A DNA stretch of 64,000 nucleotides from Synechococcus sp. UW105 (lineage in GTDB: Bacteria > Cyanobacteriota > Cyanobacteriia > PCC-6307 > Cyanobiaceae), in assembly GCF_900473935.1 (NCBI RefSeq), contig NZ_UCNN01000030.1, positions 248,001 through 312,000 on the forward strand. The letters are read 5' to 3'. Every line of letters starts with the position of its first letter. Position 1 is the first letter of the stretch. Shown here in pieces: positions 1-64,000 of the stretch. A model generated the notes under the pieces. That model saw nothing but the letters and a program-made list of their open reading frames with translations, was not told the origin of the DNA and ran no database searches. The translations under genes and the position numbers were made by a program.

Positions 1-631
1 CAGTGGCGAAATCGACTTGTTCGATCTCGATCCCTTCACCCAGGGTGTAACGGGTGAAACGGCGCACCTGGACGTTTTCGCCGATCTTTCCGGCCACTTG
101 CTTCACCAGTTCGGCCAAAGAAAGAGAGCTATCGCGGATAAAAGGCTGATCCAACAAAGCCATTTCCTTGAGTCGCTTGCCAATCCGACCCTCAACAATT
201 CTGGCCTTCATCTGATCTGGCTTGCCCTCGAGGTCATCACGACCCATTTCGATCGACTTCTCACGGTCGACAATTTCTTGAGGGATGTCATCGGTGCTGA
301 CGTACTCAACACTTGGGCAGGCTGCAATCTGCATGGAGACATCGCGCAGTAGACCCTGGAAAAGATCGCCACGTGCAACGAAATCCGTTTCACAGTTGAT
401 CTCCACAAGAACACCAACGCGCGCACCGGTGTGGATGTAGCTGCCGATGGCCCCCTCAGCAGCGGCACGGCTCGATTTCTTCTCGGCGCTTGCAATGCCC
501 TTCTGACGCAGCCACTCAACCGCTTTGGTCATATCGCCCTCGGTTTCCCCCAGGGCTTTTTTGCAATCCATCATTCCTGCGCCAGTCTTATCGCGCAGAT
601 CCTTGACAAGCTTGGCGGATACGGCGGCCAT
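1..631 (-). CDS. tsf: Translation elongation factor Ts, C-terminus cut off by window edge
   Basis: EF-Ts is the nucleotide exchange factor that recycles EF-Tu from GDP to GTP form in the cytoplasm. The reading frame starts at the ATG whose complement lies at 629-631 and begins [20 protein letters not shown], the classic N-terminal UBA-type segment. It continues with MDCKKAL and the core segment CETDFVAR typical of EF-Ts. About 210 codons are visible and the frame stays open to the left edge, so the C-terminus is missing. It lies 83 bp downstream of rpsB on the same strand, the usual rpsB-tsf order, with a hairpin between them. Confidence 0.97.
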
Positions 632-661
632 CGGTAGAGGGGGAAAATAGGAACAAGAAGA

Positions 662-691
662 GCCGCCTTCCCACAAATGAGGGAGGGCGGC
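662..691 (-). terminator. Hairpin between rpsB and tsf (attenuator or processing site)
   Basis: On the minus strand an 11-base arm, GCCGCCCTCCC, can pair with GGGAAGGCGGC with one mismatch around an 8-base loop. A moderately T-rich stretch (TCTTCTTGTT) follows. It sits between the rpsB stop and the tsf start, so partial termination or RNA processing that sets the rpsB/tsf ratio is a reasonable inference. The T-tract is imperfect, so full termination is unlikely. Confidence 0.55.
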
Positions 692-714
692 GTGAACAAA
701 GAGGGAGGTGAGAC

Positions 715-1434
715 TTAGCCCTGGCCGTCGTCACCACCGCGCTGATCATTGGCGCCATGGCGACCTTCGTTGATCGCGTCAGCCAAACGGCTCAACACCA
801 ACTGAACGGAGCGCACGGCATCGTCGTTGCAAGGGATCGGAACCTCACAGAGATCGGGATCACAATTGGTATCCAGCATCGACACCAGGGGGATGTCGAG
901 CTTGCGTGCCTCCAGAACTGCATTGGTCTCGCGACGTTGGTCCACAAGGATCACAACATCGGGAAGACGACGCATGTTCTTGAGACCTCCCAGGTATTTC
1001 TGAAGACGCTCCAGTTCGCGGCGCAGAACGGCGGCTTCCTTTTTGGGGCGCATGGCGATCGCACCACTGGACTCCATCCGTTCCAGATCCTTAAGACGAT
1101 CAATCCGGGCTTTCATCGTGGTCCAGTTGGTGAGCATGCCGCCCAGCCAACGTTGGTTCACATAGGAACCACCACAACGGGCCGCCTCAAGAGCAATCAC
1201 TTCCGAGGCTTGCTTCTTGGTACCAACAAAAAGGAACCGCTTGCCACTGCGAGCGGCAGAGCGGACCCACTTGTAGGCATTGTTCATGCAGACAGCGGTC
1301 TGCACGAGATCGATGATGTGAACCCCATTGCGCGCGCAATAGATGTAGCGCGACATCTTTGGGTTCCAGCGACGAGTCTGGTGCCCAAAGTGGGCGCCAG
1401 CCTCCATCATCTCGGCGAGAGTGACAACAGCCAT
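715..1434 (-). CDS. rpsB: 30S ribosomal protein S2
   Basis: Structural protein of the small ribosomal subunit. The 239-aa product starts [20 protein letters not shown], which contains the S2 signature around [16 protein letters not shown]. It later has FVGTKKQA and the [12 protein letters not shown] block, all diagnostic of S2. Length matches the bacterial family. The C-terminal tail is Gly/Asp/Gln-rich. It is first in the rpsB-tsf pair. Confidence 0.98.
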
Positions 1435-1546
1435 GGTGTTTAGGGTTTCGGGTTCGCCTCCACCTGTCAGGGATGGTCAAGGACCAGCACCCGAAACAGA
1501 CAGGTGTGCGGTGTGAAAGAACTCAATGAATTTATCAAAAGACCGG

Positions 1547-2479
1547 TCAGCGCAGCCCGATTGCCTTCGCTTCACGGAACATCGCACGCACACCGATACG
1601 ATTCAGGGGAAGGCGCAGCACTTCCATTGCCACGGCAGCATGGCCATGGCTAATCAGCCATTTCAGCAAAGGACGCAACGACCGTTCGTTGAGCAATCCG
1701 CCGAGGGTCAATAGCTCCCACAGGATCAGGTGGAGCCACGTGAACTGAATGATGAAACGGACCCTGCGGGTCGGATGCTTGCGAAAGAACACCAAGCCCA
1801 TTTTGGCCCGTTCCTGCTCGACCCTGATCAGATCTGGAACCTGAGCAAGGCTCAAGGCTGGATGCCAGTGGTAGCCAACCGCTTCCGGGCACTTGACCAA
1901 CGCCACCCCCATCTGACGCAGCCGTTCACCCAACTCGAGGTCTTCCCAGCCATAAAGGCGAAAGCCAGTGTCAAAAAGGCCTGACCGCTGCAACACCGTG
2001 CGATCAATCGCCACATTTCCCGTGGCGAAATAGGCCCAAGACAAATCCCGCAGTTTGTGGCGTTCCGTTGTTGGCTGATCGAAATTGGCCGTGTTGATCA
2101 CAGCTCCGTAGGTAAAACAGAGCCGATTGCCGCTCTGATGCCAATAGCGCTGAAGAGCGCGGGCATGGCTGGATAGGAACTGCGGTGTGACCACGAGGTC
2201 ACTGTCGATGAAAACGATCACATCGCCGCGTGCATGGTCAACGCCACGGTTGCGCCCTTCTGCAGGTCCGCCATGGGCCTGTTCCACCAGACGGACATGG
2301 GGGAAGCGCGCAGCCTGTTCCCTTAAACGAGAAGGGGTGCCGTCGGTCGAACCATCGTCAACGAGGACGACCTCATAATCGTCGATCTCACCGGAAGGAC
2401 TCTGAGCTTCCAAAGCGACCAAACACTTTTCAAGGATCGGCCAGCGGTTGTAAGTGGGGATGACGACGCTGATAAACAT
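1547..2479 (-). CDS. Family 2 glycosyltransferase
   Basis: Predicted GT-A fold glycosyltransferase (about 310 aa) that would transfer a sugar from a nucleotide donor in polysaccharide or glycolipid synthesis; substrate unknown. Visible motifs are FISVVIPTYNRW at the N-terminus, VVLVDDGSTDGT, GRNRGVDHARGD and the metal-binding DSD in VIVFIDSDLVV. The acceptor-side motif LYGWEDLELGERL is as in galactosyltransferase-like GT2 members. There is a hydrophobic segment near residues 240-260. I chose the ATG at 2479 because the family core begins immediately after it; an upstream in-frame extension adds 15 unconvincing residues. The upstream gene's terminator overlaps that extension. Confidence 0.9.
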   Translation of the reverse strand: MFISVVIPTYNRWPILEKCLVALEAQSPSGEIDDYEVVLVDDGSTDGTPSRLREQAARFPHVRLVEQAHGGPAEGRNRGVDHARGDVIVFIDSDLVVTPQFLSSHARALQRYWHQSGNRLCFTYGAVINTANFDQPTTERHKLRDLSWAYFATGNVAIDRTVLQRSGLFDTGFRLYGWEDLELGERLRQMGVALVKCPEAVGYHWHPALSLAQVPDLIRVEQERAKMGLVFFRKHPTRRVRFIIQFTWLHLILWELLTLGGLLNERSLRPLLKWLISHGHAAVAMEVLRLPLNRIGVRAMFREAKAIGLR

Positions 2480-2522
2480 CCGCGTGCAACCGGAGCGAGT
2501 GAAGGTCCAGCCTAAGGACATC

Positions 2523-2550
2523 AAAAAAGGGGGGGCGCAAGCCCCCCCTC
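2523..2550 (-). terminator. Rho-independent terminator after the 51-aa gene
   Basis: Read on the minus strand, GGGGGGGC, a short TTGCG-containing loop and a CCCCCCC run are followed by six T residues. This is a strong intrinsic terminator 20 bp past the stop codon of the 51-aa basic protein gene. It separates that gene from the glycosyltransferase gene. Confidence 0.85.
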
Positions 2551-2569
2551 AGTGCCACAAGGGCGTAGA

Positions 2570-2725
2570 TCAGTCTGCTGCTCCACCGTTGTTGGCAGTA
2601 CCGGTTACACCGTTGCCTGCACCTTCACCACGGCCATCGTTACGCATTTTGCGCTTCTTGAATTTGCGGGCGTAGGCGCGGTTGCGCTCCTGCTTTTCCT
2701 TCTTGAGGTTCCTGCGCTTGGCCAT
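2570..2725 (-). CDS. 51-aa highly basic small protein
   Basis: A short frame that begins MAKRRNLKKEKQERNRAY and ends in a Gly/Asn/Ala-rich tail. The first 28 residues are about half Lys/Arg, which suggests nucleic-acid or ribosome association, but that is inference; I do not recognise a named family. Support for it being real: an ATG start, a natural composition split into a basic head and flexible tail, and a strong intrinsic terminator immediately downstream. It lies 35 bp after devA on the same strand. Confidence 0.75.
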   Translation of the reverse strand: MAKRRNLKKEKQERNRAYARKFKKRKMRNDGRGEGAGNGVTGTANNGGAAD

Positions 2726-2760
2726 CGCGGAGTTGATAAACGATTTTGGGTGCCACCAAC

Positions 2761-3444
2761 TTACCCAACCGAGCAGAACAATCGACCGTCTTCCATGCGA
2801 ACCAGTCGATCCGCCACATCCAAAATGCGAGGGTCGTGGGTCACCATCAGAACGGAACAGGCCTGCTCACGAGCCAGGCGTTTGAGCAAATCCACCACTT
2901 CCCGCCCAGTGGTGCTGTCAAGAGCAGCAGTCGGTTCATCCGCAAGCAGAAGCTGGGGATGAGCCGCTAAAGCCCGCGCAATCGCCACTCTTTGCTTCTG
3001 CCCACCGGAGAGATCGTGAGGCAACTTGTTGAGGTGATCACCAAGGCCAACCTCCCGCAACCATTGCCTCGAGAGGTCACGCCGGGCGAGATAGGAACGA
3101 TCCTTCAACAGATCTGCACCCATCTGAACATTCTGTTCGGCTGTCAGACAACGCAGCAGATTGTGGCCTTGGAAGATCATGCCGATGCGTCTTCGTAGGC
3201 GCTGACGGGCACCGCGACCGGCAGCGTTAAGCGGCTGACCAAGCACGCATACCTGCCCCTCCTGCACCTTGCGCAAGGCACCGATCAATGTGAGCAGGGT
3301 TGTTTTTCCGCAACCCGAAGGACCGGTCAGGAGCACAACCTCCCCTGGCTCGATCGTCAACCCCACCGACTGCAGTACTTGGCGACGATTGGCACCTCTG
3401 CCATACCAATGGTTCAGTCCCTCAATCGCAACAGTGCTCGCCAT
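2761..3444 (-). CDS. devA: DevA-type ABC transporter ATP-binding subunit
   Basis: ATPase subunit of a DevBCA-type (MacB-like) exporter. The 227-aa protein begins MASTVAIEGLNHWYGRG and contains Walker A GPSGCGKTT, the signature LSGGQKQR, Walker B LLLADEPTAAL and the switch His in MVTHD. The start ATG overlaps the devC stop as TGATG, which fixes it; the longer upstream frame is the shadow of devC. In filamentous cyanobacteria DevBCA exports heterocyst glycolipids through TolC. In a unicellular organism the cargo is unknown, probably a lipid or glycoconjugate for the envelope. Confidence 0.93.
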   Translation of the reverse strand: MASTVAIEGLNHWYGRGANRRQVLQSVGLTIEPGEVVLLTGPSGCGKTTLLTLIGALRKVQEGQVCVLGQPLNAAGRGARQRLRRRIGMIFQGHNLLRCLTAEQNVQMGADLLKDRSYLARRDLSRQWLREVGLGDHLNKLPHDLSGGQKQRVAIARALAAHPQLLLADEPTAALDSTTGREVVDLLKRLAREQACSVLMVTHDPRILDVADRLVRMEDGRLFCSVG

Positions 3445-4616
3445 CAGAAGATCTCGGCTGGATCGGCATCCACAAGCCGGCGCATTGCCAATCCGGCCGA
3501 CAGCATGCACATCACCAAAATCATGGTGAACACCGTGGTGGCGCGGCTGAGGTCCATGCCAACCGGAAGACGGGTGGCATCTCGCACAAACCAATAGAGA
3601 GCCTGGCCAGCCAAATATGCAGGGATATAGCCAACCAAGGCGAGAATCAACCCTTCACGAACGACAACACCAACAAGCGTTTTTAGCTGATAGCCCATCG
3701 CCATCAAGGTGGCGTATTCAGGTAAATGATCACTGACATCGGTGTAAAGCACCTGATAAACGATCACGCATCCCACCACAAACCCCATGGCAGCACCGAG
3801 GGTGAAGATGAAACCGATCGAAGTACTGCTGCGCCAGTAGTTCTGTTCAAAATCGATAAAGCCCTGCTTGGTGAGCACACGAACGTCGTTAGGCAGAAGT
3901 GCAGTCAGTCGCTCCTGCACAGCCAATGGATCCGCCGTTGGCTTGAGCCGAATCAATCCCAACTCAATGCTGCCCGGAGCTTTGTTGGGCATCAGATCCA
4001 AGAATGTCTCAGAACTCGTGAGCAAATTGCCATCAGCACCAAAACTGGTGCCAAGGGAAACCAGACCTGCCACCCTGACGCGGTTTCCACCGATCTCACT
4101 CTCAACTGTGCGTCCCTGACGAAACCATTCGGCAACAGGTCCGAATTCAGGGCGGGATAGTTGATCAAAAAGAACACGACCTTTCAAGGAAAGCTGTTGT
4201 GAATCCTGAGACAACTCAGGATTCACAAAGAATGGATCCTCTGGGTCGAATCCCAGACCAAGAATGGAGCGGGTAGAGAGGTTTTCAGGATTACGCCAAA
4301 GCATCAAACTCCAGTGGACCGGTGTAATTCCTTCGACTTGGGGATCCGCCATCGTTTGGATCAAACGCCGTTTGGGGAAACCGGCCATGCGCACCGAACT
4401 GGTGGAACGCGGACTAATCAGGACGAGATCTGCATCAAAGCGGCGATGCACTGTGACGCTCGCATCAAACAACCCGTCACGAAAACCGAGCTGCATGAAC
4501 ATCAAGATGCCGGCAAAACTAATGCCAGCCAAAGCAACAAACAGGCGCACTGGCTGGCGGATCAGCATCAATGACGCCAGCGGTATCCGCCTGCGGTTCC
4601 AGAAGCCCAAATTCAC
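3444..4616 (-). CDS. devC: DevC-type ABC transporter permease
   Basis: Inner-membrane permease of the DevBCA exporter, 390 aa. It begins [20 protein letters not shown], followed by a first membrane helix (about residues 20-43), a large periplasmic domain, and three further helices in the last 130 residues: the FtsX/MacB topology. It overlaps devA by one base (TGATG) and devB by four (ATGA), so the three are translationally coupled. Confidence 0.93.
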   Translation of the reverse strand: MNLGFWNRRRIPLASLMLIRQPVRLFVALAGISFAGILMFMQLGFRDGLFDASVTVHRRFDADLVLISPRSTSSVRMAGFPKRRLIQTMADPQVEGITPVHWSLMLWRNPENLSTRSILGLGFDPEDPFFVNPELSQDSQQLSLKGRVLFDQLSRPEFGPVAEWFRQGRTVESEIGGNRVRVAGLVSLGTSFGADGNLLTSSETFLDLMPNKAPGSIELGLIRLKPTADPLAVQERLTALLPNDVRVLTKQGFIDFEQNYWRSSTSIGFIFTLGAAMGFVVGCVIVYQVLYTDVSDHLPEYATLMAMGYQLKTLVGVVVREGLILALVGYIPAYLAGQALYWFVRDATRLPVGMDLSRATTVFTMILVMCMLSAGLAMRRLVDADPAEIF

Positions 4617-5518
4617 TGGGGTTGAAAACGAGCGATCACTTTCATCCCAGCCAGCGTTCTGACCCTTTCAGCGGAAGCCGGATCCAATGTGACGCGCACT
4701 TCCACAATCCGAGCGTCGGCATCACCCGTGGGGTCGGTCGAAAGCACCTGCCGCTGCCTCACTTGAGGACTAATGCCGATGACCTTGCCGGCGAGGTTTT
4801 GTTTGAAACCTCCATTTTCGCTTGTGAGCGTGACTCTCTGACCAAGCTCAACTCGATTGATATCCGACTCGTACACCTCGATCAAAGCTTGCATCGACTG
4901 ACTCGCACCGACCTCGATCACGCCATCAGCACCTGGACGTTCCCCGGCGCGAGTGTGAATCCGCAACACCAAGCCCTCGATGGGTGCTCGCAGCTCGCTA
5001 TCGGCGAGATCAGCCTCGAGTTTGCGTCGCTCCGCGCGAGCCTGCTGGAGTTGCCCTTGAAAACGAAGCAGTTCATCCCGCTTGTCATCAAGGACCACCA
5101 AGGCAGCCGCTCCAACTGAGGCCGCAAGGCGATAACGATCAACCTCCTTGCGCTGCAAACGGATCTCGGCCTGCAGCATGCGAATTCGTGCATCCACAGC
5201 CGCGACATCTGCCTGGATCTGGAGACGATTATCAAAGCGAGCAAGCACCTGGCCAACCTTGACCGGATCCCCTTCATTGACCAGCAATTCAGCCACTCTG
5301 GGGGTTCCACCAAAACCACTCACTGGGGCAGCAAGACGACGAATGTCGCCAGCAGGCTCGAGTTGGCCAAGAGCTGCAACAGCTTCAGGGGCGCGAGTCA
5401 CCACAGCCGGCACGGGAGAGCGAGCGGCTTGCTGAGGTCGATTCCAAAACAACAGCCCAACGATCACTGTCAGACCAAGACCACCACTGAGAAGCAGCAG
5501 CGTCGGTCGACGTCTCAA
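4613..5518 (-). CDS. devB: DevB-type membrane fusion protein (HlyD family)
   Basis: Periplasmic adaptor that would link DevC to an outer-membrane TolC channel. It has one N-terminal membrane helix ([20 protein letters not shown]), a lipoyl-like half [16 protein letters not shown], a coiled-coil hairpin rich in Gln/Arg/Leu, and the second lipoyl half [20 protein letters not shown] place the start at the TTG at 5516-5518. It overlaps the pcyA stop as TTGA and puts the helix at the N-terminus as in the family. A longer frame from 5632 would run through pcyA and its first 38 residues look like a shadow. The start is therefore inferred. Confidence 0.88.
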
Positions 5519-6258
5519 GGCTCCGGTGGATCGTCGAAGAGCATTTCCTCGATGTAACGATCTGCCCACTCCACGCTGAAGGCCTTCTCCAGGACACGCC
5601 GGGTTTTGTCGTTGCGCTTCTGTTGGAGGCAATAGGAGAGCTGACCCTGATGACGATCGATCGTAGAAGGGGCGTCCGGGGCATCGGCGGCTGTGGTCTC
5701 AACGGCCTGACGCATCACCTCCAAAAAGTGCCCAACCTGCTCGAGGAACCAACCCTCCTCAACACTGTTCACAGGACGAATGAATCGCACAAAGGGAGAA
5801 AAAATCGTTCCCCAAGCCGGTAGCTCTCGCACCTGTTCAAAAGGTGGAAAAGTCAACGCCTCCAACGGTTGACGGATGCTGTCTGGGAGTGTGTCCCGCA
5901 CAGGTGAAAGGTCAACGATGGCCGCTGAGATCCCTGCGGGACTGGCAACGATGTCTGCTCCGAAAATGGGTAGGTCGTAACGGGGATCGGGAAAGAACAC
6001 GCAGTGGAGAATCTGCAGTCCTAAACCGAGCCGAGCCGTCTCTAAATGAAGCTTGCGCAGACCTCGACATTGATGCAGTTCATTGCTGATGGACAGCGAA
6101 TCACCATCCAAAGTGGCTGTGACCGCCTCAAGTTCTGGGTCGACGACGAGAGGCTGAAGGCCTGTCATGGCCCCCCTACATGTCCGGATGCGCTCGGCAA
6201 GGGCATCCACCAGAGGATGAAGCTCAAGGGATGTTGACGAGGAAGGAGGCGACGGCAC
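5515..6258 (-). CDS. pcyA: Phycocyanobilin:ferredoxin oxidoreductase
   Basis: Reduces biliverdin IXalpha by four electrons from ferredoxin to phycocyanobilin, the phycobilisome chromophore. The 247-aa protein carries the PcyA core [20 protein letters not shown] followed by AD. His85 and Asp102 are spaced like the catalytic His88/Asp105 pair of the Synechocystis enzyme. The frame opens with GTG; no ATG occurs before residue 31, so GTG is the best start. It heads the pcyA-devBCA gene string on the minus strand and is divergent from the M16 peptidase gene, with only 19 bp between starts. Confidence 0.95.
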
Positions 6259-6277
6259 CGGTGCGGTTCAGCACAGA

Positions 6278-7564
6278 ATGGGACTTTGCCACGGGATCCT
6301 GAGCCACCCATCCCACGGTCCAGAACTGACGCACCAAACGTTTGGAAACGGAAGTCGGTGCGTCTTCGCCCCCATGCCGGATGCGGGGCTGACTTGCCTT
6401 GATTTCTGGTGTCGTGCCGGCAGTGCCTTCGAACACAAGGGTGAGGAGGGTCTGGCCCATTTCCTTGAACACATGGTGTTCAAGGGAAGCCGGCAGCTTG
6501 GAGCTGGAGATTTCGATCGACGGATCGAAGCCCTTGGTGGCAGTAGCAATGCAGCCACAGGTTTCGATGACGTTCATTTCCATGTGCTCGTTCCACCAGA
6601 AGGTGCATGCGAAGCCTTGGAACTTCTGCTTGATCTCGTCCTCGAACCAGCGTTGCGCGCTGATGCCTATGGGATGGAACGCGACGTTGTCCTTGAGGAA
6701 ATTGCCCAATATCGCGATCAACCCGATGAACAGGTCGTCCAGCACTTGCTGGCCTCAAGTTGCGCGAACCATCCCTACGGACGTCCAATTCTTGGTTGGG
6801 AGGAGAGTCTGCTGGCCAGCTCACCGGACACGATGGCTGCCTTTCACCAACGTCGCTATCGAGGAACGAACTGCTGCCTGATGGTGGCGGGAGCAATCCC
6901 CAAGGGGCTGGAGCAAACCATCAGCGCCAGTCGCCTGGCCTCGCTTGCGACCCAATCAGAGGATCACCCAAACGGGATCGACCAGACACTGAGCTTCCAA
7001 CGTGGACGGGACACGATCCAGGTCGAGCGCTTGGAAGCAGCGAGGTTGCTGATGGCCTGGCCTGCCGCCGCCGCGGATCAACAACATCAGGTGATGGGGA
7101 TTGATCTGGCCACAACACTTCTGGCCGAAGGTCGACGCAGTCGTCTGGTGGAGCGCCTACGCGAAGAACTACAGATCGTGGAATCGATCGATATGGACCT
7201 GACCACACTCGAGCAGGGAAGTCTGGTGATGCTGGAAGCCTGCTGCCCTGCTGAGCACATCAAGGAAGTGGAAGCGGAGGTCGACCGCGTGCTTCAAGAG
7301 TGCGCATCCACACCCGTTCAGGCCGCTGAAATGGAGCGGGGTCGACAGCTGGTCGGGAACGGTCTTCGCTTCAGCTTGGAGGCTCCCGGTTCTGTGGCTG
7401 GCATCGCAGGACCACAGGCGCTTTGGCGAGAACCGCAGGATCCCTTGAGGCCACTGCAAGATCTGCAGAACTGGACTGCGGCTGGCTTGCAATCCGACGT
7501 TTTCGGACAGCTGCAGGCGTCCAAGGCCTTCACGTTGGTAGCCCTGCCAGAGGAGGAGGGCTGA
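6278..7564 (+). CDS. M16 family zinc peptidase, catalytic subunit
   Basis: Insulinase/processing-peptidase family metalloprotease, 428 aa. The inverted zinc motif HFLEH is at residues 61-65 (His61, Glu64 catalytic, His65). The downstream Glu-rich helix DVVLEEIAQYRDQPDEQ supplies the third zinc ligand. It is followed by a one-base TGATG overlap with a second M16 gene that lacks the zinc motif, the usual catalytic plus non-catalytic arrangement of bacterial M16B heterodimers. Substrate unknown; degradation of small peptides is known for the family. Confidence 0.92.
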   Translation: MGLCHGILSHPSHGPELTHQTFGNGSRCVFAPMPDAGLTCLDFWCRAGSAFEHKGEEGLAHFLEHMVFKGSRQLGAGDFDRRIEALGGSSNAATGFDDVHFHVLVPPEGACEALELLLDLVLEPALRADAYGMERDVVLEEIAQYRDQPDEQVVQHLLASSCANHPYGRPILGWEESLLASSPDTMAAFHQRRYRGTNCCLMVAGAIPKGLEQTISASRLASLATQSEDHPNGIDQTLSFQRGRDTIQVERLEAARLLMAWPAAAADQQHQVMGIDLATTLLAEGRRSRLVERLREELQIVESIDMDLTTLEQGSLVMLEACCPAEHIKEVEAEVDRVLQECASTPVQAAEMERGRQLVGNGLRFSLEAPGSVAGIAGPQALWREPQDPLRPLQDLQNWTAAGLQSDVFGQLQASKAFTLVALPEEEG

Positions 7565-8835
7565 TGGCACTGCCTGATCTGATCCTCGACCCTCTCGCCA
7601 CTCCAGGAGTGCTGGCGGCAAAAGCCTTAATCCGCCACGGCAGCGCATCGGATCCAGAGGGACTGAGGGGCGCTCATCAGTTGCTGGGCTCTGTCCTGAG
7701 CCGAGGCTGCGGGCCCTACGGACCGATCCAGCTTGCAGACCTGGTGGAGGGATGCGGAGCCGGACTGCGCTGCGACACCCATGAAGATGGCCTGCTGATC
7801 AGCCTCAAATGCCGTGATGTTGATGCCGAGAGGTTGTTGCCGGTGATCGGCTGGATGCTCAGACAGCCACACCTGAGGCCGGATCAAGTGGAACTGGAGA
7901 AAGAGCTCAGCCTCCAAGCACTATTGCGCCAGAAGGAGGACGCGTTCCACCTTGCCTATGACGGTTGGCGATCTCTGGCCTACGGGTCCGGCTCCTATGC
8001 CCACGATCCCCTTGGTGTGGCTGAGGAACTGAAAGAGATCAGCCCCGACCAACTCCGATGCCTGGCAGCTCAACTCGAAGACCATGGCTCGGTGTTGGCG
8101 CTCTCCGGCACCATCCCGACCAAGCTGCTCAAGTTGATGGAGAGCCACGAAGCCTTCCAGGAGGGTGGAGCGCAGGCGATCACTCTCGCTGCATCAACGC
8201 CTCGTGGCACAAGTCTGGGAACGGAACAGGGGACCCTAAGCATCAGAGAGCAGACCACTGAACAGGTGGTGCTAATGCTCGGGCAACCCTCCCTTGCCCA
8301 CGGCCACCCTGATGATCCAGGCCTTCGCCTACTTCAAGCCCACCTCGGCCAAGGCATGTCCAGCCTCTTATTCCGCCGGTTACGCGAAGACCACGGCGTT
8401 GCTTATGACGTCGGCGTGCACCATCCGGCACGGGCTGGAGCAGCACCGTTCGTGATGCATGCTGCAACCAGCACCGATCGCTCCAAGCTCTCTCTTCAGC
8501 TGCTTTTAGAAAGCTGGAATGAGATGTGTTCCAAACCTCTCGACCCCGATGATCTGCAGCTGGCGAAGGTGAAAGTTCGCGGCCAGCTTGCTCACGCCTC
8601 CCAAACCACCGGACAACGGGCGGAGCGTCGAGCCCAACTGAGAGGTCTGGGCTTACCCGATGACCACGACCAACGTTGTTTAGAGATCATGGATGCGCTT
8701 GATCCAGTCTCGATTCAACGAATCGCAGCCGAGCACCTCAGTCGACCACTGCTCAGCCTCTGTGGCCCGCAAGCCTCGCTCAGGGTTCTGGAGTCTCAGT
8801 GGGAGGCTCGGCAAGGGGAAGCTCGGCAACGCTGA
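7564..8835 (+). CDS. M16 family peptidase-like protein, non-catalytic partner
   Basis: A 423-aa M16 paralogue starting MALPDLILDPLATPG. The place of the HxxEH motif reads HQLLGSVL, so zinc binding is lost. The C-terminal half keeps the R/Y substrate-binding segment LRREDHGVAYDVG-like (here LFRRLREDHGVAYDVG), as in inactive M16B subunits. The start ATG overlaps the upstream stop as TGATG. The 3' end runs 56 bp into the convergent sipA gene. Confidence 0.9.
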   Translation: MALPDLILDPLATPGVLAAKALIRHGSASDPEGLRGAHQLLGSVLSRGCGPYGPIQLADLVEGCGAGLRCDTHEDGLLISLKCRDVDAERLLPVIGWMLRQPHLRPDQVELEKELSLQALLRQKEDAFHLAYDGWRSLAYGSGSYAHDPLGVAEELKEISPDQLRCLAAQLEDHGSVLALSGTIPTKLLKLMESHEAFQEGGAQAITLAASTPRGTSLGTEQGTLSIREQTTEQVVLMLGQPSLAHGHPDDPGLRLLQAHLGQGMSSLLFRRLREDHGVAYDVGVHHPARAGAAPFVMHAATSTDRSKLSLQLLLESWNEMCSKPLDPDDLQLAKVKVRGQLAHASQTTGQRAERRAQLRGLGLPDDHDQRCLEIMDALDPVSIQRIAAEHLSRPLLSLCGPQASLRVLESQWEARQGEARQR

Positions 8836-9031
8836 GGTGGTCGTTCGGCACTAGAAAAGTGCCACGACGGAAACGGACCGCAACGGTTTCCAAGGGCTTC
8901 AGACCCACCACTTCGCCTAATTCATCAGTGGAGACAAGGTCGGGCGGTCGCAACATCGGCATTGGATCCGCTGTCTTCAGATAGGGCAACGGCCGCACCA
9001 GCCGCACCTGATCACCGATCGAAACGTCCAT
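8780..9031 (-). CDS. sipA: SipA-like protein (DUF3148)
   Basis: An 83-aa protein starting MDVSIGDQVRLVRPLPYLKT with the conserved block KTADPMPMLRPPDLV and a closing AVRFRRGTFLVPND. These match the DUF3148 family, whose member SipA binds the histidine kinase NblS (a high-light and nutrient-stress regulator). The fold is a small SH3-like barrel. The ATG at 9031 was chosen over a longer frame because the family starts here. The C-terminal tail (after AELP) overlaps the convergent M16 gene. Confidence 0.88.
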   Translation of the reverse strand: MDVSIGDQVRLVRPLPYLKTADPMPMLRPPDLVSTDELGEVVGLKPLETVAVRFRRGTFLVPNDHLSVAELPLAEPPTETPEP

Positions 9032-9078
9032 GCACCATGGGCAATCACCCTCTCCTACTGCAGGATGGGGCCAGCTGA

Positions 9079-9654
9079 ATGCAGCTGGTGCGGGCACTGG
9101 CCACCTGGAGCGGCGCATTTGCCGGTCTGATGCTGACCCTTGTTGGCAGCCTGATTCCTGCTGCAATGCTGTGGCCAGGGGTTCCTTTGGAGGTGCTGCC
9201 CTTACCCAGCACCTGGCAAGTGCCGGCGCTTTTGATCTGTGCTCTGGTTTGTGGGCCTCGTGCGGGTGTGATCGCCTCAGTGGCCTATCTCACAATCGGC
9301 CTTGTGGATCTTCCTGTTTTCCACGACGGAGGCGGCCCCGGCTATCTGCTCAATCCAGGTTTCGGTTATTTGGCTGGTTTTGTACCGGCTGCCTGGCTGT
9401 GCGGACGCCTGTCGCAACAGGAAGGGATGAATGATTTGGCGCGTCTGACCCTCGCTGCCATTGCAGGCCTGGTCATGATTCAAATTTGCGGCCTGCTCAA
9501 TCTTCTTGTTGGTGGCCTGCTCGGCCGCTGGGCCGATCCCCTTCCCGAACTGTTGTTCAGTTATGGGGTAGGCCCCCTTCCCTCGCAGCTGGCCCTCTGT
9601 GTTGCAGCAGGCCTGCTAGCCCTTCCCTTGCGTCGCCTGTTGTTGATCGAATGA
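9079..9654 (+). CDS. bioY: BioY biotin transporter, S component
   Basis: Membrane-embedded substrate-binding component of an ECF-type biotin uptake system, 191 aa with about six hydrophobic helices. Family features are the segment LPSTWQVPALLICALVCGPR, the GLVDLPVFHDGGGPGYLLNP loop and GFGYLAGFVPAAWLCG. No ECF ATPase or T component is adjacent, so it may use a shared module or act alone. The stop overlaps the lspA start (ATGATG). Confidence 0.92.
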   Translation: MQLVRALATWSGAFAGLMLTLVGSLIPAAMLWPGVPLEVLPLPSTWQVPALLICALVCGPRAGVIASVAYLTIGLVDLPVFHDGGGPGYLLNPGFGYLAGFVPAAWLCGRLSQQEGMNDLARLTLAAIAGLVMIQICGLLNLLVGGLLGRWADPLPELLFSYGVGPLPSQLALCVAAGLLALPLRRLLLIE

Positions 9655-10154
9655 TGCGTTCTGTTCGACGCAAGTTCCTGCCCAATCACCTCGGGCGCGG
9701 ACCGTTGCTCCTGCTCGGTTTGATCATCGTGATCGTGGATCAGGTGAGCAAAGCCTGGGTAAGACACAGTCTTGAGCCAGGCATTCCCTCTGAATTTCTG
9801 CCTGGGCTGATCCAGCTCCGCTGGGTGCGCAACACCGGAGCGGCCTTCAGCCTCTTCAGCGATTCCACCACGTTGCTGGGAGTTCTGAGCCTGTTGGTCG
9901 GGGTGACCGTGGTGTTCTGGATCTGGCGCAGCCAGCAACAACCCTTGTGGCAGGGCCTAGCCCTCGCCTTCCTATTGGGAGGCACGATCGGCAACGGCAT
10001 CGATCGGTGGAGACTCAACCATGTCACCGACTTTCTAGAACTGGTGCCAGTGTCGTTTCCGATCTTCAATGCAGCGGATATCGCCATCAACCTTGCAGTC
10101 GCCTGCTTTGCCATCGATGCCCTAACCCGCCGCCATGAGCACCGTCCCCACTGA
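9651..10154 (+). CDS. lspA: Lipoprotein signal peptidase (signal peptidase II)
   Basis: Aspartyl protease in the inner membrane that removes signal peptides from prolipoproteins. It has 167 aa and four membrane helices. Motifs are IVDQVSKAWV, the active-site block VRNTGAAFSLF, GNGIDR and the catalytic NAADIAIN. The start ATG at 9651 overlaps the bioY stop; a second in-frame ATG follows at 9654. The last 20 bp overlap the PBP gene. Confidence 0.96.
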   Translation: MMRSVRRKFLPNHLGRGPLLLLGLIIVIVDQVSKAWVRHSLEPGIPSEFLPGLIQLRWVRNTGAAFSLFSDSTTLLGVLSLLVGVTVVFWIWRSQQQPLWQGLALAFLLGGTIGNGIDRWRLNHVTDFLELVPVSFPIFNAADIAINLAVACFAIDALTRRHEHRPH

Positions 10155-12318
10155 GGCGAAAGCAGCTGCAAGCAACCCGATTCAATCCGGGACCTGGCAA
10201 TTGGTGCTCCAGCAGGAGGGGGAAGCAGACCGAGAGATCATCCTGCACGGAGAGGCCTATCGAATCGGTAGGGATTCCGAGCTGGAGATTGCCCTCAACC
10301 ACCCTGCTGTGAGCCGCAATCATGCAGTGCTTGAGCGCGACCGAAATCACTGGCGCCTCCGAGATCTCAACTCAACCAATGGCCTGTGGTGGCAGGGCAG
10401 GCGTATCCACGAGCTGGTGTTACGAGACGGTGATCGCGTCAGCCTTGCCCCCGCAGCCGATACCGGTGCTCCGGTGCTCTGCTTCCTGAATCGAAGGGAT
10501 CGCCTGCACCGCAGCCTGGAGAAAGCTTTAGGCATCGGTGTGCTTGCCGGCCTGGGAAGCGGCTTCCTGCTGCTTCTACTGGCAGCAGTGACCGTGCCAG
10601 TGAGAGGCAGGCTGGCGACCGTGCAGGGGCCGATCGCCATCTATGACCGCCATGACGCACCCCTGCTGTCGGTGGATTCGAGTCGGCACCGTGAACTGCC
10701 AAGCCTTAACAGTTTTTCTCCCTACCTGATCAAGGCGCTGCTCAGTAGCGAAGACAATCGCTTCTGGTGGCATCCGGGTGTTGATCCGATCGGCACCTTG
10801 CGCGCCTTCCTCACCAACTACAGCGGCGGCACGATCAAGGAAGGTGGCAGCAGCATCACCCAACAACTAGCGCGCAGTCTTTACCCCGATCAGGTTGGCC
10901 AGGGTGACAGCCTCGGGCGCAAGTGGCGTGAACTGCTTGTCGCCATCCAGTTGGAAACACGCTTCAGCAAAGGACAACTGCTGCTGAGTTATCTCAACAG
11001 GGTGTATCTCGGAGTTGGTTGGGGGTTTGAGGACGCCTCCCAGGCCTATTTCGGACGATCCGCCGCTGATCTCAGCCTTGAACAGGCAGCCCTACTTGTG
11101 GGTCTACTCCCGTCACCAAACGGGCATGATCCCTGCCGATACCCACAGCGGGCACTCAAGGCCCGCAATCGGGTGCTGAACAAGATGGCCGACTCTGGGC
11201 GGCTCTCGCTCGAACAAGCCAGGCTGGCTCGACGCCGGCCGGTGCAATTAACCAGTTCGGCGTGCAGCGATCAAGCCAGCCGCAGGTCCGCTCCCTTCTA
11301 TACCGATCAGGTCCGTCGAGATCTGAGCGCGCTGGTGGGCCCCGATGTGGCGGCTGAGGGCAATTTTCTGATCGAGACCTATCTCGACCCGATGCTGCAG
11401 GACGTGGTGCAAAGGCAACTCGCTCAGCGACTCATGGCATCCCAGGAGGTTGGAGTGAGTGAGGGAGCTGCGGTGCTACTCGACAGTCGGTCAGGAGGTG
11501 TCTTGGCGATTGCCGGTGGCAAGGATTACCGCAGCAGCCAATTCAACCGTGCCTCCATGGCAGAGCGGCAGCCAGGCAGCACCTTCAAACTGATCACATT
11601 CCTGGCCGCCCTGGAACAGGGGATCCAAGCCGCAGACAGAATTGACTGCAGCCCGATGCGCTGGAGAGGACAGAGCTTCAATAGCTCTTGCAAAGGCAAG
11701 ATCAGCCTCAACCAGGCCTTCGCCTCCAGCAGCAACACAGCAACGCTTCGCCTTGCACAACGCGTCGGCCTGGAGCAAGTGGTGCAACAAGCCAGGCGTC
11801 TTGGTATCAGCACCCCCCTGGATCCAGTGCCGGGTCTTGCCCTTGGACAGAGTGAAGTGCGCTTGATCGAGCTGTCGGCGGCCTACGCGGCCGTTGCCAA
11901 CGATGGTCTCTGGCATCAACCCAGCACGATCAGGCGCCTGGTGGATGCCGAAACCTGTCGGGTGCAACAGCTCAAAGACTGCGGAAGCCTGGGAGGAAGC
12001 ACCACCACCATCGCCGGAGCCCGGCAGGCGGTACGGCAGCCGATCGCTCGGGCGATGCAGGGGATGCTGCGCAGTGTTGTGCGATCAGGGACTGGTGGTG
12101 GGGCCCAACTCGGCGGCCAGGAAGGCGGGAAAACCGGAACGACCAACGACGGGCGTGACCTGCTGTTCATCGGTTATGAACCCAAACGCCACTGGGTACT
12201 CGGCATCTGGCTCGGCAACGATGACAACACACCCACAGCAGCATCCAGTGCCTTGGCAGCATCCCTTTGGAGCGACATCATGCGAGCGGCAGATCGGGGA
12301 ACTAACACCACACCGTGA
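10135..12318 (+). CDS. FHA-domain class A penicillin-binding protein (bifunctional peptidoglycan synthase)
   Basis: A 727-aa bifunctional murein synthase. Residues 43-92 form a forkhead-associated domain (RIGRDSELEIAL, then SRNHAVLE and LNSTNG), which would be cytoplasmic. One membrane helix spans about 131-153. The transglycosylase domain has catalytic Glu206 in SSEDNRFWWHPGVD. The transpeptidase has Ser482-x-x-Lys485 in PGSTFKL, the SxN motif at 532-534 and K666-T-G. FHA domains bind phosphothreonine, so cell-wall synthesis may respond to Ser/Thr kinase signalling; that is inference. The gene overlaps lspA by 20 bp and the next gene by GTGA. Confidence 0.94.
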   Translation: MSTVPTEAKAAASNPIQSGTWQLVLQQEGEADREIILHGEAYRIGRDSELEIALNHPAVSRNHAVLERDRNHWRLRDLNSTNGLWWQGRRIHELVLRDGDRVSLAPAADTGAPVLCFLNRRDRLHRSLEKALGIGVLAGLGSGFLLLLLAAVTVPVRGRLATVQGPIAIYDRHDAPLLSVDSSRHRELPSLNSFSPYLIKALLSSEDNRFWWHPGVDPIGTLRAFLTNYSGGTIKEGGSSITQQLARSLYPDQVGQGDSLGRKWRELLVAIQLETRFSKGQLLLSYLNRVYLGVGWGFEDASQAYFGRSAADLSLEQAALLVGLLPSPNGHDPCRYPQRALKARNRVLNKMADSGRLSLEQARLARRRPVQLTSSACSDQASRRSAPFYTDQVRRDLSALVGPDVAAEGNFLIETYLDPMLQDVVQRQLAQRLMASQEVGVSEGAAVLLDSRSGGVLAIAGGKDYRSSQFNRASMAERQPGSTFKLITFLAALEQGIQAADRIDCSPMRWRGQSFNSSCKGKISLNQAFASSSNTATLRLAQRVGLEQVVQQARRLGISTPLDPVPGLALGQSEVRLIELSAAYAAVANDGLWHQPSTIRRLVDAETCRVQQLKDCGSLGGSTTTIAGARQAVRQPIARAMQGMLRSVVRSGTGGGAQLGGQEGGKTGTTNDGRDLLFIGYEPKRHWVLGIWLGNDDNTPTAASSALAASLWSDIMRAADRGTNTTP

Positions 12319-13913
12319 AGTCGAACACACGCTGGCTGTTCTGGGGAGGCGGTGCCCTTGTCGCCCTTGTGGTGCTTGGAATGGTGCTGCAAGCCGTTCG
12401 CAATCTCCTCTGGGACTTGAGCTACTGGCTCCCCCCCTGGATGGTGGGCCCGGTGCTGCTGCTCGCCGCCGGGCTGATCGTGGCACTGATCAGCCAGATC
12501 GGATGGCCCTGGTACAAGGCATGGAAACGGGAGCTTGACGGGCGCAATGACCCGACCACCCAGTTGCCTGCACCGCCCGACACACGTCGTCAGGCAGCCG
12601 AACAAAGCCTCGAGAGCATCGACCGCCTCCTGGACAAGCTGGATGATGCAGTCAGTCGCGAGGGCCTCCGTCAGGAAAGGGAACGGGTCGCCCAAGAACT
12701 GAAGCGCGGAGATCTCACCGTCGTGGTCTTCGGCACCGGATCGAGCGGCAAAACATCCCTGATCCGGGCACTGCTCAATGAAATTGTTGGAGATGTCGGT
12801 GCCGCCATGGGCACCACAACAGAAACTCGTACTTATCGCTTGCGCCTGAAGGGGATCCGGCGTGGTCTGCTGCTGCTGGATACACCAGGAATTCTTGAGA
12901 GTGGAACGGATGGCCGCGACCGGGAGCAGGAAGCGCGACGTCGGGCCAGCAGGGCTGATCTGATGTTGGTTGTCGTCGATGGTGACCTGCGCGCCGCTGA
13001 GCTTGCGGTGACACGTCATCTCGCCAGCCTCGGCAAACGCCTGTTGCTCGTGCTGAACAAATGTGATCTGCGCGGGGAGGAGGAGGAACGCCGATTGCTG
13101 GCGCTGCTCCAGCAACGTTGTGCCGATCTGCTCAGTCCTGCCGACGTGATCGCCGCAAGTGCCGCCCCACAGTCGGTGCCAAGACCTGGTCAACAGCCAT
13201 GGCAACCGCCTCCAGAAGTCGAGGCTCTGCTGCGTCGTCTTGCCAGCGTTCTCCATGCCGATGGTGAGGAGCTTCTAGCGGACAACATCCTTCTTCAGTG
13301 CCGACATCTCGGTGAAACGGGACGTCATCTACTCGATCAGCAACGCCAAATGGAGGCACGACGCTGCGTGGACCGCTACAGCTGGATCAGCGGCGGCCTT
13401 GTGGCTGCAACCCCACTGCCCGGAGTGGACCTTCTCGGCACCGCTGCTGTCAATGCCCAGATGGTGATCGAGGTGGCGGGGGTCTATGGCGTCACCCTGA
13501 ATCGCAGCCGTGCTCAAGAACTCGCCGTATCCGTTGGCAGGACACTGGCTGGTGTGGGGGTGGTGAAAGGAGGAATCTCTCTGATGGGCACAGCCCTCAG
13601 CTTGAACCTGCCAACACTGTTGCTTGGGAGAGCTGTGCAGGGTGTGGCAGCCGCCTGGCTCACACGCATCGCTGGAGCGAGCTTCATCACCTACTTCCAA
13701 CAGGACCAGGACTGGGGGGACGGTGGGGTACAAGATGTGGTCCAACACCACTACGACCTCAACCGGAGGGAGTCTGCTCTGGAGCGCTTTCTTCAGACCG
13801 CTGTGAAGAGGGTTGTGGAACCACTGCAACGCCAAGTACAGAGGAAGCTTCCACCGCGCCCAGGGCCTCGGGCGGAGGTGGAAGCATCGGACCACGGGAA
13901 TCCAGGACTGTAA
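12315..13913 (+). CDS. Membrane GTPase with C-terminal DUF697-like domain
   Basis: A 532-aa P-loop GTPase. There are two N-terminal hydrophobic helices (about residues 7-27 and 41-63), then a Gln/Arg-rich coiled segment. The G domain has G1 FGTGSSGKTS (about 139-148), G3 DTPG (189-192) and G4 NKCD. The C-terminal 170 residues contain Gly/Ala-rich hydrophobic helices of the YcjF/DUF697 type (GLVAATPLPGVDLLGTAAVN). Such proteins sit at the membrane; function is not established. The start is GTG, overlapping the PBP stop. Its last 155 bp overlap a gene on the other strand. Confidence 0.88.
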   Translation: MKSNTRWLFWGGGALVALVVLGMVLQAVRNLLWDLSYWLPPWMVGPVLLLAAGLIVALISQIGWPWYKAWKRELDGRNDPTTQLPAPPDTRRQAAEQSLESIDRLLDKLDDAVSREGLRQERERVAQELKRGDLTVVVFGTGSSGKTSLIRALLNEIVGDVGAAMGTTTETRTYRLRLKGIRRGLLLLDTPGILESGTDGRDREQEARRRASRADLMLVVVDGDLRAAELAVTRHLASLGKRLLLVLNKCDLRGEEEERRLLALLQQRCADLLSPADVIAASAAPQSVPRPGQQPWQPPPEVEALLRRLASVLHADGEELLADNILLQCRHLGETGRHLLDQQRQMEARRCVDRYSWISGGLVAATPLPGVDLLGTAAVNAQMVIEVAGVYGVTLNRSRAQELAVSVGRTLAGVGVVKGGISLMGTALSLNLPTLLLGRAVQGVAAAWLTRIAGASFITYFQQDQDWGDGGVQDVVQHHYDLNRRESALERFLQTAVKRVVEPLQRQVQRKLPPRPGPRAEVEASDHGNPGL

Positions 13914-14004
13914 TCAGGAGCAAATAGAACACTCCGATCGCCACAGACAGCGCTCCAGTCACAATCGCGACCCATCGTCCTCGTGGTGATGCCGGTGCTG
14001 CCAT
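13759..14004 (-). CDS. 81-aa single-helix membrane protein
   Basis: Starts MAAPASPRGRWVAIVTGALS, followed by one membrane helix (residues about 11-32) and a Pro/Ser/Glu-rich tail. I do not recognise the family. Its ATG overlaps the upstream decarboxylase stop as TGATG, which argues for a real, coupled gene. The C-terminal two thirds lie antisense to the GTPase C-terminus (155 bp), an unusually long convergent overlap. Confidence 0.7.
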   Translation of the reverse strand: MAAPASPRGRWVAIVTGALSVAIGVFYLLLITVLDSRGPMLPPPPEALGAVEASSVLGVAVVPQPSSQRSEESAPEQTPSG

Positions 14005-15440
14005 CAAGCAAACTCCCTCGCCGATGCGTTCAGGATCTCCGCCAACTGGCGCAAGTGGCAGCTTTGCGTATGGGGATTGCCAAGCACAGCCTTGAGATAG
14101 TGAAAACCGGCGTAGATGGGTCGTGAAAGCATCAGTTGTTGATTCAGCAGGCGCTGACGGGTTTTCAGCGACCAAGCCTCAATCTCTGAAGCAGTGCCCT
14201 GCAACGGACGACAAGCAAGCAAATGGAGCGGACCACTACACACCTGAAGCTGGCTCGCATCCAGGGAAGTCTCAAGACTTTGACGTCGTTCCACAGCAGA
14301 GGTGAGCAGCGAGGCAATGCCGTTCTCCCCCAATTGGCGGAGCCCCAGCCAGAGCTTGAGCACTTCGGCCGGCCGCGTGCCTTGGAGCCCTTGCTCGCCG
14401 CCATGGCCATCGCCCCAGGCGGGCTCCATGTAGGGCAAACCCGTTGCAAACGCTTCCGCGAGGGTTGAGCGATCCGCCACAAGCAGCAGTGAGGAGGTTT
14501 TGGTGATCCCAAGCAATTTCTGGGGATTGACGGTGATCGAATCCGCCAGACCCAGCCCCTCCAGCAGGGGGGCGGTGGTGGCTGACAACGCGAAAATCGC
14601 CCCGATCGCGCCATCCACATGCAACCAAAGTTGCTCACGGCGGCAGAAATTGGCCAGATCGCGCAGCGGATCGATTGCACCACGCACGGTGGTTCCCGCA
14701 GTCGCAACAACCGCCAGACACGGGCGCTGCTGGGATCGAAGGGTCTTCAATCGCGTCTGGAGCAGATCCATATCCAGACAGCCATCGTCATCCACAGGAA
14801 TGGTCTGAAGCGCATCGGGTCGCAATCCCATCACCCGGACCGCCTTGGCGAGGGAGACATGGGAATCAGCACTGGCGAGCACGACCGCCTCAGGATTGTG
14901 TGCGAGGCCGAGATGATGGCGGGCCACGACCAAAGCATTCAGATTGCTGAGGCTGCCTCCGCTGGCCGGGACACCTCCAGCGGAGGCTGGCAAACCAAGG
15001 CGACTGGCGAACCAGTTGCAGAGATGCCGCTCCAGCCTGGTGAGGCTGGGAGACAATTCTTCAGCGAGAAGATTGTTGTTCAGCCCAGCACAGATCAAAT
15101 CAGCGGCAATGGATGCTGTGAGTGGAGGCGGATCGAGATGGGCGAGAGCACCAGGATGGGAGGGCTGGAAGGCTCCGTCCATCACCCATTGAAGATCGTC
15201 CAGTAAACGGCTGCTGGACAGGCCCTCCTGTTCAGGCACCACGTCGGGGAGCACCGACAACATGGGCAAGGGGCCGCGGCAGTGGGCATCGCCGAGCCAG
15301 CGGCAGAGCTGAGAGGACGCCTGATGGAGGAACCGCTCCAGATCGGGATCCAAACCCAACGGCGAGGCGAAAGGAGCGAGGGGCTCGGTCGTTGAGGGCT
15401 GGAGATTGCCGACCAAGGGCTCGCGATCAACAGCATTCAT
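14004..15440 (-). CDS. PLP-dependent group II decarboxylase
   Basis: A 478-aa member of the aromatic-amino-acid/glutamate/diaminobutyrate decarboxylase family. The PLP Lys is in VNPQKLLG (the family's HK site with Gln before Lys). Other landmarks are GGVPASGGSLSNLNAL, the His-containing HVDGAIGAIF and ATAGTTVRGAIDP. The substrate cannot be fixed from sequence; 2,4-diaminobutyrate, aspartate or an aromatic amino acid are possible. The start ATG at 15440 matches the family; the longer frame upstream is antisense to tadA. It is divergent from tadA with about 60 bp between the chosen starts. Confidence 0.87.
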   Translation of the reverse strand: MNAVDREPLVGNLQPSTTEPLAPFASPLGLDPDLERFLHQASSQLCRWLGDAHCRGPLPMLSVLPDVVPEQEGLSSSRLLDDLQWVMDGAFQPSHPGALAHLDPPPLTASIAADLICAGLNNNLLAEELSPSLTRLERHLCNWFASRLGLPASAGGVPASGGSLSNLNALVVARHHLGLAHNPEAVVLASADSHVSLAKAVRVMGLRPDALQTIPVDDDGCLDMDLLQTRLKTLRSQQRPCLAVVATAGTTVRGAIDPLRDLANFCRREQLWLHVDGAIGAIFALSATTAPLLEGLGLADSITVNPQKLLGITKTSSLLLVADRSTLAEAFATGLPYMEPAWGDGHGGEQGLQGTRPAEVLKLWLGLRQLGENGIASLLTSAVERRQSLETSLDASQLQVCSGPLHLLACRPLQGTASEIEAWSLKTRQRLLNQQLMLSRPIYAGFHYLKAVLGNPHTQSCHLRQLAEILNASAREFA

Positions 15441-15501
15441 TCTCCACCGTGATGGCACATTGACCAAAGCGAAACCTGAATTCGAAGGATTGAACGGACC
15501 G

Positions 15502-16008
15502 GTGACCCTGAATGAGGAGCAACAGAAGTTTTGGATGGGACTGCTGCTCAGACGGGCCGAAGCGAACGGTCGAGAAGGAGAAGTACCAGTGAGTGCAGTG
15601 GTTCTCGACAGGCGCGGACGCTGCGTCGGATTCGGAGGAAACACCCGTGAGCGGGAGCAAGATCCCCTCGGCCATGCTGAACTCGTGGCGATGCGCCAAG
15701 CCAGCCGTCTGAGAGGCGACTGGCGTTTTAATGACTGCACCCTGCTAGTCACGCTGGAACCCTGCCCGATGTGCGCCGGTGCCCTGGTGCAGGCCCGGAT
15801 GGGTCATCTGATCTATGCGGCCACAGATCCGAAACGGGGAGCGATGGGCAGCACGATCAACCTGGCAGAACACTGCAGCGCCCATCACGTCATGCAAGTG
15901 ACAGGCGGTGTTTTGGAGGAGCAGGCCAGCGCCATGCTGGCCACGTGGTTCAGGCAGCGGCGACGGCGTCCTGACGGAAGCGTGGAAGCTCGGTCTCGAA
16001 CAAGTTGA
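15502..16008 (+). CDS. tadA: tRNA-specific adenosine-34 deaminase
   Basis: Deaminates A34 to inosine in tRNA-Arg(ACG). Zinc-site motifs are HAELVAM (with the catalytic Glu) and PCPMCAGAL, followed by the TadA signature DPKRGAMGS. I start at GTG 15502 so that the helix EEQQKFWMGLLLRRAEAN, which aligns with the family N-terminus, is included; the first ATG is at 15535 and would cut this helix. A TTG at 15490 is another option. The last 59 bp overlap the convergent aminotransferase gene. Confidence 0.9.
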   Translation: MTLNEEQQKFWMGLLLRRAEANGREGEVPVSAVVLDRRGRCVGFGGNTREREQDPLGHAELVAMRQASRLRGDWRFNDCTLLVTLEPCPMCAGALVQARMGHLIYAATDPKRGAMGSTINLAEHCSAHHVMQVTGGVLEEQASAMLATWFRQRRRRPDGSVEARSRTS

Positions 16009-17134
16009 GAAGTCGATTCACGTTTTCGGGCTTGGAGTTGTAACCCATCAGGCCGATGCGCCAGATCTTGCCTGCCAGGGTGCCGAGGCCGCCGCCGACT
16101 TCAATGCCGTGCTCATTGAGGAGGTGTTGGGTGAATGCCTTGCCGTCGACGCCGTCAGGAATGCGAACCGTAGTGAGCGTAGGCAGACGCAAATGCTCAG
16201 GGGCATGCATCACAAGGCCCTGACTCTCAAGACCCGCCCAGAGGGCTTCAGCATTGGTGCGGTGACGTGCCCAGGCCTGTTCCAGGCCCTCTTCAGCGAG
16301 CAAACGCAGTGCTTCACGCATCCCGAAGTTCATGTTGACAGGGGCGGTGTGGTGATAAACCCTGTCACTGCCCCAGTACTGGTTGAGCAGAGAGACATCG
16401 AGATACCAGTTAGGCACCTTGTCTTTACGGGCAGCCAGCTTCTCCTCCGCGCGCGGCCCCATGGTGAACGGGCCAAGCCCTGGAGGGCAGCTAAGACCTT
16501 TCTGGCTGCAGCTATAGGCCAGATCCACCTTCCAGTCGTCGAGGAAGACGGGGACTCCTCCCAGGGACGTGACCGTATCAAGCAAGAGCAAACAATTGTG
16601 CTTGCGACAGAGATCTCCGATCCCATCCATCGGCTGGCAAATACCAGTCGATGTCTCGGCATGCACCATGGCGAGGATCGCCGGCTTGTGCTCTATCAGA
16701 GCGGCTTCGATGTCCTCAAACGCGAAGGCTTCACCCCAGGGCTTCTCGACCACACGCACATCAGCTCGGTATCGGCCGGCCATATCAACCAGACGATTGC
16801 CGAAGTAGCCCTTCACGGCCACCAACACCCTGTCTCCGGGCTCGATGGTGTTCGCGAGGGTCGCCTCCATGGCGGAACTGCCCGTGCCACTCATGGGCAG
16901 GGTGAGGCGATTGTCGGTCTGCCAGGCGTAGCGGAGGAGTTCCTGAACCTCAGCCATCAACTCGACATAAAGGGGGTCGAGGTGGCCAATCGGTGTGCGG
17001 GACAAGGCCCGAAGCACCGTGGGGTCGGCATTAGATGGCCCTGGGCCCAGCAACAGCCGATCAGGCGTAGCTATAGGGCTCAGAGACCGGCGATGGCACG
17101 GATCAACCGAGGGGTGAGAGTGCGATGTCGCCAA
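15950..17134 (-). CDS. Alanine--glyoxylate/serine-pyruvate aminotransferase family protein
   Basis: Fold-type I PLP aminotransferase, about 394 aa, of the class V alanine:glyoxylate group. In cyanobacteria this is expected in the photorespiratory glyoxylate-to-glycine step, although hydrogenase-type roles have also been annotated. Motifs are LLLGPGPSNADP at the N-terminus, PMSGTGSSAMEA, HAETSTGI and the PLP-Lys segment CSQKGLSCPPG. The far-upstream start is a TTG (17134); no ATG or GTG occurs before the LLLGPGPSN core, so the exact start is uncertain. Confidence 0.88.
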   Translation of the reverse strand: MATSHSHPSVDPCHRRSLSPIATPDRLLLGPGPSNADPTVLRALSRTPIGHLDPLYVELMAEVQELLRYAWQTDNRLTLPMSGTGSSAMEATLANTIEPGDRVLVAVKGYFGNRLVDMAGRYRADVRVVEKPWGEAFAFEDIEAALIEHKPAILAMVHAETSTGICQPMDGIGDLCRKHNCLLLLDTVTSLGGVPVFLDDWKVDLAYSCSQKGLSCPPGLGPFTMGPRAEEKLAARKDKVPNWYLDVSLLNQYWGSDRVYHHTAPVNMNFGMREALRLLAEEGLEQAWARHRTNAEALWAGLESQGLVMHAPEHLRLPTLTTVRIPDGVDGKAFTQHLLNEHGIEVGGGLGTLAGKIWRIGLMGYNSKPENVNRLLNLFETELPRFRQDAVAAA

Positions 17135-17213
17135 AGCCCAAGAAGCAAATCGTGCGAAGCAGCCTACGCAGTCAGCTCACCCACCCTGAAATAAATGTTG
17201 GATTGCAACGCGA

Positions 17214-17738
17214 TCAGCGCTTGCGAACGTCGGTCGCCGCCAATCCCTCAGCCATGTGCTCAAAAGGCTGACGCACCAGAGGGCAGCGTTCAATCGCGAG
17301 ACCGTCGGCAATGAGCATCTCGCAGACAACGTCTGCAAGAAGGACAATGCTGCGCACTGTGGGACCGGTGGGCACTCCCAGGCTCTTGTAGGTGTCATCA
17401 AGACCATTGAGGACACGTTCGTTGAGAATCGTGCTGTCACCGGCCACCAGCGCATAGCTGGCGTAGCGCAGGAAATAGTCCATGTCGCGAAGGCAAGCAG
17501 CCAGGCGACGGGTGGTGTAGGCATTGCCACCAGGCAAGAGAAGCTCTGGATCACCCTTGAAGAGTCTTTGGCTGGCTTCGCGAACGATTTCGGTGGCTTC
17601 GCGATTGATGAGCTCTACGGCTTGCAAGCGCAAGCTCGATTCACCGAGATAGCCATCGATGCTGTCCATGGCGTTGCGATCGAGATAACGACCTAACTGG
17701 TCGTAACGACCGATCAACCCGGTGATGGCATCACGCAT
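17214..17738 (-). CDS. apcF: Allophycocyanin beta-18-type core subunit
   Basis: Phycobilisome core biliprotein. It begins MRDAITGLIGRYDQLGRYLD, like ApcF rather than ApcB. It has the beta-subunit methyl-asparagine site GGNAYTTRR (Asn72) and the chromophore Cys82 in AACLRDMDYFLRY. At 174 aa it is slightly longer than the usual 169. ApcF sits beside the core-membrane linker in the terminal-emitter trimer. It is a lone gene, divergent from glnA. Confidence 0.92.
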   Translation of the reverse strand: MRDAITGLIGRYDQLGRYLDRNAMDSIDGYLGESSLRLQAVELINREATEIVREASQRLFKGDPELLLPGGNAYTTRRLAACLRDMDYFLRYASYALVAGDSTILNERVLNGLDDTYKSLGVPTGPTVRSIVLLADVVCEMLIADGLAIERCPLVRQPFEHMAEGLAATDVRKR

Positions 17739-17883
17739 GGCGAAGGCTTTGACGGTATCAGGATGAAACGTAACACCATCAATCGGCGCAGAACCCCGAT
17801 GCGCGCTGCGATGTCACCAAGTTGACAGAAACGGTTACCAATCCTGCCTGAATCGACAAGCGCAAGCGTCCAACAGAAAAAGT

Positions 17884-17925
17884 GTGCCCCTTGATACAAA
17901 AAGCCCCCGAATGGCTGCTTACGGT
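17884..17925 (+). promoter_or_regulatory. NtcA-type promoter of glnA
   Basis: The NtcA consensus is GTA-N8-TAC followed by about 22 bp and TAN3T. Here GTGCCCCTTGATAC (17884-17897) differs in one base. Exactly 22 bp later TACGGT (17920-17925) fits TAN3T, and the glnA ATG is 36 bp further. Spacing, order and target gene all fit nitrogen control of glutamine synthetase; the assignment is by pattern only. Confidence 0.7.
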
Positions 17926-17961
17926 CGTTTGGTCACATAAAGGTGAGCCTCACTGGATCCC

Positions 17962-19380
17962 ATGGGCAAGACCGCACAGGACGTTCTCAACGCAATCAAG
18001 AACGAAGGCATTGAACTGATTGACCTGAAGTTCACTGACCTGCACGGCAAGTGGCAGCACCTCACAGTCTGCGCCGATCTGGTGGATGAGGACGCCTTCC
18101 GAGATGGCCTCGCGTTTGATGGCTCTTCCATCCGCGGGTGGAAGGCCATCAACAAATCCGACATGTCGATGGTTCCAGACCCCAGCACCGCCTGGGTGGA
18201 TCCCTTCTATCGCCACAAGACGTTGAGCATGATCTGCTCAATTCAAGATCCACGCACCGGGAAGCCATACGATCGATGCCCCCGAGCCCTGGCGCAGAAG
18301 GCTCTGAATTACATGGCCAGCACCGGCCTGGCAGACACCGCCTTCTTTGGTCCCGAGCCTGAGTTTTTCATCTTCGACGACGTTCGCTACGAAAGTGCCA
18401 ACGGCTCAAGCTCCTACAGCGTCGACTCGATCGAGGCTCCCTGGAATACCAACCGGGTTGAGGAAGGCGGCAACCTCGCCAACAAGATTCAGCTGAAAGA
18501 GGGTTACTTTCCCGTTTCGCCGAACGACACCTCCCAAGACATCCGCAGCGAAATGCTGCTGACCATGGGGTCCCTCGGTGTTCCCATCGAAAAACAGCAC
18601 CACGAAGTCGCCACAGCTCAGCACGAACTCGGCATGAAGTTCGCTGAGCTCATCCAGGCTGCAGACAACGTGATGACGTACAAGTACGTCGTGCGCAATG
18701 TGGCCAAGAAGTACGGCAAAACGGCCACGTTCATGCCGAAGCCGATCTTCGCTGATAACGGCAGTGGCATGCATGTGCACCAAAGCCTTTGGAAAGCAGG
18801 CCAACCGTTGTTCTTCGCCCCAGGCACATACGCCGACCTGTCGGATACAGCGCGCTGGTACATCGGCGGCATCCTCAAGCACGCGCCTTCCTTCCTGGCC
18901 TTCACCAACCCCACAACCAATAGCTACAAGCGGCTTGTGCCTGGCTTTGAAGCACCGGTGAATCTGGTGTACTCCGAGGGCAACCGATCCGCAGCCGTGC
19001 GCATCCCGCTCACAGGTCCTAGCCCCAAAGCCAAGCGCCTTGAGTTCCGCTCCGGCGATGCTCTAGCCAACCCTTACCTGGCCTTCAGCGCCATGATGAT
19101 GGCTGGACTCGACGGGATTAAGAACCAACTCGACCCAGGCGATGGCCTCGACAAGGATCTGTTCGAGATGCCTGCGGAAGAACTGGCCAAGATCGATACG
19201 GTTCCCGCTTCACTGAACGGTGCACTGGAAGCACTTCGTGCAGATCACCACTATCTGCTTGAAGGTGGCGTCTTCACGCAAGACTTCATCGACAACTGGA
19301 TTGACATCAAGTACGAGGAAGTGCAACAGCTGCGTCAGCGTCCCCATCCCCACGAGTTCACCATGTACTACGACGCCTGA
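17962..19380 (+). CDS. glnA: Glutamine synthetase type I
   Basis: Condenses ammonium with glutamate using ATP; entry point of nitrogen assimilation. The 472-aa length is typical of GSI. Motifs are FDGSSIRGW, the Glu-rich [12 protein letters not shown], the His-flap [13 protein letters not shown], the ATP-site [20 protein letters not shown] and the terminal [13 protein letters not shown]. It is monocistronic, with an NtcA-type promoter upstream and an intrinsic terminator downstream. Confidence 0.98.
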
Positions 19381-19421
19381 TCAAACAGGATTAGTAGAAC
19401 CAGGAGACTTGAGTGTCTCTC

Positions 19422-19454
19422 AATGGCTCCCAACACGGGGGCCATTTTTTTTTT
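19422..19454 (+). terminator. Rho-independent terminator of glnA
   Basis: ATGGCTCCC pairs with GGGGGCCAT around AACAC, followed by a run of ten or more T residues, 42 bp after the glnA stop. Confidence 0.9.
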
Positions 19455-19800
19455 GGGAATAGACATCGATTAACAGCCAATTCAGAGCTGCTTGGGCCAG
19501 GTCTCAACCGAACTGCAGGGCCCGATTCAGTGCATGGCTAATAACCACAGAAGATTCACGTTCAATCCTTACAAGCTGAGCAGTTGGGCCCATTAGCGCG
19601 ACGGTCATCAAGAGATTGCGCAAATGGATGAACGTCGACTCACTGGCGGGCTGCAACCTGCGCCAGAGGCAGAGTTCGCAGGGCGAACATCGCAGATAAG
19701 GAGCCTCCAGTGCCCACCGAAATGGCAGACGGATGGGAGTGGGGCCAGAGGCTCCTGGGCTGCCTAAGGCAATGTCAGCCCCGGTAAAGGCTGACTTTCA
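19455..19800 (+). other. Structured intergenic stretch, candidate noncoding RNA or 5' leader
   Basis: No convincing ORF. Three nested pairings are visible. CGTTCAATCC (near 19559) pairs with GGATGAACG (near 19626) with one bulge. The perfect 9-bp arms AGGAGCCTC (19699-19707) and GAGGCTCCT (19748-19756) enclose GCCCAC/GTGGGC-like inner pairing. The 7-bp hairpin GTCAGCC (19774-19780)/GGCTGAC (19789-19795) is followed by TTT. It may be an sRNA or the leader of the 322-aa gene. I looked for the cyanobacterial glutamine-riboswitch core (GACGGAAGTAGG) and did not find it. Confidence 0.4.
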
Positions 19801-19806
19801 CCCCCC

Positions 19807-19822
19807 TGTGACCAAGATCACA
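19807..19822 (+). promoter_or_regulatory. Perfect CRP-type palindrome TGTGA-N6-TCACA
   Basis: TGTGACCAAGATCACA matches the CRP/SyCRP1 half-site consensus in both arms without mismatch, flanked on both sides by C-runs. It lies 100 bp upstream of the ATG of the 322-aa repeat protein gene. Marine Synechococcus encode several CRP/FNR-family regulators (NtcA and relatives), so a cAMP- or CRP-like input is plausible but inferred. Confidence 0.55.
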
Positions 19823-19922
19823 GCCCCCCTTGAGTCAGATCAGCAGGTCAGCGGGTGATTCCGGAGATGGTGTGTGCATCGGAGGGAGAGATCCCACCAC
19901 ACTCATCACCCCACTCAAACCA

Positions 19923-20891
19923 ATGTCCTTCAAGTACTTCCGCCCCACACTCCGCAAAGTCACCACCACGCAAAAGGCTCCCGCTTACAAAAACACCGCT
20001 TCCGCAGAGCGTCTCGCTGATCTGATCGACGCTACTGACATCCTCTCCAACCACAGCATTGAGAAGCACCTCGCTGAAGCCAACTTTGAGGATCACGGTC
20101 ACTCCATCCTCAAAGAATCAGGCCTGACTCGCGGTCACTCCATTCTTGAAACTTCCTTCGGTGATCAACTTGCCGGCCGTGACTCAATTCTTGGCGATGC
20201 AGGCAAGCAAAACGAGACACAATTCGGCGAAGAAGGTCTTCGTTCTGCTGGTAAATTTGGGAAAGGTATGGCTGGCAATGAGGATAAATATGGCGGACGC
20301 TCCCTTGAGGATGCTTTCTCAGGGAATGGGTACGCTGTAGCAAACTACAATGCTCTTGATAGAAAATGCGAAGAGAATCCAGAGGCTTGCAACACACATG
20401 CCAAGGATCAAATGGAATGCCTTGCGAAAGATACCGAGAATCAACTTAACGAAGCCAACGGGAGACCAACTAAACCACTGCCGCCAAAATGTACTGGCGG
20501 AGACAACCCAGCCCCTGCAAGCAATGGTGGACGCCCTGCTCCTGACGACAACGGAGGCGGCGAAGGCGGTTTCATGACCTGGAAGCTGCAAGATCAACTC
20601 TCCAATGGCCTCAAAAATGCCAAAGATCCCATCACTAACCCTTACAACGAAAACCAAGGTGGCGGCGTTCTGACTGCAACCGAACTCAAAGAGATGGAGT
20701 CTGATCTGCGCAATGCAAAAGACCCTGCAACCAACTGGGGCGATGAAAACTACAACAACTCCATAGGTGCTATCGAAATGAATGTTGGCGAGATCAGCCT
20801 CAAAGCTCCCGCCACCAACTGGGGTGACAACTACACCTCCACCACCGCCAACGTTGTTGACACCGTCTTCACCGTTCAAGACGTCTTCTGA
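19923..20891 (+). CDS. 322-aa repeat-containing orphan protein
   Basis: No family recognised. The basic N-terminus MSFKYFRPTLRKVTTTQKAP has no signal peptide. Around residues 60-85 a short motif repeats three times (GHSILKE, GHSILET, GRDSILG). A Cys-containing stretch (CEENPEACN, MECLAKD, PPKCTGG) and a Gly/Pro/Asp-rich linker follow. The C-terminus repeats NAKDPITNPYNEN, NAKDPATNWGDEN and KAPATNWGDN. Codon and base use is AT-richer than the flanking core genes. The ATG at 19923 is preferred over a TTG 93 bp upstream; neither has a good Shine-Dalgarno. A CRP-type site precedes it and an intrinsic terminator follows. Confidence 0.75.
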   Translation: MSFKYFRPTLRKVTTTQKAPAYKNTASAERLADLIDATDILSNHSIEKHLAEANFEDHGHSILKESGLTRGHSILETSFGDQLAGRDSILGDAGKQNETQFGEEGLRSAGKFGKGMAGNEDKYGGRSLEDAFSGNGYAVANYNALDRKCEENPEACNTHAKDQMECLAKDTENQLNEANGRPTKPLPPKCTGGDNPAPASNGGRPAPDDNGGGEGGFMTWKLQDQLSNGLKNAKDPITNPYNENQGGGVLTATELKEMESDLRNAKDPATNWGDENYNNSIGAIEMNVGEISLKAPATNWGDNYTSTTANVVDTVFTVQDVF

Positions 20892-21010
20892 TCCAGTTGC
20901 CGGGGGGCCTGATGCTCACGCGATGAGCTGAAAGCAATACAACACCAACGAGTGGGAAAGCAGGGCGGTCTTCGATGAATGTGGCTGATCCATCCCCCGG
21001 CACAACAACA

Positions 21011-21036
21011 AAAGCCCCGCCAAAGGCGGGGTTTTA
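21011..21036 (+). terminator. Rho-independent terminator after the 322-aa gene
   Basis: GCCCCGCC pairs with GGCGGGG around AAA, flanked by AAA and TTTTAT. It works in either direction. It ends the transcript of the repeat-protein gene 120 bp upstream. Confidence 0.8.
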
Positions 21037-21131
21037 TATTGCCTGAGCTGTAGACAGCCAAGCATCCTCAATCCTGCGGATCGACTGGCCTGTAGGGATT
21101 GGAACACACCTCTTATTGGCTTTGCTGAGAT

Positions 21132-21281
21132 TCAGGCAAAGGAAAGCGCGACATTGAGCGAGAGGAGCCCAACAAGAAAAAATGCGGCCAAAAGGGAGGC
21201 CTCTGGAACCATTTTCACAATCGCGTAGCCAACGATGGAGAAGGCAGCTGCGATAAGTAGGGCCGCGAAGTCAGGTTGCAT
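21132..21281 (-). CDS. Small two-helix membrane protein
   Basis: About 49 aa from the ATG at 21281 (MQPDFAALLIAAAFSIVGYA). Two hydrophobic helices are separated by KMVPEAS. An in-frame GTG at 21314 would add 11 residues. I do not recognise it. The composition is typical of the many 40-60-aa membrane proteins in picocyanobacteria, but there is no supporting operon context. Confidence 0.5.
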   Translation of the reverse strand: MQPDFAALLIAAAFSIVGYAIVKMVPEASLLAAFFLVGLLSLNVALSFA

Positions 21282-21435
21282 CTCCCTCAATGCGTGGTGG
21301 TCTGTTGTAGCCACTGCACCTCTGTGACCGAGAGCGGGAGTGCTCAGCTCAGCTGCTTACAGAAGAGCCTCAGCAGTTTTACTCCGGCAGGCACTGCATT
21401 TCCCGGGGTCCTTCGTACCTAGACCTTCGATGGCT

Positions 21436-21630
21436 TTAGCCGTGTCGTGACAGGCCAATTGGATTGGGCATCAAGTCCAAGATGAGCTTGACGTTGGCCT
21501 GCTGTCGAGAAGCGACCGAGAGGTTCCAGTCAACAGGCGGTTCTGCTTCGTGAAGAAAAGAAGACAGCGCTGACACACCGACCAAAGCTGTCTGCAGCGT
21601 CATCAGCACATTCATGGTCGACCCCGTCAT
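21436..21630 (-). CDS. Hypothetical small protein, doubtful
   Basis: A 64-aa frame from an ATG; the N-terminal MNVLMTLQTALVGVSALSSF segment is weakly hydrophobic and the rest polar. No family recognised and no operon partner. It may be a chance frame. Confidence 0.3.
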   Translation of the reverse strand: MTGSTMNVLMTLQTALVGVSALSSFLHEAEPPVDWNLSVASRQQANVKLILDLMPNPIGLSRHG

Positions 21631-21668
21631 CTTCCCAACCCTGCTAATCCTCTGGGGGCTGACAGCCC

Positions 21669-21869
21669 TTACAAAGATCGGGGCTTAGCGGACGTGTAGA
21701 TCTGCCGATGCACAAGAGCCTGACGAACAGCTGTGCGCACCTTCGCGTTTTCAATCAACAGTTGCTTGGTCAAATCCCTGATTTGATCGATGTCGTCGCA
21801 CCGATCAAGTTCTCGGCAAGCCGCCTCAATCCGAAACTTCTGCTCCGTCGACAAGGTGATTTTGGCCAT
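21669..21869 (-). CDS. 66-aa helical protein with faint NblA resemblance
   Basis: Begins MAKITLSTEQKFRIEAACRE and is almost wholly alpha-helical and charged. The start LSTEQKFRI resembles the LSLEQQFSI opening of NblA (phycobilisome degradation adaptor), and the total length is similar (about 60 aa). The rest aligns only loosely, with a one-residue gap and without the conserved C-terminal LKHQWG. NblA homology is therefore a hypothesis. The composition looks coding. Confidence 0.5.
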   Translation of the reverse strand: MAKITLSTEQKFRIEAACRELDRCDDIDQIRDLTKQLLIENAKVRTAVRQALVHRQIYTSAKPRSL

Positions 21870-22424
21870 TGGTCAATGGTCTGCGGTGCACAAACTGTGG
21901 CGACTGGTGCCGATGCGCTGTTGGGGGGTTAACCGACCAACAGTTCGATGCTCTGCAAGATTCTGCGCTTCCCCTGTGCGAGACACCCCTTGTGAGCCCT
22001 GAAGACCTCGGCATGGAAGTGGTGATGAGACCATCGCACCTTTCCTCTGCGGAGTGAGGGCGTTTGACTCTCTTAAACAGGCCTTCCAAGACCTTGACCG
22101 TCTCCAGTTTGGCAACGAGGGAGTCATCGCAGCTGATCATTCCTTTCACAGGCTGAGCTGTCACCATCAAGACATTCGAGATGGATTGAGCTTGGAACAC
22201 CACGCTCTATCAACAGAGTGCTTCATGGTTCAGCCCCGAGCACTAAGTAGGTTGTGATGCAGAGGGAGAGAAAATAGAAGGTCAGCATTGTTTTCAATGA
22301 TGCTGAGAAAAATCTATTTCCCATCCCAAGAGAAATTATGTCTGAACCTTCCACAACTCCTACAAAGTCTGACGGGACAAGCCCTACTTGTCGCTGACGA
22401 GGCTCGCCAGAACGTCACTGCAAC
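21870..22424. other. 555-bp stretch with no supported gene
   Basis: Frames on both strands are short and low in coding character (rich in Ser, Arg, Cys and His shadows). A tiny frame at 22339 (19 codons, MSEPSTTPTKSDG) has a purine-rich leader but no other support. I see no clear hairpin or regulatory site. Confidence 0.4.
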
Positions 22425-22685
22425 TCAGGCGTCATTCCGTAACTGTGTGATCGCACTGTCATGCAGGCGACGTTGATGTCCCTGGCGCAGCGCCCAAGCC
22501 CGCTGCTGTGCCATTGCGTTAGCCCCGTCCTGCTGATCTGGATGGGCCTGGATTTGCCCGAGGGCCACCTCACGCCGATGCACGTCATGGGCGTGCTGGT
22601 GTGACCAAGCCAAAAACTCAACACCAGCAGACGTATCTCGCTGGATCAAGCCACCGTCTGAGTGCTGGGACGTTTGAACAGTCAT
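22425..22685 (-). CDS. 86-aa hypothetical soluble protein
   Basis: Begins MTVQTSQHSDGGLIQRDTSA and is polar, Gln/His/Ala-rich, with no membrane segment and no recognised domain. The ATG is preceded at a good distance by GAGGGG, a plausible Shine-Dalgarno. Divergent from the methyltransferase gene 190 bp away. Confidence 0.5.
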   Translation of the reverse strand: MTVQTSQHSDGGLIQRDTSAGVEFLAWSHQHAHDVHRREVALGQIQAHPDQQDGANAMAQQRAWALRQGHQRRLHDSAITQLRNDA

Positions 22686-22875
22686 CGCGAGAACCCCTCA
22701 AGAGTCTTGCTCTAATTTTGTATCAACGACTACAGAATTTCAAGGCTTTGGTTGCCGGTCGCTGCGATGGCGTCCAAGGCTCGATGAGCGAGAGCCAAAA
22801 GAGGCCGGCACCAAAATCCACCACGAAGGCCATCCATCCGCTGGAATGGCGGTTCTACATCTTCAATCTGAAGCG

Positions 22876-23943
22876 ATGGCGACGCCCACCCTCACCGAGA
22901 TCGCCTATCGCACACTGCAGCAGACCAGAAGCCTCGCAGGCCTGGCGCACAAAGAAATCAGCACAAAGTTGATGGAACTGGTCGCACCAGACGTCACACC
23001 CCAGACCGAGCCTGTGCCTCCAGACATGCTCATGCAACTGCGCCAAGCGATGGCTGAGCTTGAAGACCTTGACTGGCGCGAAGCCGAAGAGGGCCTCTAT
23101 CCAAAGAGTCAACTCTTTGATTTGCCATGGATCGACTGGGCCAGGCGCTACCCACGCCTGTGGCTCGATCTGCCTTCCACCTGGATGCGACGCCGAGAAC
23201 GCAACGTGCGCGACCTCCCAGACCTCAACGATGCAGAGATCTATCCCGATTACTACCTCCAAAACTTCCACCATCAAACCGATGGCTACCTGAGCGACCA
23301 CTCAGCAGAGCTCTACGACCTGCAAGTGGACATTCTCTTCAACGGGGCAGCTGATGCAATGCGCAGGCGCGTGATTGGTCCCCTCAAGAGAGGCATGCGT
23401 TCGTTTCACGACCGTCCCAACGCCAGTCTCAAAATCCTGGATGTGGGCACTGGCACTGGCAGAACCCTGCATCAGATCCGCGGTGCTCTGCCCGAGGTTT
23501 CTCTAGTGGGCCTGGACCTCTCACAGGCCTACCTGCGCCAGGCCAACCGATGGCTCAACCAAGGAGGAAGCAACCTGGTTCAGCTCCTACAGGGCAATGG
23601 AGAGGCAATTCCGCTGGCAGACGGGAGTGTTCAAGCCGTGACCTGTGTGTTTCTGATGCATGAACTGCCCTCTGAAGCCAGGCAAGCCGTGATCGATCAA
23701 TGCTTCCGAGTGCTCGAACCAGGTGGTGTGCTCGTGCTGGCAGATTCGATCCAACTCGCGGATTCACCCCAGTTCGAACTGGCCATGGACAATTTCCGCA
23801 AAGCCTTTCATGAGCCGTACTACCGGGACTACGTCAGCGACAACATCAATGACCGTCTCAACCAAGCAGGCTTCATCGGGATCGCGGCCGATTCGTATTT
23901 CATGACGAGGGTCTGGACCGCTCTCAAACCTGCCGCGACATAG
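22876..23943 (+). CDS. Class I SAM-dependent methyltransferase
   Basis: A 355-aa protein starting MATPTLTEIAYRTLQQTRSL. The N-terminal 150 residues are an uncharacterised helical domain. Residues about 185-330 form a Rossmann methyltransferase with motif I LKILDVGTGTGRTLH, motif II VGLDLSQAYL and the acidic LADGSVQAVTCVFLMHELP. The UbiE/COQ5-like core plus long N-terminal domain is conserved among cyanobacteria as I know them; the substrate is unknown. A second ATG 30 bp upstream gives a less natural N-terminus. Confidence 0.85.
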   Translation: MATPTLTEIAYRTLQQTRSLAGLAHKEISTKLMELVAPDVTPQTEPVPPDMLMQLRQAMAELEDLDWREAEEGLYPKSQLFDLPWIDWARRYPRLWLDLPSTWMRRRERNVRDLPDLNDAEIYPDYYLQNFHHQTDGYLSDHSAELYDLQVDILFNGAADAMRRRVIGPLKRGMRSFHDRPNASLKILDVGTGTGRTLHQIRGALPEVSLVGLDLSQAYLRQANRWLNQGGSNLVQLLQGNGEAIPLADGSVQAVTCVFLMHELPSEARQAVIDQCFRVLEPGGVLVLADSIQLADSPQFELAMDNFRKAFHEPYYRDYVSDNINDRLNQAGFIGIAADSYFMTRVWTALKPAAT

Positions 23944-24015
23944 GGATTTGCTGACATGTCAATCACCGGATGCCTGGCACGCCCATAAGGTTCCCCTAGA
24001 TGGGCCAAAGATCCA

Positions 24016-24333
24016 ATGACCAACCCATTCCAGCTGCGCTGGCTTCAGGGCTGGTCGTTTGAAGTTGTGCTGATGGAAGGGAACGTGCAGGTCGAGGCCC
24101 GCGGCTTCGGAATCTGTTTGCGCACTCCCCTCTATCCAGGCGAAAGCCCTCAGGTTGCTGCTGACAGGCTTGTGATGGCGGAAGACCAACGTCGTAGGGC
24201 TTTGTATCAGGCCTGGATCCGGGACAAGACAGCGAGCGGAGATGCGTTGCTGCGCACTACAGGACTGACTGACAACACAGGTTTAAATCCAAAGTCGCTC
24301 GTGGTGGTGGGACCTCAGCCAGTTGCAGCTTGA
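24016..24333 (+). CDS. 105-aa conserved-type hypothetical protein
   Basis: Starts MTNPFQLRWLQGWSFEVVLM; mixed alpha/beta composition, no signal peptide, no recognised domain. ATG start. The 3' end overlaps the convergent gene by 19 bp. Good coding composition, function unknown. Confidence 0.7.
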   Translation: MTNPFQLRWLQGWSFEVVLMEGNVQVEARGFGICLRTPLYPGESPQVAADRLVMAEDQRRRALYQAWIRDKTASGDALLRTTGLTDNTGLNPKSLVVVGPQPVAA

Positions 24334-24632
24334 GCCAACCACCATCCGATCAAGACGCCTGGTCCTCCCCAGCGCAATCCCTTCCAGAGCCACCAACCTG
24401 AGTGAATAGGCTTGAAGTTGCGGAAGATGTCACCGGCCTGAACCAACTGCTTCACCAGCTCAGAGCGCTGACGTCGACGTCGCTCATGCAAGGAACCACC
24501 ACGAGGCGGAGATGTTCGCTGCAACTGCTGGTTGAGACGCACCAACCCAGACAAGACGTGCAATAACCGAATGGAATCAGAGCGATGCCGCGCCACTCGT
24601 TTCGGCTGATCTCGAGTCGATCTGATCCCCAT
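24315..24632 (-). CDS. 105-aa basic protein with C-terminal membrane segment
   Basis: Starts MGIRSTRDQPKRVARHRSDS and carries a very basic HERRRRQRSELVKQL segment. It ends with one hydrophobic stretch (GGPGVLIGWWLAQA), so it may be tail-anchored. Family not recognised. I chose the ATG at 24632; a TTG directly precedes it. Divergent from the next gene with 38 bp between starts. Confidence 0.6.
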   Translation of the reverse strand: MGIRSTRDQPKRVARHRSDSIRLLHVLSGLVRLNQQLQRTSPPRGGSLHERRRRQRSELVKQLVQAGDIFRNFKPIHSGWWLWKGLRWGGPGVLIGWWLAQAATG

Positions 24633-24670
24633 CAAGGTCTCATCCGTGCGGATCAGCCTCCAGGATAGGA

Positions 24671-24943
24671 ATGTTGATCACCTCAGCAATGCCTTCACGC
24701 CAAGCCGCATGGCCCCCTCAGGCCGCTCCACTGGCCCAGGAGCTGCACGAGCAGCTCAGGCTCACCGATCGAAACTGGCATCAGCTCAAGGGAGACTCGG
24801 ACAGGCGAGCAGCTGAACTGCTAGCAGGGGCACTGGTGCAGCTCCTCAATGGCGGCACGAACGCGGATGCCTGTGCTCTGACATCCCAGGGTTTGCTCTG
24901 GCTCAAGCGGGAACTGAAGGATCCTGGCTGTCCCCATCGTTGA
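24671..24943 (+). CDS. 90-aa helical hypothetical protein
   Basis: After a short leader the protein reads LAQELHEQLRLTDRNWHQLK and is a compact helical bundle candidate ending GLLWLKRELKDPGCPHR. The start ATG has AGGATAGGA just upstream; a second ATG at 24689 is possible. It looks like a small family restricted to picocyanobacteria. It overlaps the convergent ATPase-domain gene by 41 bp. Confidence 0.65.
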   Translation: MLITSAMPSRQAAWPPQAAPLAQELHEQLRLTDRNWHQLKGDSDRRAAELLAGALVQLLNGGTNADACALTSQGLLWLKRELKDPGCPHR

Positions 24944-25412
24944 TCTGTGCAGCAGAGCGTCCTGGACGACGACAGGCCAGTTGAAGTCGATTGCCGCGAC
25001 GGCTCCAACGCACATCGTCGAAGCATTGGTGAATCAGAAAGAGACCGCGACCCTTGGGCGCATCCAGACGGGAAGGGAGGTGCCCTTGCCGGGCGGTGAA
25101 AGGCACTCCCGAGCCTTCATCCTGAATCTGCCAGACCAGCCAGTTAGGGGTGAGGATGCGACGCACCCGTAAACACTTACCCGTATCTCCCGCATTGCCG
25201 TGGCGGACGGCATTCACGAGGGCTTCCTGCAATCCAAGCTCAAGCCGGCATGCGGTCTGCTCACAACCAACGGGCTCCAGCAGGAGCTCAAGCAGGGGGC
25301 TGAGTTGAAGCGTGGAAGGCAGGATGAAGTCAGCCCAGCGGAACGTGGGCACGACAGCGATGGAGCGCAGCCTGTCGGTCAACGACACAACGGTCTGGGA
25401 GCCCGACGTCAT
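24903..25412 (-). CDS. HATPase-domain anti-sigma-type regulator (RsbW-like)
   Basis: A 169-aa stand-alone GHKL ATPase domain without a histidine-kinase dimerisation part. Motifs: N-box QEALVNAVRHGNA, G1 IQDEGSGVP and G2 KGRGLFLIHQ. This layout matches RsbW/SpoIIAB-type serine kinases or anti-sigma factors, which bind sigma factors and anti-anti-sigma proteins. No partner with a STAS domain is adjacent, so the regulated sigma factor is unknown. Confidence 0.85.
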   Translation of the reverse strand: MTSGSQTVVSLTDRLRSIAVVPTFRWADFILPSTLQLSPLLELLLEPVGCEQTACRLELGLQEALVNAVRHGNAGDTGKCLRVRRILTPNWLVWQIQDEGSGVPFTARQGHLPSRLDAPKGRGLFLIHQCFDDVRWSRRGNRLQLACRRPGRSAAQINDGDSQDPSVPA

Positions 25413-25476
25413 CGGCAGAGCTGTTCTCTGTTTTGACCATAACGGCAGCTCAGCCCGCCGCCACTACCTGGACGTG

Positions 25477-26190
25477 TTAACGACGCGACACCAATGCCGG
25501 ATGGTTCAGCAGTGAATCCATGAGGCGCACACCTCGCAGCTGATTCACCAGCGGCATATGGCCTTCAGGTGCACTTATGGTCCAATTGAAGGATCCGGGG
25601 TAACGGGTCCACACACCCTCTTGTTTCCAACCGATTCGGGGCCAAAGACGGTCATAACGACCATTAAGAGCAGCCAGTAGTCGGGCCTGGGCGGTAAAGC
25701 CGAAGCGTCCCTGGGAGTAGGCGGTCCAAAGCCGATCGAGGCTGATCAGATCCTGCGCCTGCATCGGAGGTACTTCACTGAAATACACATATCCACGTCT
25801 CTCGGCCTCCTCGCCAGCCAGTTGCCTCAGGATTCGACTGGTGAACCGGTCAGCATCTTCAAACTGCTCAGCGAGAAGATCTCTCTGCAGAGGGCTGTAA
25901 TCGATCCCCACAGCTGAAGGTGCAGAAAACCAACCACTAGAAGAGCCCAAAAGGGGCAGCAGTGCCTGGGGCTGTTGACGCTGGAAGACCTGCAGAAGCC
26001 AGCCTGCGGCCCAGTCATCTCCCTCAGGATCAAAACCGTCCATCACGGCCGTACCCAAAGCCGCGAGTTCGTCGGCTCTGTTCTCAATCGTGGGGATCAG
26101 AGAGCGACGCTGTCGCAGAGAACCACTGGAGAATCGCTCCAGCAATTGCTCAACACTGAGATTGGTGGTGGAGGACAGTCCGGACAGCAT
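25477..26190 (-). CDS. gun4: GUN4-domain protein
   Basis: GUN4 binds protoporphyrin IX and Mg-protoporphyrin and stimulates Mg-chelatase, the first committed step to chlorophyll. The 237-aa protein has an N-terminal helical repeat region (about 1-85) and the GUN4 core from about 95: RDLLAEQFEDADRFTSRIL, then the binding-cleft segments LWTAYSQGRFGFTAQ and WPRIGWKQEG. The two-part architecture matches cyanobacterial Gun4. Divergent from the rhodanese/MnmH gene, about 40 bp apart. Confidence 0.93.
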   Translation of the reverse strand: MLSGLSSTTNLSVEQLLERFSSGSLRQRRSLIPTIENRADELAALGTAVMDGFDPEGDDWAAGWLLQVFQRQQPQALLPLLGSSSGWFSAPSAVGIDYSPLQRDLLAEQFEDADRFTSRILRQLAGEEAERRGYVYFSEVPPMQAQDLISLDRLWTAYSQGRFGFTAQARLLAALNGRYDRLWPRIGWKQEGVWTRYPGSFNWTISAPEGHMPLVNQLRGVRLMDSLLNHPALVSRR

Positions 26191-26230
26191 GGATCAAGGC
26201 CGGCTCTCACAGACACGGCGTTGGCCCACT

Positions 26231-27307
26231 ATGTCAGGCATGGGCGCCGACACCACAAGAGATTTCGACAGCTTCAGGCAGGCACAAGGCCAACTGGTGG
26301 ATGTTCGCAGTCCTGCGGAATTCCTTCAGGGACACTGGCCAGGGTCGATCAACATCCCTCTCTTCACTGATGAACAGAGGGCGAAGGTCGGCACGACCTA
26401 CAAGCAACAGGGTCGGGATCAGGCGATTGAGCTCGGCCTGGAACTGGTGGGGCCATCGCTTTCATCCTTGGCGCAAGCTCTCGGACAAGCGGCTGGAGCA
26501 GAGAAGCGCTTACGAATTTATTGCTGGCGCGGTGGGATGCGCTCCAGCAGCGTGGCCTGGCTGGCCGGCTTAGTGGATCAAGAAGCTCTCGTTCTAGAAG
26601 GGGGGTACAAGACCTATCGCCGTTGGGTTCTTGAACAATTCGGACAGAGTTGGCCGGTAAAACTGCTGGGAGGACGCACCGGCAGCGGCAAAACGGACCT
26701 GCTCTTAGCCCTAGCTGAGCGCAACGTGGCAGTGGTGGATTTGGAGGGGCTGGCCCATCACCGTGGCAGCAGCTTTGGTGGGCTTGGACTGCCAGATCAA
26801 CCGACGACGGAGCAGTACGAGAACCGCCTTGCAGAAGCCTTGGATCACCATCGCCGCAATGGCGCCGAAGAAATCTGGCTGGAAGCTGAGAGTGCCCAGG
26901 TGGGTCGTTGTCGTATTCCTCACGACCTCGTCTCACAGATGAAGAGCGCCGTTGTGCTGGAGATCCGACGCCCAGCCGAAGAACGGGTGAATCAGCTTGT
27001 TGCGGTCTATGGAGATCAGGGCAGCGAAGCCCTTGCAGCCGCGACTCAGCGCATCAGTCGCCGTCTTGGCCCCCAACGCACCGAGCAAGCACTCGGCGCC
27101 ATCGCCTGTCGCGACTGGCACGGTGCCTGCAGAGCCATGCTCGACTATTACGACCGCTGTTATGACCGGGAACTGGAACGTGCAGATGAACGACGCAGTG
27201 TCGATATCGCTGGCATGGGCGCTGAAGCAGCCGCTGACCACCTCTTGAACGAGTGCCTGATGCGGGTCGTACCGAAGCCAAAGCAATCGGGCAGCATTGC
27301 TCCCTAA
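26231..27307 (+). CDS. mnmH: tRNA 2-selenouridine synthase
   Basis: Rhodanese plus P-loop protein (about 358 aa) that replaces sulfur by selenium (via geranylation) at U34 of tRNAs. The rhodanese active Cys is about residue 98 in YCWRGGMRSSS, where E. coli MnmH has Cys97. The P-loop GGRTGSGKTD follows at about 147-156. The start ATG at 26231 or the one at 26240 are both possible. No selD is visible in the window, so the selenium donor would come from elsewhere. Confidence 0.9.
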   Translation: MSGMGADTTRDFDSFRQAQGQLVDVRSPAEFLQGHWPGSINIPLFTDEQRAKVGTTYKQQGRDQAIELGLELVGPSLSSLAQALGQAAGAEKRLRIYCWRGGMRSSSVAWLAGLVDQEALVLEGGYKTYRRWVLEQFGQSWPVKLLGGRTGSGKTDLLLALAERNVAVVDLEGLAHHRGSSFGGLGLPDQPTTEQYENRLAEALDHHRRNGAEEIWLEAESAQVGRCRIPHDLVSQMKSAVVLEIRRPAEERVNQLVAVYGDQGSEALAAATQRISRRLGPQRTEQALGAIACRDWHGACRAMLDYYDRCYDRELERADERRSVDIAGMGAEAAADHLLNECLMRVVPKPKQSGSIAP

Positions 27308-27337
27308 ACTCCCCGTTTGGCCTGAGCGGATCCCTCC

Positions 27338-27724
27338 ATGGCAGATGAAACCAATGCAGCCATTCAGTTCTTCCGCGGTGTGAATGAACCGGTCGTGCCA
27401 GATATCCGCATGACCCGAAGCCGTGATGGCCGCACCGGTCAGGCCAAATTCGTGTTTGAGGAACCCCAGGCGCTTGCACCTGAGACCCTCGGCGACATTG
27501 CCGGCATGTGGATGGTGGATGAGGAGGGATCGCTGGTGACGCGTGAGGTAAATGGACGCTTCGTCAACGGCAAGCCCTTCGCCCTAGAAGCCACCTACAC
27601 CTGGAAAAACGAAGCAGATTTCGAGCGTTTTATGCGCTTTGCTCAGCGTTACGCCGCCGCCAATGGTCTGGGCTACGCCGAAAACTCCGGCGACAATGCT
27701 GAAGGTGACAACGAAAACGGGTGA
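27338..27724 (+). CDS. psb28: Photosystem II assembly protein Psb28
   Basis: Assembly factor that binds the cytoplasmic face of PSII intermediates carrying CP47. The 128-aa protein contains the diagnostic [20 protein letters not shown], then [14 protein letters not shown] and GMWMVDEEG, with a variable acidic tail. Stop overlaps the next gene's GTG start (GTGA). Confidence 0.96.
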
Positions 27725-28809
27725 AACTCCCTCAATGGATCGGCCTTGCGGCCCTGACGGCAGCCTGTTTGCTGCTTTGGAGCCTGAGGGATGTGCTCAT
27801 CCATTTGTTCGCCGGCATCGTGCTGGCCATGGCCCTCTGCACTCTTGTGGGCAGCCTTCGCGAACGTTGGCCAATGGCAAGAAACCTTGCCCTGGTGATT
27901 TGCCTGCTGGGTCTGTTGCTGGTGCTCGGCATTGGCATTGCCATTTTGGTGCCACCGTTTATCAGTCAGTTCCAACAGTTGTTACTTCAGCTTCCTGCTG
28001 CAGCCCTTGAGCTCAAACAACTGGCGATTGCCACGATCAGCACCATCTCAGGAATGGTCTATGGGCTGCAGGGAGCTAGTGACTGGAGCGCCAGCCTCCT
28101 GGCCAATGGCACAGCGCTGCCAGATGGCGCCACCCTTGCCTCAGGACTCGGGGGCGGACTGAAACAGTTACTCGGACTGGCAGGAAATCTTGGCAACGGA
28201 TTGATCCAAATTCTGTTTGTCATTGCAGTGAGTTTGATGGTGGCGGTCCAGCCCACCGCCTACCGAGAAGCCTCCATTCTTTTGATCCCTTCCTTCTATC
28301 GAAGACGGTTCAGAGAGATCCTGCTTCAGTGTGGTGATGCCCTCAGCAGTTGGATGGTGGGACTGCTGATTAGTTCTCTCTGTGTTGCAGTGCTGGCAGG
28401 CATCGGTTTATCACTGCTTGGCGTAAAGCTCGTGATGGCGAATGCACTGCTAGCTGGATTGCTGAATGTGATTCCCAACCTGGGGCCAACGATGAGCACC
28501 ATCTTTCCGATGGCTGTGGCCCTGCTGGATGCTCCATGGAAATCACTGGCTGTGCTCTGCCTTTATGTGGTGATCCAAAACCTCGAGAGCTATGTGATCA
28601 CCCCATCAGTGATGCATCACCAAGTCAAGCTGCTGCCTGGACTAACCCTGACGGCCCAATTTCTATTCACCGTGATCTTCGGTCCGCTTGGGCTGCTTCT
28701 GGCTTTACCTCTGACCGTGGTGCTTCAGGTGTTGATCCGAGAGGTGCTGATTCACGACATGCTTGATCGTTGGAAAACTGAACGGCGCGCGTTCAGCCCA
28801 ATGACATAA
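27721..28809 (+). CDS. AI-2E/PerM-family membrane protein, copy 1
   Basis: A 362-aa protein with seven to eight hydrophobic helices arranged as in the PerM/YdiK (AI-2E transporter) family. There are two N-terminal helices, a soluble-like insert (about 80-150), then a C-terminal helical bundle with [20 protein letters not shown] and [15 protein letters not shown]. Family members include putative autoinducer-2 exporters and Na+/H+ antiporters; the substrate here is unknown. Starts with GTG overlapping psb28; a paralogue follows 9 bp downstream. Confidence 0.88.
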
Positions 28810-28818
28810 GGGGCCGCC

Positions 28819-29817
28819 ATGAACGCCAGAAACCTCCTCATCCTTCTCACCCTCGTGGTGCTGACGCTGCTGATCTGGGAACTGCGCTGGGTGTTGCTGG
28901 TCTTATTTGGTGCCGTGGTGCTGGCGGTGGCGCTGGACGTTCCAATCCAGAAGCTGCAGCGCTTCGGTCTGCCTCGCCCTGTGGCCTTAGCGGTGGTCTT
29001 GCTGCTGCTGGTCCTGGGCGGCAGCCTGGTCCTTCAACTGCTCGTGCCGGAACTGTTTGTCCAGGTTCAAGAACTGGGAGCACTGGTACCGAGTGTGATC
29101 AGCAAGCTCAAATCGATCGTGGCCAACGATCCACGACTGCAGAGTTTTGAACAGAGACTGCCAACCCAGTTCAGCTGGGATCGGATCCAGCCCCTTGGAA
29201 GCCAGATCCTTGGTGTGGCAGGTGGAGCAGCCAATGGCCTGGTCCAGTTGCTGCTGATGAGCCTGCTAGCCGTGTTGATGGTGCTGGATCCCGGCTCGCA
29301 TCGACGCATGCTGATCGCTGCCACGCCCCGTCCGGGGCGGGCGATGATGAAACGGGTGCTTGATCAATGCCGAACGGCACTGGGCGGCTGGCTGGCTGGC
29401 ATGACCCTCTCCGCCACCAGCGTTTTTCTGCTCACCTGGTTAGGGCTCACCCTGTTGAAGGCCCCCCTGGCCCTGTTGAGCGCTCTGGTCTGCGGCCTTC
29501 TCACCTTTGTACCCACCATCGGCCCAACAGCGGCAACGTTGCTGCCGCTCTCGATGGCCTTGCTGGTGTCACCAGGGCTGATGCTGCAGGTGCTGTTGCT
29601 GCGCCTTGTTCTTCAGAACCTCGAAGCGTTTGTCCTCACGCCGATCCTGTTGCGTCGCACTGTCAATTTATTGCCCACTGTGGCCTTGATGGCCCAGCTC
29701 AGTCTTGGAGCCTTGCTTGGACTGCCAGGGGTTCTGTTGGCCCTTCCCCTGGTCGTTGTGCTGCAGGTGGGCATGGAATTAGTCGTGGTGCGTCAAATCA
29801 TGGACCGGTGGACATAA
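28819..29817 (+). CDS. AI-2E/PerM-family membrane protein, copy 2
   Basis: A 332-aa paralogue of the preceding gene with the same topology and signature region (TFVPTIGPTAATLLPLSMAL, LQNLEAFVLTPILL). The two proteins clearly share the C-terminal block but differ elsewhere, so this is an old tandem duplication. PerM-family proteins act as oligomers, so a hetero-oligomer is possible. Confidence 0.88.
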   Translation: MNARNLLILLTLVVLTLLIWELRWVLLVLFGAVVLAVALDVPIQKLQRFGLPRPVALAVVLLLLVLGGSLVLQLLVPELFVQVQELGALVPSVISKLKSIVANDPRLQSFEQRLPTQFSWDRIQPLGSQILGVAGGAANGLVQLLLMSLLAVLMVLDPGSHRRMLIAATPRPGRAMMKRVLDQCRTALGGWLAGMTLSATSVFLLTWLGLTLLKAPLALLSALVCGLLTFVPTIGPTAATLLPLSMALLVSPGLMLQVLLLRLVLQNLEAFVLTPILLRRTVNLLPTVALMAQLSLGALLGLPGVLLALPLVVVLQVGMELVVVRQIMDRWT

Positions 29818-29834
29818 ACGCTGATGGGAAGCCT

Positions 29835-30059
29835 TCAACGCTTTGCTGAAGGCCCATAACGATGCCAAAGCGAAGGCAGCGCACCAATCACAACAACAGC
29901 CAACAGATGGTGTCGAACAGCGAAACTGATGCTGGTGAATGTGACGTGATCCCGCAATAACAGCAATTCCGTGCGGAGGTCAAACAAGGCCAGGCAGAGC
30001 AGCAGCAGAGGGAACCAGCGTTCACCCTGCTGTCGTAGGCGAGTGCTGGGCTCAGGCAC
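29835..30059 (-). CDS. 74-aa membrane protein coupled to secF
   Basis: From a GTG at 30059 the product reads MPEPSTRLRQQGERWFPLLL and continues with FDLRTELLLLRDHVTFTSIS, followed by a second hydrophobic helix. The GTG lies 8 bp inside secF, so the frame begins as secF ends; a longer frame upstream is a secF shadow. I believe similar short proteins follow secDF in other cyanobacteria, but I assign no function. Confidence 0.7.
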   Translation of the reverse strand: MPEPSTRLRQQGERWFPLLLLCLALFDLRTELLLLRDHVTFTSISFAVRHHLLAVVVIGALPSLWHRYGPSAKR

Positions 30060-31014
30060 TGGCAGTTGAGGGCGAACGCCTGGACCAGATGGTGAGCAGT
30101 GAAGGGGCCAGAGCAATGCTGGACCAACTGCCCACAATCACACCCAGAGCCAATGCAATGGCGAACCAATAGAGAGTGGAACCACCGAACAAAATCAAGG
30201 CCACAAGGGGGAGAAGCGTGGTGCCGCTGGTGTACAGAGTGCGAGTGAGCGTGGCACTCACAGCACGATCAACCTGATCTGTGATGGGCAGATCGGCGTT
30301 CTCACGTTGTTTTTCACGGATGCGGTCAAAGACCACAACCGTGTCATTCACCGAATAGCCGGCGATGGTGAGCAAGGCGACAGCAAACAAACTGTTCACC
30401 TCCAAACCGATTGCAAGCCCCAACCAAGCAAAGACGCCGGAGACGATCACCACGTCATGGGCAAGAGCTAGCAGGGCTAAAACTGCATAGCGCCCGTCAT
30501 AGCGAAAGCTGATATAGAGAGCGATCCCGGCAAAGGCAACACCCAGTGAGGTGAGACTGCTGATCAGCAACTGACTGCCGAGACTGGGACCAATCGTGTC
30601 AACGGACTGACCGCCCTCAAGGAAGGGACCGGCAACAGGGGCAACGGCCTCGATCACGGCTTGACTCTGACCAGCCGTGAGCGTGGGAAGACGCAGGACG
30701 ACCGATTTACCACCATCGAGCAGCTGCACGCGAGCGCTATCGAGATTGGGAGACGGAGTCTCACCATCAGCATCAAGGGGAGAAGCGATGAGAGCCTTCT
30801 CCACAACGCTGGCCTGCAATGCACTGCAGGCTTGCTCACAACTGCGTTCGAGTTGAATCTGTGTGCCACCGGTGAAATCCAAACCCGGTCGCAGTGGTGC
30901 CTTAATGGCAGGGTTTGTCCAGCAGAGCGCCAGTCCCGCAATGCTGAAGCCCACCAGAAGGAGGGAGATCCACCAAACACGGCGACGGGATCGACTGAGA
31001 TTGAGGGCGATCAT
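30052..31014 (-). CDS. secF: Protein translocase subunit SecF
   Basis: Membrane subunit that with SecD uses the proton gradient to pull exported proteins out of SecYEG. The 320-aa protein has six membrane helices, the periplasmic start motif LDFTGGTQIQLE, and the C-terminal block GYSVNDTVVVFDRIREK typical of SecF. Located 12 bp after secD. Confidence 0.97.
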   Translation of the reverse strand: MIALNLSRSRRRVWWISLLLVGFSIAGLALCWTNPAIKAPLRPGLDFTGGTQIQLERSCEQACSALQASVVEKALIASPLDADGETPSPNLDSARVQLLDGGKSVVLRLPTLTAGQSQAVIEAVAPVAGPFLEGGQSVDTIGPSLGSQLLISSLTSLGVAFAGIALYISFRYDGRYAVLALLALAHDVVIVSGVFAWLGLAIGLEVNSLFAVALLTIAGYSVNDTVVVFDRIREKQRENADLPITDQVDRAVSATLTRTLYTSGTTLLPLVALILFGGSTLYWFAIALALGVIVGSWSSIALAPSLLTIWSRRSPSTASA

Positions 31015-31026
31015 GACGCGTGTGAT

Positions 31027-32502
31027 TCAGACGGATTGGGTGGGCAGCTGCCGCTGGGGCAGAAAGTTCGTGGGTCGTCGCAGACCCTGATAACTCATCA
31101 GGAAGCGCAAGAGTGTGCGCGTGCAGGTGAGAGCGGTGAAGAGGCTGAGCACAACACCAATACCAAGAGTCGCCGCGAAGCCTTTGACCAACCCTGTCCC
31201 GAGCGTGAAGAGGGCAACACAGCTGATCAGGGTGGTGAGGTGGCCATCAATGATCGATGAGAAGGCTTGGGAGAAGCCTGTTTCAATCGAACGAATCAAG
31301 GTGTTGCCACGGCGAAGCTCGTCTTTGATCCGCTCAAAGATCAACACGTTGGCATCCACCGCCATGCCGATGCTGAGAATAAAACCAGCAATACCAGGGA
31401 GCGTGAGGGTGACAGGAATCAGCGCATACACCGCCAGGTTGAATAAGGCATAGAGGCTGAGAGCGACCACGGCCACAAGGCCTGCCAGGCGATAAATCAG
31501 CAGCATGAACACGGCCACAAGTGCCAGGCCGGACAGGGCTGCGAACAAACTGCGCTGCACATTTTCAGCACCAAGGCTCGGACCAATGGTGCGCACCTGA
31601 AGGATCTTCACAGGCAGTGGCAGAGCACCACCATTGAGTTTCACCTCAAGATCCCTCGCTTCTTCGGCGCTGAAATTACCGGTGATCTCAGCATTACCAC
31701 CAGTGATGCCAGCAACTTCGTACTTGGGCCCAACATTGGCCTCACTGATCGGCCGACCATCAAGGAAGATTCCCAGGAGCCGACCAGTGCCCGCGATCGA
31801 TTGGGTCAGATCCGCGAAGGCTTGAGAGCCCTCAGCATCGAAGGACAAGGTGACGGCCCAATTGGACGTCTGATCGTTCAGCCTGCGCCCCGCGCGTTCA
31901 AGCAACTTGCCGTTGAATGCGGCAGGTTCGAAGCGAGCTGCAATCTGCTGGTTCACCTTGTTGAGCAACTGCTCAAGTTGCTCCTGCTCGTTGCCGGCCG
32001 AGGCATCCAATCCGAGTGCCTTCTGAGCCCTGGCGAGTTCATCCGCCGTTAGGGCTGATTCAGGATCACTCTCTTCACGCTGCTGTTTGAGCTCGAGGAT
32101 GCTGCGCACCTGTGCGCGCAGGCGAAGCAGCCCCTCCATCTCTTCTTGGGTATCGGGAGTCTGGGCCCTGAATTCCAGCAGGGCTGTTTCACCAAGTGTC
32201 TTCGCGGCTCTAGAGGGATCGGTTTCACCAGGAAGTTGGAGCACCAACTGGTCATCTCCAACGGTCTGAAGCGTGGACTCAGCCACGCCGAGTCCGTTCA
32301 CACGCAGATCGAGAACGGCTTTGACCAACTCGAGTTCCTTAGGCGTGATCTTGGTGATCTCCCCTGCTGGCTGCACCTCAAGCAAGAGCTGGCTTCCTCC
32401 CCGCAGATCGAGACCAAGCTCCATCGGGAAGGAGAGCAGAACGGATCCTGCAGCGATCGCCAGGGCGAGGATGAGGGCGAACCAGCCCTGCTGACGTGCC
32501 AT
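31027..32502 (-). CDS. secD: Protein translocase subunit SecD
   Basis: Partner of SecF, 491 aa. It has an N-terminal helix, the conserved GLDLRGGSQLLLEV motif, a large periplasmic P1 domain with Gln/Glu-rich coiled segment (about 100-190), and five C-terminal helices with GMAVDANVLIFERIKDELRR. It lies 3 bp after pdhB on the same strand. Confidence 0.97.
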   Translation of the reverse strand: MARQQGWFALILALAIAAGSVLLSFPMELGLDLRGGSQLLLEVQPAGEITKITPKELELVKAVLDLRVNGLGVAESTLQTVGDDQLVLQLPGETDPSRAAKTLGETALLEFRAQTPDTQEEMEGLLRLRAQVRSILELKQQREESDPESALTADELARAQKALGLDASAGNEQEQLEQLLNKVNQQIAARFEPAAFNGKLLERAGRRLNDQTSNWAVTLSFDAEGSQAFADLTQSIAGTGRLLGIFLDGRPISEANVGPKYEVAGITGGNAEITGNFSAEEARDLEVKLNGGALPLPVKILQVRTIGPSLGAENVQRSLFAALSGLALVAVFMLLIYRLAGLVAVVALSLYALFNLAVYALIPVTLTLPGIAGFILSIGMAVDANVLIFERIKDELRRGNTLIRSIETGFSQAFSSIIDGHLTTLISCVALFTLGTGLVKGFAATLGIGVVLSLFTALTCTRTLLRFLMSYQGLRRPTNFLPQRQLPTQSV

Positions 32503-32505
32503 CGA

Positions 32506-33489
32506 TCAGAGCCCCTCGCGCACGATTGTCTGAGCCGCCTCAACGATCTGGTGAGGCTGAATGATCGTGAGGTTTTCCAGGTTTCCGTTGTAAGGGGTTG
32601 GAATGTCCTGGCTCGATAAACGCACCGGGCGAGCATCGAGTTCGTCGAAGCACTGCTCCGTGATCAGAGCGATCAATTCGGCTCCGATGCCTCCTGTCTT
32701 CATGCACTCCTCCACCACAATCACCTTGTGGGTCTTGCGGATCGAACGGGCGATCGTCTCCATATCGAAAGGCTTGAGACTGATCAGATCAATCAGTTCC
32801 ACACTGATGCCATCGGCCTCAAGCTGCTCCACTGCCTTGAGGCAGTGGTGGCGCATGCGTGAATAAGTGAGGATCGTCACGTCGGTGCCTTCCTTCACCA
32901 GATCGGCCTGATCAAGGGCACAGATGTAGTCACCTTCGGGGAGTTCCTCGGTGAGGTTGTAAAGCAGCACATGCTCAAAGAAGAGCACCGGATTGTTGTC
33001 ACGAATCGCGGCCTTCATCAGGCCCTTGGCATTCGTCGGGGTACTACAGGCCACGATCTTGATCCCTGGCACGGCGTGGAAATAAGCCTCAAGCCGTTGG
33101 CTGTGTTCGGCGCCAAGCTGACGACCCACTCCACCAGGACCGCGAACCACCGTCGGAATCGTGTAGTTCCCCCCACTGGTGTAACGCAGCATCCCCATGT
33201 TGTTGGAGATCTGGTTGAACGCCAGCAGCAGGAAGCCCATGTTCATGCCTTCGACGATCGGTCGCAGACCGGTCATCGCAGCACCAACAGCCATGCCGGT
33301 GAAGCTGTTCTCAGCAATGGGTGTGTCGAGTACGCGCAACTCGCCGTATTTCTCACAGAGGTCTTTGGTGACCTTGTAGGAGCCTCCGTAATGACCAACG
33401 TCCTCGCCCATCACACAAACATGAGGATCGAGGGCCATCTCCTCATCGATGGCTTCACGGAGTGCGTTGAAGAGAAGCGTGCCTGCCAC
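32506..33489 (-). CDS. pdhB: Pyruvate dehydrogenase E1 component, beta subunit
   Basis: With the alpha subunit it decarboxylates pyruvate in the PDH complex to feed acetyl-CoA into lipid synthesis. The 327-aa protein has the ThDP-partner motif [29 protein letters not shown], the cation-binding [16 protein letters not shown] and [14 protein letters not shown]. Translation starts at GTG (33489). The alpha subunit gene is not in this window, as is common in cyanobacteria. Confidence 0.96.
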
Positions 33490-33551
33490 AGCGTTACGGA
33501 TATCCCGGCCATGCCGGCGTCAGCCGCCAAGCTATCTCAGCCCGTGCTGGA

Positions 33552-33647
33552 TCAGCCGCCAGCGGCAAAGGTGGTGAGCAACAACACCGAGAGCAACAAC
33601 CCAGGCGAGAGCAAAAGCACCAGAAGTCCAAGGTCGTGGGGTGTCAT
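33552..33647 (-). CDS. 31-aa single-helix membrane peptide
   Basis: Reads MTPHDLGLLVLLLSPGLLLS, then a second Leu-rich half ending TTFAAGG. It is one continuous membrane helix with a short N-terminal cap, the size of minor photosystem or cytochrome b6f subunits. It does not match PetL, PetM, PetN, PsaM, PsaI or Psb30 as I remember them. It lies between the DUF3082 gene and pdhB on the same strand with an ATG start. Confidence 0.55.
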   Translation of the reverse strand: MTPHDLGLLVLLLSPGLLLSVLLLTTFAAGG

Positions 33648-33691
33648 CCAATCAACGCCTGGAACAGCCCAGACAGCTCAATGGGCAAACC

Positions 33692-34051
33692 CTAGGCACC
33701 ATCTGCCTGCTCACCTGTGAAAAGACTGCGAAGAAACACGAGAAACAGTCCTAAACCGATGAACGCAAAGCTGAACGTTGCCAGGAAAGACATTCCTGTG
33801 AGCAGAGTCTTCAGAGCAGTGGCAATGTTCTGACCAATCGGTGAACTCAGATGGGGGGAGTGGGCAGCGAAATAGAGCACCATGTTCTTGCTGAGGCCAA
33901 AACAAAGCCAGGCCAACAGAAGGCTGGTGATGGAACCGGAGAGAAAGCTGAGGGGGCCCTTTCGCCGTTGGGTCGTCGCTTCCGTGGCAGACGAAGTTGA
34001 AGCGTCGCTGAGGGGCTTGGTCTCCTGTGCTGGGGTGTCTTGACTACTCAT
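33692..34051 (-). CDS. DUF3082 membrane protein
   Basis: A 119-aa protein starting [20 protein letters not shown], with a disordered Ser/Thr-rich N-terminus and three hydrophobic segments (about 45-65, 78-90, 93-112). The pattern [15 protein letters not shown] followed by a Gly-Met-Ser loop fits the DUF3082 family of cyanobacteria and chloroplasts. The start overlaps the ispE stop as ATGA, so the two are coupled. Function unknown. Confidence 0.8.
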
Positions 34052-34980
34052 GGGGCCAGCTTGACTCCCCCAGCCTGCAACGAACAACTCCAAACCTCTA
34101 AACCAGCATCAGCCAAGGCTTGACGGTGGTGTTCGAGGGCCCTGTCAGCGGCTTCACGGTCGACGAAGAGGGCAAAACAACTGGGTCCGGAACCGCTCAT
34201 CGCCACCCGCAATTGGCCTGGGAGGGAGGAGAGCAGATCAAGAGCTGTGCGAACGGAAGTGGTTTGGGGTGCCACCACCATCTGGAGATCGTTCTGGAGC
34301 GGCGGCGGCAGATCAGGCCGCAATGGCCTGAGCCAATCTGCATGTCTCAATCGCTGACGTCGTTGTTCAAAAGCGCTCTCACTTTGGAGATAGGCGTCGC
34401 CACGCTGTCGCTTGCATTCGCCGTAAGCCCAAGGGGTCGAGACACTGACACTCGGATCCTTCACCAACACGACACCCATCGGGGCAACAGACGACGTGCA
34501 GGCTTCCAACACCTCGCCTCGGCCGAAGCAGAGCTGGGTCCCGCCGGCGATGCAAAAGGGCATATCGGAGCCCAGCTCAGCGGCCAAGGATTCCAGGCTC
34601 TGGCGGCTGTGACCCAAACCCCAGAGGGTATTGAGGGCAACCAGGGCAGCGGCACCATCGCTGGATCCACCAGCCAAACCCGCACCAATTGGGATGCGCT
34701 TGGTCAGATGGATCGTTGCACCAAGTTCGTTAAAACCTGAACGACTGCGCAGAAGCTCCGCAGCTCGAACAATCAGGTTGTCGTTCCCCGTACTGAGACC
34801 GTCCACATCGCAACTGAGGTGAATCAGACCATCAGAAGTGTTGTGGCAGGTGAGTTGATCAACCAGGTCGATGGTTTGCATCACCATCGCCAACTCATGA
34901 AAGCCGTCGTCTCGCAAACCAAGCACCTCAAGGTGCAAGTTGATCTTGGCGGGAGCGGTAACGCGAACGGTGGCCGTCAT
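34048..34980 (-). CDS. ispE: 4-diphosphocytidyl-2-C-methyl-D-erythritol kinase
   Basis: GHMP kinase of the MEP isoprenoid pathway, 310 aa. N-terminal [15 protein letters not shown], the ATP-binding loop [17 protein letters not shown] and C-terminal [14 protein letters not shown] are all diagnostic. It lies 4 bp after rsmA and overlaps the DUF3082 gene. Confidence 0.97.
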
Positions 34981-34984
34981 CCGA

Positions 34985-35818
34985 TCAAGCTGGGGAGTGG
35001 GCCTGATTCAAACCCCTCGCCAGTTCGATCCAAACAGACGGTGCCAGCTCCTGGGGCCGCTGCTGCAAATTGAAGCCAGCTGCGCTGGCGAGGTCCTGGA
35101 GTTGATCAGGAGGACAGATCCCAGTCAAGGTGTTGCGAAGCATCTTGCGACGGGAAAGGAAGGCCTGCTTCAACAAGCGATCCACACGGATCGCCAAAGC
35201 AGGTTCGGGTTGTTGATCCGCCGGCAACGGATCGATCTGAATCACCTCCGACTGAACCTTCGGGGGTGGCTGGAAACAGCGCGGGGGGACAGGGCAAACC
35301 GTCGTACAACGCGCAAGCAATTGCATGCGCACACTCAATGCACTGAAATTGCGATCGCCAGGACGAGCCCGGATGCGTTCGGCCACTTCCTTCTGGATCA
35401 GCAGGACCAGACGTTTGTAAGGACTTTTCAGGGGACGATCGAGGCGACCGACGAGACGCTCCAGCAACGGCCCAGTGATGTTGTAGGGAATATTGGCGAC
35501 CACCTTGGTGGCAGCCCGTCCGTCGGGAAAGGTGAGCGGGACGTTGAGCACATCCCCCTGACAAAGCGAAAACCGAGAATGCTCGCCAAAGCGCTCACGC
35601 AGGCCTGCGACAAGATCACGATCAAGCTCCACTGCATGGACCGCAGCAGCAGGGGAACTGAGCAAGCGTTCACTGAGAGCGCCCCGACCAGGCCCGACCT
35701 CCAACACCCGGTCCTCAGCGCTGAGGTCAGAGGCCTCAAGGATGTGATCGAGCACGCGTGCATCACGAAGCCAGTGCTGACCGAAGCGTTTTCGAGCGGT
35801 GTGACCAGAGAAACTCAT
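34985..35818 (-). CDS. rsmA: 16S rRNA dimethyladenosine transferase
   Basis: Dimethylates two adjacent adenosines in the 3' hairpin of 16S rRNA. From the ATG at 35818 the 277-aa protein reads [19 protein letters not shown], has SAM motif [16 protein letters not shown] and the catalytic [15 protein letters not shown] at 35839 overlapping the upstream stop (TTGA) is an alternative start; the ATG is preceded by GGGGTG. Confidence 0.96.
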
Positions 35819-35835
35819 CACCCCAGCCTGAAGGA

Positions 35836-36270
35836 TCAAGGGGAAGGATGGACAGGCGTCATGTCCATTACAGGGATCCAGCGAACGGGACCATGAGCAG
35901 GCGGAAGGGGAACCAAGGCCAAGATCAGCTCGAGCAAGAAGTCATCACTCCAGGGATGAGCCTGTCGCCAACAGTCAACAGCCCGAATCAGTCTCCGACG
36001 CTTGTTGGCAGTCAACGAAGACAGACCCCAAGCATCACGACCACAGCGACTTCGACCTTTGACTTCGACCACTAACAAGCGCTGTTTCAGACCTGAGGAT
36101 TTGACCATGAGGAGATCGATTTCTCCGTAATGACAACGCCAGCGCTGATCCAAACAACACCAGCCACTTGCAAGCAACAGATCGCGGGTGTGTCGTTCAG
36201 CCCAAAGGCCAGGATCCAAGCTCAAACGGGGATAGCACATGGCAGACAGGTCATCGCTGATCAGAACCAT
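35836..36270 (-). CDS. YraN family (UPF0102) endonuclease-fold protein
   Basis: About 144 aa with the UPF0102 core: GLWAERHTRDLLLASGWCCL, then HYGEIDLLMV and LLVVEVKGRSRCG. These carry the D-ExK nuclease-fold residues. The fold resembles Holliday-junction resolvases, but activity is unproven for the family. The start is uncertain: ATG 36270 (chosen, GGGGA directly before it), ATG 36240, or an upstream TTG. Confidence 0.85.
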   Translation of the reverse strand: MVLISDDLSAMCYPRLSLDPGLWAERHTRDLLLASGWCCLDQRWRCHYGEIDLLMVKSSGLKQRLLVVEVKGRSRCGRDAWGLSSLTANKRRRLIRAVDCWRQAHPWSDDFLLELILALVPLPPAHGPVRWIPVMDMTPVHPSP

Positions 36271-36569
36271 TCCCCATCGCCGATGCCAGAACACGTTCAA
36301 TCGAGAAAATGTTGATCAGGGCCAAGCCCTCTTCAAGAGATCGACACTGACCAACCAGAATCCATGGTGACAAGCAAAACAGTGCCAAGAGAACGCGAGG
36401 ACGACAGCCACCAACTCAGACCACAAGCACGAAGAGCAAAAGAGACGAAGATCAGTTGATTGCTGGGACGAGCAACTAGAAACCGCTTGACGACAAATCC
36501 CAATCAATGGATTCGATCGATTGATCACACGAATGATCCACTAGAAAGAAATGATAGGAATGAAACAGG
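36271..36569. other. Intergenic stretch without a supported gene
   Basis: A-rich on the plus strand. The only frame (70 codons, minus strand, 36316-36528) is Cys/Ser/Trp-rich and unconvincing. A small inverted repeat TCAAT...ATTGA near 36505-36525 is visible, without a T-tract. Confidence 0.4.
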
Positions 36570-37166
36570 ATGCATATTGCAATCAGTGGTACTCATTCCC
36601 AGAACGAAGTGACCTTTGTGCGTGACTAGGTCAACCGTCATGCCCATAACGCCAGAAAAGAAGAGCCTTACCGTGCACGAGATCACGAGGGCTACAAGAT
36701 TGGATGTCGCGATCAATGCAGCAAACTAGACAACGGCGCCCAGTTGTATTACAGAACTGGTCGAATCAATACCAAACAAAACCGCACGGATTGCGTCATG
36801 CTTGATCGGTGGCCAGTTGATGAGATTGCATACTCTCAATACACTGCAAACTGCAAAACAAGTGACATCAGCAACAACTTTGTGACAGATATGTTGCCGC
36901 ATGCAAGAGAATCAATCCAGCACTTAGATCTACTGGTCTGGCTTCCCATCACCAATGCATGGCCTGTCGAGATGGAAGATGACGGCATCAGAACCATTGA
37001 TCTGCCAGGTCGTGATGACGTCGATGCGATCTTGAAGCAGATTTGTCGAGAGCAACGGGTAGTTGTGATGAACGATTGCATCGCACCAGCCTTCATCGAA
37101 CTTTGGGATGCCAGGGAGGAACATCTCGACAAACTCGTACAAGCAATCAAGAAGCCAATGGCCTGA
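36570..37166 (+). pseudogene. Decayed P-loop (AAA-type) kinase gene with in-frame TAG
   Basis: From ATG 36570 one continuous frame reads MHIAISGTHSQNEVTFVRD, then TAG (codon 20), then remains open for 178 more codons: VNRHAHNARKEEPYRARDHE..., VMLDRWPVDEIAYSQY..., LDLLVWLPITNAWPVEMEDD.... The order fits the family of about 190-aa AAA/NadR-like kinases: a GTHxxGKST P-loop, an FDRxPxD block, then a hydrophobic strand and a Glu/Asp-rich loop. Here the P-loop GTHSQNEVT has lost Gly-Lys, and a stop interrupts it. Both changes argue for inactivation; the intact remainder suggests recent decay. A truncated product from a TTG at 36744 is possible but would have no P-loop. Confidence 0.7.
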
Positions 37167-37254
37167 TCACCAACAACCGCTGATGGACCGAACCAAAACC
37201 TGCCCGCCTGAATGCGGAAGCGGCCTAGGCTTGACGGGTGCATACCATCCCCCG

Positions 37255-37731
37255 ATGTGTCGACAGCTGCTGAACGCCTTGATCGCACTAGTCCTGGTGA
37301 TCACCCTGCCGCTGGCTCCTGCTGAAGCCGCGATGGACTATGCCAAACAGGTCTTGATCGGGGCTGACTTTGCCGATCGTGACATGCAGGGAGTGACCTT
37401 TAACCTCACCAATCTGAGGGAGGCAAACTTGTCTGGAAGCAATTTGCAAGGGGCCAGCCTCTACGGAGCCAAGTTGCAGGATGCCGACTTCAGCAACAGC
37501 AACCTACGAGACGCCACTCTCGATTCAGCAGTACTGGAAGGCACTGACCTCACCAATGCTGTGCTCGAAGACGCCTTTGCCTTCAATACAAGGTTTATCA
37601 ACGTCAAAATCAGCGGTGCTGATTTCACCAACGTGCCTGTGCGTGGGGATGTGCTGAAATCCCTCTGCGCAGCAGCAGAGGGAACAAATCCCGTCACTGG
37701 GCGCGAGACACGCGACACGCTTGGCTGCTGA
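37255..37731 (+). CDS. Secreted pentapeptide-repeat protein, probably thylakoid lumen
   Basis: A 158-aa protein from the ATG at 37255 (MCRQLLNALIALVLVITLPL), a clear signal peptide ending at AEAA. It is followed by A(D/N)Lxx-type pentapeptide repeats: ANLSGSNLQGASLYGAKLQD, ADFSNSNLRDATL and so on for about 80 residues. It ends with a two-Cys tail (SLCAAAEG...DTLGC). It resembles lumenal pentapeptide proteins of cyanobacteria; function unknown. Its stop overlaps the next ATG (TGATG). Confidence 0.85.
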   Translation: MCRQLLNALIALVLVITLPLAPAEAAMDYAKQVLIGADFADRDMQGVTFNLTNLREANLSGSNLQGASLYGAKLQDADFSNSNLRDATLDSAVLEGTDLTNAVLEDAFAFNTRFINVKISGADFTNVPVRGDVLKSLCAAAEGTNPVTGRETRDTLGC

Positions 37732-38198
37732 TGAGCTTTGACCCCCGTAGCTTGGAACGATTACGGCAACTCGGTCGAGAGTTGCCACAGCCACTTGACG
37801 CACCACAGCAAAAGACTGCGCCAGATTCCAAATCAAACCCCAAACGGCATCGTGTCGAGACGGAAGACGATCCCGAACTGCTCTTTCATGAGCTAATGAA
37901 GGTCAGCAATGACGGAAACGTTCCTGAACATCTAATGGCACGGCTAAAAAAGGCCGAACAAAAGAAGGATGAAGAGCGTCGACGCAAGGATCGATCGTCA
38001 GCACAACACGGTAATGAAAGTGGTGGTCAAGATCCATCTCAAGCAATGGAAGAGCTCACGAAAGGCTCCAGAGGAGAGAACAAAAAGGGTAAAAATACAC
38101 GGCCCCGCCAGTTAACAGCGCCTCCAGGCAGCGAAGAGGAAAGCCTGTATGTGACGTTCGGACAACTCTTATTGGAAGACGACGAGGACGAGTCTTGA
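37731..38198 (+). CDS. 155-aa charged hypothetical protein
   Basis: Starts [20 protein letters not shown], is rich in Lys/Glu/Arg/Asp and largely disordered, with a helical middle ([20 protein letters not shown]) and an acidic end ([12 protein letters not shown]). No domain recognised. Overlaps its neighbours at both ends (TGATG and TTGA), so it sits in a coupled operon with rlmH. Confidence 0.8.
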
Positions 38199-38629
38199 AC
38201 CCAAGCCGATGCCGAATCCTGGCCGTGGGGAAGGTTCGCAAGGCATGGGTTCAGGAGGGGATCTCGATCTACCTCAAACGGCTTCCGGGCCTGACTGTGA
38301 CCGAACTACGGGACAGCACCCCAGAGAAGGAGGCTGAGTGCATACGCCAAGCCCTGAAACCCGATGAGACCACAGTGATGCTGGCGGAAGAAGGAGATAG
38401 GTTTGATTCTGTGAATTTCGCCGCACAACTTGAGCGGTACGGATCGGAACGACTTGCCTTTGTGATTGGTGGTGCGGATGGGCTCACACAACAGCTCAAG
38501 CAGTCGGCCACATGGAGGCTGTCCTTATCACCCATGACTTTTCCACACGACCTGGCCCGATTGCTCTTACTGGAACAGCTGTTCAGAGCCAAAGCAATCC
38601 AATCAGGAAGCCCCTATCACCGCGGATAA
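38195..38629 (+). CDS. rlmH: 23S rRNA pseudouridine-1915 N3-methyltransferase
   Basis: SPOUT methyltransferase, 144 aa, acting on 70S ribosomes. Family motifs are [12 protein letters not shown] at the N-terminus, [10 protein letters not shown], the SAM knot VIGGADGL and the C-terminal [20 protein letters not shown]. The start is TTG overlapping the upstream stop (TTGA). Intact to the conserved HRG terminus. Confidence 0.95.
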
Positions 38630-38995
38630 AGGCAACAGACAGGGCCAGCAGGAGCATCAAAATACTCTCCTAGCGACACGTTAGATCCATACTTAATTCA
38701 AAAGCAAGAAGAAGAAGATAATGATGAGCAAAGACAAGCAACAATAGTATTCAAACCAATCGGAAGATGGCAAGCAAGTAGAAGAGCGAACAAATCGACT
38801 ATCAAGCGAAACAGGAGAACATCATGCTCGAGTCTCTCTAACAACATTGCTGATCAGGTGTAGGCCAACAGGGCCCAAAGGAGAGAAACAATCCGATCAG
38901 AAGCATTGGTGACAACAAGAATGAGCCACTGATCACCACAGGCCGACTCATTGCGGAGCGAAACGCATCATTGACCGAAGAAAGTAGAGGTGACT
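38630..38995. other. A-rich, gene-free stretch
   Basis: The plus strand is strongly enriched in A and in AAG/GAA-like runs and poor in T. No frame looks coding in either strand. It forms the left part of a gene-poor block running to about 41 kb. Confidence 0.5.
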
Positions 38996-39113
38996 CAAGG
39001 GAGGTCGTCCCTTTGGGTTGATCCGGGACTGAGGGGTGATGGCTTCCCCTCAGGCTCCTCGGGTGGACGGTTGTTGGGCTGGTGGGGGCTTGGAAATTTC
39101 CACCAGCACAACC
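38996..39113 (+). ncRNA. Candidate structured RNA, copy 1 (three hairpins)
   Basis: Hairpin 1: CAAGGGA (38996-39002), loop GGTCG, TCCCTTTG (39008-39015). Linker contains TTGAT (39018-39022). Hairpin 2: an outer stem CCGGGA (39023-39028)/TCCTCGG (39056-39062), and a perfect 8-bp inner stem CTGAGGGG (39029-39036)/CCCCTCAG (39046-39053) closing the 9-base loop TGATGGCTT. Hairpin 3: GGTTGT and CTGGTGG pair with CCACCAG and ACAACC (39069-39113). The loop and linker sequences recur at 40.1 kb with compensatory stem changes. A G-T pair in the outer stem, at the same place in both copies, would be G-U only on the plus strand. Family not identified. Confidence 0.65.
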
Positions 39114-40080
39114 CAGAACCTGATGGCTGAATGGGTGAAACAGATCATGCCCAAGCTGCGTGGATCCAACAGAACATCAAAGAGCAGAAGCAGATGACGA
39201 CGACAACTTGCGTGACCAGGAAAGAATGCAGCGAACAATCCAGTCGAATCACTGCAGCAAGGAAAGCAGAGAAGAGCACGAGCAACTCTTCTCTACTCAC
39301 CAAGACAGGCTCAGAGATGCTCGCCCTGAACCCGAATGATTGTTCATCGGATAAAGGGGTGATGAACACAAAATGATGCGACGGAGAGCAACCAAACAAC
39401 AGGCCACGATGTCAAAAATGCTGCGAGACAATGACTTGATGGTTGACGAGACAAAAAAGCAGCCAAGGCCACAAGAATGATCGATCCAATAGGGGGGTGA
39501 CGAGGTAAGCAGGAAATAACAAGTATGATGCCAGCCACCTTTACAATGGGAGGCGTGATCACAAGAACAAGACGCAATGAAAAGAATGAAACCTGACACA
39601 GTCTGTTCTGCTGAGATTTCAGTCGCTCCGATGAATGCGCAGATAACGAGAGCGAGAGAGAGGAACATTTAGGCTGCTGATGACGGGTAAGCAGAGAGAC
39701 GATTATGTTGGATTGGCGTAGAGCTTGCCTGCCAATCACAGTATTCTCTCGATGCATCGCCTGATCAGCGGCCAAGCACATGCTTAAAGAAAAAGAAAAG
39801 GATCAACAGTGGTCTAAACAGCTCGAGTGAGGTGAACTGATGACAGAGAGAGGATCAACGGCACACCAATTCAACAAACAAGCAAACAGATGAACTACAT
39901 TGCATCACCAACGCGGCGACGAACATCAGCGGCAATACAATCCGACAAATAAGGAGCAACGATGAAGCACCATTAGCACGAACGGGGAGCATCATTGATC
40001 ACAAACAAAATAAAAAAATAAGCAGAAGAAGAAGATCCTATCCTCCACCCAATGACTCCATCACCGATAAAGTCATCAAG
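39114..40080. other. A-rich, gene-free stretch between the two RNA-like elements
   Basis: Frames here (for example 39131-39376 plus, 39344-39781 minus) have unnatural composition and no recognisable motifs. The plus strand is rich in A and purines. Nothing like a decayed known gene could be recovered from either strand. Confidence 0.5.
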
Positions 40081-40190
40081 ACTCTGGGGTGGTCGACACC
40101 TTGATTCACCCGGGTCAGAGAGGTGATGGCTTCCTCTCTGCCACCTGGGATACAGTGATATCGCACAAAAAGGCCGGCAAACTTATCACT
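40081..40190 (+). ncRNA. Candidate structured RNA, copy 2
   Basis: Same plan as the element at 39.0 kb. Hairpin 1 has loop GGTCG (40091-40095) within GGTG...CACC pairing. Linker TTGAT is at 40101-40105. Hairpin 2 has a 7-bp outer stem CCCGGGT (40109-40115)/ACCTGGG (40143-40149) and an 8-bp inner stem CAGAGAGG (40116-40123)/CCTCTCTG (40133-40140) around the identical loop TGATGGCTT. A third stem AGTGATA (40154-40160)/TATCACT (40184-40190) follows. Inner-stem bases differ from copy 1 at two positions on each arm and remain paired. Confidence 0.65.
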
Positions 40191-40222
40191 AACAACATAA
40201 GTGACTAAGGAAGATCATTGGA

Positions 40223-40450
40223 ATGAGTACAACCCGAAAAATGAGTCTCTGGTGTCAACAATCACAATCAATTCAGAGACAAGGATTGGATCAGCGAGAG
40301 TCTTTCTGGTCAAAATCTTACAAATCAAAAATAGAGCCAATAAACAGCCTGCATTTTGCCAATCATCAAAAGAATCAATGGTTTGACAGAGTGAATAATT
40401 TCTTTCGATCGTATAGACGCGGTAATAGAATCACTTGGCTACGCATGTGA
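40223..40450 (+). CDS. Possible 75-aa basic protein downstream of RNA copy 2
   Basis: Begins MSTTRKMSLWCQQSQSIQRQ and ends in an aromatic/basic stretch (FFRSYRRGNRITWLRM). Not recognised. AGGAAG lies about 14 bp before the ATG. It is the first frame after the second RNA-like element, the main reason to list it; it may be non-coding. Confidence 0.25.
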   Translation: MSTTRKMSLWCQQSQSIQRQGLDQRESFWSKSYKSKIEPINSLHFANHQKNQWFDRVNNFFRSYRRGNRITWLRM

Positions 40451-40535
40451 GGATCAAATAAAACAAGCTTTGGTATGGAGCTGACATCAAGTTCCGACAG
40501 GGCAAGGCATCCTATTGAGAGACCCCATAAACACG

Positions 40536-40703
40536 ATGGATCTACGCCTTATAGAATTCCTGGCACGATGCGAAGAAGAAGAACGAGAAGCCGTTGATCG
40601 TTGGTTCAACGAGTTTCAACCTATTGCACTTGAAACAATAGGTACGATGAAAGTGGCCCGTGGAACATCAATCAGTAGCGATTACTCAAGAAAGGAAAAA
40701 TAG
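40536..40703 (+). CDS. 55-aa acidic hypothetical protein
   Basis: From ATG 40536 reads MDLRLIEFLARCEEEEREAV, then DRWFNEFQPIALETI; helical and acidic at first, basic at the end. The composition is more protein-like than surrounding frames. No family recognised. Confidence 0.4.
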   Translation: MDLRLIEFLARCEEEEREAVDRWFNEFQPIALETIGTMKVARGTSISSDYSRKEK

Positions 40704-41000
40704 GGAACCAACGAGATCAGATCCCGGGAAGATTGATAGAGCAGCAGAAACTGCAATAACCATCAGCCATTTCAGGCGTACTTAGCGGTTATAAGGAATC
40801 GCAGCGATTAAATTAATCCAGAGCCAAACATATTAGAAGCCTCAATAAGCATTCAATCTCAAAAATAGTCAGCAAGTCGATCAATATTCGATCAACAACC
40901 AAAACCGAAACAGACGCACAATTGCAGAGGGCACTCACGTGCACACGCTACAAAGCATCGAATCATTCACTACAACAGTATTGAGACCAAATCCATTTGA

Positions 41001-41219
41001 ATGGCGATGTGCAGGGTTAATTCCATGAGAGCCGAAAAGGTGATCCCTATGCCACGATGGTCGAATTCACAGCTCGAGGAATTCATAGACCATATCGAGT
41101 CAAATACAAAGGAACGCAACAATTGGCTTCAGTTAATCCGGACTATTGGCCTCGAAGAAACGTTGTCATTTTTCCGTCCTTCAAGTAATGGTATTGCCAA
41201 TACGAGTGAGCAATTATGA
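41001..41219 (+). CDS. 72-aa hypothetical protein
   Basis: Starts MAMCRVNSMRAEKVIPMPRW; the C-terminal ERNNWLQLIRTIGLEETLSF looks like a genuine amphipathic helix. An internal ATG (MPRWSNSQLEEFIDHIES, 41049) is an alternative start. Stands 98 bp upstream of isiB on the same strand. Unrecognised. Confidence 0.4.
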   Translation: MAMCRVNSMRAEKVIPMPRWSNSQLEEFIDHIESNTKERNNWLQLIRTIGLEETLSFFRPSSNGIANTSEQL

Positions 41220-41317
41220 GTTCGAAGCGTGAATAAAAAATCACCCTCTTGACGCTCATTGATCAAGGCGCTGAAGCGCATGACGGTTCAATATAAAAGT
41301 GTTCAGATTGCTTTTTC

Positions 41318-41827
41318 ATGAGCCCCACAATTTTCTTCGCAACGTCCACTGGTAAAACAGAAGATATCGCTGACCGTCTAAAAGAACTACTACCCGGTTC
41401 GGAAGCCAAAGATGTGGATGATCTCGGGTCCGCAGACGAACTTGTGAATGCTGAATCATTAATCTGCTGCGTACCAACATGGAATACGGGTGCAGATGAA
41501 GGTCGTTCCGGCACATCATGGGATGAACATGTTACCGAAATTCCAAATATGGACTTTGCTGGTAAAACAGTAGCCATCGTAGGCCTAGGAGACTCCTCTT
41601 CGTATTCCGACTTTTTCTGCGATGCTATGGAAGAGCTGTATACAGCATTTTTAGCCGCTGGGGCAAATATAGTCGGCAAAGTAGATATTGATGGTTATAC
41701 ATATAATGCCTCTAAAAGTGTGGTTGATGGGAAGTTTTGTGGTCTTCCTATTGACGAGGACAATGAGCCTGATCTATCAGATGAAAGACTACAGAACTGG
41801 GTCGGACAAATAAAATCATCCTTGTGA
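41318..41827 (+). CDS. isiB: Flavodoxin
   Basis: FMN electron carrier that replaces ferredoxin when iron is scarce. The 169-aa long-chain flavodoxin begins MSPTIFFATSTGKTEDIADR, which includes the phosphate-binding loop ATSTGKTED. It contains PTWNTGADEGRSGTSWDE and the 90s loop LGDSSSYSDFFCDAM. AT-richer than the core genes. A TATAAA lies about 27 bp upstream of the ATG. Convergent with the next gene across a hairpin. Confidence 0.96.
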   Translation: MSPTIFFATSTGKTEDIADRLKELLPGSEAKDVDDLGSADELVNAESLICCVPTWNTGADEGRSGTSWDEHVTEIPNMDFAGKTVAIVGLGDSSSYSDFFCDAMEELYTAFLAAGANIVGKVDIDGYTYNASKSVVDGKFCGLPIDEDNEPDLSDERLQNWVGQIKSSL

Positions 41828-41834
41828 TAGAGCA

Positions 41835-41858
41835 GGGCAGGAACAATATTTCCTGCCC
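41835..41858. terminator. Hairpin between convergent isiB and reductase genes
   Basis: GGGCAGGAA (41835-41843) pairs perfectly with TTCCTGCCC (41850-41858) around a 6-base loop. It is symmetric and lies between two convergent genes, so it can serve both, although T-tracts are weak. Confidence 0.65.
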
Positions 41859-41865
41859 ACCTCTA

Positions 41866-42825
41866 TTATCGGTGAACCCAGTCGACCTTGAAATCGGTTC
41901 GGGTATTGAGGTATTTATCAATCGACATAGCCGCTATACAGCCATCAGAACTGGCCACTACAGCTTGCTTGAAAGGTGTATTACGGATATCACCAATTGC
42001 CCAAACCCCATCCATCTCTGTTTTCAATTCTGCATCTGTTTTTACTCCACCAAATTGATCCAATGGAATTTGGCCATGCAAAAAATCGATAATCGGTTTT
42101 GTTCCGTCAGCATAAATAAAAGCACCATCAATACTGAGCTCGAATTTGCGTGAGTTTGATTTCTCGTATAACATTAACGACTGTATTCCCTCTGAATTGC
42201 CTTGAATAGAGACGAGGCTGGTACGTTTTAAAACAGAAACATTAGCCTTGTCAGTCAAAGTATCGATATTATTTAATTTATTTGAGGGTTTAGAAGGTTG
42301 AATCCAGTACAGTTGCTTAACAAGCTTCGCCAACACGAGAGATTCATCAATCGACTCTTGGTTTGAACCATACACAGCCACATCCTGTTGCTTGAAAAAG
42401 GCAGCATCACATGTTGCGCAGTAGCTGATGCCTCTACCAAGGTAGGCTTCCTCTCCCTCAAAGGTCTTCTCCCGAGCCATCGCTCCAGTCGCCAAAACAA
42501 GAACCTTACCCCGATAGACACCATCAGGAGTGAAGACTGATTTATAGTCTTCATCTAGTTGAACTCCATAGACCTGAGCAACTTTGTACTCTGCTCCATA
42601 TTGAATAGCCTGCTCACGCATCATCTCAAGCAGATTTAAACCTGAAATACTAGTTTTAACACCTGGATAGTTTGCAATTTTATGTGTAATTGCCAATGCT
42701 CCAGCACCAGGATTTTTATCGAGAATCAGTGTTTTCAGTGATGATCGGGATGTGTACAATGCACAACTACAACCCGCTGGCCCTCCACCAATAATGATGA
42801 CATCGTAATCAAATGAATCCATCAT
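41866..42825 (-). CDS. Thioredoxin-reductase-like flavoprotein lacking NADPH motifs
   Basis: A 319-aa protein of the low-Mr thioredoxin reductase fold. FAD site IIIGGGPAGCSCALYTSR (about 11-28), redox pair Cys136/Cys139 in SYCATCDAAFF, and C-terminal FAD motif GVWAIGDIRNTPFKQAV. The second nucleotide site is degenerate. Where NADPH enzymes have GGGDSA and HRRxxxR it reads YGSNQESIDES and YWIQPSKPSNK. This is the pattern of NADPH-independent members (ferredoxin-linked FFTR and cyanobacterial DTR/DDOR types). Since flavodoxin is the convergent neighbour, flavodoxin or ferredoxin as electron donor is an attractive inference. Last gene of a four-gene overlapping operon. Confidence 0.88.
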   Translation of the reverse strand: MMDSFDYDVIIIGGGPAGCSCALYTSRSSLKTLILDKNPGAGALAITHKIANYPGVKTSISGLNLLEMMREQAIQYGAEYKVAQVYGVQLDEDYKSVFTPDGVYRGKVLVLATGAMAREKTFEGEEAYLGRGISYCATCDAAFFKQQDVAVYGSNQESIDESLVLAKLVKQLYWIQPSKPSNKLNNIDTLTDKANVSVLKRTSLVSIQGNSEGIQSLMLYEKSNSRKFELSIDGAFIYADGTKPIIDFLHGQIPLDQFGGVKTDAELKTEMDGVWAIGDIRNTPFKQAVVASSDGCIAAMSIDKYLNTRTDFKVDWVHR

Positions 42826-43616
42826 TAGCCTGCCAAAAGAGTGAGTGTGTTAGGGATTGATAAATTGCATGTCATCATCAGAAATCGTTCAATTTCTGAT
42901 GCACATTGTCTCGATTTGAAAAGCTGAGGGAAGTGATATCCGTCTTCAATAAAAGCAAATCTGTCTCCACTTTTGAGTAAATTTTGCCAGCGCTGCTCTG
43001 ACTGTCGGTCAACGACAAAGTCTTTATCACCAACTAGTACCAGAACAGGTAGGTTTTGGGGGATCTGAATCGATTCCATATTAATAGGCTTAAGGACTGA
43101 GCCTTTGCAGTATTCCTTATCGAGTGTATTGAGGAATAAACCACTTATTTTTTGATGATCCACTCGATTGTCACTACCAAGCAACATTGGCACCAAATGA
43201 TTAATAACCTGTTGGCGCTCAAGGTTTTCGTATAGATTTCTCATTTGATAATAATGAGAAAACCAATAGTTAGAGGTCTTTGTGTCAACTGAAATAAGAA
43301 TCAATCCATCAACAAGGTCAGGATGTTTAGCAGCAAAATTGCTAGCAAAGAGGCCACTGATGCCATGGCCGATCAAAACTGGCTTTTCATCCTTGTTTTT
43401 GCGCAGTTCTTCAAGTAGATAGGATTCGATCAGTTGCGTAGTGCAATATTCGTCAGGCTCTTGATGAAACTCCCAGCGTCTGACAATATGATTAATAGTG
43501 GCCAGTTCGCAAGATAAACGTTTGCTAAAAGGTTTAAGACTTGGCTGTAGATCAATCCATAGCAGTTCTATGGGTTTTTGAAGTAATTTTGCCTTGAGTT
43601 GACTATAGGAATTCAT
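42825..43616 (-). CDS. Alpha/beta-hydrolase-fold protein with altered nucleophile elbow
   Basis: A 263-aa protein starting MNSYSQLKAKLLQKPIELLW. Strand-helix core PVLIGHGISGLFASNFAAKH places Gly85 where the nucleophile Ser of GHSxG normally sits; Ser87 is two residues later. The acid is probably in VLVGDKDFVVD and the His in DGYHFPQLF. Catalysis may be lost or use Ser87. The start overlaps the upstream 78-aa gene (ATGA) and the stop overlaps the reductase start (TAATG). In some cyanobacteria isiAB is followed by an isiC hydrolase gene; equivalence is possible but not shown. Confidence 0.8.
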   Translation of the reverse strand: MNSYSQLKAKLLQKPIELLWIDLQPSLKPFSKRLSCELATINHIVRRWEFHQEPDEYCTTQLIESYLLEELRKNKDEKPVLIGHGISGLFASNFAAKHPDLVDGLILISVDTKTSNYWFSHYYQMRNLYENLERQQVINHLVPMLLGSDNRVDHQKISGLFLNTLDKEYCKGSVLKPINMESIQIPQNLPVLVLVGDKDFVVDRQSEQRWQNLLKSGDRFAFIEDGYHFPQLFKSRQCASEIERFLMMTCNLSIPNTLTLLAG

Positions 43617-43849
43617 TGGTAAAAGTTTGAATAGTCCTTGGCCTTGGTTCTTGTGGTAACTTTGATCAAGCCAGAACGAACCTCTGACAAGAGCTTGTCG
43701 ACAAGTTTCTTGTCTGAACTGTCTTCCCATTGGTTGCTTTCTAACCAATGAAGATCAGTTTCGTTGATCACTTGTGCTGTAACTGAAGAAAGGTACACAT
43801 CAACGATTTGTGGTTTATTTGGAATGGTAGTAGAGCGCTTATAATTCAT
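43613..43849 (-). CDS. 78-aa hypothetical protein of the isi-region operon
   Basis: Starts MNYKRSTTIPNKPQIVDVYL and has a predicted beta-then-alpha composition, with a Lys/Asp-rich C-terminal half. Not recognised. The chosen ATG overlaps the phosphatase stop (ATGA) and its stop overlaps the hydrolase start (ATGA), which supports it strongly despite its size. Confidence 0.75.
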   Translation of the reverse strand: MNYKRSTTIPNKPQIVDVYLSSVTAQVINETDLHWLESNQWEDSSDKKLVDKLLSEVRSGLIKVTTRTKAKDYSNFYQ

Positions 43850-44475
43850 TGAATAACCCATTCTTCAGCTGTAAGTTTGCCTATGATTTGAGGGGTTTGA
43901 TTGGGAATCGGCTTAATGACATAGGTCACTCCCATTGGCTCAGGATAGATTCCAGTTGAGGCTTCAAAAGGATCATCATGTCCGACTAAAACAATATTCT
44001 TTCCAACACTTGGCGCTTGATTCAGTAGGGGGTCGACTCGTTGCTTATATTGAGATATTTGATCTTGATTACATATCTCACAAGGCAGGAAATTAAGTTG
44101 ATCTGTTTTCTGATATTGACCAAATGCAAGCTCAGCGGTTTTCCATGCTCTACAGTATTCACTTGTTTGTACAGACTCTACTGGGATTGCATGGAATTTG
44201 ATTCCTTCTCCGATCTGTTTTGCCTGATTGATTCCTTGTGAACTTAACTTCCTCTGAGTGGAACAATCATCAATATCTAACTGTGGTGATGCTTGATCAG
44301 CCCAGTCCTCAGTTGTTTGAGCATGGCGAATATAAAGAATGTATCCACCATCCTGGATCAAATCAATTAACTGCTCGCTAGAGAGCTCTGTCTGTGTATC
44401 AGCATGATTGTTCAAGGAACATCCCCCGATAAGCAAACCCAGGGCTCCCATCGAAATCAGTTGCTTAAGCTTCAT
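43846..44475 (-). CDS. Histidine-phosphatase-superfamily lipoprotein
   Basis: A 209-aa protein with a lipoprotein signal (LGLLIGGCS, lipidated Cys19). The histidine phosphatase core has the RH motif GYILYIRHAQTTEDW (His51 would be phosphorylated) and the second His in VLVGHDDPFEA. Six or more further Cys are present (CSTQRK, SEYCRAW, LPCEICNQ), unusual for the family and suggesting disulfides or metal binding. Predicted membrane-anchored on the periplasmic or lumenal side. First gene of the operon that ends in the reductase. Confidence 0.85.
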   Translation of the reverse strand: MKLKQLISMGALGLLIGGCSLNNHADTQTELSSEQLIDLIQDGGYILYIRHAQTTEDWADQASPQLDIDDCSTQRKLSSQGINQAKQIGEGIKFHAIPVESVQTSEYCRAWKTAELAFGQYQKTDQLNFLPCEICNQDQISQYKQRVDPLLNQAPSVGKNIVLVGHDDPFEASTGIYPEPMGVTYVIKPIPNQTPQIIGKLTAEEWVIQ

Positions 44476-44591
44476 CGTGCTATCTATTTCAAGTTAATTT
44501 ATCCAGACACAGCTAACATTCGCTTTGATGCGATACGAAGAGAGATGATTTTCGACACGTTATTGTGTGATATTTAATCCTATGGCTACCC

Positions 44592-44619
44592 AAAAAAAAT
44601 CCCCCTTCTGCTAGGGGGA
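44592..44619 (-). terminator. Rho-independent terminator of isiA
   Basis: On the minus strand TCCCCCT and AGGGGGA pair around AGCAGA and are followed by eight T residues, about 60 bp after the isiA stop. It separates isiA from the lipoprotein operon, which must have its own promoter in 44476-44590. Confidence 0.9.
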
Positions 44620-44677
44620 CTTCAGAGTATGACGCCTGAGTGTGATCACATCTCGAGGCAGAGGATCGATGGCGCGA

Positions 44678-45712
44678 TTAGCTAACTTTACTTTCCCCAA
44701 GGTTGTCGAGTGCTTGACCAACTTTTTTGAAGTCAAAGCCCATCCCACGTAGAGCATGCCAAAAATGGCCTTGAAGGAAGAAGAAGCCTAGGTAGAAATG
44801 GGTATTCGCCAACCATGCACGCGCAGTATGTGCATCCCCTGTTAGCTGAGCAGTATCAGAAAAATAGGGTGAAAAGGCAAACTGAAGTTTCAGAGGTTCC
44901 CCATACAGCTCAACCGGATAAATAGTTGTATTCTGTGCACACCAAATGGCAGTCACAAAACCCATCAGTGCTAGACCGGCCAATGAATAGGAAAGAATTG
45001 ACTCCCCATTGAAAATCAGAACCTTTTTAAATGGCCCAAAAGGAGAACTGATGATGTGCCATACACCACCGATGGTCAAAGCAAAGGCCAATACCGCATG
45101 GCCACCCATCACATCTTCAAGACTGGAAATTGAAAGGAAGTTGGTCTGATAACCCCAAACCATCCCCAAATCAATGTTTGGTTCAACAGTTCTTACTGCT
45201 CCCAGAGCAGCATCATAAATTCCATGATGCTTGGCCCATTCCACGAAGGCAATGGCACCTAAACCGAGAAAGATTAGGTGATGGCCAAGAATGAAGCTGA
45301 GTTTCTTCGGGTCGTCCCAGGCAAAGTCAAACTTCTTGGCTCGTCCCTCTGCTTCACCCAAGTCTTTGGGTGCGCGAAGCGTGTGCCATAGGCCTGCAGC
45401 TCCCAACACTGCAGATGAAACCAGGTGAAAGGCTGCAATCGCGATGTAGGGCTGTTGATCTAGCTGTGTTCCAACCCCGTCGTAGCCAAAACCTAATCCC
45501 GCCAGATGGGGCAGCAAAATGAGACCTTGCTCACCAAGAGCAATCGATGGGTCGTAGTGAGCTAGCTCAAACAGAGTAAATGCACCTGCCCAAAACATGA
45601 TGAGGCCGGCATGGGCAGCGTGTGCCGCAATAAATGACCCTGATCGTTTCGCTACACCAGAATTACCTGCCCACCAGTCGTATGTGACTGATGGATTCCC
45701 ATAGGACTGCAT
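44678..45712 (-). CDS. isiA: Iron-stress-induced chlorophyll-binding protein (CP43'-like)
   Basis: Six-helix chlorophyll a antenna protein of the CP43/Pcb family, 344 aa, lacking the large lumenal loop of CP43 as in IsiA. It starts MQSYGNPSVTYDWWAGNSGV. Chlorophyll-ligand His residues occur in helices such as AAHAAHAGLIMFWAGA, AIAAFHLVSSAVLGAAG, FILGHHLIFLGLGAIAF and FLQGHFWHALRGMGFD. IsiA rings surround photosystem I under iron limitation. It could also be called Pcb; the isiB neighbour favours IsiA. Confidence 0.92.
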   Translation of the reverse strand: MQSYGNPSVTYDWWAGNSGVAKRSGSFIAAHAAHAGLIMFWAGAFTLFELAHYDPSIALGEQGLILLPHLAGLGFGYDGVGTQLDQQPYIAIAAFHLVSSAVLGAAGLWHTLRAPKDLGEAEGRAKKFDFAWDDPKKLSFILGHHLIFLGLGAIAFVEWAKHHGIYDAALGAVRTVEPNIDLGMVWGYQTNFLSISSLEDVMGGHAVLAFALTIGGVWHIISSPFGPFKKVLIFNGESILSYSLAGLALMGFVTAIWCAQNTTIYPVELYGEPLKLQFAFSPYFSDTAQLTGDAHTARAWLANTHFYLGFFFLQGHFWHALRGMGFDFKKVGQALDNLGESKVS

Positions 45713-46051
45713 GATTTGAATGAGATGGCTTCTCGAAGCTAGTCCTCATCAACAATCCAATACTGTTGGTGTTTACATAGCTTTTTGCCGTCGTATTATC
45801 CAGTACTAAGCATTGTCAAATACAGCACATTTAAGTCTGTACGTATTTTACATGGGCGCACATCTTTTGGACTCTGTATCTTTTGAGCGTTTATCGACAA
45901 AGACCAAAGCACTTCTGTAACGGGTCTAAGACGTCGTTCCGGCACCCTTCTTGTGCATCTTCCCTGTATCACCTGAACCTCGCTCCGTACGGTTTGTTCT
46001 TTGTCACTTATGCATGCAGGGTATAAAAGTGATCCATGACTCAGAACTCAA
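45713..46051. other. isiA upstream region without a gene
   Basis: AT-rich intergenic region containing the putative isiA promoter. I could not find a convincing Fur box (GATAATGATAATCATTATC-like) by eye, nor an ORF. A TATAAA at 46022-46027 lies 30 bp before the next small gene; the same ten bases TATAAAAGTG occur upstream of isiB. Confidence 0.4.
45793..45819 (-). promoter_or_regulatory. Putative sigma-70-type promoter of isiA
   Basis: On the minus strand TTGACA (45814-45819) is followed after 15 bp by TAATAC (45793-45798), about 80 bp upstream of the isiA ATG. The spacer is slightly short, so the match is approximate. Confidence 0.4.
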
Positions 46052-46237
46052 ATGCGATTTTCATACTCCTTGGGATCAATGTATGAATGGCGAGAGAAGC
46101 GGCTCGCCATGGCTATTGCTCTTCGTGCACAAAACTGGCCTTATTCAAAGATCTCCCAACATTTATGCATCTCACCAAAAGGAATCATGAGAGACATTAA
46201 GTGTTACTATCAAAAGCTTTACTCGGCCAACACTTAG
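46052..46237 (+). CDS. 61-aa helix-turn-helix-like protein
   Basis: After MRFSYSLGSMYEWREKRLAM the protein continues as a helix, turn and second helix: NWPYSKISQHLCISPKGIMR. This looks like a DNA-binding HTH of the kind in small regulators or resolvase-type proteins. Only the HTH is present, with no effector domain. It is divergent from isiA, so a role in regulating it is conceivable but not shown. Confidence 0.5.
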   Translation: MRFSYSLGSMYEWREKRLAMAIALRAQNWPYSKISQHLCISPKGIMRDIKCYYQKLYSANT

Positions 46238-46457
46238 GCCTTCCACGCTCGTATTAACAACAATAAATCGATTCAGTCAAACCATATCCATTGGTTCGAT
46301 AAAGCTGTTTGCCTACAAATGTTCATTCGGCAATACTTTTCTGACGGAGAAGAGTGAATATCAGATCAAACTCAACCAACTGATCATCTGTGGACTGTTT
46401 TACTTCCCATTCCGTTTTAATAGAAATGATCAGGCTACGCTGGCTTGGCCTCTCAGT

Positions 46458-46730
46458 TCAATTAGGCTGCTTGACTTTTGACTTTTCAGCCTGAGCAGTA
46501 TTCTCTGCTTTTTGAGTTGATACCTTATCTGGCTTGTCTGTCGGCTTTTGATCTCCCTTTGTGCTTTTCGCAGAGGTTTTCACAGTGGTCGTCGCAGTGG
46601 TTTTCTTCTTTGTCTGCGTACTGACTAGATTTTTCTCACCCATGCCTTTGTAGAGGCCAAATATAATTGCTGATAGTACTGGGATAGAGCTAATACCACC
46701 AACGGCCACTTCAAATTGACTGAGACTCAT
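46458..46730 (-). CDS. 90-aa membrane-anchored Lys/Thr-rich protein
   Basis: Starts MSLSQFEVAVGGISSIPVLS with one hydrophobic segment (about 10-27), then a long low-complexity tail of Lys, Thr, Ala and Gln (KKKTTATTTVKTSAKSTKGD). Such architecture is disordered and positively charged. Not recognised. The 220 bp on either side hold no clear gene. Confidence 0.6.
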   Translation of the reverse strand: MSLSQFEVAVGGISSIPVLSAIIFGLYKGMGEKNLVSTQTKKKTTATTTVKTSAKSTKGDQKPTDKPDKVSTQKAENTAQAEKSKVKQPN

Positions 46731-46958
46731 CTGAGTTTAATTTCACAGCTGTTCGGCAACCTTAATCCTAAGACTCGCTTTGCCTGTATACGTTGACCTC
46801 CTGGCCGGCCTCATACCCACGCCATACCTGTAGCAAATGAGTCGATCCAAATCCGTTGGCGTCTTGCCGCAATCCTCTTGATTCAGGCCTAGCTGAGAGT
46901 CCATGATCGAGCCGGATCAATCCCTAGTTTGATCTTGAGTATCAACCTGCTACTGCTT

Positions 46959-47234
46959 TTAACCACGGCATAGGGGATCAGCCATCAACCAAGCTCCCTG
47001 CCTTGAACGTGACCTATCGATCCGAAGCTGCTTCTGCTGGTGTGCACTCTGATGAGAGGAGGCGAGTGAGTTTATTGCAACGTTCAAGACTTGAAGACCT
47101 CCCTCTTGACCATCAATTCGCTTGCCTCCTGATCCTTTAAGCGATTCGAGGCTAAAGCCTCTGTCATTAGGCCAGAATGGAATACTCAATCCCGACTCAA
47201 TCCATTCATTCTCGAGTCTCTGGATGGCTTTCAA
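46959..47234 (-). CDS. Hypothetical protein, doubtful
   Basis: A 91-codon frame opening with TTG (KAIQRLENEWIESGLSIPFW). The first 60 residues have a natural composition; the Arg/Ser-rich end looks less so. No family and no good ribosome binding site. Confidence 0.3.
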   Translation of the reverse strand: MKAIQRLENEWIESGLSIPFWPNDRGFSLESLKGSGGKRIDGQEGGLQVLNVAINSLASSHQSAHQQKQLRIDRSRSRQGAWLMADPLCRG

Positions 47235-47271
47235 GCAGCGCAGTGATCAAACACTGCGCCATGAGGCATCT

Positions 47272-47436
47272 CTAAATATCATCACTGGCCGATTCCAGTA
47301 AAGCCATCAATTCTTGAAGCTCTGTTCTGCTTAGCAGCCAATCACCATCTTGATCTTTGATCACATGAGATGTCTTCAGCATCCATGAGTCTTCCAACTT
47401 GATGAGCTGGAAGTGCTTTGAGTTGTGATCAGCCAT
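47272..47436 (-). CDS. 54-aa hypothetical protein
   Basis: Reads MADHNSKHFQLIKLEDSWML, then VIKDQDGDWLLSRTELQELM and ends ESASDDI. A compact soluble alpha/beta composition, ATG start, no chance-like Arg/Ser bias. It resembles small single-copy picocyanobacterial proteins but I cannot name a family. Confidence 0.55.
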   Translation of the reverse strand: MADHNSKHFQLIKLEDSWMLKTSHVIKDQDGDWLLSRTELQELMALLESASDDI

Positions 47437-47653
47437 GACAGAGTTAATTCCCTCGCAAGCTTAGCGGTGAGTTTAGGGATTGACTCTTAATTCCTGACCA
47501 AAATAGCCTTCATCATTCAACCAGTCTCAGCACTTGTCATCGCCTTGGTTGCTGACATCTCGATTGCAAAGCCAGACAGCTTTAGGCAAAAATGCCCCTG
47601 GTCGCATCGCTGCAGAGCTCGCACGATGACCCCATCATTCAGCAGGAATCGTC

Positions 47654-47842
47654 ATGCATGTCACCACGCTGGAGGATGGCTGTCTGAGGGTGTGCCTCCA
47701 GCAAGATGGTTTTGAATCATGCTGTGTGGTCTCCAGTCACCACCTTGTAGACAGTAAAAAACGTCAGCTTGAACGGGCCAATCTCCGCCTTGCTTCCACA
47801 GCCATGGGTCTGGGTTGTGACCAGCATCACAGCAGTTTGTGA
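47654..47842 (+). CDS. 62-aa Cys/His-containing hypothetical protein
   Basis: Reads MHVTTLEDGCLRVCLQQDGF and contains four Cys in the first 26 residues (GCLRVC, ESCCVV) and a C-terminal CDQHH, which could bind a metal. AGGA lies 7 bp before the ATG. Not recognised. Confidence 0.5.
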   Translation: MHVTTLEDGCLRVCLQQDGFESCCVVSSHHLVDSKKRQLERANLRLASTAMGLGCDQHHSSL

Positions 47843-47920
47843 GCTGAATTATCGAATCGGTTGACCAGAACAGCGACGTTGATGGCATCCGGAGGTCAGA
47901 ACCTCCACCAGCCTGAATCA

Positions 47921-48145
47921 ATGATGTCGTTTGAATCTGGTCTGATCGGAGCCTTGCTGGCTCTCACCTCTGCCTTCACCCTCAACACGGCCGAGCCAAT
48001 CACTCCCCTCGCCCCGTCCTCCTCCAGGATCCAGCTCTCGTCAATCTCAGCTGACCCCTGCACCACCACCCTTCAGTGGCAGCTGAAGTCAAGCGAAGAA
48101 GGGGTTTCACAACCCACCAGAGCCGAGCAGCTCTTGACCGGCTGA
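47921..48145 (+). CDS. Small protein with signal-like N-terminus
   Basis: From ATG 47921 reads MMSFESGLIGALLALTSAFT, a signal-peptide-like stretch, then a Ser/Thr/Pro-rich 55-residue remainder with a single Cys. The start could also lie 60 bp upstream at a TTG. Unrecognised and moderately convincing. Confidence 0.4.
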   Translation: MMSFESGLIGALLALTSAFTLNTAEPITPLAPSSSRIQLSSISADPCTTTLQWQLKSSEEGVSQPTRAEQLLTG

Positions 48146-48162
48146 AGCATGACGATGCTTGA

Positions 48163-48357
48163 TTATTCGCCAAATGGCTGAGCATCAGCACCTAAAGGCT
48201 CGCCTACCTCAGCCCGCAACCAGGCGGGGCGTTCAGAGCGAGGATGTCTCCAGGCCAGGCTCAGGAGCGACTGAATGACCCGAGGCCTGGGAGGCCAACG
48301 ACACGCCGGAGAAGACTCTCCACTGCTGGGTGTCGTTGACATGGCTGACGAATGCAT
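48163..48357 (-). CDS. 64-aa hypothetical protein
   Basis: From ATG 48357, preceded by GGAGGTGGAAGTG (a strong Shine-Dalgarno), it reads MHSSAMSTTPSSGESSPACR. It continues with PPRPRVIQSLLSLAWRHPRS and an acidic end. The ribosome binding site is the best evidence. Function unknown. Confidence 0.5.
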   Translation of the reverse strand: MHSSAMSTTPSSGESSPACRWPPRPRVIQSLLSLAWRHPRSERPAWLRAEVGEPLGADAQPFGE

Positions 48358-48509
48358 CACTTCCACCTCCAGGGGTACGTCCGGTCTAAACAAGGTGACG
48401 CAGGGATGAATGAGAGCAATCGCTTAATTCGTCGCCTGCTTTAGGTATTCCTCCTCAAGCGCGCAGGCCCAGTCAGTCCGAGGATGACTCCAACCGGAGA
48501 CAGCCAATC

Positions 48510-48698
48510 ATGCGCATGCTCAGAACCTCCTCCGGATTCACCGCTGACTTCATCCAAGGCGGTCGCTTCCGCATCTGCGACGCCGGCGATCACTGCCATG
48601 TCGTGAACGATCGCCTCACGGCCTACCGCCTTGTCACGACTGCAGAAACACGGGGCATCTCCCTGGATGCAGCCATCGCCGAACGTGACGGACGCTGA
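48510..48698 (+). CDS. 62-aa hypothetical protein coupled to SGNH hydrolase gene
   Basis: Reads MRMLRTSSGFTADFIQGGRF and continues RICDAGDHCHVVNDRLTAYR; a small alpha/beta protein with two Cys and two His. Its stop lies 14 bp inside the next gene if that starts at GTG 48685. Not recognised. Confidence 0.55.
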   Translation: MRMLRTSSGFTADFIQGGRFRICDAGDHCHVVNDRLTAYRLVTTAETRGISLDAAIAERDGR

Positions 48699-49389
48699 GC
48701 CGCCGTTGCCTGACCACCGACGCATCCTCTGTTTCGGTGATTCCAACACCTGGGGATTCAATCCCAATGGCAGTGGTCGAATTGCCGATGGTCTGCGCTG
48801 GCCACAGCAACTGGCAGAGAATCTCCACGAGCGTCGACCTGCCATGCAATGGCATGTCATTGAAGAAGGGCTGAATTCCCGCACATGGCTGTTGGACGAT
48901 CCCATCGGAGCAGCGCGCTATGGAGCGGATTACAGCTGCAGCGGCCGGAGCACGTTGATGACATCTCTCCACAGCCACAAACCTCTCGATACGGTGGTTC
49001 TGGCCCTCGGATGCAATGACTGCAAGGCCTATCTCAACCTTGCGGCTGAACAGATCACCACAGGGGCGCAGATTCTCATTCACGACATCCGCAGAGCCCA
49101 TGACTGTGGCCCCAGAGCCATGCCAAAGCAATCTCCGGCGATCATTCTGATGACGCCTCCTGCTATCCAGATCACTCCCCAGTCCTTGGCTTGGGGATTT
49201 GAAGGCGCCGACGAGAAGTCGATTGCCCTGGCCGAGCTCTATCGCCAACTAGCGGCGGAGATGGGAGTGATCTATTTCAACGTGCAGACCGTCGCGAGCC
49301 CATCCCAGGTCGACGGCGTTCACTTCGACTGCAGCAACCAGGCATTGATCGCTGACGCTCTTGCCGAGCTCATCGCGGCCAAGGCGTGA
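48685..49389 (+). CDS. SGNH/GDSL-family hydrolase
   Basis: Predicted esterase or arylesterase-type hydrolase, about 234 aa. Block I ILCFGDSNTWGFNP carries the nucleophile Ser20; block III VLALGCNDCK supplies the oxyanion Asn; block V VDGVHFDCSN gives the Asp-x-x-His pair. These match the arylesterase/TesA group. The start GTG (48685) is inferred from the family N-terminus; an upstream TTG would add a shadow of the preceding gene. Overlaps the convergent gene by 20 bp. Confidence 0.88.
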   Translation: MTDAEPPLPDHRRILCFGDSNTWGFNPNGSGRIADGLRWPQQLAENLHERRPAMQWHVIEEGLNSRTWLLDDPIGAARYGADYSCSGRSTLMTSLHSHKPLDTVVLALGCNDCKAYLNLAAEQITTGAQILIHDIRRAHDCGPRAMPKQSPAIILMTPPAIQITPQSLAWGFEGADEKSIALAELYRQLAAEMGVIYFNVQTVASPSQVDGVHFDCSNQALIADALAELIAAKA

Positions 49390-49771
49390 AGGTGAGTGGC
49401 TGAAACTTCTCGATTGCAACCGTCCAGGCCCTCCCAACGATCGCCTGCAGTCCCTCCTGAAAAGCCTCGGTGTCACCTGTGTTGAGCCAAGCCGCTTTGA
49501 GCGCCGGCAGATCCTCCGGGAGACGCTCCATCGGCAACTCCACCAACAGAAAACTGGCGGGGCCCGCCGCCCGCTGCAGAGAACCCTCATCGCTGCGCTG
49601 CCAAACCCGCAGCAGCAACTCGAGAGCCAGCTCACGGGCGATCGCATGGGGATTGTCACCGGTCAAATCAGAAGCGGCATCGGCCGGCAGAGATCGTCCT
49701 CCCAGCGGCAGGGCACGGCGCCCGTTCTGCTCCATCAACGCCAGAGCAACGAGATAAGGGGCGTCAGCCAT
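49370..49771 (-). CDS. 133-aa hypothetical protein
   Basis: From ATG 49771 reads MADAPYLVALALMEQNGRRA; mostly helical and soluble, with WQRSDEGSLQRAAGPASFLL and a C-terminal VAIEKFQPLTFTPWPR. No domain recognised. Divergent from umuD, about 90 bp apart, so it might share the SOS-type box. Confidence 0.7.
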   Translation of the reverse strand: MADAPYLVALALMEQNGRRALPLGGRSLPADAASDLTGDNPHAIARELALELLLRVWQRSDEGSLQRAAGPASFLLVELPMERLPEDLPALKAAWLNTGDTEAFQEGLQAIVGRAWTVAIEKFQPLTFTPWPR

Positions 49772-49834
49772 CGCGAAAAGCCTTGTTGAGCAAGCATCCT
49801 CCGCCACCGGGCCACAACCACACCACTCCTCAAT

Positions 49835-49848
49835 AGAACACCTGTACC
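49835..49848 (+). promoter_or_regulatory. Candidate LexA/SOS box upstream of umuD
   Basis: The cyanobacterial LexA consensus is RGTACNNNDGTWCB. AGAACACCTGTACC matches at all but one position (third base A instead of T). It lies 16 bp before the umuD ATG, in position to block transcription. Confidence 0.6.
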
Positions 49849-49863
49849 ATTAAAGGCAGATGC

Positions 49864-50307
49864 ATGGTTCGCGCGTTGGAGCTCCCGAACACGCCGCTGC
49901 CGCTCCGGTCCCGGCGCCGTCTACTTGCACTCCCCCTCGCCGAAGCACGTGTAGCAGCAGGGTTCCCCTCCCCAGCCGACGACTATGTGGACGTCGGGAT
50001 TGACCTCAATGAGCAGCTGATTCACCACCCCAGCAGCACGTTCTTCTTACGCGTCAGCGGCGACTCGATGATCGGTGCCGGCATCCATGACGGCGACCTG
50101 CTGGTGATCGACCGCAGCCTCGAGCCCAGGCCGGGCCGAGTGGTTGTAGCCGTGCTGGATGGCGCCTTCACGCTCAAGCGCCTGATGCGTGATGGGCATG
50201 GTCTGCACCTGGAGGCCGCCCATCCGGACTATCCAAACCTGGAGCTTCAGCGCTGCATCGATGTGCAGATCTGGGGCGTAGCCATACACGTGATCCACCC
50301 ACTCTGA
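49864..50307 (+). CDS. umuD: UmuD-type translesion polymerase accessory protein
   Basis: LexA-fold S24 peptidase-like protein, 147 aa, that self-cleaves in RecA filaments to activate UmuC. Cleavage site Ala32-Gly33 in VAAGFPSPADD; catalytic Ser68 in VSGDSMIGAGI; Lys105 in GAFTLKRLM. Followed by umuC with a TGATG overlap. Confidence 0.95.
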   Translation: MVRALELPNTPLPLRSRRRLLALPLAEARVAAGFPSPADDYVDVGIDLNEQLIHHPSSTFFLRVSGDSMIGAGIHDGDLLVIDRSLEPRPGRVVVAVLDGAFTLKRLMRDGHGLHLEAAHPDYPNLELQRCIDVQIWGVAIHVIHPL

Positions 50308-51581
50308 TGCCCCAGGCCATCGCATTGATCGACGCCAACAACTTCTATGCCTCCTGCGAGCAGAGCCTCGATCCAGCTCTACAGGGGAAGCCGGTGGTGG
50401 TGCTCTCCAACAACGATGGCTGCATCGTGGCCCGCAGTGCTGAAGCACGGGCCCTGGGTATCGCGATGGGAACACCCTTCTTTCAAGCCCAACGGGAGCT
50501 GCAACGCCTGAATGTGGTGGTGCGCAGCTCTAATTACGCCCTCTACGCCGACATGAGCCAGCGTCTCATGAGCTTGCTGGAGGTCCAGGTGGAAGAGCTC
50601 GAGATCTATTCGATCGATGAAGCCTTCGCCCATCTCACCAGGCCCGCCAACGGCGATCTGAACGCATGGGCCCGGCTGCTGCGCGCCCAGATCAAACGCA
50701 ACCTGGGGCTACCGATTGCCATCGGCCTGGGAAGCAGCAAAGGCCAGGCCAAGCTCGCCAACCATCTCGCCAAAGGCATGTCCTCCCATGCCGGCGTGTT
50801 TGATCTGGGGCACTGCGCCGATCCCGATCCCTGGCTGGAGGCGATCCCGATCGAAGACGTCTGGGGGATCGGCCGGAAGCTGGCCCATTGGTGCCGAAGC
50901 CGCGGCATCACCAATGCAAGGGAATTGCGCGATATGCCCACCGGCGTACTCCGGTCGAAAGCAGGCGTGGTGGGTTGTCGATTGCAGCGAGAACTGCAAG
51001 GCCAAGCGTGCCTGCCCCTTGCACTGGCACCAGCTCCGAAGCAGGAAACCTGCGTGAGTCGAAGCTTCAGCCGACCGATCACCAACATCGAAGAACTACG
51101 GGAAGCGATCGCCTCCTATGTGGTGCGCGCGGCTGAAAAACTACGCCAACAGAGACAACACACCGCTGCCCTCACGATCTACACCCGTACCAGCGCTTTC
51201 AGTCCGGGGTTTTACAGCAAAGCAGCCAGCACCAGGCTCGACTTACCCAGCAATGACACCACCGTTTTACTGAAGGCAGCACTTCCCCTGGTCACACGCA
51301 TTTTTCAACCGCATCGGCCGCTGGCGAAAGCCGGCGTCCTGATGCAGCACCTCCAAGCAGCCAACCAACTACAGCACCACCTGCTGGTCCCCTGCAGCCC
51401 CAAGGAGCAACAACGACGGGAGGCGTTGATGCACACCATCGACCGACTGAATCAACGCTACGGAAACGGCACGGTCGGCTGGGCCGCCTGCGGGATGGCA
51501 CCGAGCTGGATGATGCGGCGTCAGCGACTAGGGCGCGCCGCCACAACACGACTGAGCGATGTGCCGGTGGTGCGGGCCTGA
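50307..51581 (+). CDS. umuC: Y-family DNA polymerase UmuC
   Basis: Catalytic subunit of DNA polymerase V, 424 aa. Metal-site motif ALIDANNFYASCEQ at the N-terminus and the second acidic motif YSIDEAFAHLT (Asp and Glu); then the helix-hairpin-helix region around DVWGIGRKLAHWC and a C-terminal little-finger domain. Full length for the family. Confidence 0.96.
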   Translation: MPQAIALIDANNFYASCEQSLDPALQGKPVVVLSNNDGCIVARSAEARALGIAMGTPFFQAQRELQRLNVVVRSSNYALYADMSQRLMSLLEVQVEELEIYSIDEAFAHLTRPANGDLNAWARLLRAQIKRNLGLPIAIGLGSSKGQAKLANHLAKGMSSHAGVFDLGHCADPDPWLEAIPIEDVWGIGRKLAHWCRSRGITNARELRDMPTGVLRSKAGVVGCRLQRELQGQACLPLALAPAPKQETCVSRSFSRPITNIEELREAIASYVVRAAEKLRQQRQHTAALTIYTRTSAFSPGFYSKAASTRLDLPSNDTTVLLKAALPLVTRIFQPHRPLAKAGVLMQHLQAANQLQHHLLVPCSPKEQQRREALMHTIDRLNQRYGNGTVGWAACGMAPSWMMRRQRLGRAATTRLSDVPVVRA

Positions 51582-51586
51582 ATGGA

Positions 51587-52732
51587 TCAATGCCCGCTCA
51601 CCATCGCCTGCACGATCTCCTGCATTTTGGGCTCAGGAATGTTCTTGAAGATGAGATCCCTGATCCAGGCCCGGACACCGGCGGAGGTGGAACGGTCAAG
51701 ACTCTGGCGGGAATCTTGGATCACCGCATCGGCCACTGGCTTTCGTGCCTGCTGAAAACACTCAAAAATCTCTGGAACCGGCCGGCCCGATCCAATCAGT
51801 TCCGCCAAAGCCGCAGCATCGGCAATCGCTGCACAGGCCCCCATTCCGGCATAGGGACTGGTGGCATGGGCCGCATCACCGATCATCAAGACTCGATCGC
51901 GATACCAAGAGGAAAGAGCAAGAAGATCACCCGCCTGGGTGTAAACCATCTGATCTTCATTGGTGAGATCCAAACAGTGCTGAATCAGATCGGGAATGGG
52001 GTTCAGTCGACTCAAGATCTGCTGTTTCTTCGACACGGTGGCACTGGCCTGCATCTCCGTGAATGCGGCGTACCATCGAGTTTCACCATGGCCAAGCTGG
52101 GCGACACCGGCCTTGCAACCAGGTAACCAGAAATCCATCTGATAGCCGAGGGGGAGGCCAGGAGGGATCTGATCGATCACCGCGATCCAACCTCCAGACC
52201 CCAGCATGTTCAGCGCCACATCGGGATGGAGGAACTGGCGCACAACGCTATTGGCGCCATCACAGGCGATCACCACATCAGCCTGCAAACGACGACCATC
52301 GGCGAAGGTCACCATCGCTTGTTGCGGAGTGCTGTCCACAGAGACGCATTCATCGCCAAGCCTGAGGTCATCACCCACCATCTCCGCAAGCGTCTGGGAG
52401 AGACGTAAACGGTTGACCTCATAACTATCCGCCCCATTGAGACGGGAGATCTCACCGATCGGCATATCAACCACAAACCGACCTTGACGACCGTGCATGC
52501 GGAAGACCTCCAGCGGAGCGCCAAACGCGTCCACGGGGACTCCAAGATCCTGAAGGATCTTGATGGCGTAACTCCAAATCAGAAACCCGGTGGGGTGACT
52601 CTGATAGTGGCTGTATTTTTCGTGTACCGACACCTCGATTCCCTGTCGCTTCAGGGCGATCGCGAGAGTCAAACCGGCGATGCCACCGCCGATGATTGCC
52701 ACCTTGTTCACGGCAAGGGTTGACGATGCCAT
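51587..52732 (-). CDS. FAD-dependent monooxygenase
   Basis: Group A flavin hydroxylase, 381 aa (salicylate hydroxylase/zeaxanthin epoxidase type). FAD motif VAIIGGGIAGLTLAIAL; the middle DG motif VVIACDGANSVVRQF; the GD motif MIGDAAHATSPYAGMGACAA. The substrate cannot be read from sequence; carotenoid or aromatic oxidation are options. Convergent with umuC, 5 bp apart. Confidence 0.9.
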   Translation of the reverse strand: MASSTLAVNKVAIIGGGIAGLTLAIALKRQGIEVSVHEKYSHYQSHPTGFLIWSYAIKILQDLGVPVDAFGAPLEVFRMHGRQGRFVVDMPIGEISRLNGADSYEVNRLRLSQTLAEMVGDDLRLGDECVSVDSTPQQAMVTFADGRRLQADVVIACDGANSVVRQFLHPDVALNMLGSGGWIAVIDQIPPGLPLGYQMDFWLPGCKAGVAQLGHGETRWYAAFTEMQASATVSKKQQILSRLNPIPDLIQHCLDLTNEDQMVYTQAGDLLALSSWYRDRVLMIGDAAHATSPYAGMGACAAIADAAALAELIGSGRPVPEIFECFQQARKPVADAVIQDSRQSLDRSTSAGVRAWIRDLIFKNIPEPKMQEIVQAMVSGH

Positions 52733-52837
52733 AGCAGCAGCACAATCACACCCCTAAAGGATGCGGGACTGAACGCAAGGTGGGGTTGGAAAAGATGCCA
52801 TCTCAATCAACTGAGAGGAAAGATTGAGAGCAGATCA

Positions 52838-52876
52838 TGAGCGCAGTTCGTGAGCGCAGTTCGTGAGCGCAGTTCG
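52838..52876 (+). repeat. Three tandem copies of a 13-bp unit
   Basis: TGAGCGCAGTTCG repeats perfectly three times, followed by TGA. The unit length is not a multiple of three and the repeat lies in the short intergenic region before a secreted protein gene, so it is not coding expansion. It is probably a slipped-strand repeat whose number may vary. Confidence 0.9.
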
Positions 52877-52934
52877 TGATGGTGGATCATCAACAAGAAC
52901 AACCTGCCAGCACACCCACTAGAGATCACAAGAC

Positions 52935-53297
52935 ATGGAATTCAGAAGCTGGAGAGCCTTGGTCTGCATCAGCTTGATCGGCATTGGCGCGTCAGGATTC
53001 ACAGCCGCCAAGCCACGGCTCTGTCGGCTCGAAACAGCCACGACAGTCGTGCCTGTGTATTGGGCTCCTGGAGAAGGAATCAGGACCAACATCATCATCA
53101 GCGACTCCACACAGGTGGAGGTGGTCGGCTACGCGAACACCAGCTCAGGCAGACGGTGGGCGAAGGTGTTCATGGCCAATGAGATGCTGCCGGGCTGGGT
53201 GGAGGCAAACGTCCTGACCAACTGTCAGCCCGGTTGCCTCAAAGACACCTTCTTTCATGGTCCTTGCCGACCAGATCAGACATGGGAGCGCGACTGA
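52935..53297 (+). CDS. Secreted SH3-like small protein
   Basis: A 120-aa protein with signal peptide MEFRSWRALVCISLIGIGAS (cleavage near TAAKP), then a beta-rich domain (VVPVYWAPGEGI, TQVEVVGYANTSSGRRWAKV, LPGWVEANVL) like bacterial SH3 domains. Four Cys may form disulfides. Probably periplasmic; no partner evident. Confidence 0.7.
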   Translation: MEFRSWRALVCISLIGIGASGFTAAKPRLCRLETATTVVPVYWAPGEGIRTNIIISDSTQVEVVGYANTSSGRRWAKVFMANEMLPGWVEANVLTNCQPGCLKDTFFHGPCRPDQTWERD

Positions 53298-53328
53298 CGC
53301 CACCACAGACCCCTCAGAGGGATGAAGG

Positions 53329-53622
53329 TCAGCCCCAGATCAACTGCAGCTCCTGGGCTCGCTTAGACAGGATGAGCACCATGCCATTGCCATGAGCATT
53401 CAGGCCGGTCTGTTCCCGGAGCAGCACCGAACTGGCCAGAGCAATTCCACAGGTCTCAATGAACAGCACTGGCACGGTGCCTTCTTTGCCGTGCATGCTC
53501 TGTAGATCGAGGGCCTGACGCACGGCCTGCTGAGACCGCGTTGTCCCCAAACGCTCCACAAAGGAGGGCCAGAGATGGTTAACGGCCGTAAATGCCGCGA
53601 AATCGAAGGACGACTCAACCAT
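53329..53622 (-). CDS. 97-aa hypothetical protein (second of a coupled pair)
   Basis: Reads MVESSFDFAAFTAVNHLWPS, with LGTTRSQQAVRQALDLQSMH and a beta-like GTVPVLFIETCGIAL segment. No domain recognised. Its ATG overlaps the upstream gene's stop (TGATG). Confidence 0.7.
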   Translation of the reverse strand: MVESSFDFAAFTAVNHLWPSFVERLGTTRSQQAVRQALDLQSMHGKEGTVPVLFIETCGIALASSVLLREQTGLNAHGNGMVLILSKRAQELQLIWG

Positions 53623-53879
53623 CAGGGCAACTGCTGCACAAGGGCTTCGCTGATCATGGATGCGCTGAGAGCAATCGTCTCCAACGGATCCTCATTGTCG
53701 AGATAGGCCTCAAAGGATGAAAAGCGTTCAATCCTGGGCTCGGCTCCCTCTGCTGCGCAGGCGGCTTCCCAGTCGCCGTCTTCGGGCTTGACGGACACAT
53801 AGGCCTGCAGCGCCTCCTCGAGGTCACCGCCATCGCCGATGCCCTCCCCATGCCAGAACGCTTCGAGAAATGCCGTCAT
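53622..53879 (-). CDS. 85-aa acidic hypothetical protein (first of a coupled pair)
   Basis: Reads MTAFLEAFWHGEGIGDGGDL; strongly acidic, with EEALQAYVSVKPEDGDWEAA. Its partner overlaps its stop by one base, so the two are probably made together. Not recognised. Confidence 0.7.
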   Translation of the reverse strand: MTAFLEAFWHGEGIGDGGDLEEALQAYVSVKPEDGDWEAACAAEGAEPRIERFSSFEAYLDNEDPLETIALSASMISEALVQQLP

Positions 53880-53967
53880 CGCACAACACCGAATAGAGCA
53901 GGCCAGCGAACGATGCCGCTGTTTCAGCCATCATCGGGCTCCGGCCGCTGAACCTGATCCGGTAACC

Positions 53968-54963
53968 ATGGCTAGAGAGCCAACAACAGTCGCTAACGCG
54001 AGGGTGATGCAGTCAATCGAGGAGTACTGCAAGGTCTTTCAGGGGTTCGATCAGCCCTGGCCAGCTCTGCCTTTGAAGCCCTCTGCCCAGGAGCGTTGGT
54101 GGGCCGAATGGCTGGCCAATACAACGGCCGATCAGTCTTGGTCGACCCTGCGCAAGGGGCTGCCCCAGCTCTGGATAACGCCCCATCCGGACGCCGCCAA
54201 CAGTGAGGCCTACAAACGGCTTGTGCTGCGGGGGGAGTCCCCAAACGCCAGCGATCAGGCGATGGCCCCAAGCTTGCAGGATCCAGAAGGACTGACGATC
54301 AGCCTGGCCGCCCATCCTTGTGGATCGATACCGGTGCTCGAGTTCCGTCATCACGATGACTTCGTTCTGGTCGTGCGCTGTCTTGCACATCGGTGTGCGA
54401 GCTCCACGATCCAGCCCACCGTCCATGCCCAGGCGGTGGCAGGCCTAATCCACTGGGGATTGATTCGTGAGCTCGGGAGAGATCAACGTGCCCAGTTGCT
54501 GATCCTGCACCGGGCGCCCTACAGCTCCCTCTCCAGCAGTGTTGTGCCGGGGCAACTCAGTGAAGAGGAATGGATCGAACGGTCGAGGTGCTGGCGTTTG
54601 GAACATGAACTCACCCACATCGCCTGCAAGCGCCTGGTCGGGGAGATGCGCATCAACCTGTTTGATGAACTGATCGCCGATGCCCTGGGGATGCTCGCAG
54701 CAATGGGCTGGTTTAACGCTGAGCTGTTTCGCCTCGGGCTCGGTTGCAGTGACGCAGGTGACTTGCGTGACGATGCCCGTGCCCATGTCTATCTCCAGGA
54801 GCTGGCAACAGATCACCATCGCGACGCCTGCAGGATGGTGATGCAACGGGCTCGGGAACTGGAAGCCATGCTGCAGCGCAAGGAACTGCCAAAGAACACG
54901 ATGCAGCTGCTGCACGTGCTGACGCACAACCGTTTGGATCAACCACTAACGCGATGTCCATGA
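53968..54963 (+). CDS. Uncharacterised HExxH putative metallopeptidase-like protein
   Basis: A 331-aa protein from ATG 53968 (MAREPTTVANARVMQSIEEY). The zinc-type motif His213-Glu214-x-x-His217 lies in RLEHELTHIACKRLV. Downstream NLFDELIADALGM (Asp233, Glu234, Asp238) could give the third ligand as in gluzincin or aspzincin arrangements. No signal peptide or membrane segment. I know no named family. It overlaps the next flavoprotein gene by 10 bp. Confidence 0.75.
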   Translation: MAREPTTVANARVMQSIEEYCKVFQGFDQPWPALPLKPSAQERWWAEWLANTTADQSWSTLRKGLPQLWITPHPDAANSEAYKRLVLRGESPNASDQAMAPSLQDPEGLTISLAAHPCGSIPVLEFRHHDDFVLVVRCLAHRCASSTIQPTVHAQAVAGLIHWGLIRELGRDQRAQLLILHRAPYSSLSSSVVPGQLSEEEWIERSRCWRLEHELTHIACKRLVGEMRINLFDELIADALGMLAAMGWFNAELFRLGLGCSDAGDLRDDARAHVYLQELATDHHRDACRMVMQRARELEAMLQRKELPKNTMQLLHVLTHNRLDQPLTRCP

Positions 54964-56201
54964 CCGAGGAGCAATCGCGAGGAGATTGCCAACACCGTCA
55001 GGTCAGGGTGTTGATCGTGGGCCTCGGGCCTGCAGGTTCCGCCTGTGGCATGGGGCTTGCTGACAGCGAGCTTGATGTGCTGGCCATCGACCGAGCCCAT
55101 TTCCCCCGCGACAAGATCTGCGGTGATGCCCTGCCGCTCAATAGCCAGACCCTGATTGAGAGGCTGGGACTGAACGACCAATCACCACAGCTGCAGAAAC
55201 GGAGCTTCCTGGCGGAGCAGGGCAGTGTGAGAGCCAGGCAGTACAGCAACAGAAACAGTCATGGGGGCTGGCATAGGAACGGCAATGGAATTCTGTCCGG
55301 AACACCATGCATGCAAACCGTTCGTCGCCGCGAGCTTGACCACTGGCTGATGCAGCGCTGCAAAGATCACCAGCTCGTGATGCAATTCGGATGGCAGGCG
55401 GAGAGGCTGCACTGGGACGCCAATGAGCAGCGTTGGAAGGTGAGCGGCAGCATTCACGATCCAGCCGGACAACGAACGGGTCAGTTTGCGATCAAGGCAG
55501 AGTTCGTGGTGGGCTGCGATGGCGCCGGGTCGATGATCCAACGACACTGCCATCTGTCGCAGGGGCGACCTCTGCTTGCCTTGGCCAGTCGCTGTTATCT
55601 GGGAGACGAGGCCATGGCACGCTCAGATCGTGGTTCAGGCGAGCCAATCTCCCGCATTGACTACCGCTGGCCTGGAGAAGCCACCTATGCCTGGGCCTTT
55701 GCTGTGCCGGGCGGCTACAACTGCGGCGTGGCGGCGATGCCGACACCCGAAGGTGGCCATGGATTGCGGGGAAAGGAGCTGATCAAGCGCACACGCCTCT
55801 GGATCGACCATCTGCTTTGCCAACTGGATGGTCAGAGACCGATCAAAAGGCACGATGCGACGGCCTCCTCCCAAAGGGAGATCAGAACCATGGCAATTCC
55901 GGTGTTGCATCCCATTGCTCAACTGCAGCCACCTGCGGGGGTACTGCTCACCGGAGATGCTGCATCATTGGTCGATCCTCACCAAGGCCACGGCATCGAC
56001 CGAGCCATGGAAAGCGGTGCCCTTGCCGCTGAGGTGCTTCGCAATGGGATTTCTGCAGGACTGGGCCCGCAAGAATTGACCGAACATTTTCAAGATCGTC
56101 TACACACCTGGATTGAGATCTGGCGGCAGGACTGGCACGCCCTGGCTCTGGAACGGATGGATGATCAGGCGCTCAATCAGGCACTAGTGGGCCTGAGCTG
56201 A
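54954..56201 (+). CDS. Geranylgeranyl-reductase-like FAD oxidoreductase
   Basis: A 415-aa flavoprotein. FAD motif VLIVGLGPAGSACGMGL, then the GGR-type KICGDALPLNSQTL (Cys in the substrate region), the middle VVGCDGAGSMIQ and the GD motif VLLTGDAASLVDPHQGHGID. The family reduces isoprenoid chains or halogenates/hydroxylates substrates. It is not ChlP itself, as far as I can tell; target unknown. Two in-frame ATGs open the gene (54954, 54960). Confidence 0.85.
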   Translation: MSMTEEQSRGDCQHRQVRVLIVGLGPAGSACGMGLADSELDVLAIDRAHFPRDKICGDALPLNSQTLIERLGLNDQSPQLQKRSFLAEQGSVRARQYSNRNSHGGWHRNGNGILSGTPCMQTVRRRELDHWLMQRCKDHQLVMQFGWQAERLHWDANEQRWKVSGSIHDPAGQRTGQFAIKAEFVVGCDGAGSMIQRHCHLSQGRPLLALASRCYLGDEAMARSDRGSGEPISRIDYRWPGEATYAWAFAVPGGYNCGVAAMPTPEGGHGLRGKELIKRTRLWIDHLLCQLDGQRPIKRHDATASSQREIRTMAIPVLHPIAQLQPPAGVLLTGDAASLVDPHQGHGIDRAMESGALAAEVLRNGISAGLGPQELTEHFQDRLHTWIEIWRQDWHALALERMDDQALNQALVGLS

Positions 56202-56229
56202 CCAAGCAACACACAACACGAAGCTGCAC

Positions 56230-58311
56230 TCAAGCCGCAGGAGGAACGTCGTCTGTGACGACCTCATTGGGATTGGCATAACCGGCGCAACGCTGCTCAT
56301 CGAGGTGGGCGATGTGTTTCCGCTCGCAGTAGTAGAGCTCCTGGAAGCGAAGAGCGTCGGCATTGAGGTCTTCAAACAGGGCGTGGATGCGCTGCTCCAT
56401 ATCGATGTTGGCCAGTGCCTGCGGCTGATCCTGCTCCTGGGCGATCAGCGATGCGATGCAACGTTCAAGCGTCTGCAGGCGTTGCCCACCCCAGGCTTCA
56501 AGCAGATGGCGACAACGCTTCAGACTTTTCTGACGTTCGAGAACGGCAGCTGTGCCGCGCAGCTGCTGCAGAGGGTTACTCAAGGCAAGTCGCTGAAGTT
56601 CACCCGGTTCGAGCAATGGGGTGAGCCGCGACACCAACGCACTGTTCTCAAGCAGAAGCTGATCAGTGAGCAGACGTGGCAAATCAAGGTCTGCCAGGTC
56701 CTCGCCACTGTCCTGACCGCGACTGACGGCCTCCAGCCGGCCGGAGCCGATGTTTGTTTCCTCCAGATCGGTGAGAGTTGCCCAGAGCAGCCGGTGATGT
56801 TGCAGCGCGAAATCTTCTAATTCGCGCTGACGCAGTTCCCGCCGAATCGCACTGCGATAGGAGGGGCAGTGGAGATACAGGCGCAGGATCTCGGCCTCAG
56901 AACGCTCCCGTTGGCTGGATTCGCCAGGTTGTTCGAACCGGGCCGATCGACCATGCCAGCGCTGACCCTTCACCTGCTGTCGCAGATCCTCCTCAAGCTG
57001 CAATGCCAGTCGTCCCTGCCCACCACTGAGTCGTTCCGCGACCCGTTGGAGGTAATGGGTGCGAATCGCTGATTGGGGCAGCTTGCCCAGCAGGGCCACC
57101 AAGGCACTAACACCCTGCTGGAACTGATCCGCTTTCGCCAGATCGCGGCCTTCAAGCACCTGCTCAATCTGCCAATCGAGCCAGAGCGGCGCCTGATCTA
57201 AGAGGGCGCGGTAATCACCGGAGCCGTGCTCCTTGAGGTAGTCATCGGGATCCTTGCCGGAAGGCAAGTGGAGCACCCGCAACTCAAGCTGGCCCTGAAG
57301 AGCCAACTGTTCCACCTCACCAATGGCACGGTTGGCGGCCCGAACCCCGGCACCATCGGCATCGAAATTGAGCACGATGCGCTTACCGTCACTACAACGG
57401 CAGAGCTGAGTGATCTGTTGCCCACTCAGGGCTGTGCCAAGGGCTGCCACAGCATTGGTGATGCCGGCGGCATGAAGAGCAATCACATCGAAATAGCCCT
57501 CCACGACAACAGCCCGGTCGTCTTTGCGAATGGCGTTGGCAGCTCGATCGAGACCAAACAGATGCTTGCCTTTCTCGAACACCTCCGTTTCTGGGGAGTT
57601 GAGGTATTTGGGCTCGCCTCCATCCAGACTGCGACCACCGAAACCGATCACCCGACCTTGACGGTCTCGGATCGGCACCATCACCCGATGGCGGAAACGG
57701 TCATAAAAACCATTGCCACCCTTACGGGGCACCACAAGACCGGCCGCCTCGAGGAGTTCCGGGGCCAAGCCTTCCACCTCCTGAAGGTGCTTCAGCAGGC
57801 CATCCCACTGTTCCGGGGCATAACCGAGTTCAAAGGCATCAAGAGTGGCCTCACTGAGCCCCCGGCTCTCGCGCAGATACTGCAGAGCACCCTGGCCAGC
57901 CTCACTGCGCAACTGAGTGCGGAACCAGCCCGAAGCCAAAGCCAGTGCGCGATGCAATTTCTCTCGCCGTGAGAGCTGCTGGCGGAGACGTTCCTGCTGC
58001 GGACCGTCGACGGTCTCCACAGGCAACTGATATTTGCGTGCCAGCTCCAGCACAACGTCGCTGAAGCTCTGCCGCTGCAGTTCCATCAGAAACTTGATGG
58101 AGTTCCCGCCTGCACCGCAAGAAAAGCAGTAATAGAACTGCTTGGCGGGCGACACCGTCATCGACGGCTTGCTGTCGTCATGGAACGGACAGATGCCGAC
58201 GAACTCACGCCCCTTCTTCTTGAGAACGACGTGCTCACCGACCACATCAACAATGTCGGCCCGTTCCTTGACGGCGTCGATGGTGCGGGGGTGAAGACGG
58301 GGCATCGCCAT
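56230..58311 (-). CDS. dnaG: DNA primase
   Basis: Makes RNA primers for replication. From ATG 58311 the 693-aa protein has the N-terminal CHC2 zinc finger (GICPFHDDSKPS and FYYCFSCGAGGNSIKFL), the TOPRIM domain (VVEGYFDVIALHAAGITN and LNFDADGAGVRA) and a C-terminal helicase-binding helical domain. A start at 58305 or 58338 is possible; MAMPRLHPRTID fits relatives best. Divergent from the EamA gene. Confidence 0.95.
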   Translation of the reverse strand: MAMPRLHPRTIDAVKERADIVDVVGEHVVLKKKGREFVGICPFHDDSKPSMTVSPAKQFYYCFSCGAGGNSIKFLMELQRQSFSDVVLELARKYQLPVETVDGPQQERLRQQLSRREKLHRALALASGWFRTQLRSEAGQGALQYLRESRGLSEATLDAFELGYAPEQWDGLLKHLQEVEGLAPELLEAAGLVVPRKGGNGFYDRFRHRVMVPIRDRQGRVIGFGGRSLDGGEPKYLNSPETEVFEKGKHLFGLDRAANAIRKDDRAVVVEGYFDVIALHAAGITNAVAALGTALSGQQITQLCRCSDGKRIVLNFDADGAGVRAANRAIGEVEQLALQGQLELRVLHLPSGKDPDDYLKEHGSGDYRALLDQAPLWLDWQIEQVLEGRDLAKADQFQQGVSALVALLGKLPQSAIRTHYLQRVAERLSGGQGRLALQLEEDLRQQVKGQRWHGRSARFEQPGESSQRERSEAEILRLYLHCPSYRSAIRRELRQRELEDFALQHHRLLWATLTDLEETNIGSGRLEAVSRGQDSGEDLADLDLPRLLTDQLLLENSALVSRLTPLLEPGELQRLALSNPLQQLRGTAAVLERQKSLKRCRHLLEAWGGQRLQTLERCIASLIAQEQDQPQALANIDMEQRIHALFEDLNADALRFQELYYCERKHIAHLDEQRCAGYANPNEVVTDDVPPAA

Positions 58312-58393
58312 GGCCCCATTCTGCGAGACCTTGCGCACATCGGTGAGGCAGCGTGCGGTGCGAAGGTTGGCCCGTGATCAACAACGGCCACGG

Positions 58394-59341
58394 ATGCACC
58401 CTCTGCTGAATGCAATCCGAGGCAGTCAGTCGCCGAAGGAATGGCGCGCCTGCGCACTGCTGATTCTCTGCGCGCTGGCGTTCAGTGTGATGACCGTTTG
58501 CGTGAAGCAACTCGGTGGTGAGCTGCCTGTCGCAGAGATCGTGCTGGTTCGCTCATTGATCAGCATCCTGATCACCCTGGTGATGCTGAAACAAGCCCAG
58601 GTCTCCCCCTGGGGTCAGCAGCGAAGCCTGTTGCTGCTTCGTGGCGTCCTTGGCACCACGGCACTGCTCTGTTTTTTTGAAGCCCTGGCCCGTCTGCCCC
58701 TGGCAGCTGCCACCCTGCTGCAATACACCTACCCCACTCTGACGGCTCTCAGCGCCTGGGTTTGGCTAGGGGAACCGATCAGGCGACGGATCGGCCTCGC
58801 GGTGTTGCTCGGCTTGGCGGGTGTCATGCTCGTGGTCCAGCCTGAATGGATCGGAAGCCCCGTGTTGGGCTCACTGACAGGCTCAAGCACTACGAGCTTG
58901 GCCCCATCGACGGCAGCCTTGCCGGCCATAGCGGTGGTGATCGGCTTGGCTGGCGCCTTACTCACCGCTCTGGCCTACGTGAGCGTCCGACAATTGTCGG
59001 TGCGCGAACACCCGCTGGTGATCGTGTTCTATTTCCCATTGGTGTCGGTACCGGCCACGCTTCCGTTCCTCTGGGGAGACGCGATCTGGCCCAGCAGCGT
59101 GCAATGGTTTTGGCTTGTGGGTGTGGGAGTGTTCACCCAGCTCGGCCAGGTGTGGCTCACGGAAGGATTGGCAACGCTACCGGCGGCGCGAGCCACCTCG
59201 ATCAATTACGTGCAGGTGGTCTTCGCGGCCCTCTGGGGTGTGATGTTTTTTGCTGAGCCGATCACGAGCACCATGGTGGTCGGTGCGGCTTGCGTGCTTG
59301 GAGCAACACTGATCAGCCTCAGCGCCCGTCAGCCACGCTGA
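58394..59341 (+). CDS. EamA/DMT-family transporter
   Basis: A 315-aa protein with ten predicted membrane helices in two EamA repeats: ILCALAFSVMTVCVKQLGGE in the first and ALLTALAYVSVRQLSVREHP in the second. The drug/metabolite transporter superfamily exports small metabolites; substrate unknown. A Ser/Thr-rich insert (TGSSTTSLAPSTAALP) links the halves. ATG 58394 is used; a longer frame overlaps the dnaG start. Confidence 0.85.
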   Translation: MHPLLNAIRGSQSPKEWRACALLILCALAFSVMTVCVKQLGGELPVAEIVLVRSLISILITLVMLKQAQVSPWGQQRSLLLLRGVLGTTALLCFFEALARLPLAAATLLQYTYPTLTALSAWVWLGEPIRRRIGLAVLLGLAGVMLVVQPEWIGSPVLGSLTGSSTTSLAPSTAALPAIAVVIGLAGALLTALAYVSVRQLSVREHPLVIVFYFPLVSVPATLPFLWGDAIWPSSVQWFWLVGVGVFTQLGQVWLTEGLATLPAARATSINYVQVVFAALWGVMFFAEPITSTMVVGAACVLGATLISLSARQPR

Positions 59342-59353
59342 GCAGTCATGCGC

Positions 59354-59827
59354 TCAGCCAGCATCAATCGGCAGGGGGAAGGTGAGCCAGTCCTGGGATC
59401 CACCGTCACTGCTGCCAGCCGGTTGAGCCAGACGCCAGCTCTCGCCCCGCTCTCCACGCTCCAAAAACAATTCGAACGGACTATCGACTCTCACCCTGTC
59501 ACCAGGCAGACGCCAATCGAAGCGCCCGGTGAGATGCAAACCACGATGGTCAGCCAATGTGATCGCTTCCTGTGACTCCACCCTGACTCGACTGACCTCA
59601 GGGGCACCAGCTGCATCGAGGTCGAGGGAGGTGGCGATGGCGGACTGGGTGAGTTCGATCTGCAAACCCAGAGCTTTCAGCAGAACGGAGCGAGGAGGCT
59701 GATTCACACCCGTACAAGCCGTCATGCCCAAGCCGAGCACAACCACGCAAATCAAGGCAAGACCTCTTTGCATCCACCGTCTCAGACGGAGAACAAGGGG
59801 TGAAAGACTCGACAGGTCAGGCAGCAT
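59354..59827 (-). CDS. Lipoprotein of unknown function
   Basis: A 157-aa protein starting MLPDLSSLSPLVLRLRRWMQ. The lipobox follows the helix LALICVVVLGLGMTAC, with the lipidated Cys at about residue 38. The mature part is beta-rich (ESQEAITLADHRGLHLTGRF). No domain recognised. Divergent from ruvA, only 21 bp between starts. Confidence 0.75.
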   Translation of the reverse strand: MLPDLSSLSPLVLRLRRWMQRGLALICVVVLGLGMTACTGVNQPPRSVLLKALGLQIELTQSAIATSLDLDAAGAPEVSRVRVESQEAITLADHRGLHLTGRFDWRLPGDRVRVDSPFELFLERGERGESWRLAQPAGSSDGGSQDWLTFPLPIDAG

Positions 59828-59848
59828 GGGCAGATCAGGAGCAACCCC

Positions 59849-60499
59849 ATGATCGGCTGGCTGCAAGGGGATCGGATCGACACCTGGTCTCAAGGTGGGC
59901 GTCAGGGACTCGTCATCGCTTGCGGTGGCGTGGGTTACGAGGTTCAGTTCACATCTGGACATCGCATCAAACTGGAAGGTGAACGTCGCTGCACGGCATG
60001 GATCCATCAGGTGCAGCGCGAGGACGGATGCAGTCTGTTTGGATTTATTGAGCGACGCGAGCGGGATCTGTTCCGAACATTGATCAGCGTCAATGGTGTC
60101 GGACCCCAGATGGCTCTGGCCCTGCTCGAATGCTGTGGTGCCGAGGCTCTAGTGGAGGCGATTGTGGATGGGGATCTACGCCGTCTCAGCCAGGCCCAAG
60201 GTGTGGGGAAACGCACAGCTGAACGACTGGCCGTGGAATTGCGCGATCGCCTCAGCGAATGGAAGACACCAGACGCAGACAGCTTGTCGTTGGTAGATCG
60301 CAGCGATCTCAAAGCGCTACCGATTCAGGGGGACCCCCTCCAGGAGCTGCAGCAGACCCTAGAGACACTCGGCTACGAAGACTTGGAAATCCGCCGGGCG
60401 ATGCGCGCCGTTGCATCAGGGGCTGAACCACCAGCAACAACTGACACCGATGGCTGGCTGCGCGAAAGCCTGCGTTGGCTCAGCCGATCATCGGCATAG
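59849..60499 (+). CDS. ruvA: Holliday junction branch migration protein RuvA
   Basis: DNA-binding subunit of RuvAB, 216 aa. N-terminal OB fold MIGWLQGDRIDTWSQGGRQG, helix-hairpin-helix segments SVNGVGPQMALALLE and QAQGVGKRTAERLAVEL, and the C-terminal RuvB-binding helix region (TLETLGYEDLEIRRAMRAV). Confidence 0.96.
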   Translation: MIGWLQGDRIDTWSQGGRQGLVIACGGVGYEVQFTSGHRIKLEGERRCTAWIHQVQREDGCSLFGFIERRERDLFRTLISVNGVGPQMALALLECCGAEALVEAIVDGDLRRLSQAQGVGKRTAERLAVELRDRLSEWKTPDADSLSLVDRSDLKALPIQGDPLQELQQTLETLGYEDLEIRRAMRAVASGAEPPATTDTDGWLRESLRWLSRSSA

Positions 60500-60553
60500 G
60501 GGCAGGCGAGGGGGTAAATTGGTTGTTTGCACTGTCAGGGCCAGACGCCGCGC

Positions 60554-60823
60554 ATGTCGCTCGATACCACTCAGAAGCAGCAACTGATCAACACGCACCA
60601 GACCCACGCCACCGATACCGGTTCGGCTGAGGTTCAGGTGGCCATGCTGACCGAGCGCATCTCGAAGCTCAGCAGCCATCTGCAGCAGAACATCCACGAC
60701 TTCTCCTCCCGTCAGGGTCTGCTCAAGATGATCGGTCGCCGCAAGCGACTGCTGACCTATGTGCGTAACCAGAGCGAGCAGCGCTACAGCAATCTGATTG
60801 GCAAACTGGGCATCCGCGGCTGA
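60554..60823 (+). CDS. rpsO: 30S ribosomal protein S15
   Basis: An 89-aa protein starting [20 protein letters not shown], with [36 protein letters not shown] and [11 protein letters not shown], the S15 signature. The full family length is present. An upstream in-frame extension of nine residues is not in the family. Confidence 0.98.
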
Positions 60824-60849
60824 TTCGCCGCACCAGCAAGCTTTCTGCC

Positions 60850-61260
60850 ATGGTCGACCAGCGCAAACCCTTGCCGTTTGAACCCCGCAGGTCAGCCGAG
60901 GAGAACAGCGGCAGCACAGGCCGCGCATCGGCAAAAGCGTCGTCCGAACCCATCCCCAAAGCGGTGGCGAATCGGATGGCGCGTCGTGTCGCCATTGCTA
61001 CGGGTGTGCCCTCCGTGATGGGCATGGCGGTGTTTGTGATCAGCTATCTGCTGGTGAGTCGTCAGATCCTCGATATTCCACCAGGCGTCACCCTGATCAG
61101 CTCAGGCGCATGCTTCCTCTTGGGCCTCCTGGGCTTGAGTTATGGAGTGCTGTCTGCAAGCTGGGAACCGCAGCCTGGAAGTCTGCTGGGCATTGAGCAC
61201 ATCAAGCCCAACATGCAACGACTGCGGTCGTCAATGAAGGCACAGAACAGCAAGACCTGA
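60850..61260 (+). CDS. PAM68-like protein (DUF3464)
   Basis: A 136-aa protein with a basic, disordered N-terminus (MVDQRKPLPFEPRRSAEENS), then KAVANRMARRVAIATGVPSV, two membrane helices (about 58-75 and 85-104) and the conserved LSYGVLSASWEPQPGSLLG. PAM68 relatives assist PSII assembly and chlorophyll insertion into CP47 in plants and cyanobacteria. It lies 26 bp after rpsO. Confidence 0.88.
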   Translation: MVDQRKPLPFEPRRSAEENSGSTGRASAKASSEPIPKAVANRMARRVAIATGVPSVMGMAVFVISYLLVSRQILDIPPGVTLISSGACFLLGLLGLSYGVLSASWEPQPGSLLGIEHIKPNMQRLRSSMKAQNSKT

Positions 61261-61287
61261 TCGTCCAACTCGTGAAGGCTTGCCAGG

Positions 61288-64000
61288 TCAGGGTGATTGG
61301 GCAGATGGGGCCCCACTAAACAGGGCTTTGGTGCTGGCTTCAAAGGCCTGCTCCTTGAGGTGACTGGCCGCCAGCTGGGCATTTTTGACACAGAACTGGG
61401 ATCCCAAGCGCACATAACGCACGTCGGCCCCGTTGCGCACTGCGGCAACCACGGGAACACGCACGCCAAGTTCGTCCTGTTCCGGACGGTGGGCATGCAG
61501 GCATTCCCGGAGTTTGTGCTGCACAGCCACATCACTGGCCTGATCGGGTTGGAGCTCAACCAAGAGAAGATGCAGATCATCGATCGCCCGACAGTCATCG
61601 ACGATCAGTTGCACGCGTTCATCCCTGCGATCAACGACTGCCCACACCAGCAAGCGTGCTTCCGCCATCAGATGATCTGAAAGACGGGCGTAGCTCTTGG
61701 GAAACACAACGGCTTCGCAGCTGCCGGTGAGATCTTCCAGGGTGAGAACCGCCATACGGTCTCCCTTTCGCGTCGTCACCTGGCGATATTCACTCACCAT
61801 GGCGATCGCACTCACCTTGGCCTTGTCGGCCTGCTCCTCAAGGCTGCCTAAACCGATCGGTGCTAGCAGCTTGGCCGGGGCTGTGAGTTGCTTGAGGGGG
61901 TGATCGGAGAGATAAAAACCAACCAGTTCCTTCTCAAGTCTGAGCTTCTCAGTGGGGTGGTAATCAGGCACAGGGGAGGCCTTCGGAGCCATGCTCAGAT
62001 CATTGGCCGTCTCGCCTTCAGTCGAGGTGGCGGCAGCCATCAGATCAAACAGATTGCCCTGGCCGCTCTGCCGATCCTTTGCCCTGGAGGAGGCCCAATC
62101 GAGAAGCAGATCAAGATCCGCCATCAATTGCGCACGGTTGGCATTGAGCTCAAGAGCATCAAGAGCTCCGCAGTGAATGAGCGATTCGAGGCTGCGACGA
62201 TTGAGTACCGAGGAGGGCAGGCGATCACACAGATCAGGCAGCGATTGGAACGGACCGTCGGCCTCCCGGCTCGCAATCAGATGACGGATGGCGCCATCGC
62301 CAAGATTCCGAACAGCGGAAAGTCCAAACAGGATGCGCTGCCCCGTTGGGGTGAAGTCGATGCCTGAAGCATTCACATCGGGAGGCATCACTTCAATCCC
62401 CATGGCATTGCAATTGGAGATGTAGCGCTGCACCTTGTCACTCGCTCCGGCATTCACCGTGAGCAGAGCCGCCATGTACGCCACCGGGTAGTGGGCCTTG
62501 AGGAAAGCGGTTTGATAAGTGACCGCGCCATAGGCGGTGGAATGGCTCTTGTTGAAGCAATACTCAGCAAACAGAACCATCTGATCGAAGAGTTCGTCGG
62601 CAACCTTCTCGGCAACCCCACGTTCACTGGCACCCTTCACAAAGATGCCGCGATGCTTCTGCATCTCGGACACCTTTTTCTTGCCCATCGCACGGCGGAG
62701 CAGGTCGGCTTCACCAAGGGAATAACCCGCCAGATCCTGAGCGATCTTCATGATCTGCTCCTGATACACCATGATCCCGTAGGTCTCCTGGAGAATCGGC
62801 TCCAAGGCCTGATGAGCAAAATCAATCGCCTCACGCCCGTGCTTCCGGTTGATGAACTTGGGGATTAAGCCGGCATCCAGGGGCCCCGGTCGATAGAGGG
62901 CAAGAATCGAGGAAATGTCCTCCAGGGACGAAGGCCTTAGGTCGCGCACGATCTGGCGCATGCCGCTGGATTCAAGCTGGAAGATGCCCTCCAGGTCGCC
63001 ACGGGCGAGAAGAGCAAACGTGTCTGGATCCTGGGGAGGAAGCTTGTCGGGATCGATGCGCTCACCAAAATTCGACTCCACCAGTTCCAGGGTCTTGTCG
63101 ATCATCGTGAGGTTCTTCAACCCCAGGAAGTCCATCTTGAGCAGGCCCATCGACTCAACGTCTTCCATGAAGTATTGAGTGATCACCTGACCGTCGTTGT
63201 TGCGCTGTAACGGCACCAATTCGTCGAGGGGATCGGCTGCGATCACCACACCTGCGGCATGCACACCGAAGGTCTTGTTGGTGCCCTCGATCCGCATCGC
63301 CATGTCAACCCATCGTTTCACAACCGGATCCTTCTGATACTTCTCGCGGAAATCGGGATTGGGCGATTCATCGCCGATCATCGCCGCCAGCTTGGCTGGC
63401 TTGCCGCGGGCCACAGGGATCAGCTTGGCCAGACGATCGGCATCGCCATAGGGAATATCCAAAACGCGTGCCACATCCTTGAGAACCGCCTTTGAGGTCA
63501 TGCGGTTGAAGGTGATGATCTGGGCCACCTTGTCTTCGCCGTAGCGACGGGTGACGTAATCGATCACCTCACCGCGGCGCTCGATGCAGAAGTCGGTGTC
63601 GATATCAGGCATCGACTTGCGCTCTGGATTGAGAAAACGCTCAAAGAGCAAACCGTTGCTGACTGGATCGATATTGGTGATTCCGAGGGCATAGGCCACT
63701 AAGGAGCCCGCTGCCGAGCCACGCCCTGGCCCCACAGGAATCCCCTGTTCTCTCGCAAAGCGGATGTAGTCCCAAACCACGAGGAAGTAGGTGGGGAAGC
63801 CCATCTGCTCCATGATTCCGAGCTCGTAGGTCAGGCGTTCGCCGTAGTCGGCATCGATCGATGCATCGGCAGCAAGACCCAGACGATCCCGAAGCCCCTG
63901 ATCGGTCACCTCTTTGAGGTAGCTCACCGGACTATGCCCCTCCGGTATCGGGAAACGGGGCATTTGATAGCGGCCAAGGATGTCATAGTCCTCAACCTTG
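61288..64000 (-). CDS. dnaE: DNA polymerase III alpha subunit, N-terminus beyond window edge
   Basis: Replicative polymerase. The frame is open to the right edge (KVEDYDILGRYQMPRFPIPE is the start of the visible part), so the N-terminal PHP region is outside the window. Visible: GPGRGSAAGSLVAYALGITN, the catalytic PDIDTDFCIERRGEVIDY, helix-hairpin-helix GDGAIRHLIASREADGPFQS, and an OB domain (MAVLTLEDLTGSCEAVVFPK). About 900 residues are present up to the stop at 61288. No split intein (dnaE-n/c) boundary is seen in this part. Confidence 0.96.
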   Translation of the reverse strand, partial: KVEDYDILGRYQMPRFPIPEGHSPVSYLKEVTDQGLRDRLGLAADASIDADYGERLTYELGIMEQMGFPTYFLVVWDYIRFAREQGIPVGPGRGSAAGSLVAYALGITNIDPVSNGLLFERFLNPERKSMPDIDTDFCIERRGEVIDYVTRRYGEDKVAQIITFNRMTSKAVLKDVARVLDIPYGDADRLAKLIPVARGKPAKLAAMIGDESPNPDFREKYQKDPVVKRWVDMAMRIEGTNKTFGVHAAGVVIAADPLDELVPLQRNNDGQVITQYFMEDVESMGLLKMDFLGLKNLTMIDKTLELVESNFGERIDPDKLPPQDPDTFALLARGDLEGIFQLESSGMRQIVRDLRPSSLEDISSILALYRPGPLDAGLIPKFINRKHGREAIDFAHQALEPILQETYGIMVYQEQIMKIAQDLAGYSLGEADLLRRAMGKKKVSEMQKHRGIFVKGASERGVAEKVADELFDQMVLFAEYCFNKSHSTAYGAVTYQTAFLKAHYPVAYMAALLTVNAGASDKVQRYISNCNAMGIEVMPPDVNASGIDFTPTGQRILFGLSAVRNLGDGAIRHLIASREADGPFQSLPDLCDRLPSSVLNRRSLESLIHCGALDALELNANRAQLMADLDLLLDWASSRAKDRQSGQGNLFDLMAAATSTEGETANDLSMAPKASPVPDYHPTEKLRLEKELVGFYLSDHPLKQLTAPAKLLAPIGLGSLEEQADKAKVSAIAMVSEYRQVTTRKGDRMAVLTLEDLTGSCEAVVFPKSYARLSDHLMAEARLLVWAVVDRRDERVQLIVDDCRAIDDLHLLLVELQPDQASDVAVQHKLRECLHAHRPEQDELGVRVPVVAAVRNGADVRYVRLGSQFCVKNAQLAASHLKEQAFEASTKALFSGAPSAQSP

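Follow-up and report, generated by a model that had tools for sequence, protein, structure and literature searches.

Yfr103 is a non-coding RNA of marine Synechococcus. Seven paralogs of 290-328 nt were described in CC9605, which together accounted for 55.2% of the mdRNA-Seq reads of this strain (PMC5069720). According to the same description, homologs exist in many marine Synechococcus, including CC9311, and in Prochlorococcus; a conserved secondary structure was predicted, and the RNA responded when light and temperature fluctuated (PMC5069720). Short palindromic DNA elements of the REP type are a second kind of described system to which structured spacer sequences can be compared. The motif GTAG is the tag of one REP super-family, and REP tags are described as unpaired (PMC3733652).

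Here, we analyzed a 64,000-nucleotide stretch of the genome of Synechococcus sp. UW105, referred to as the window. It is located on contig C2 of a genome of 2.66 Mb in 31 contigs. A spacer of the window harbors two copies, named E1 and E2, of an element consisting of several hairpins.

Results

Two copies of a multi-hairpin element in one spacer

The two blocks are flanked by a SPOUT methyltransferase gene (38195-38629) on one side and, on the other, by a 62-codon ORF at 40515 without Pfam match, which is followed by a flavodoxin gene. A sequence-only reading of this DNA had proposed here two copies of an RNA with covarying stems. Both blocks were found where it had placed them, and the inner stems and the nine-base loop proved exact (Table 1). 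As claimed, two inner-stem positions are changed on both sides between the copies with pairing kept; a third change of this type is present in the outer stem (A-U versus U-A). Further details of that description needed correction. The G-T pair said to be shared by the outer stems exists in all four sequences (both copies in each of two strains), but that of copy 1 adjoins a C-C mismatch, and in the minimum-energy fold of this copy the T of the pair is bulged. Hairpin 1 is present in both copies, but the GGTCG loop attributed to both belongs to copy 1 alone, copy 2 having GTCGA in a shifted register. Likewise, the TTGAT linker occurs twice but overlaps the 3' arm of hairpin 1 in copy 2. The block had been called gene-free; several ORFs of 61-145 codons are in fact listed between 38630 and 40514, but scanning of seven ORFs of the block and of the ORF starting in the loop revealed no Pfam match close to a curated cut-off. 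Three features had been overlooked: a third hairpin, a box on the 5' side, and E3, a degenerate copy on the minus strand which is located between E1 and E2.

Table 1. Positions of the element parts in the window.
Feature	Position	Strand	Basis
E1 5' box (copy 1), GAAAGTAGAGGT	38980-38991	+	
E1 hairpin H1, GACTC...GGGTT	38992-39019	+	
E1 two-part hairpin H2: outer stem CCGG/TCGG, inner stem CTGAGGGG/CCCCTCAG (39029-39053), loop TGATGGCTT (39037-39045)	39023-39063	+	
E1 hairpin H3, GTTGGGCTGGTG...CACCAGCACAAC; sequence kept across the family, one internal position mostly mismatched	39073-39112	+	
E3, putative degenerate copy: H2 and flanks, GGTGAGTAGAGAAGAG...CTCTTCTCTGCTTTCC	39261-39301	-	likeness to C3a
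E2 5' box (copy 2), GATAAAGTCATCAA	40066-40079	+	
E2 hairpin H1, GACTC...GATTC	40080-40107	+	
E2 two-part hairpin H2: inner stem CAGAGAGG/CCTCTCTG (40116-40140), loop TGATGGCTT (40124-40132)	40109-40149	+	

E2 was 75% identical to E1 in a whole-genome search (E 9.1e-6) and is not followed by the conserved H3. Among 31 genomes of the genus, the E1 block gave a blastn match in two, those of the window strain and of Synechococcus sp. UW140 (G029). Between these strains, a 100-column stretch containing E1 is 95% identical and its neighbor stretches 84-89%; in E2, the strains deviate from each other in 2 of the first 68 columns. The other ungapped spacer stretches reach 56-88%, with values down to 56-58% in the E1-E2 spacer, and two stretches contain long gaps. 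Conservation is thus local. Promoter-like or terminator-like sites above chance were not detected in the window block. Phage sequences contained no match for the window spacer.

Further copies in the genus

A covariance model (R2) was built from E1 and E2 of both strains, i.e., four sequences. In 299 genomes of the order nothing else better than E 0.02 was obtained; together with the blastn result, this evidence alone would describe a two-strain curiosity. R2 matches at E up to 1 occurred in 18 other genomes, and among the six inspected (L082-L086, L098) the plan was present only in G001; a further match in UW140 (L104) did not show it.

Hairpin H3 recurs on contig C3 of the window genome, in UW140 and in other members of the genus. 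An alignment of nine H3 sequences (eight distinct) revealed 11 invariant pairs out of 12 and one compensated pair (A-U in six, G-C in two). The H3 model R3 gave matches at E 1e-6 or better in 10 of the 31 genomes, at three places each in the window genome and UW140 and at one place in each of the others. In G001, the plan is present with a different third hairpin (R2 E 0.83 in the search of order genomes, 0.0039 within 12 kb). Hence, copies were verified in 11 of the 31 genomes, a count which leaves out R3 matches in G030 (E 6.1e-5) and G026 (0.0028), where the alignment pattern did not fit. Among 399 genomes of the order, R3 gave matches with E-values of up to 0.01 in seven outside the genus, none of them below 1.8e-4, under stricter filters that could miss divergent copies; in the two inspected (G179, G142) the loop sequence is missing. 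Further copies were thus found in the genus and no Rfam family matched (see below), two of the outcomes on which the sequence-only reading had made its proposal depend.

The family plan consists of a box GAAAGT-N6-GACTC, H1 closed by GACTC with GAGTT or a near variant, a GATCCGG linker, the two-part H2, CGGG and H3. It is complete in its letters in E1, C3a and C3c (two strains each) and in G005, so that the order box-H1-linker-H2-H3 is linked at several places. Variants are E2 (no H3) and C3b and G001 (linkers altered). The box may read GAGAGT (C3a) or GACAGT, and its columns G, A, AGT and CTC are invariant in 12 sequences, the doxX copies described below not being among them. In G005, two extra strong hairpins are present between H2 and H3 (L317, about 7150-7420), indicating that the plan tolerates insertions. 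Places with copies are the window spacer (E1 on the plus strand, E3 minus, E2 plus), the C3 block (C3a plus, C3c minus, C3b minus), G005, the doxX loci and G001; the last may be an orthologue of the C3 place, being near a similar small ORF and an hli gene.

On contig C3 of the window genome, a 14-base exact match to the E1 loop region, GAGGGGTGATGGCT, was seen at L108 229-242 (minus strand). It continues with CT/C and eight T, and UW140 (L158) likewise has TGATGGCTC together with a run of T; this site looks like a terminator carrying the loop letters of E1/E2.

The grouping of the copies bears on the main functional alternative, namely that the element is REP- or MITE-like palindromic DNA which is mobilized as single-stranded DNA hairpins and has no function as RNA. 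Individual spacers hold several copies in opposite orientations, partial copies exist, some H2 stems start with GTAG (C3a, and within that of G005), and an unpaired GTAG is located in the E1 box four bases before H1. However, the GTAG of C3a and G005 is paired inside a stem and is absent there in E2 and C3c, and that of the E1 box reads GTAA or GTGA in C3a, C3c and G005; the unpaired terminal tag that characterizes GTAG REPs was not found. Furthermore, only about one to six copies were found per genome, and their stem letters differ widely, unlike those of fresh duplicates. We therefore regard mobile palindromic DNA as unlikely. Phages and plasmids contained no match for C3a, and in viral contigs neither the combined pattern nor the H3 pattern was found (0 each).

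Two other identities were rejected. The arms start with GTT and end with AAC, opposite to the polarity of the integron attC consensus used for comparison. H3 was also compared with the E. coli Chi sequence; it contains GCTGGTGG in E1 and in E1 of UW140 and GCTGGTGA in the other H3 rows. In viral contigs, a loose H1 pattern matched at least 120 stretches; among the matches listed, those able to form H1 with nine or more pairs showed no H2 plan by eye and were attributed to chance. An H1 pattern was found in 5 of 399 genomes; judging by their sequence, those in G345 and G018 were taken as chance matches.

Comparison with known RNAs

Rfam 15 contained no family that matched the elements at gathering score, and none appeared when the E-value limit was relaxed to 1 for the window block and to 0.5 for five loci. 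Rfam families matched nearby were IsrR, within the window, and Glutamine-II, next to the C3 block. The latter riboswitch precedes a 58-codon ORF beside the C3 copies (L108 2027-2086, minus strand; L110 962-1021, plus strand). IsrR (RF01419, 66.4 bits) is located at 45148-45319 on the plus strand of the window, antisense to an isiA/pcb-like gene (44678-45712, minus strand). IsrR of marine Synechococcus is already described, since IsrR-1b was reported as an antisense RNA to pcbD in CC9605 (PMC5069720).

The sequence-only reading had found no known RNA to match. As regards Rfam this holds, but the attribute 'undescribed' is not established, given the published non-coding RNAs of marine Synechococcus, including Yfr103. 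That the element belongs to such a published family, likeliest Yfr103, or to another marine Synechococcus sRNA is possible, though we doubt it; this question concerns identity and overlaps the reading as a standalone RNA. Here, too, several paralogs occur per genome (in the window genome E1, E2, C3a, C3b, C3c and the degenerate E3), and two of the places (C3, G001) are near an hli gene. The reported distribution of Yfr103 homologs over many strains and Prochlorococcus (PMC5069720) speaks against identity, as does the search of the genus, in which the window spacer had no blastn match in 29 genomes besides its own and that of UW140; the lack of R3 matches better than E 1.8e-4 outside the genus, under filters that could miss divergent copies, may point the same way. 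In 800 kb of G002, about a third of this genome, no recognizable copy was present. A search of the same 800 kb for non-coding repeats of 300 nt yielded only a tRNA-Ala pair, a 61-base pair of repeats in L349 and a repeat cluster in L345. The cluster (L345 10700-20000) consists of direct repeats of 60-186 bases, 84-98% alike, outside long ORFs and within 10 kb. A literature search, outside the scope of which most subscription papers on Synechococcus sRNAs lay, gave no other recognizable description of the element.

Covariation and pairing

The four sequences of E1 and E2 contain three doubly changed H2 pairs, and 94.2% of their cells are paired. After shuffling, 12 of 500 alignments paired as well and 168 of 500 reached the count of doubly changed pairs; two copies in two strains are therefore suggestive only. 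Moreover, one inner-stem pair is broken without compensation in E1 of UW140 (CTGAGGGG to CGGAGGGG), and one or more pairs are broken in the same manner in its C3b.

The model R2, in which C3a, C3b, C3c, G005 and the doxX places had no part, was run unfiltered over 97,707 bases from 8 loci. Its five best non-seed matches include C3a of both strains (E 0.04 and 0.096), G005 (0.53) and, in the window genome, C3b (0.84). Each of these directly precedes an H3 on the same strand; the remaining one (L321) is unrelated. At E up to 2, C3c, C3b of UW140 and four doxX loci were all missed.

An alignment of 12 sequences from seven places (A7), leaving out the doxX copies, was examined with RNAalifold. H1 and the two-part H2 were recovered although no structure had been supplied, and compensatory changes were found in 7 of 20 pairs. 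In A7, 89.5% of cells are paired, as compared to at most 68.3% in slid controls. None of 500 shuffles was as high in pairing or in covariation score and 3 of 500 in doubly changed cells, while the count of doubly changed pairs was reached by 51 of 500 and that of pair types by 233 of 500; these fractions are not probabilities, the A7 sequences being related, and the structure scored on A7 came from A7 itself. When arms were exchanged between places, inner H2 arms, fully paired with their own partners, fell to a mean of 63%, and none of 5000 re-matchings reached their own mean. For H1 arms, pairing was 96% with the original partner and 90% after the exchange, and 9 of 5000 re-matchings reached the former value. 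The arms were chosen by hand and H1 bulges omitted, which leans towards pairing. Structure-keeping changes are strong for H2 and weak for H1; since swapped H1 arms still pair to 90%, H1 is held mostly by conserved letters. Selection on structure, as claimed by the sequence-only reading, is supported by the further copies and by a common plan with different stem letters.

The loop could also be read differently, its ATG GCT TCC beginning with a start codon and the hairpin gating a small peptide. The ATG opens an ORF of 52 codons in E1 (41 in UW140) and one of 10 codons in E2 (10 in UW140). The E1 ORF, however, shows 3 synonymous versus 8 non-synonymous codon changes, and a peptide therefore does not explain the conservation. 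In the 31 genomes, the best peptide match beyond the two homologous places had an E-value of 0.088, a Pfam match was not obtained, and the ATG loop is missing from C3a, C3c, G005 and the doxX copies. The codon changes, the peptide search and Pfam all being against it, this reading was rejected as extremely improbable. A second frame across copy 2 (DTLxHPGQRGDGF) was also rejected; among the 31 genomes, the two homologous places alone gave strong matches, and the rest were at E 0.18 or worse.

Folding energy and strand

The 96-nt blocks showed only moderately unusual folding energy (z -1.73 and -1.87). For 16 instances of the element, z-values of the sense strand ranged from -2.18 to -6.81 (200 shuffles each), and the antisense strand folded less strongly in 14 of them, the exception being E1 of both strains. 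With C3c (two strains, small margin), E3 and G001 added, the sense strand was stronger in 17 of 20 folds, a bias which further argues against mobile palindromes; the antisense strand was stronger in three (E1 of both strains, G001). For H3 of C3c, R3 scored better on the opposite strand (E 0.0047 versus 0.20). As a reference, 61 overlapping non-element spacer segments had a mean z of -0.19 (sd 1.19; 60 shuffles each). On either strand, a z of -4 was reached in two of the 61, at E3 and at 39660, the latter overlapping a gap of 28 nt in UW140. At 39660-39780 (plus strand), in the spacer between E1 and E2, a strong hairpin with z -5.0 is present; it is not conserved, 28 bases being missing in UW140.

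Copies upstream of doxX

In seven genomes, H3 is located before doxX and follows two hairpins with TTGAT between them. The box and the GACTC and GATCCGG letters are missing, and these copies belong to the family by H3 and shape only. Of their 52 predicted pairs, one covaries. The genomes that have a close orthologue of doxX (E 5.5e-93 or better) are exactly these seven, and the element occupies the same place in all of them, a constancy which is also at odds with a mobile palindrome; remoter DoxX homologs in G015 and G001 had no R3 match alongside.

Pairwise identity upstream of doxX in the seven genomes was 0.46-0.71 at -525 to -226 and 0.60-0.79 from there to -126. Over the element it was 0.71-0.98, reaching 0.98 in the 25 bases with which H3 begins. 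Windows within the doxX coding region gave 0.78-0.95, and only H3 exceeded everything. Identity of 0.82-0.89, on par with H1 and H2, was also found in the spacer at -825 to -650 and -600 to -526. For the region from -825 to -526 (L318, about 5647-5946), no ORF of 75 codons or more is listed.

In G008, about 88 nt separate the end of H3 from the start codon of doxX, and the other six genomes look similar, as would be expected of a cis-acting leader that controls doxX and other downstream genes. Such a leader appears improbable, more so than mobile DNA: downstream neighbors differ between places and are constant only within the doxX group, and a conserved TTGATCAGGTGTAGAGT-like stretch between H3 and doxX may be the gene's own promoter. 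Depending on the place, the element neighbors doxX, a PAP2 phosphatase gene, a more distant hli gene, or no gene in the vicinity; E1 is located 1.4 kb before the 62-codon ORF at 40515, and C3b and C3c are downstream of an hli gene. Because neighbors differ in this way, a cis-acting role is less likely than a standalone RNA.

Between H3 and the TTGATCAGGTGTAGAGT-like stretch, an extra hairpin whose letters vary per genome was seen by eye (L318, about 6460-6600, and other doxX loci). A 13-base match, TGATCAGGTGTAG, also occurs in the window at 38851-38863, upstream of E1.

Discussion

The E1/E2 family is a real, structured, multi-copy element, probably acting as RNA. The reading we favor, with moderate confidence and on the strength of sequence comparison, is that E1, E2 and the related sequences represent copies of a single standalone structured non-coding RNA. 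Such an RNA would comprise at least about 130-150 nt, and its genes would stand alone in spacers of marine Synechococcus that are otherwise free of genes. It would presumably be transcribed and act in trans; the sense strand, which 17 of 20 folds favor, would fold successively into H1, the two-part H2 and H3. H3, which is constant in letters while H2 is constant mainly in shape, would for this reason be the recognized part, probably bound by a shared partner, which may be a protein or an RNA target. H1 and H2 would keep mainly their shape and could serve as scaffold or for stability or spacing; E2 and E3 may be partial or decaying copies. Among the observations that weigh against this reading are that 11 of the 12 H3 pairs never vary and that copies crowd in both orientations, as mobile palindromes often do.

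A more specific proposal is tentative, and we hold it with slightly greater doubt than membership in a published family. It describes a new RNA family, restricted to part of one marine Synechococcus genus, in which a constant recognition hairpin H3 is combined with exchangeable, shape-only H1 and H2. Paralogs of one cell, alike in H3 but strongly divergent in the letters of H1 and H2, would be adaptor-like RNAs with a common docking site.

If transcribed, the element would be a regulatory or structural RNA present in several copies in a phototroph of global importance. The family provides an explicit covariance model and a conserved hairpin that can be used as bait, and gene-free kilobases in compact genomes gain testable content. 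Should it prove to be a distant relative of Yfr103, the divergent copies would delimit more closely the parts that are important in this abundant, unexplained RNA.

Cyano-1, Cyano-2, PhotoRC, psbNH, glnA and Glutamine-II/Downstream-peptide, named in PMC2864571 and in the Rfam output, are also short structured RNAs of marine cyanobacteria; the elements match none of these Rfam families, either at gathering score or at relaxed E-value. With GTAG-type REP palindromes (PMC3733652) the element shares that it is short, extragenic and clustered and that some copies contain GTAG. It differs from them, as they are described there, by an ordered multi-hairpin plan, by few copies and by a GTAG that is paired or not conserved. 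Yfr103, in the description of PMC5069720, is similar in its multi-copy paralogs, its occurrence in marine Synechococcus and its predicted conserved structure; it is, however, a transcript of 290-328 nt found also in Prochlorococcus, whereas the element was verified in 11 of 31 genomes of the genus with nothing convincing outside among the genomes examined. The E1/E2 family could still be a distant branch of Yfr103, with which it was compared by description only. Unless this applies, it probably constitutes a new family within a known kind, the bacterial structured non-coding RNAs.
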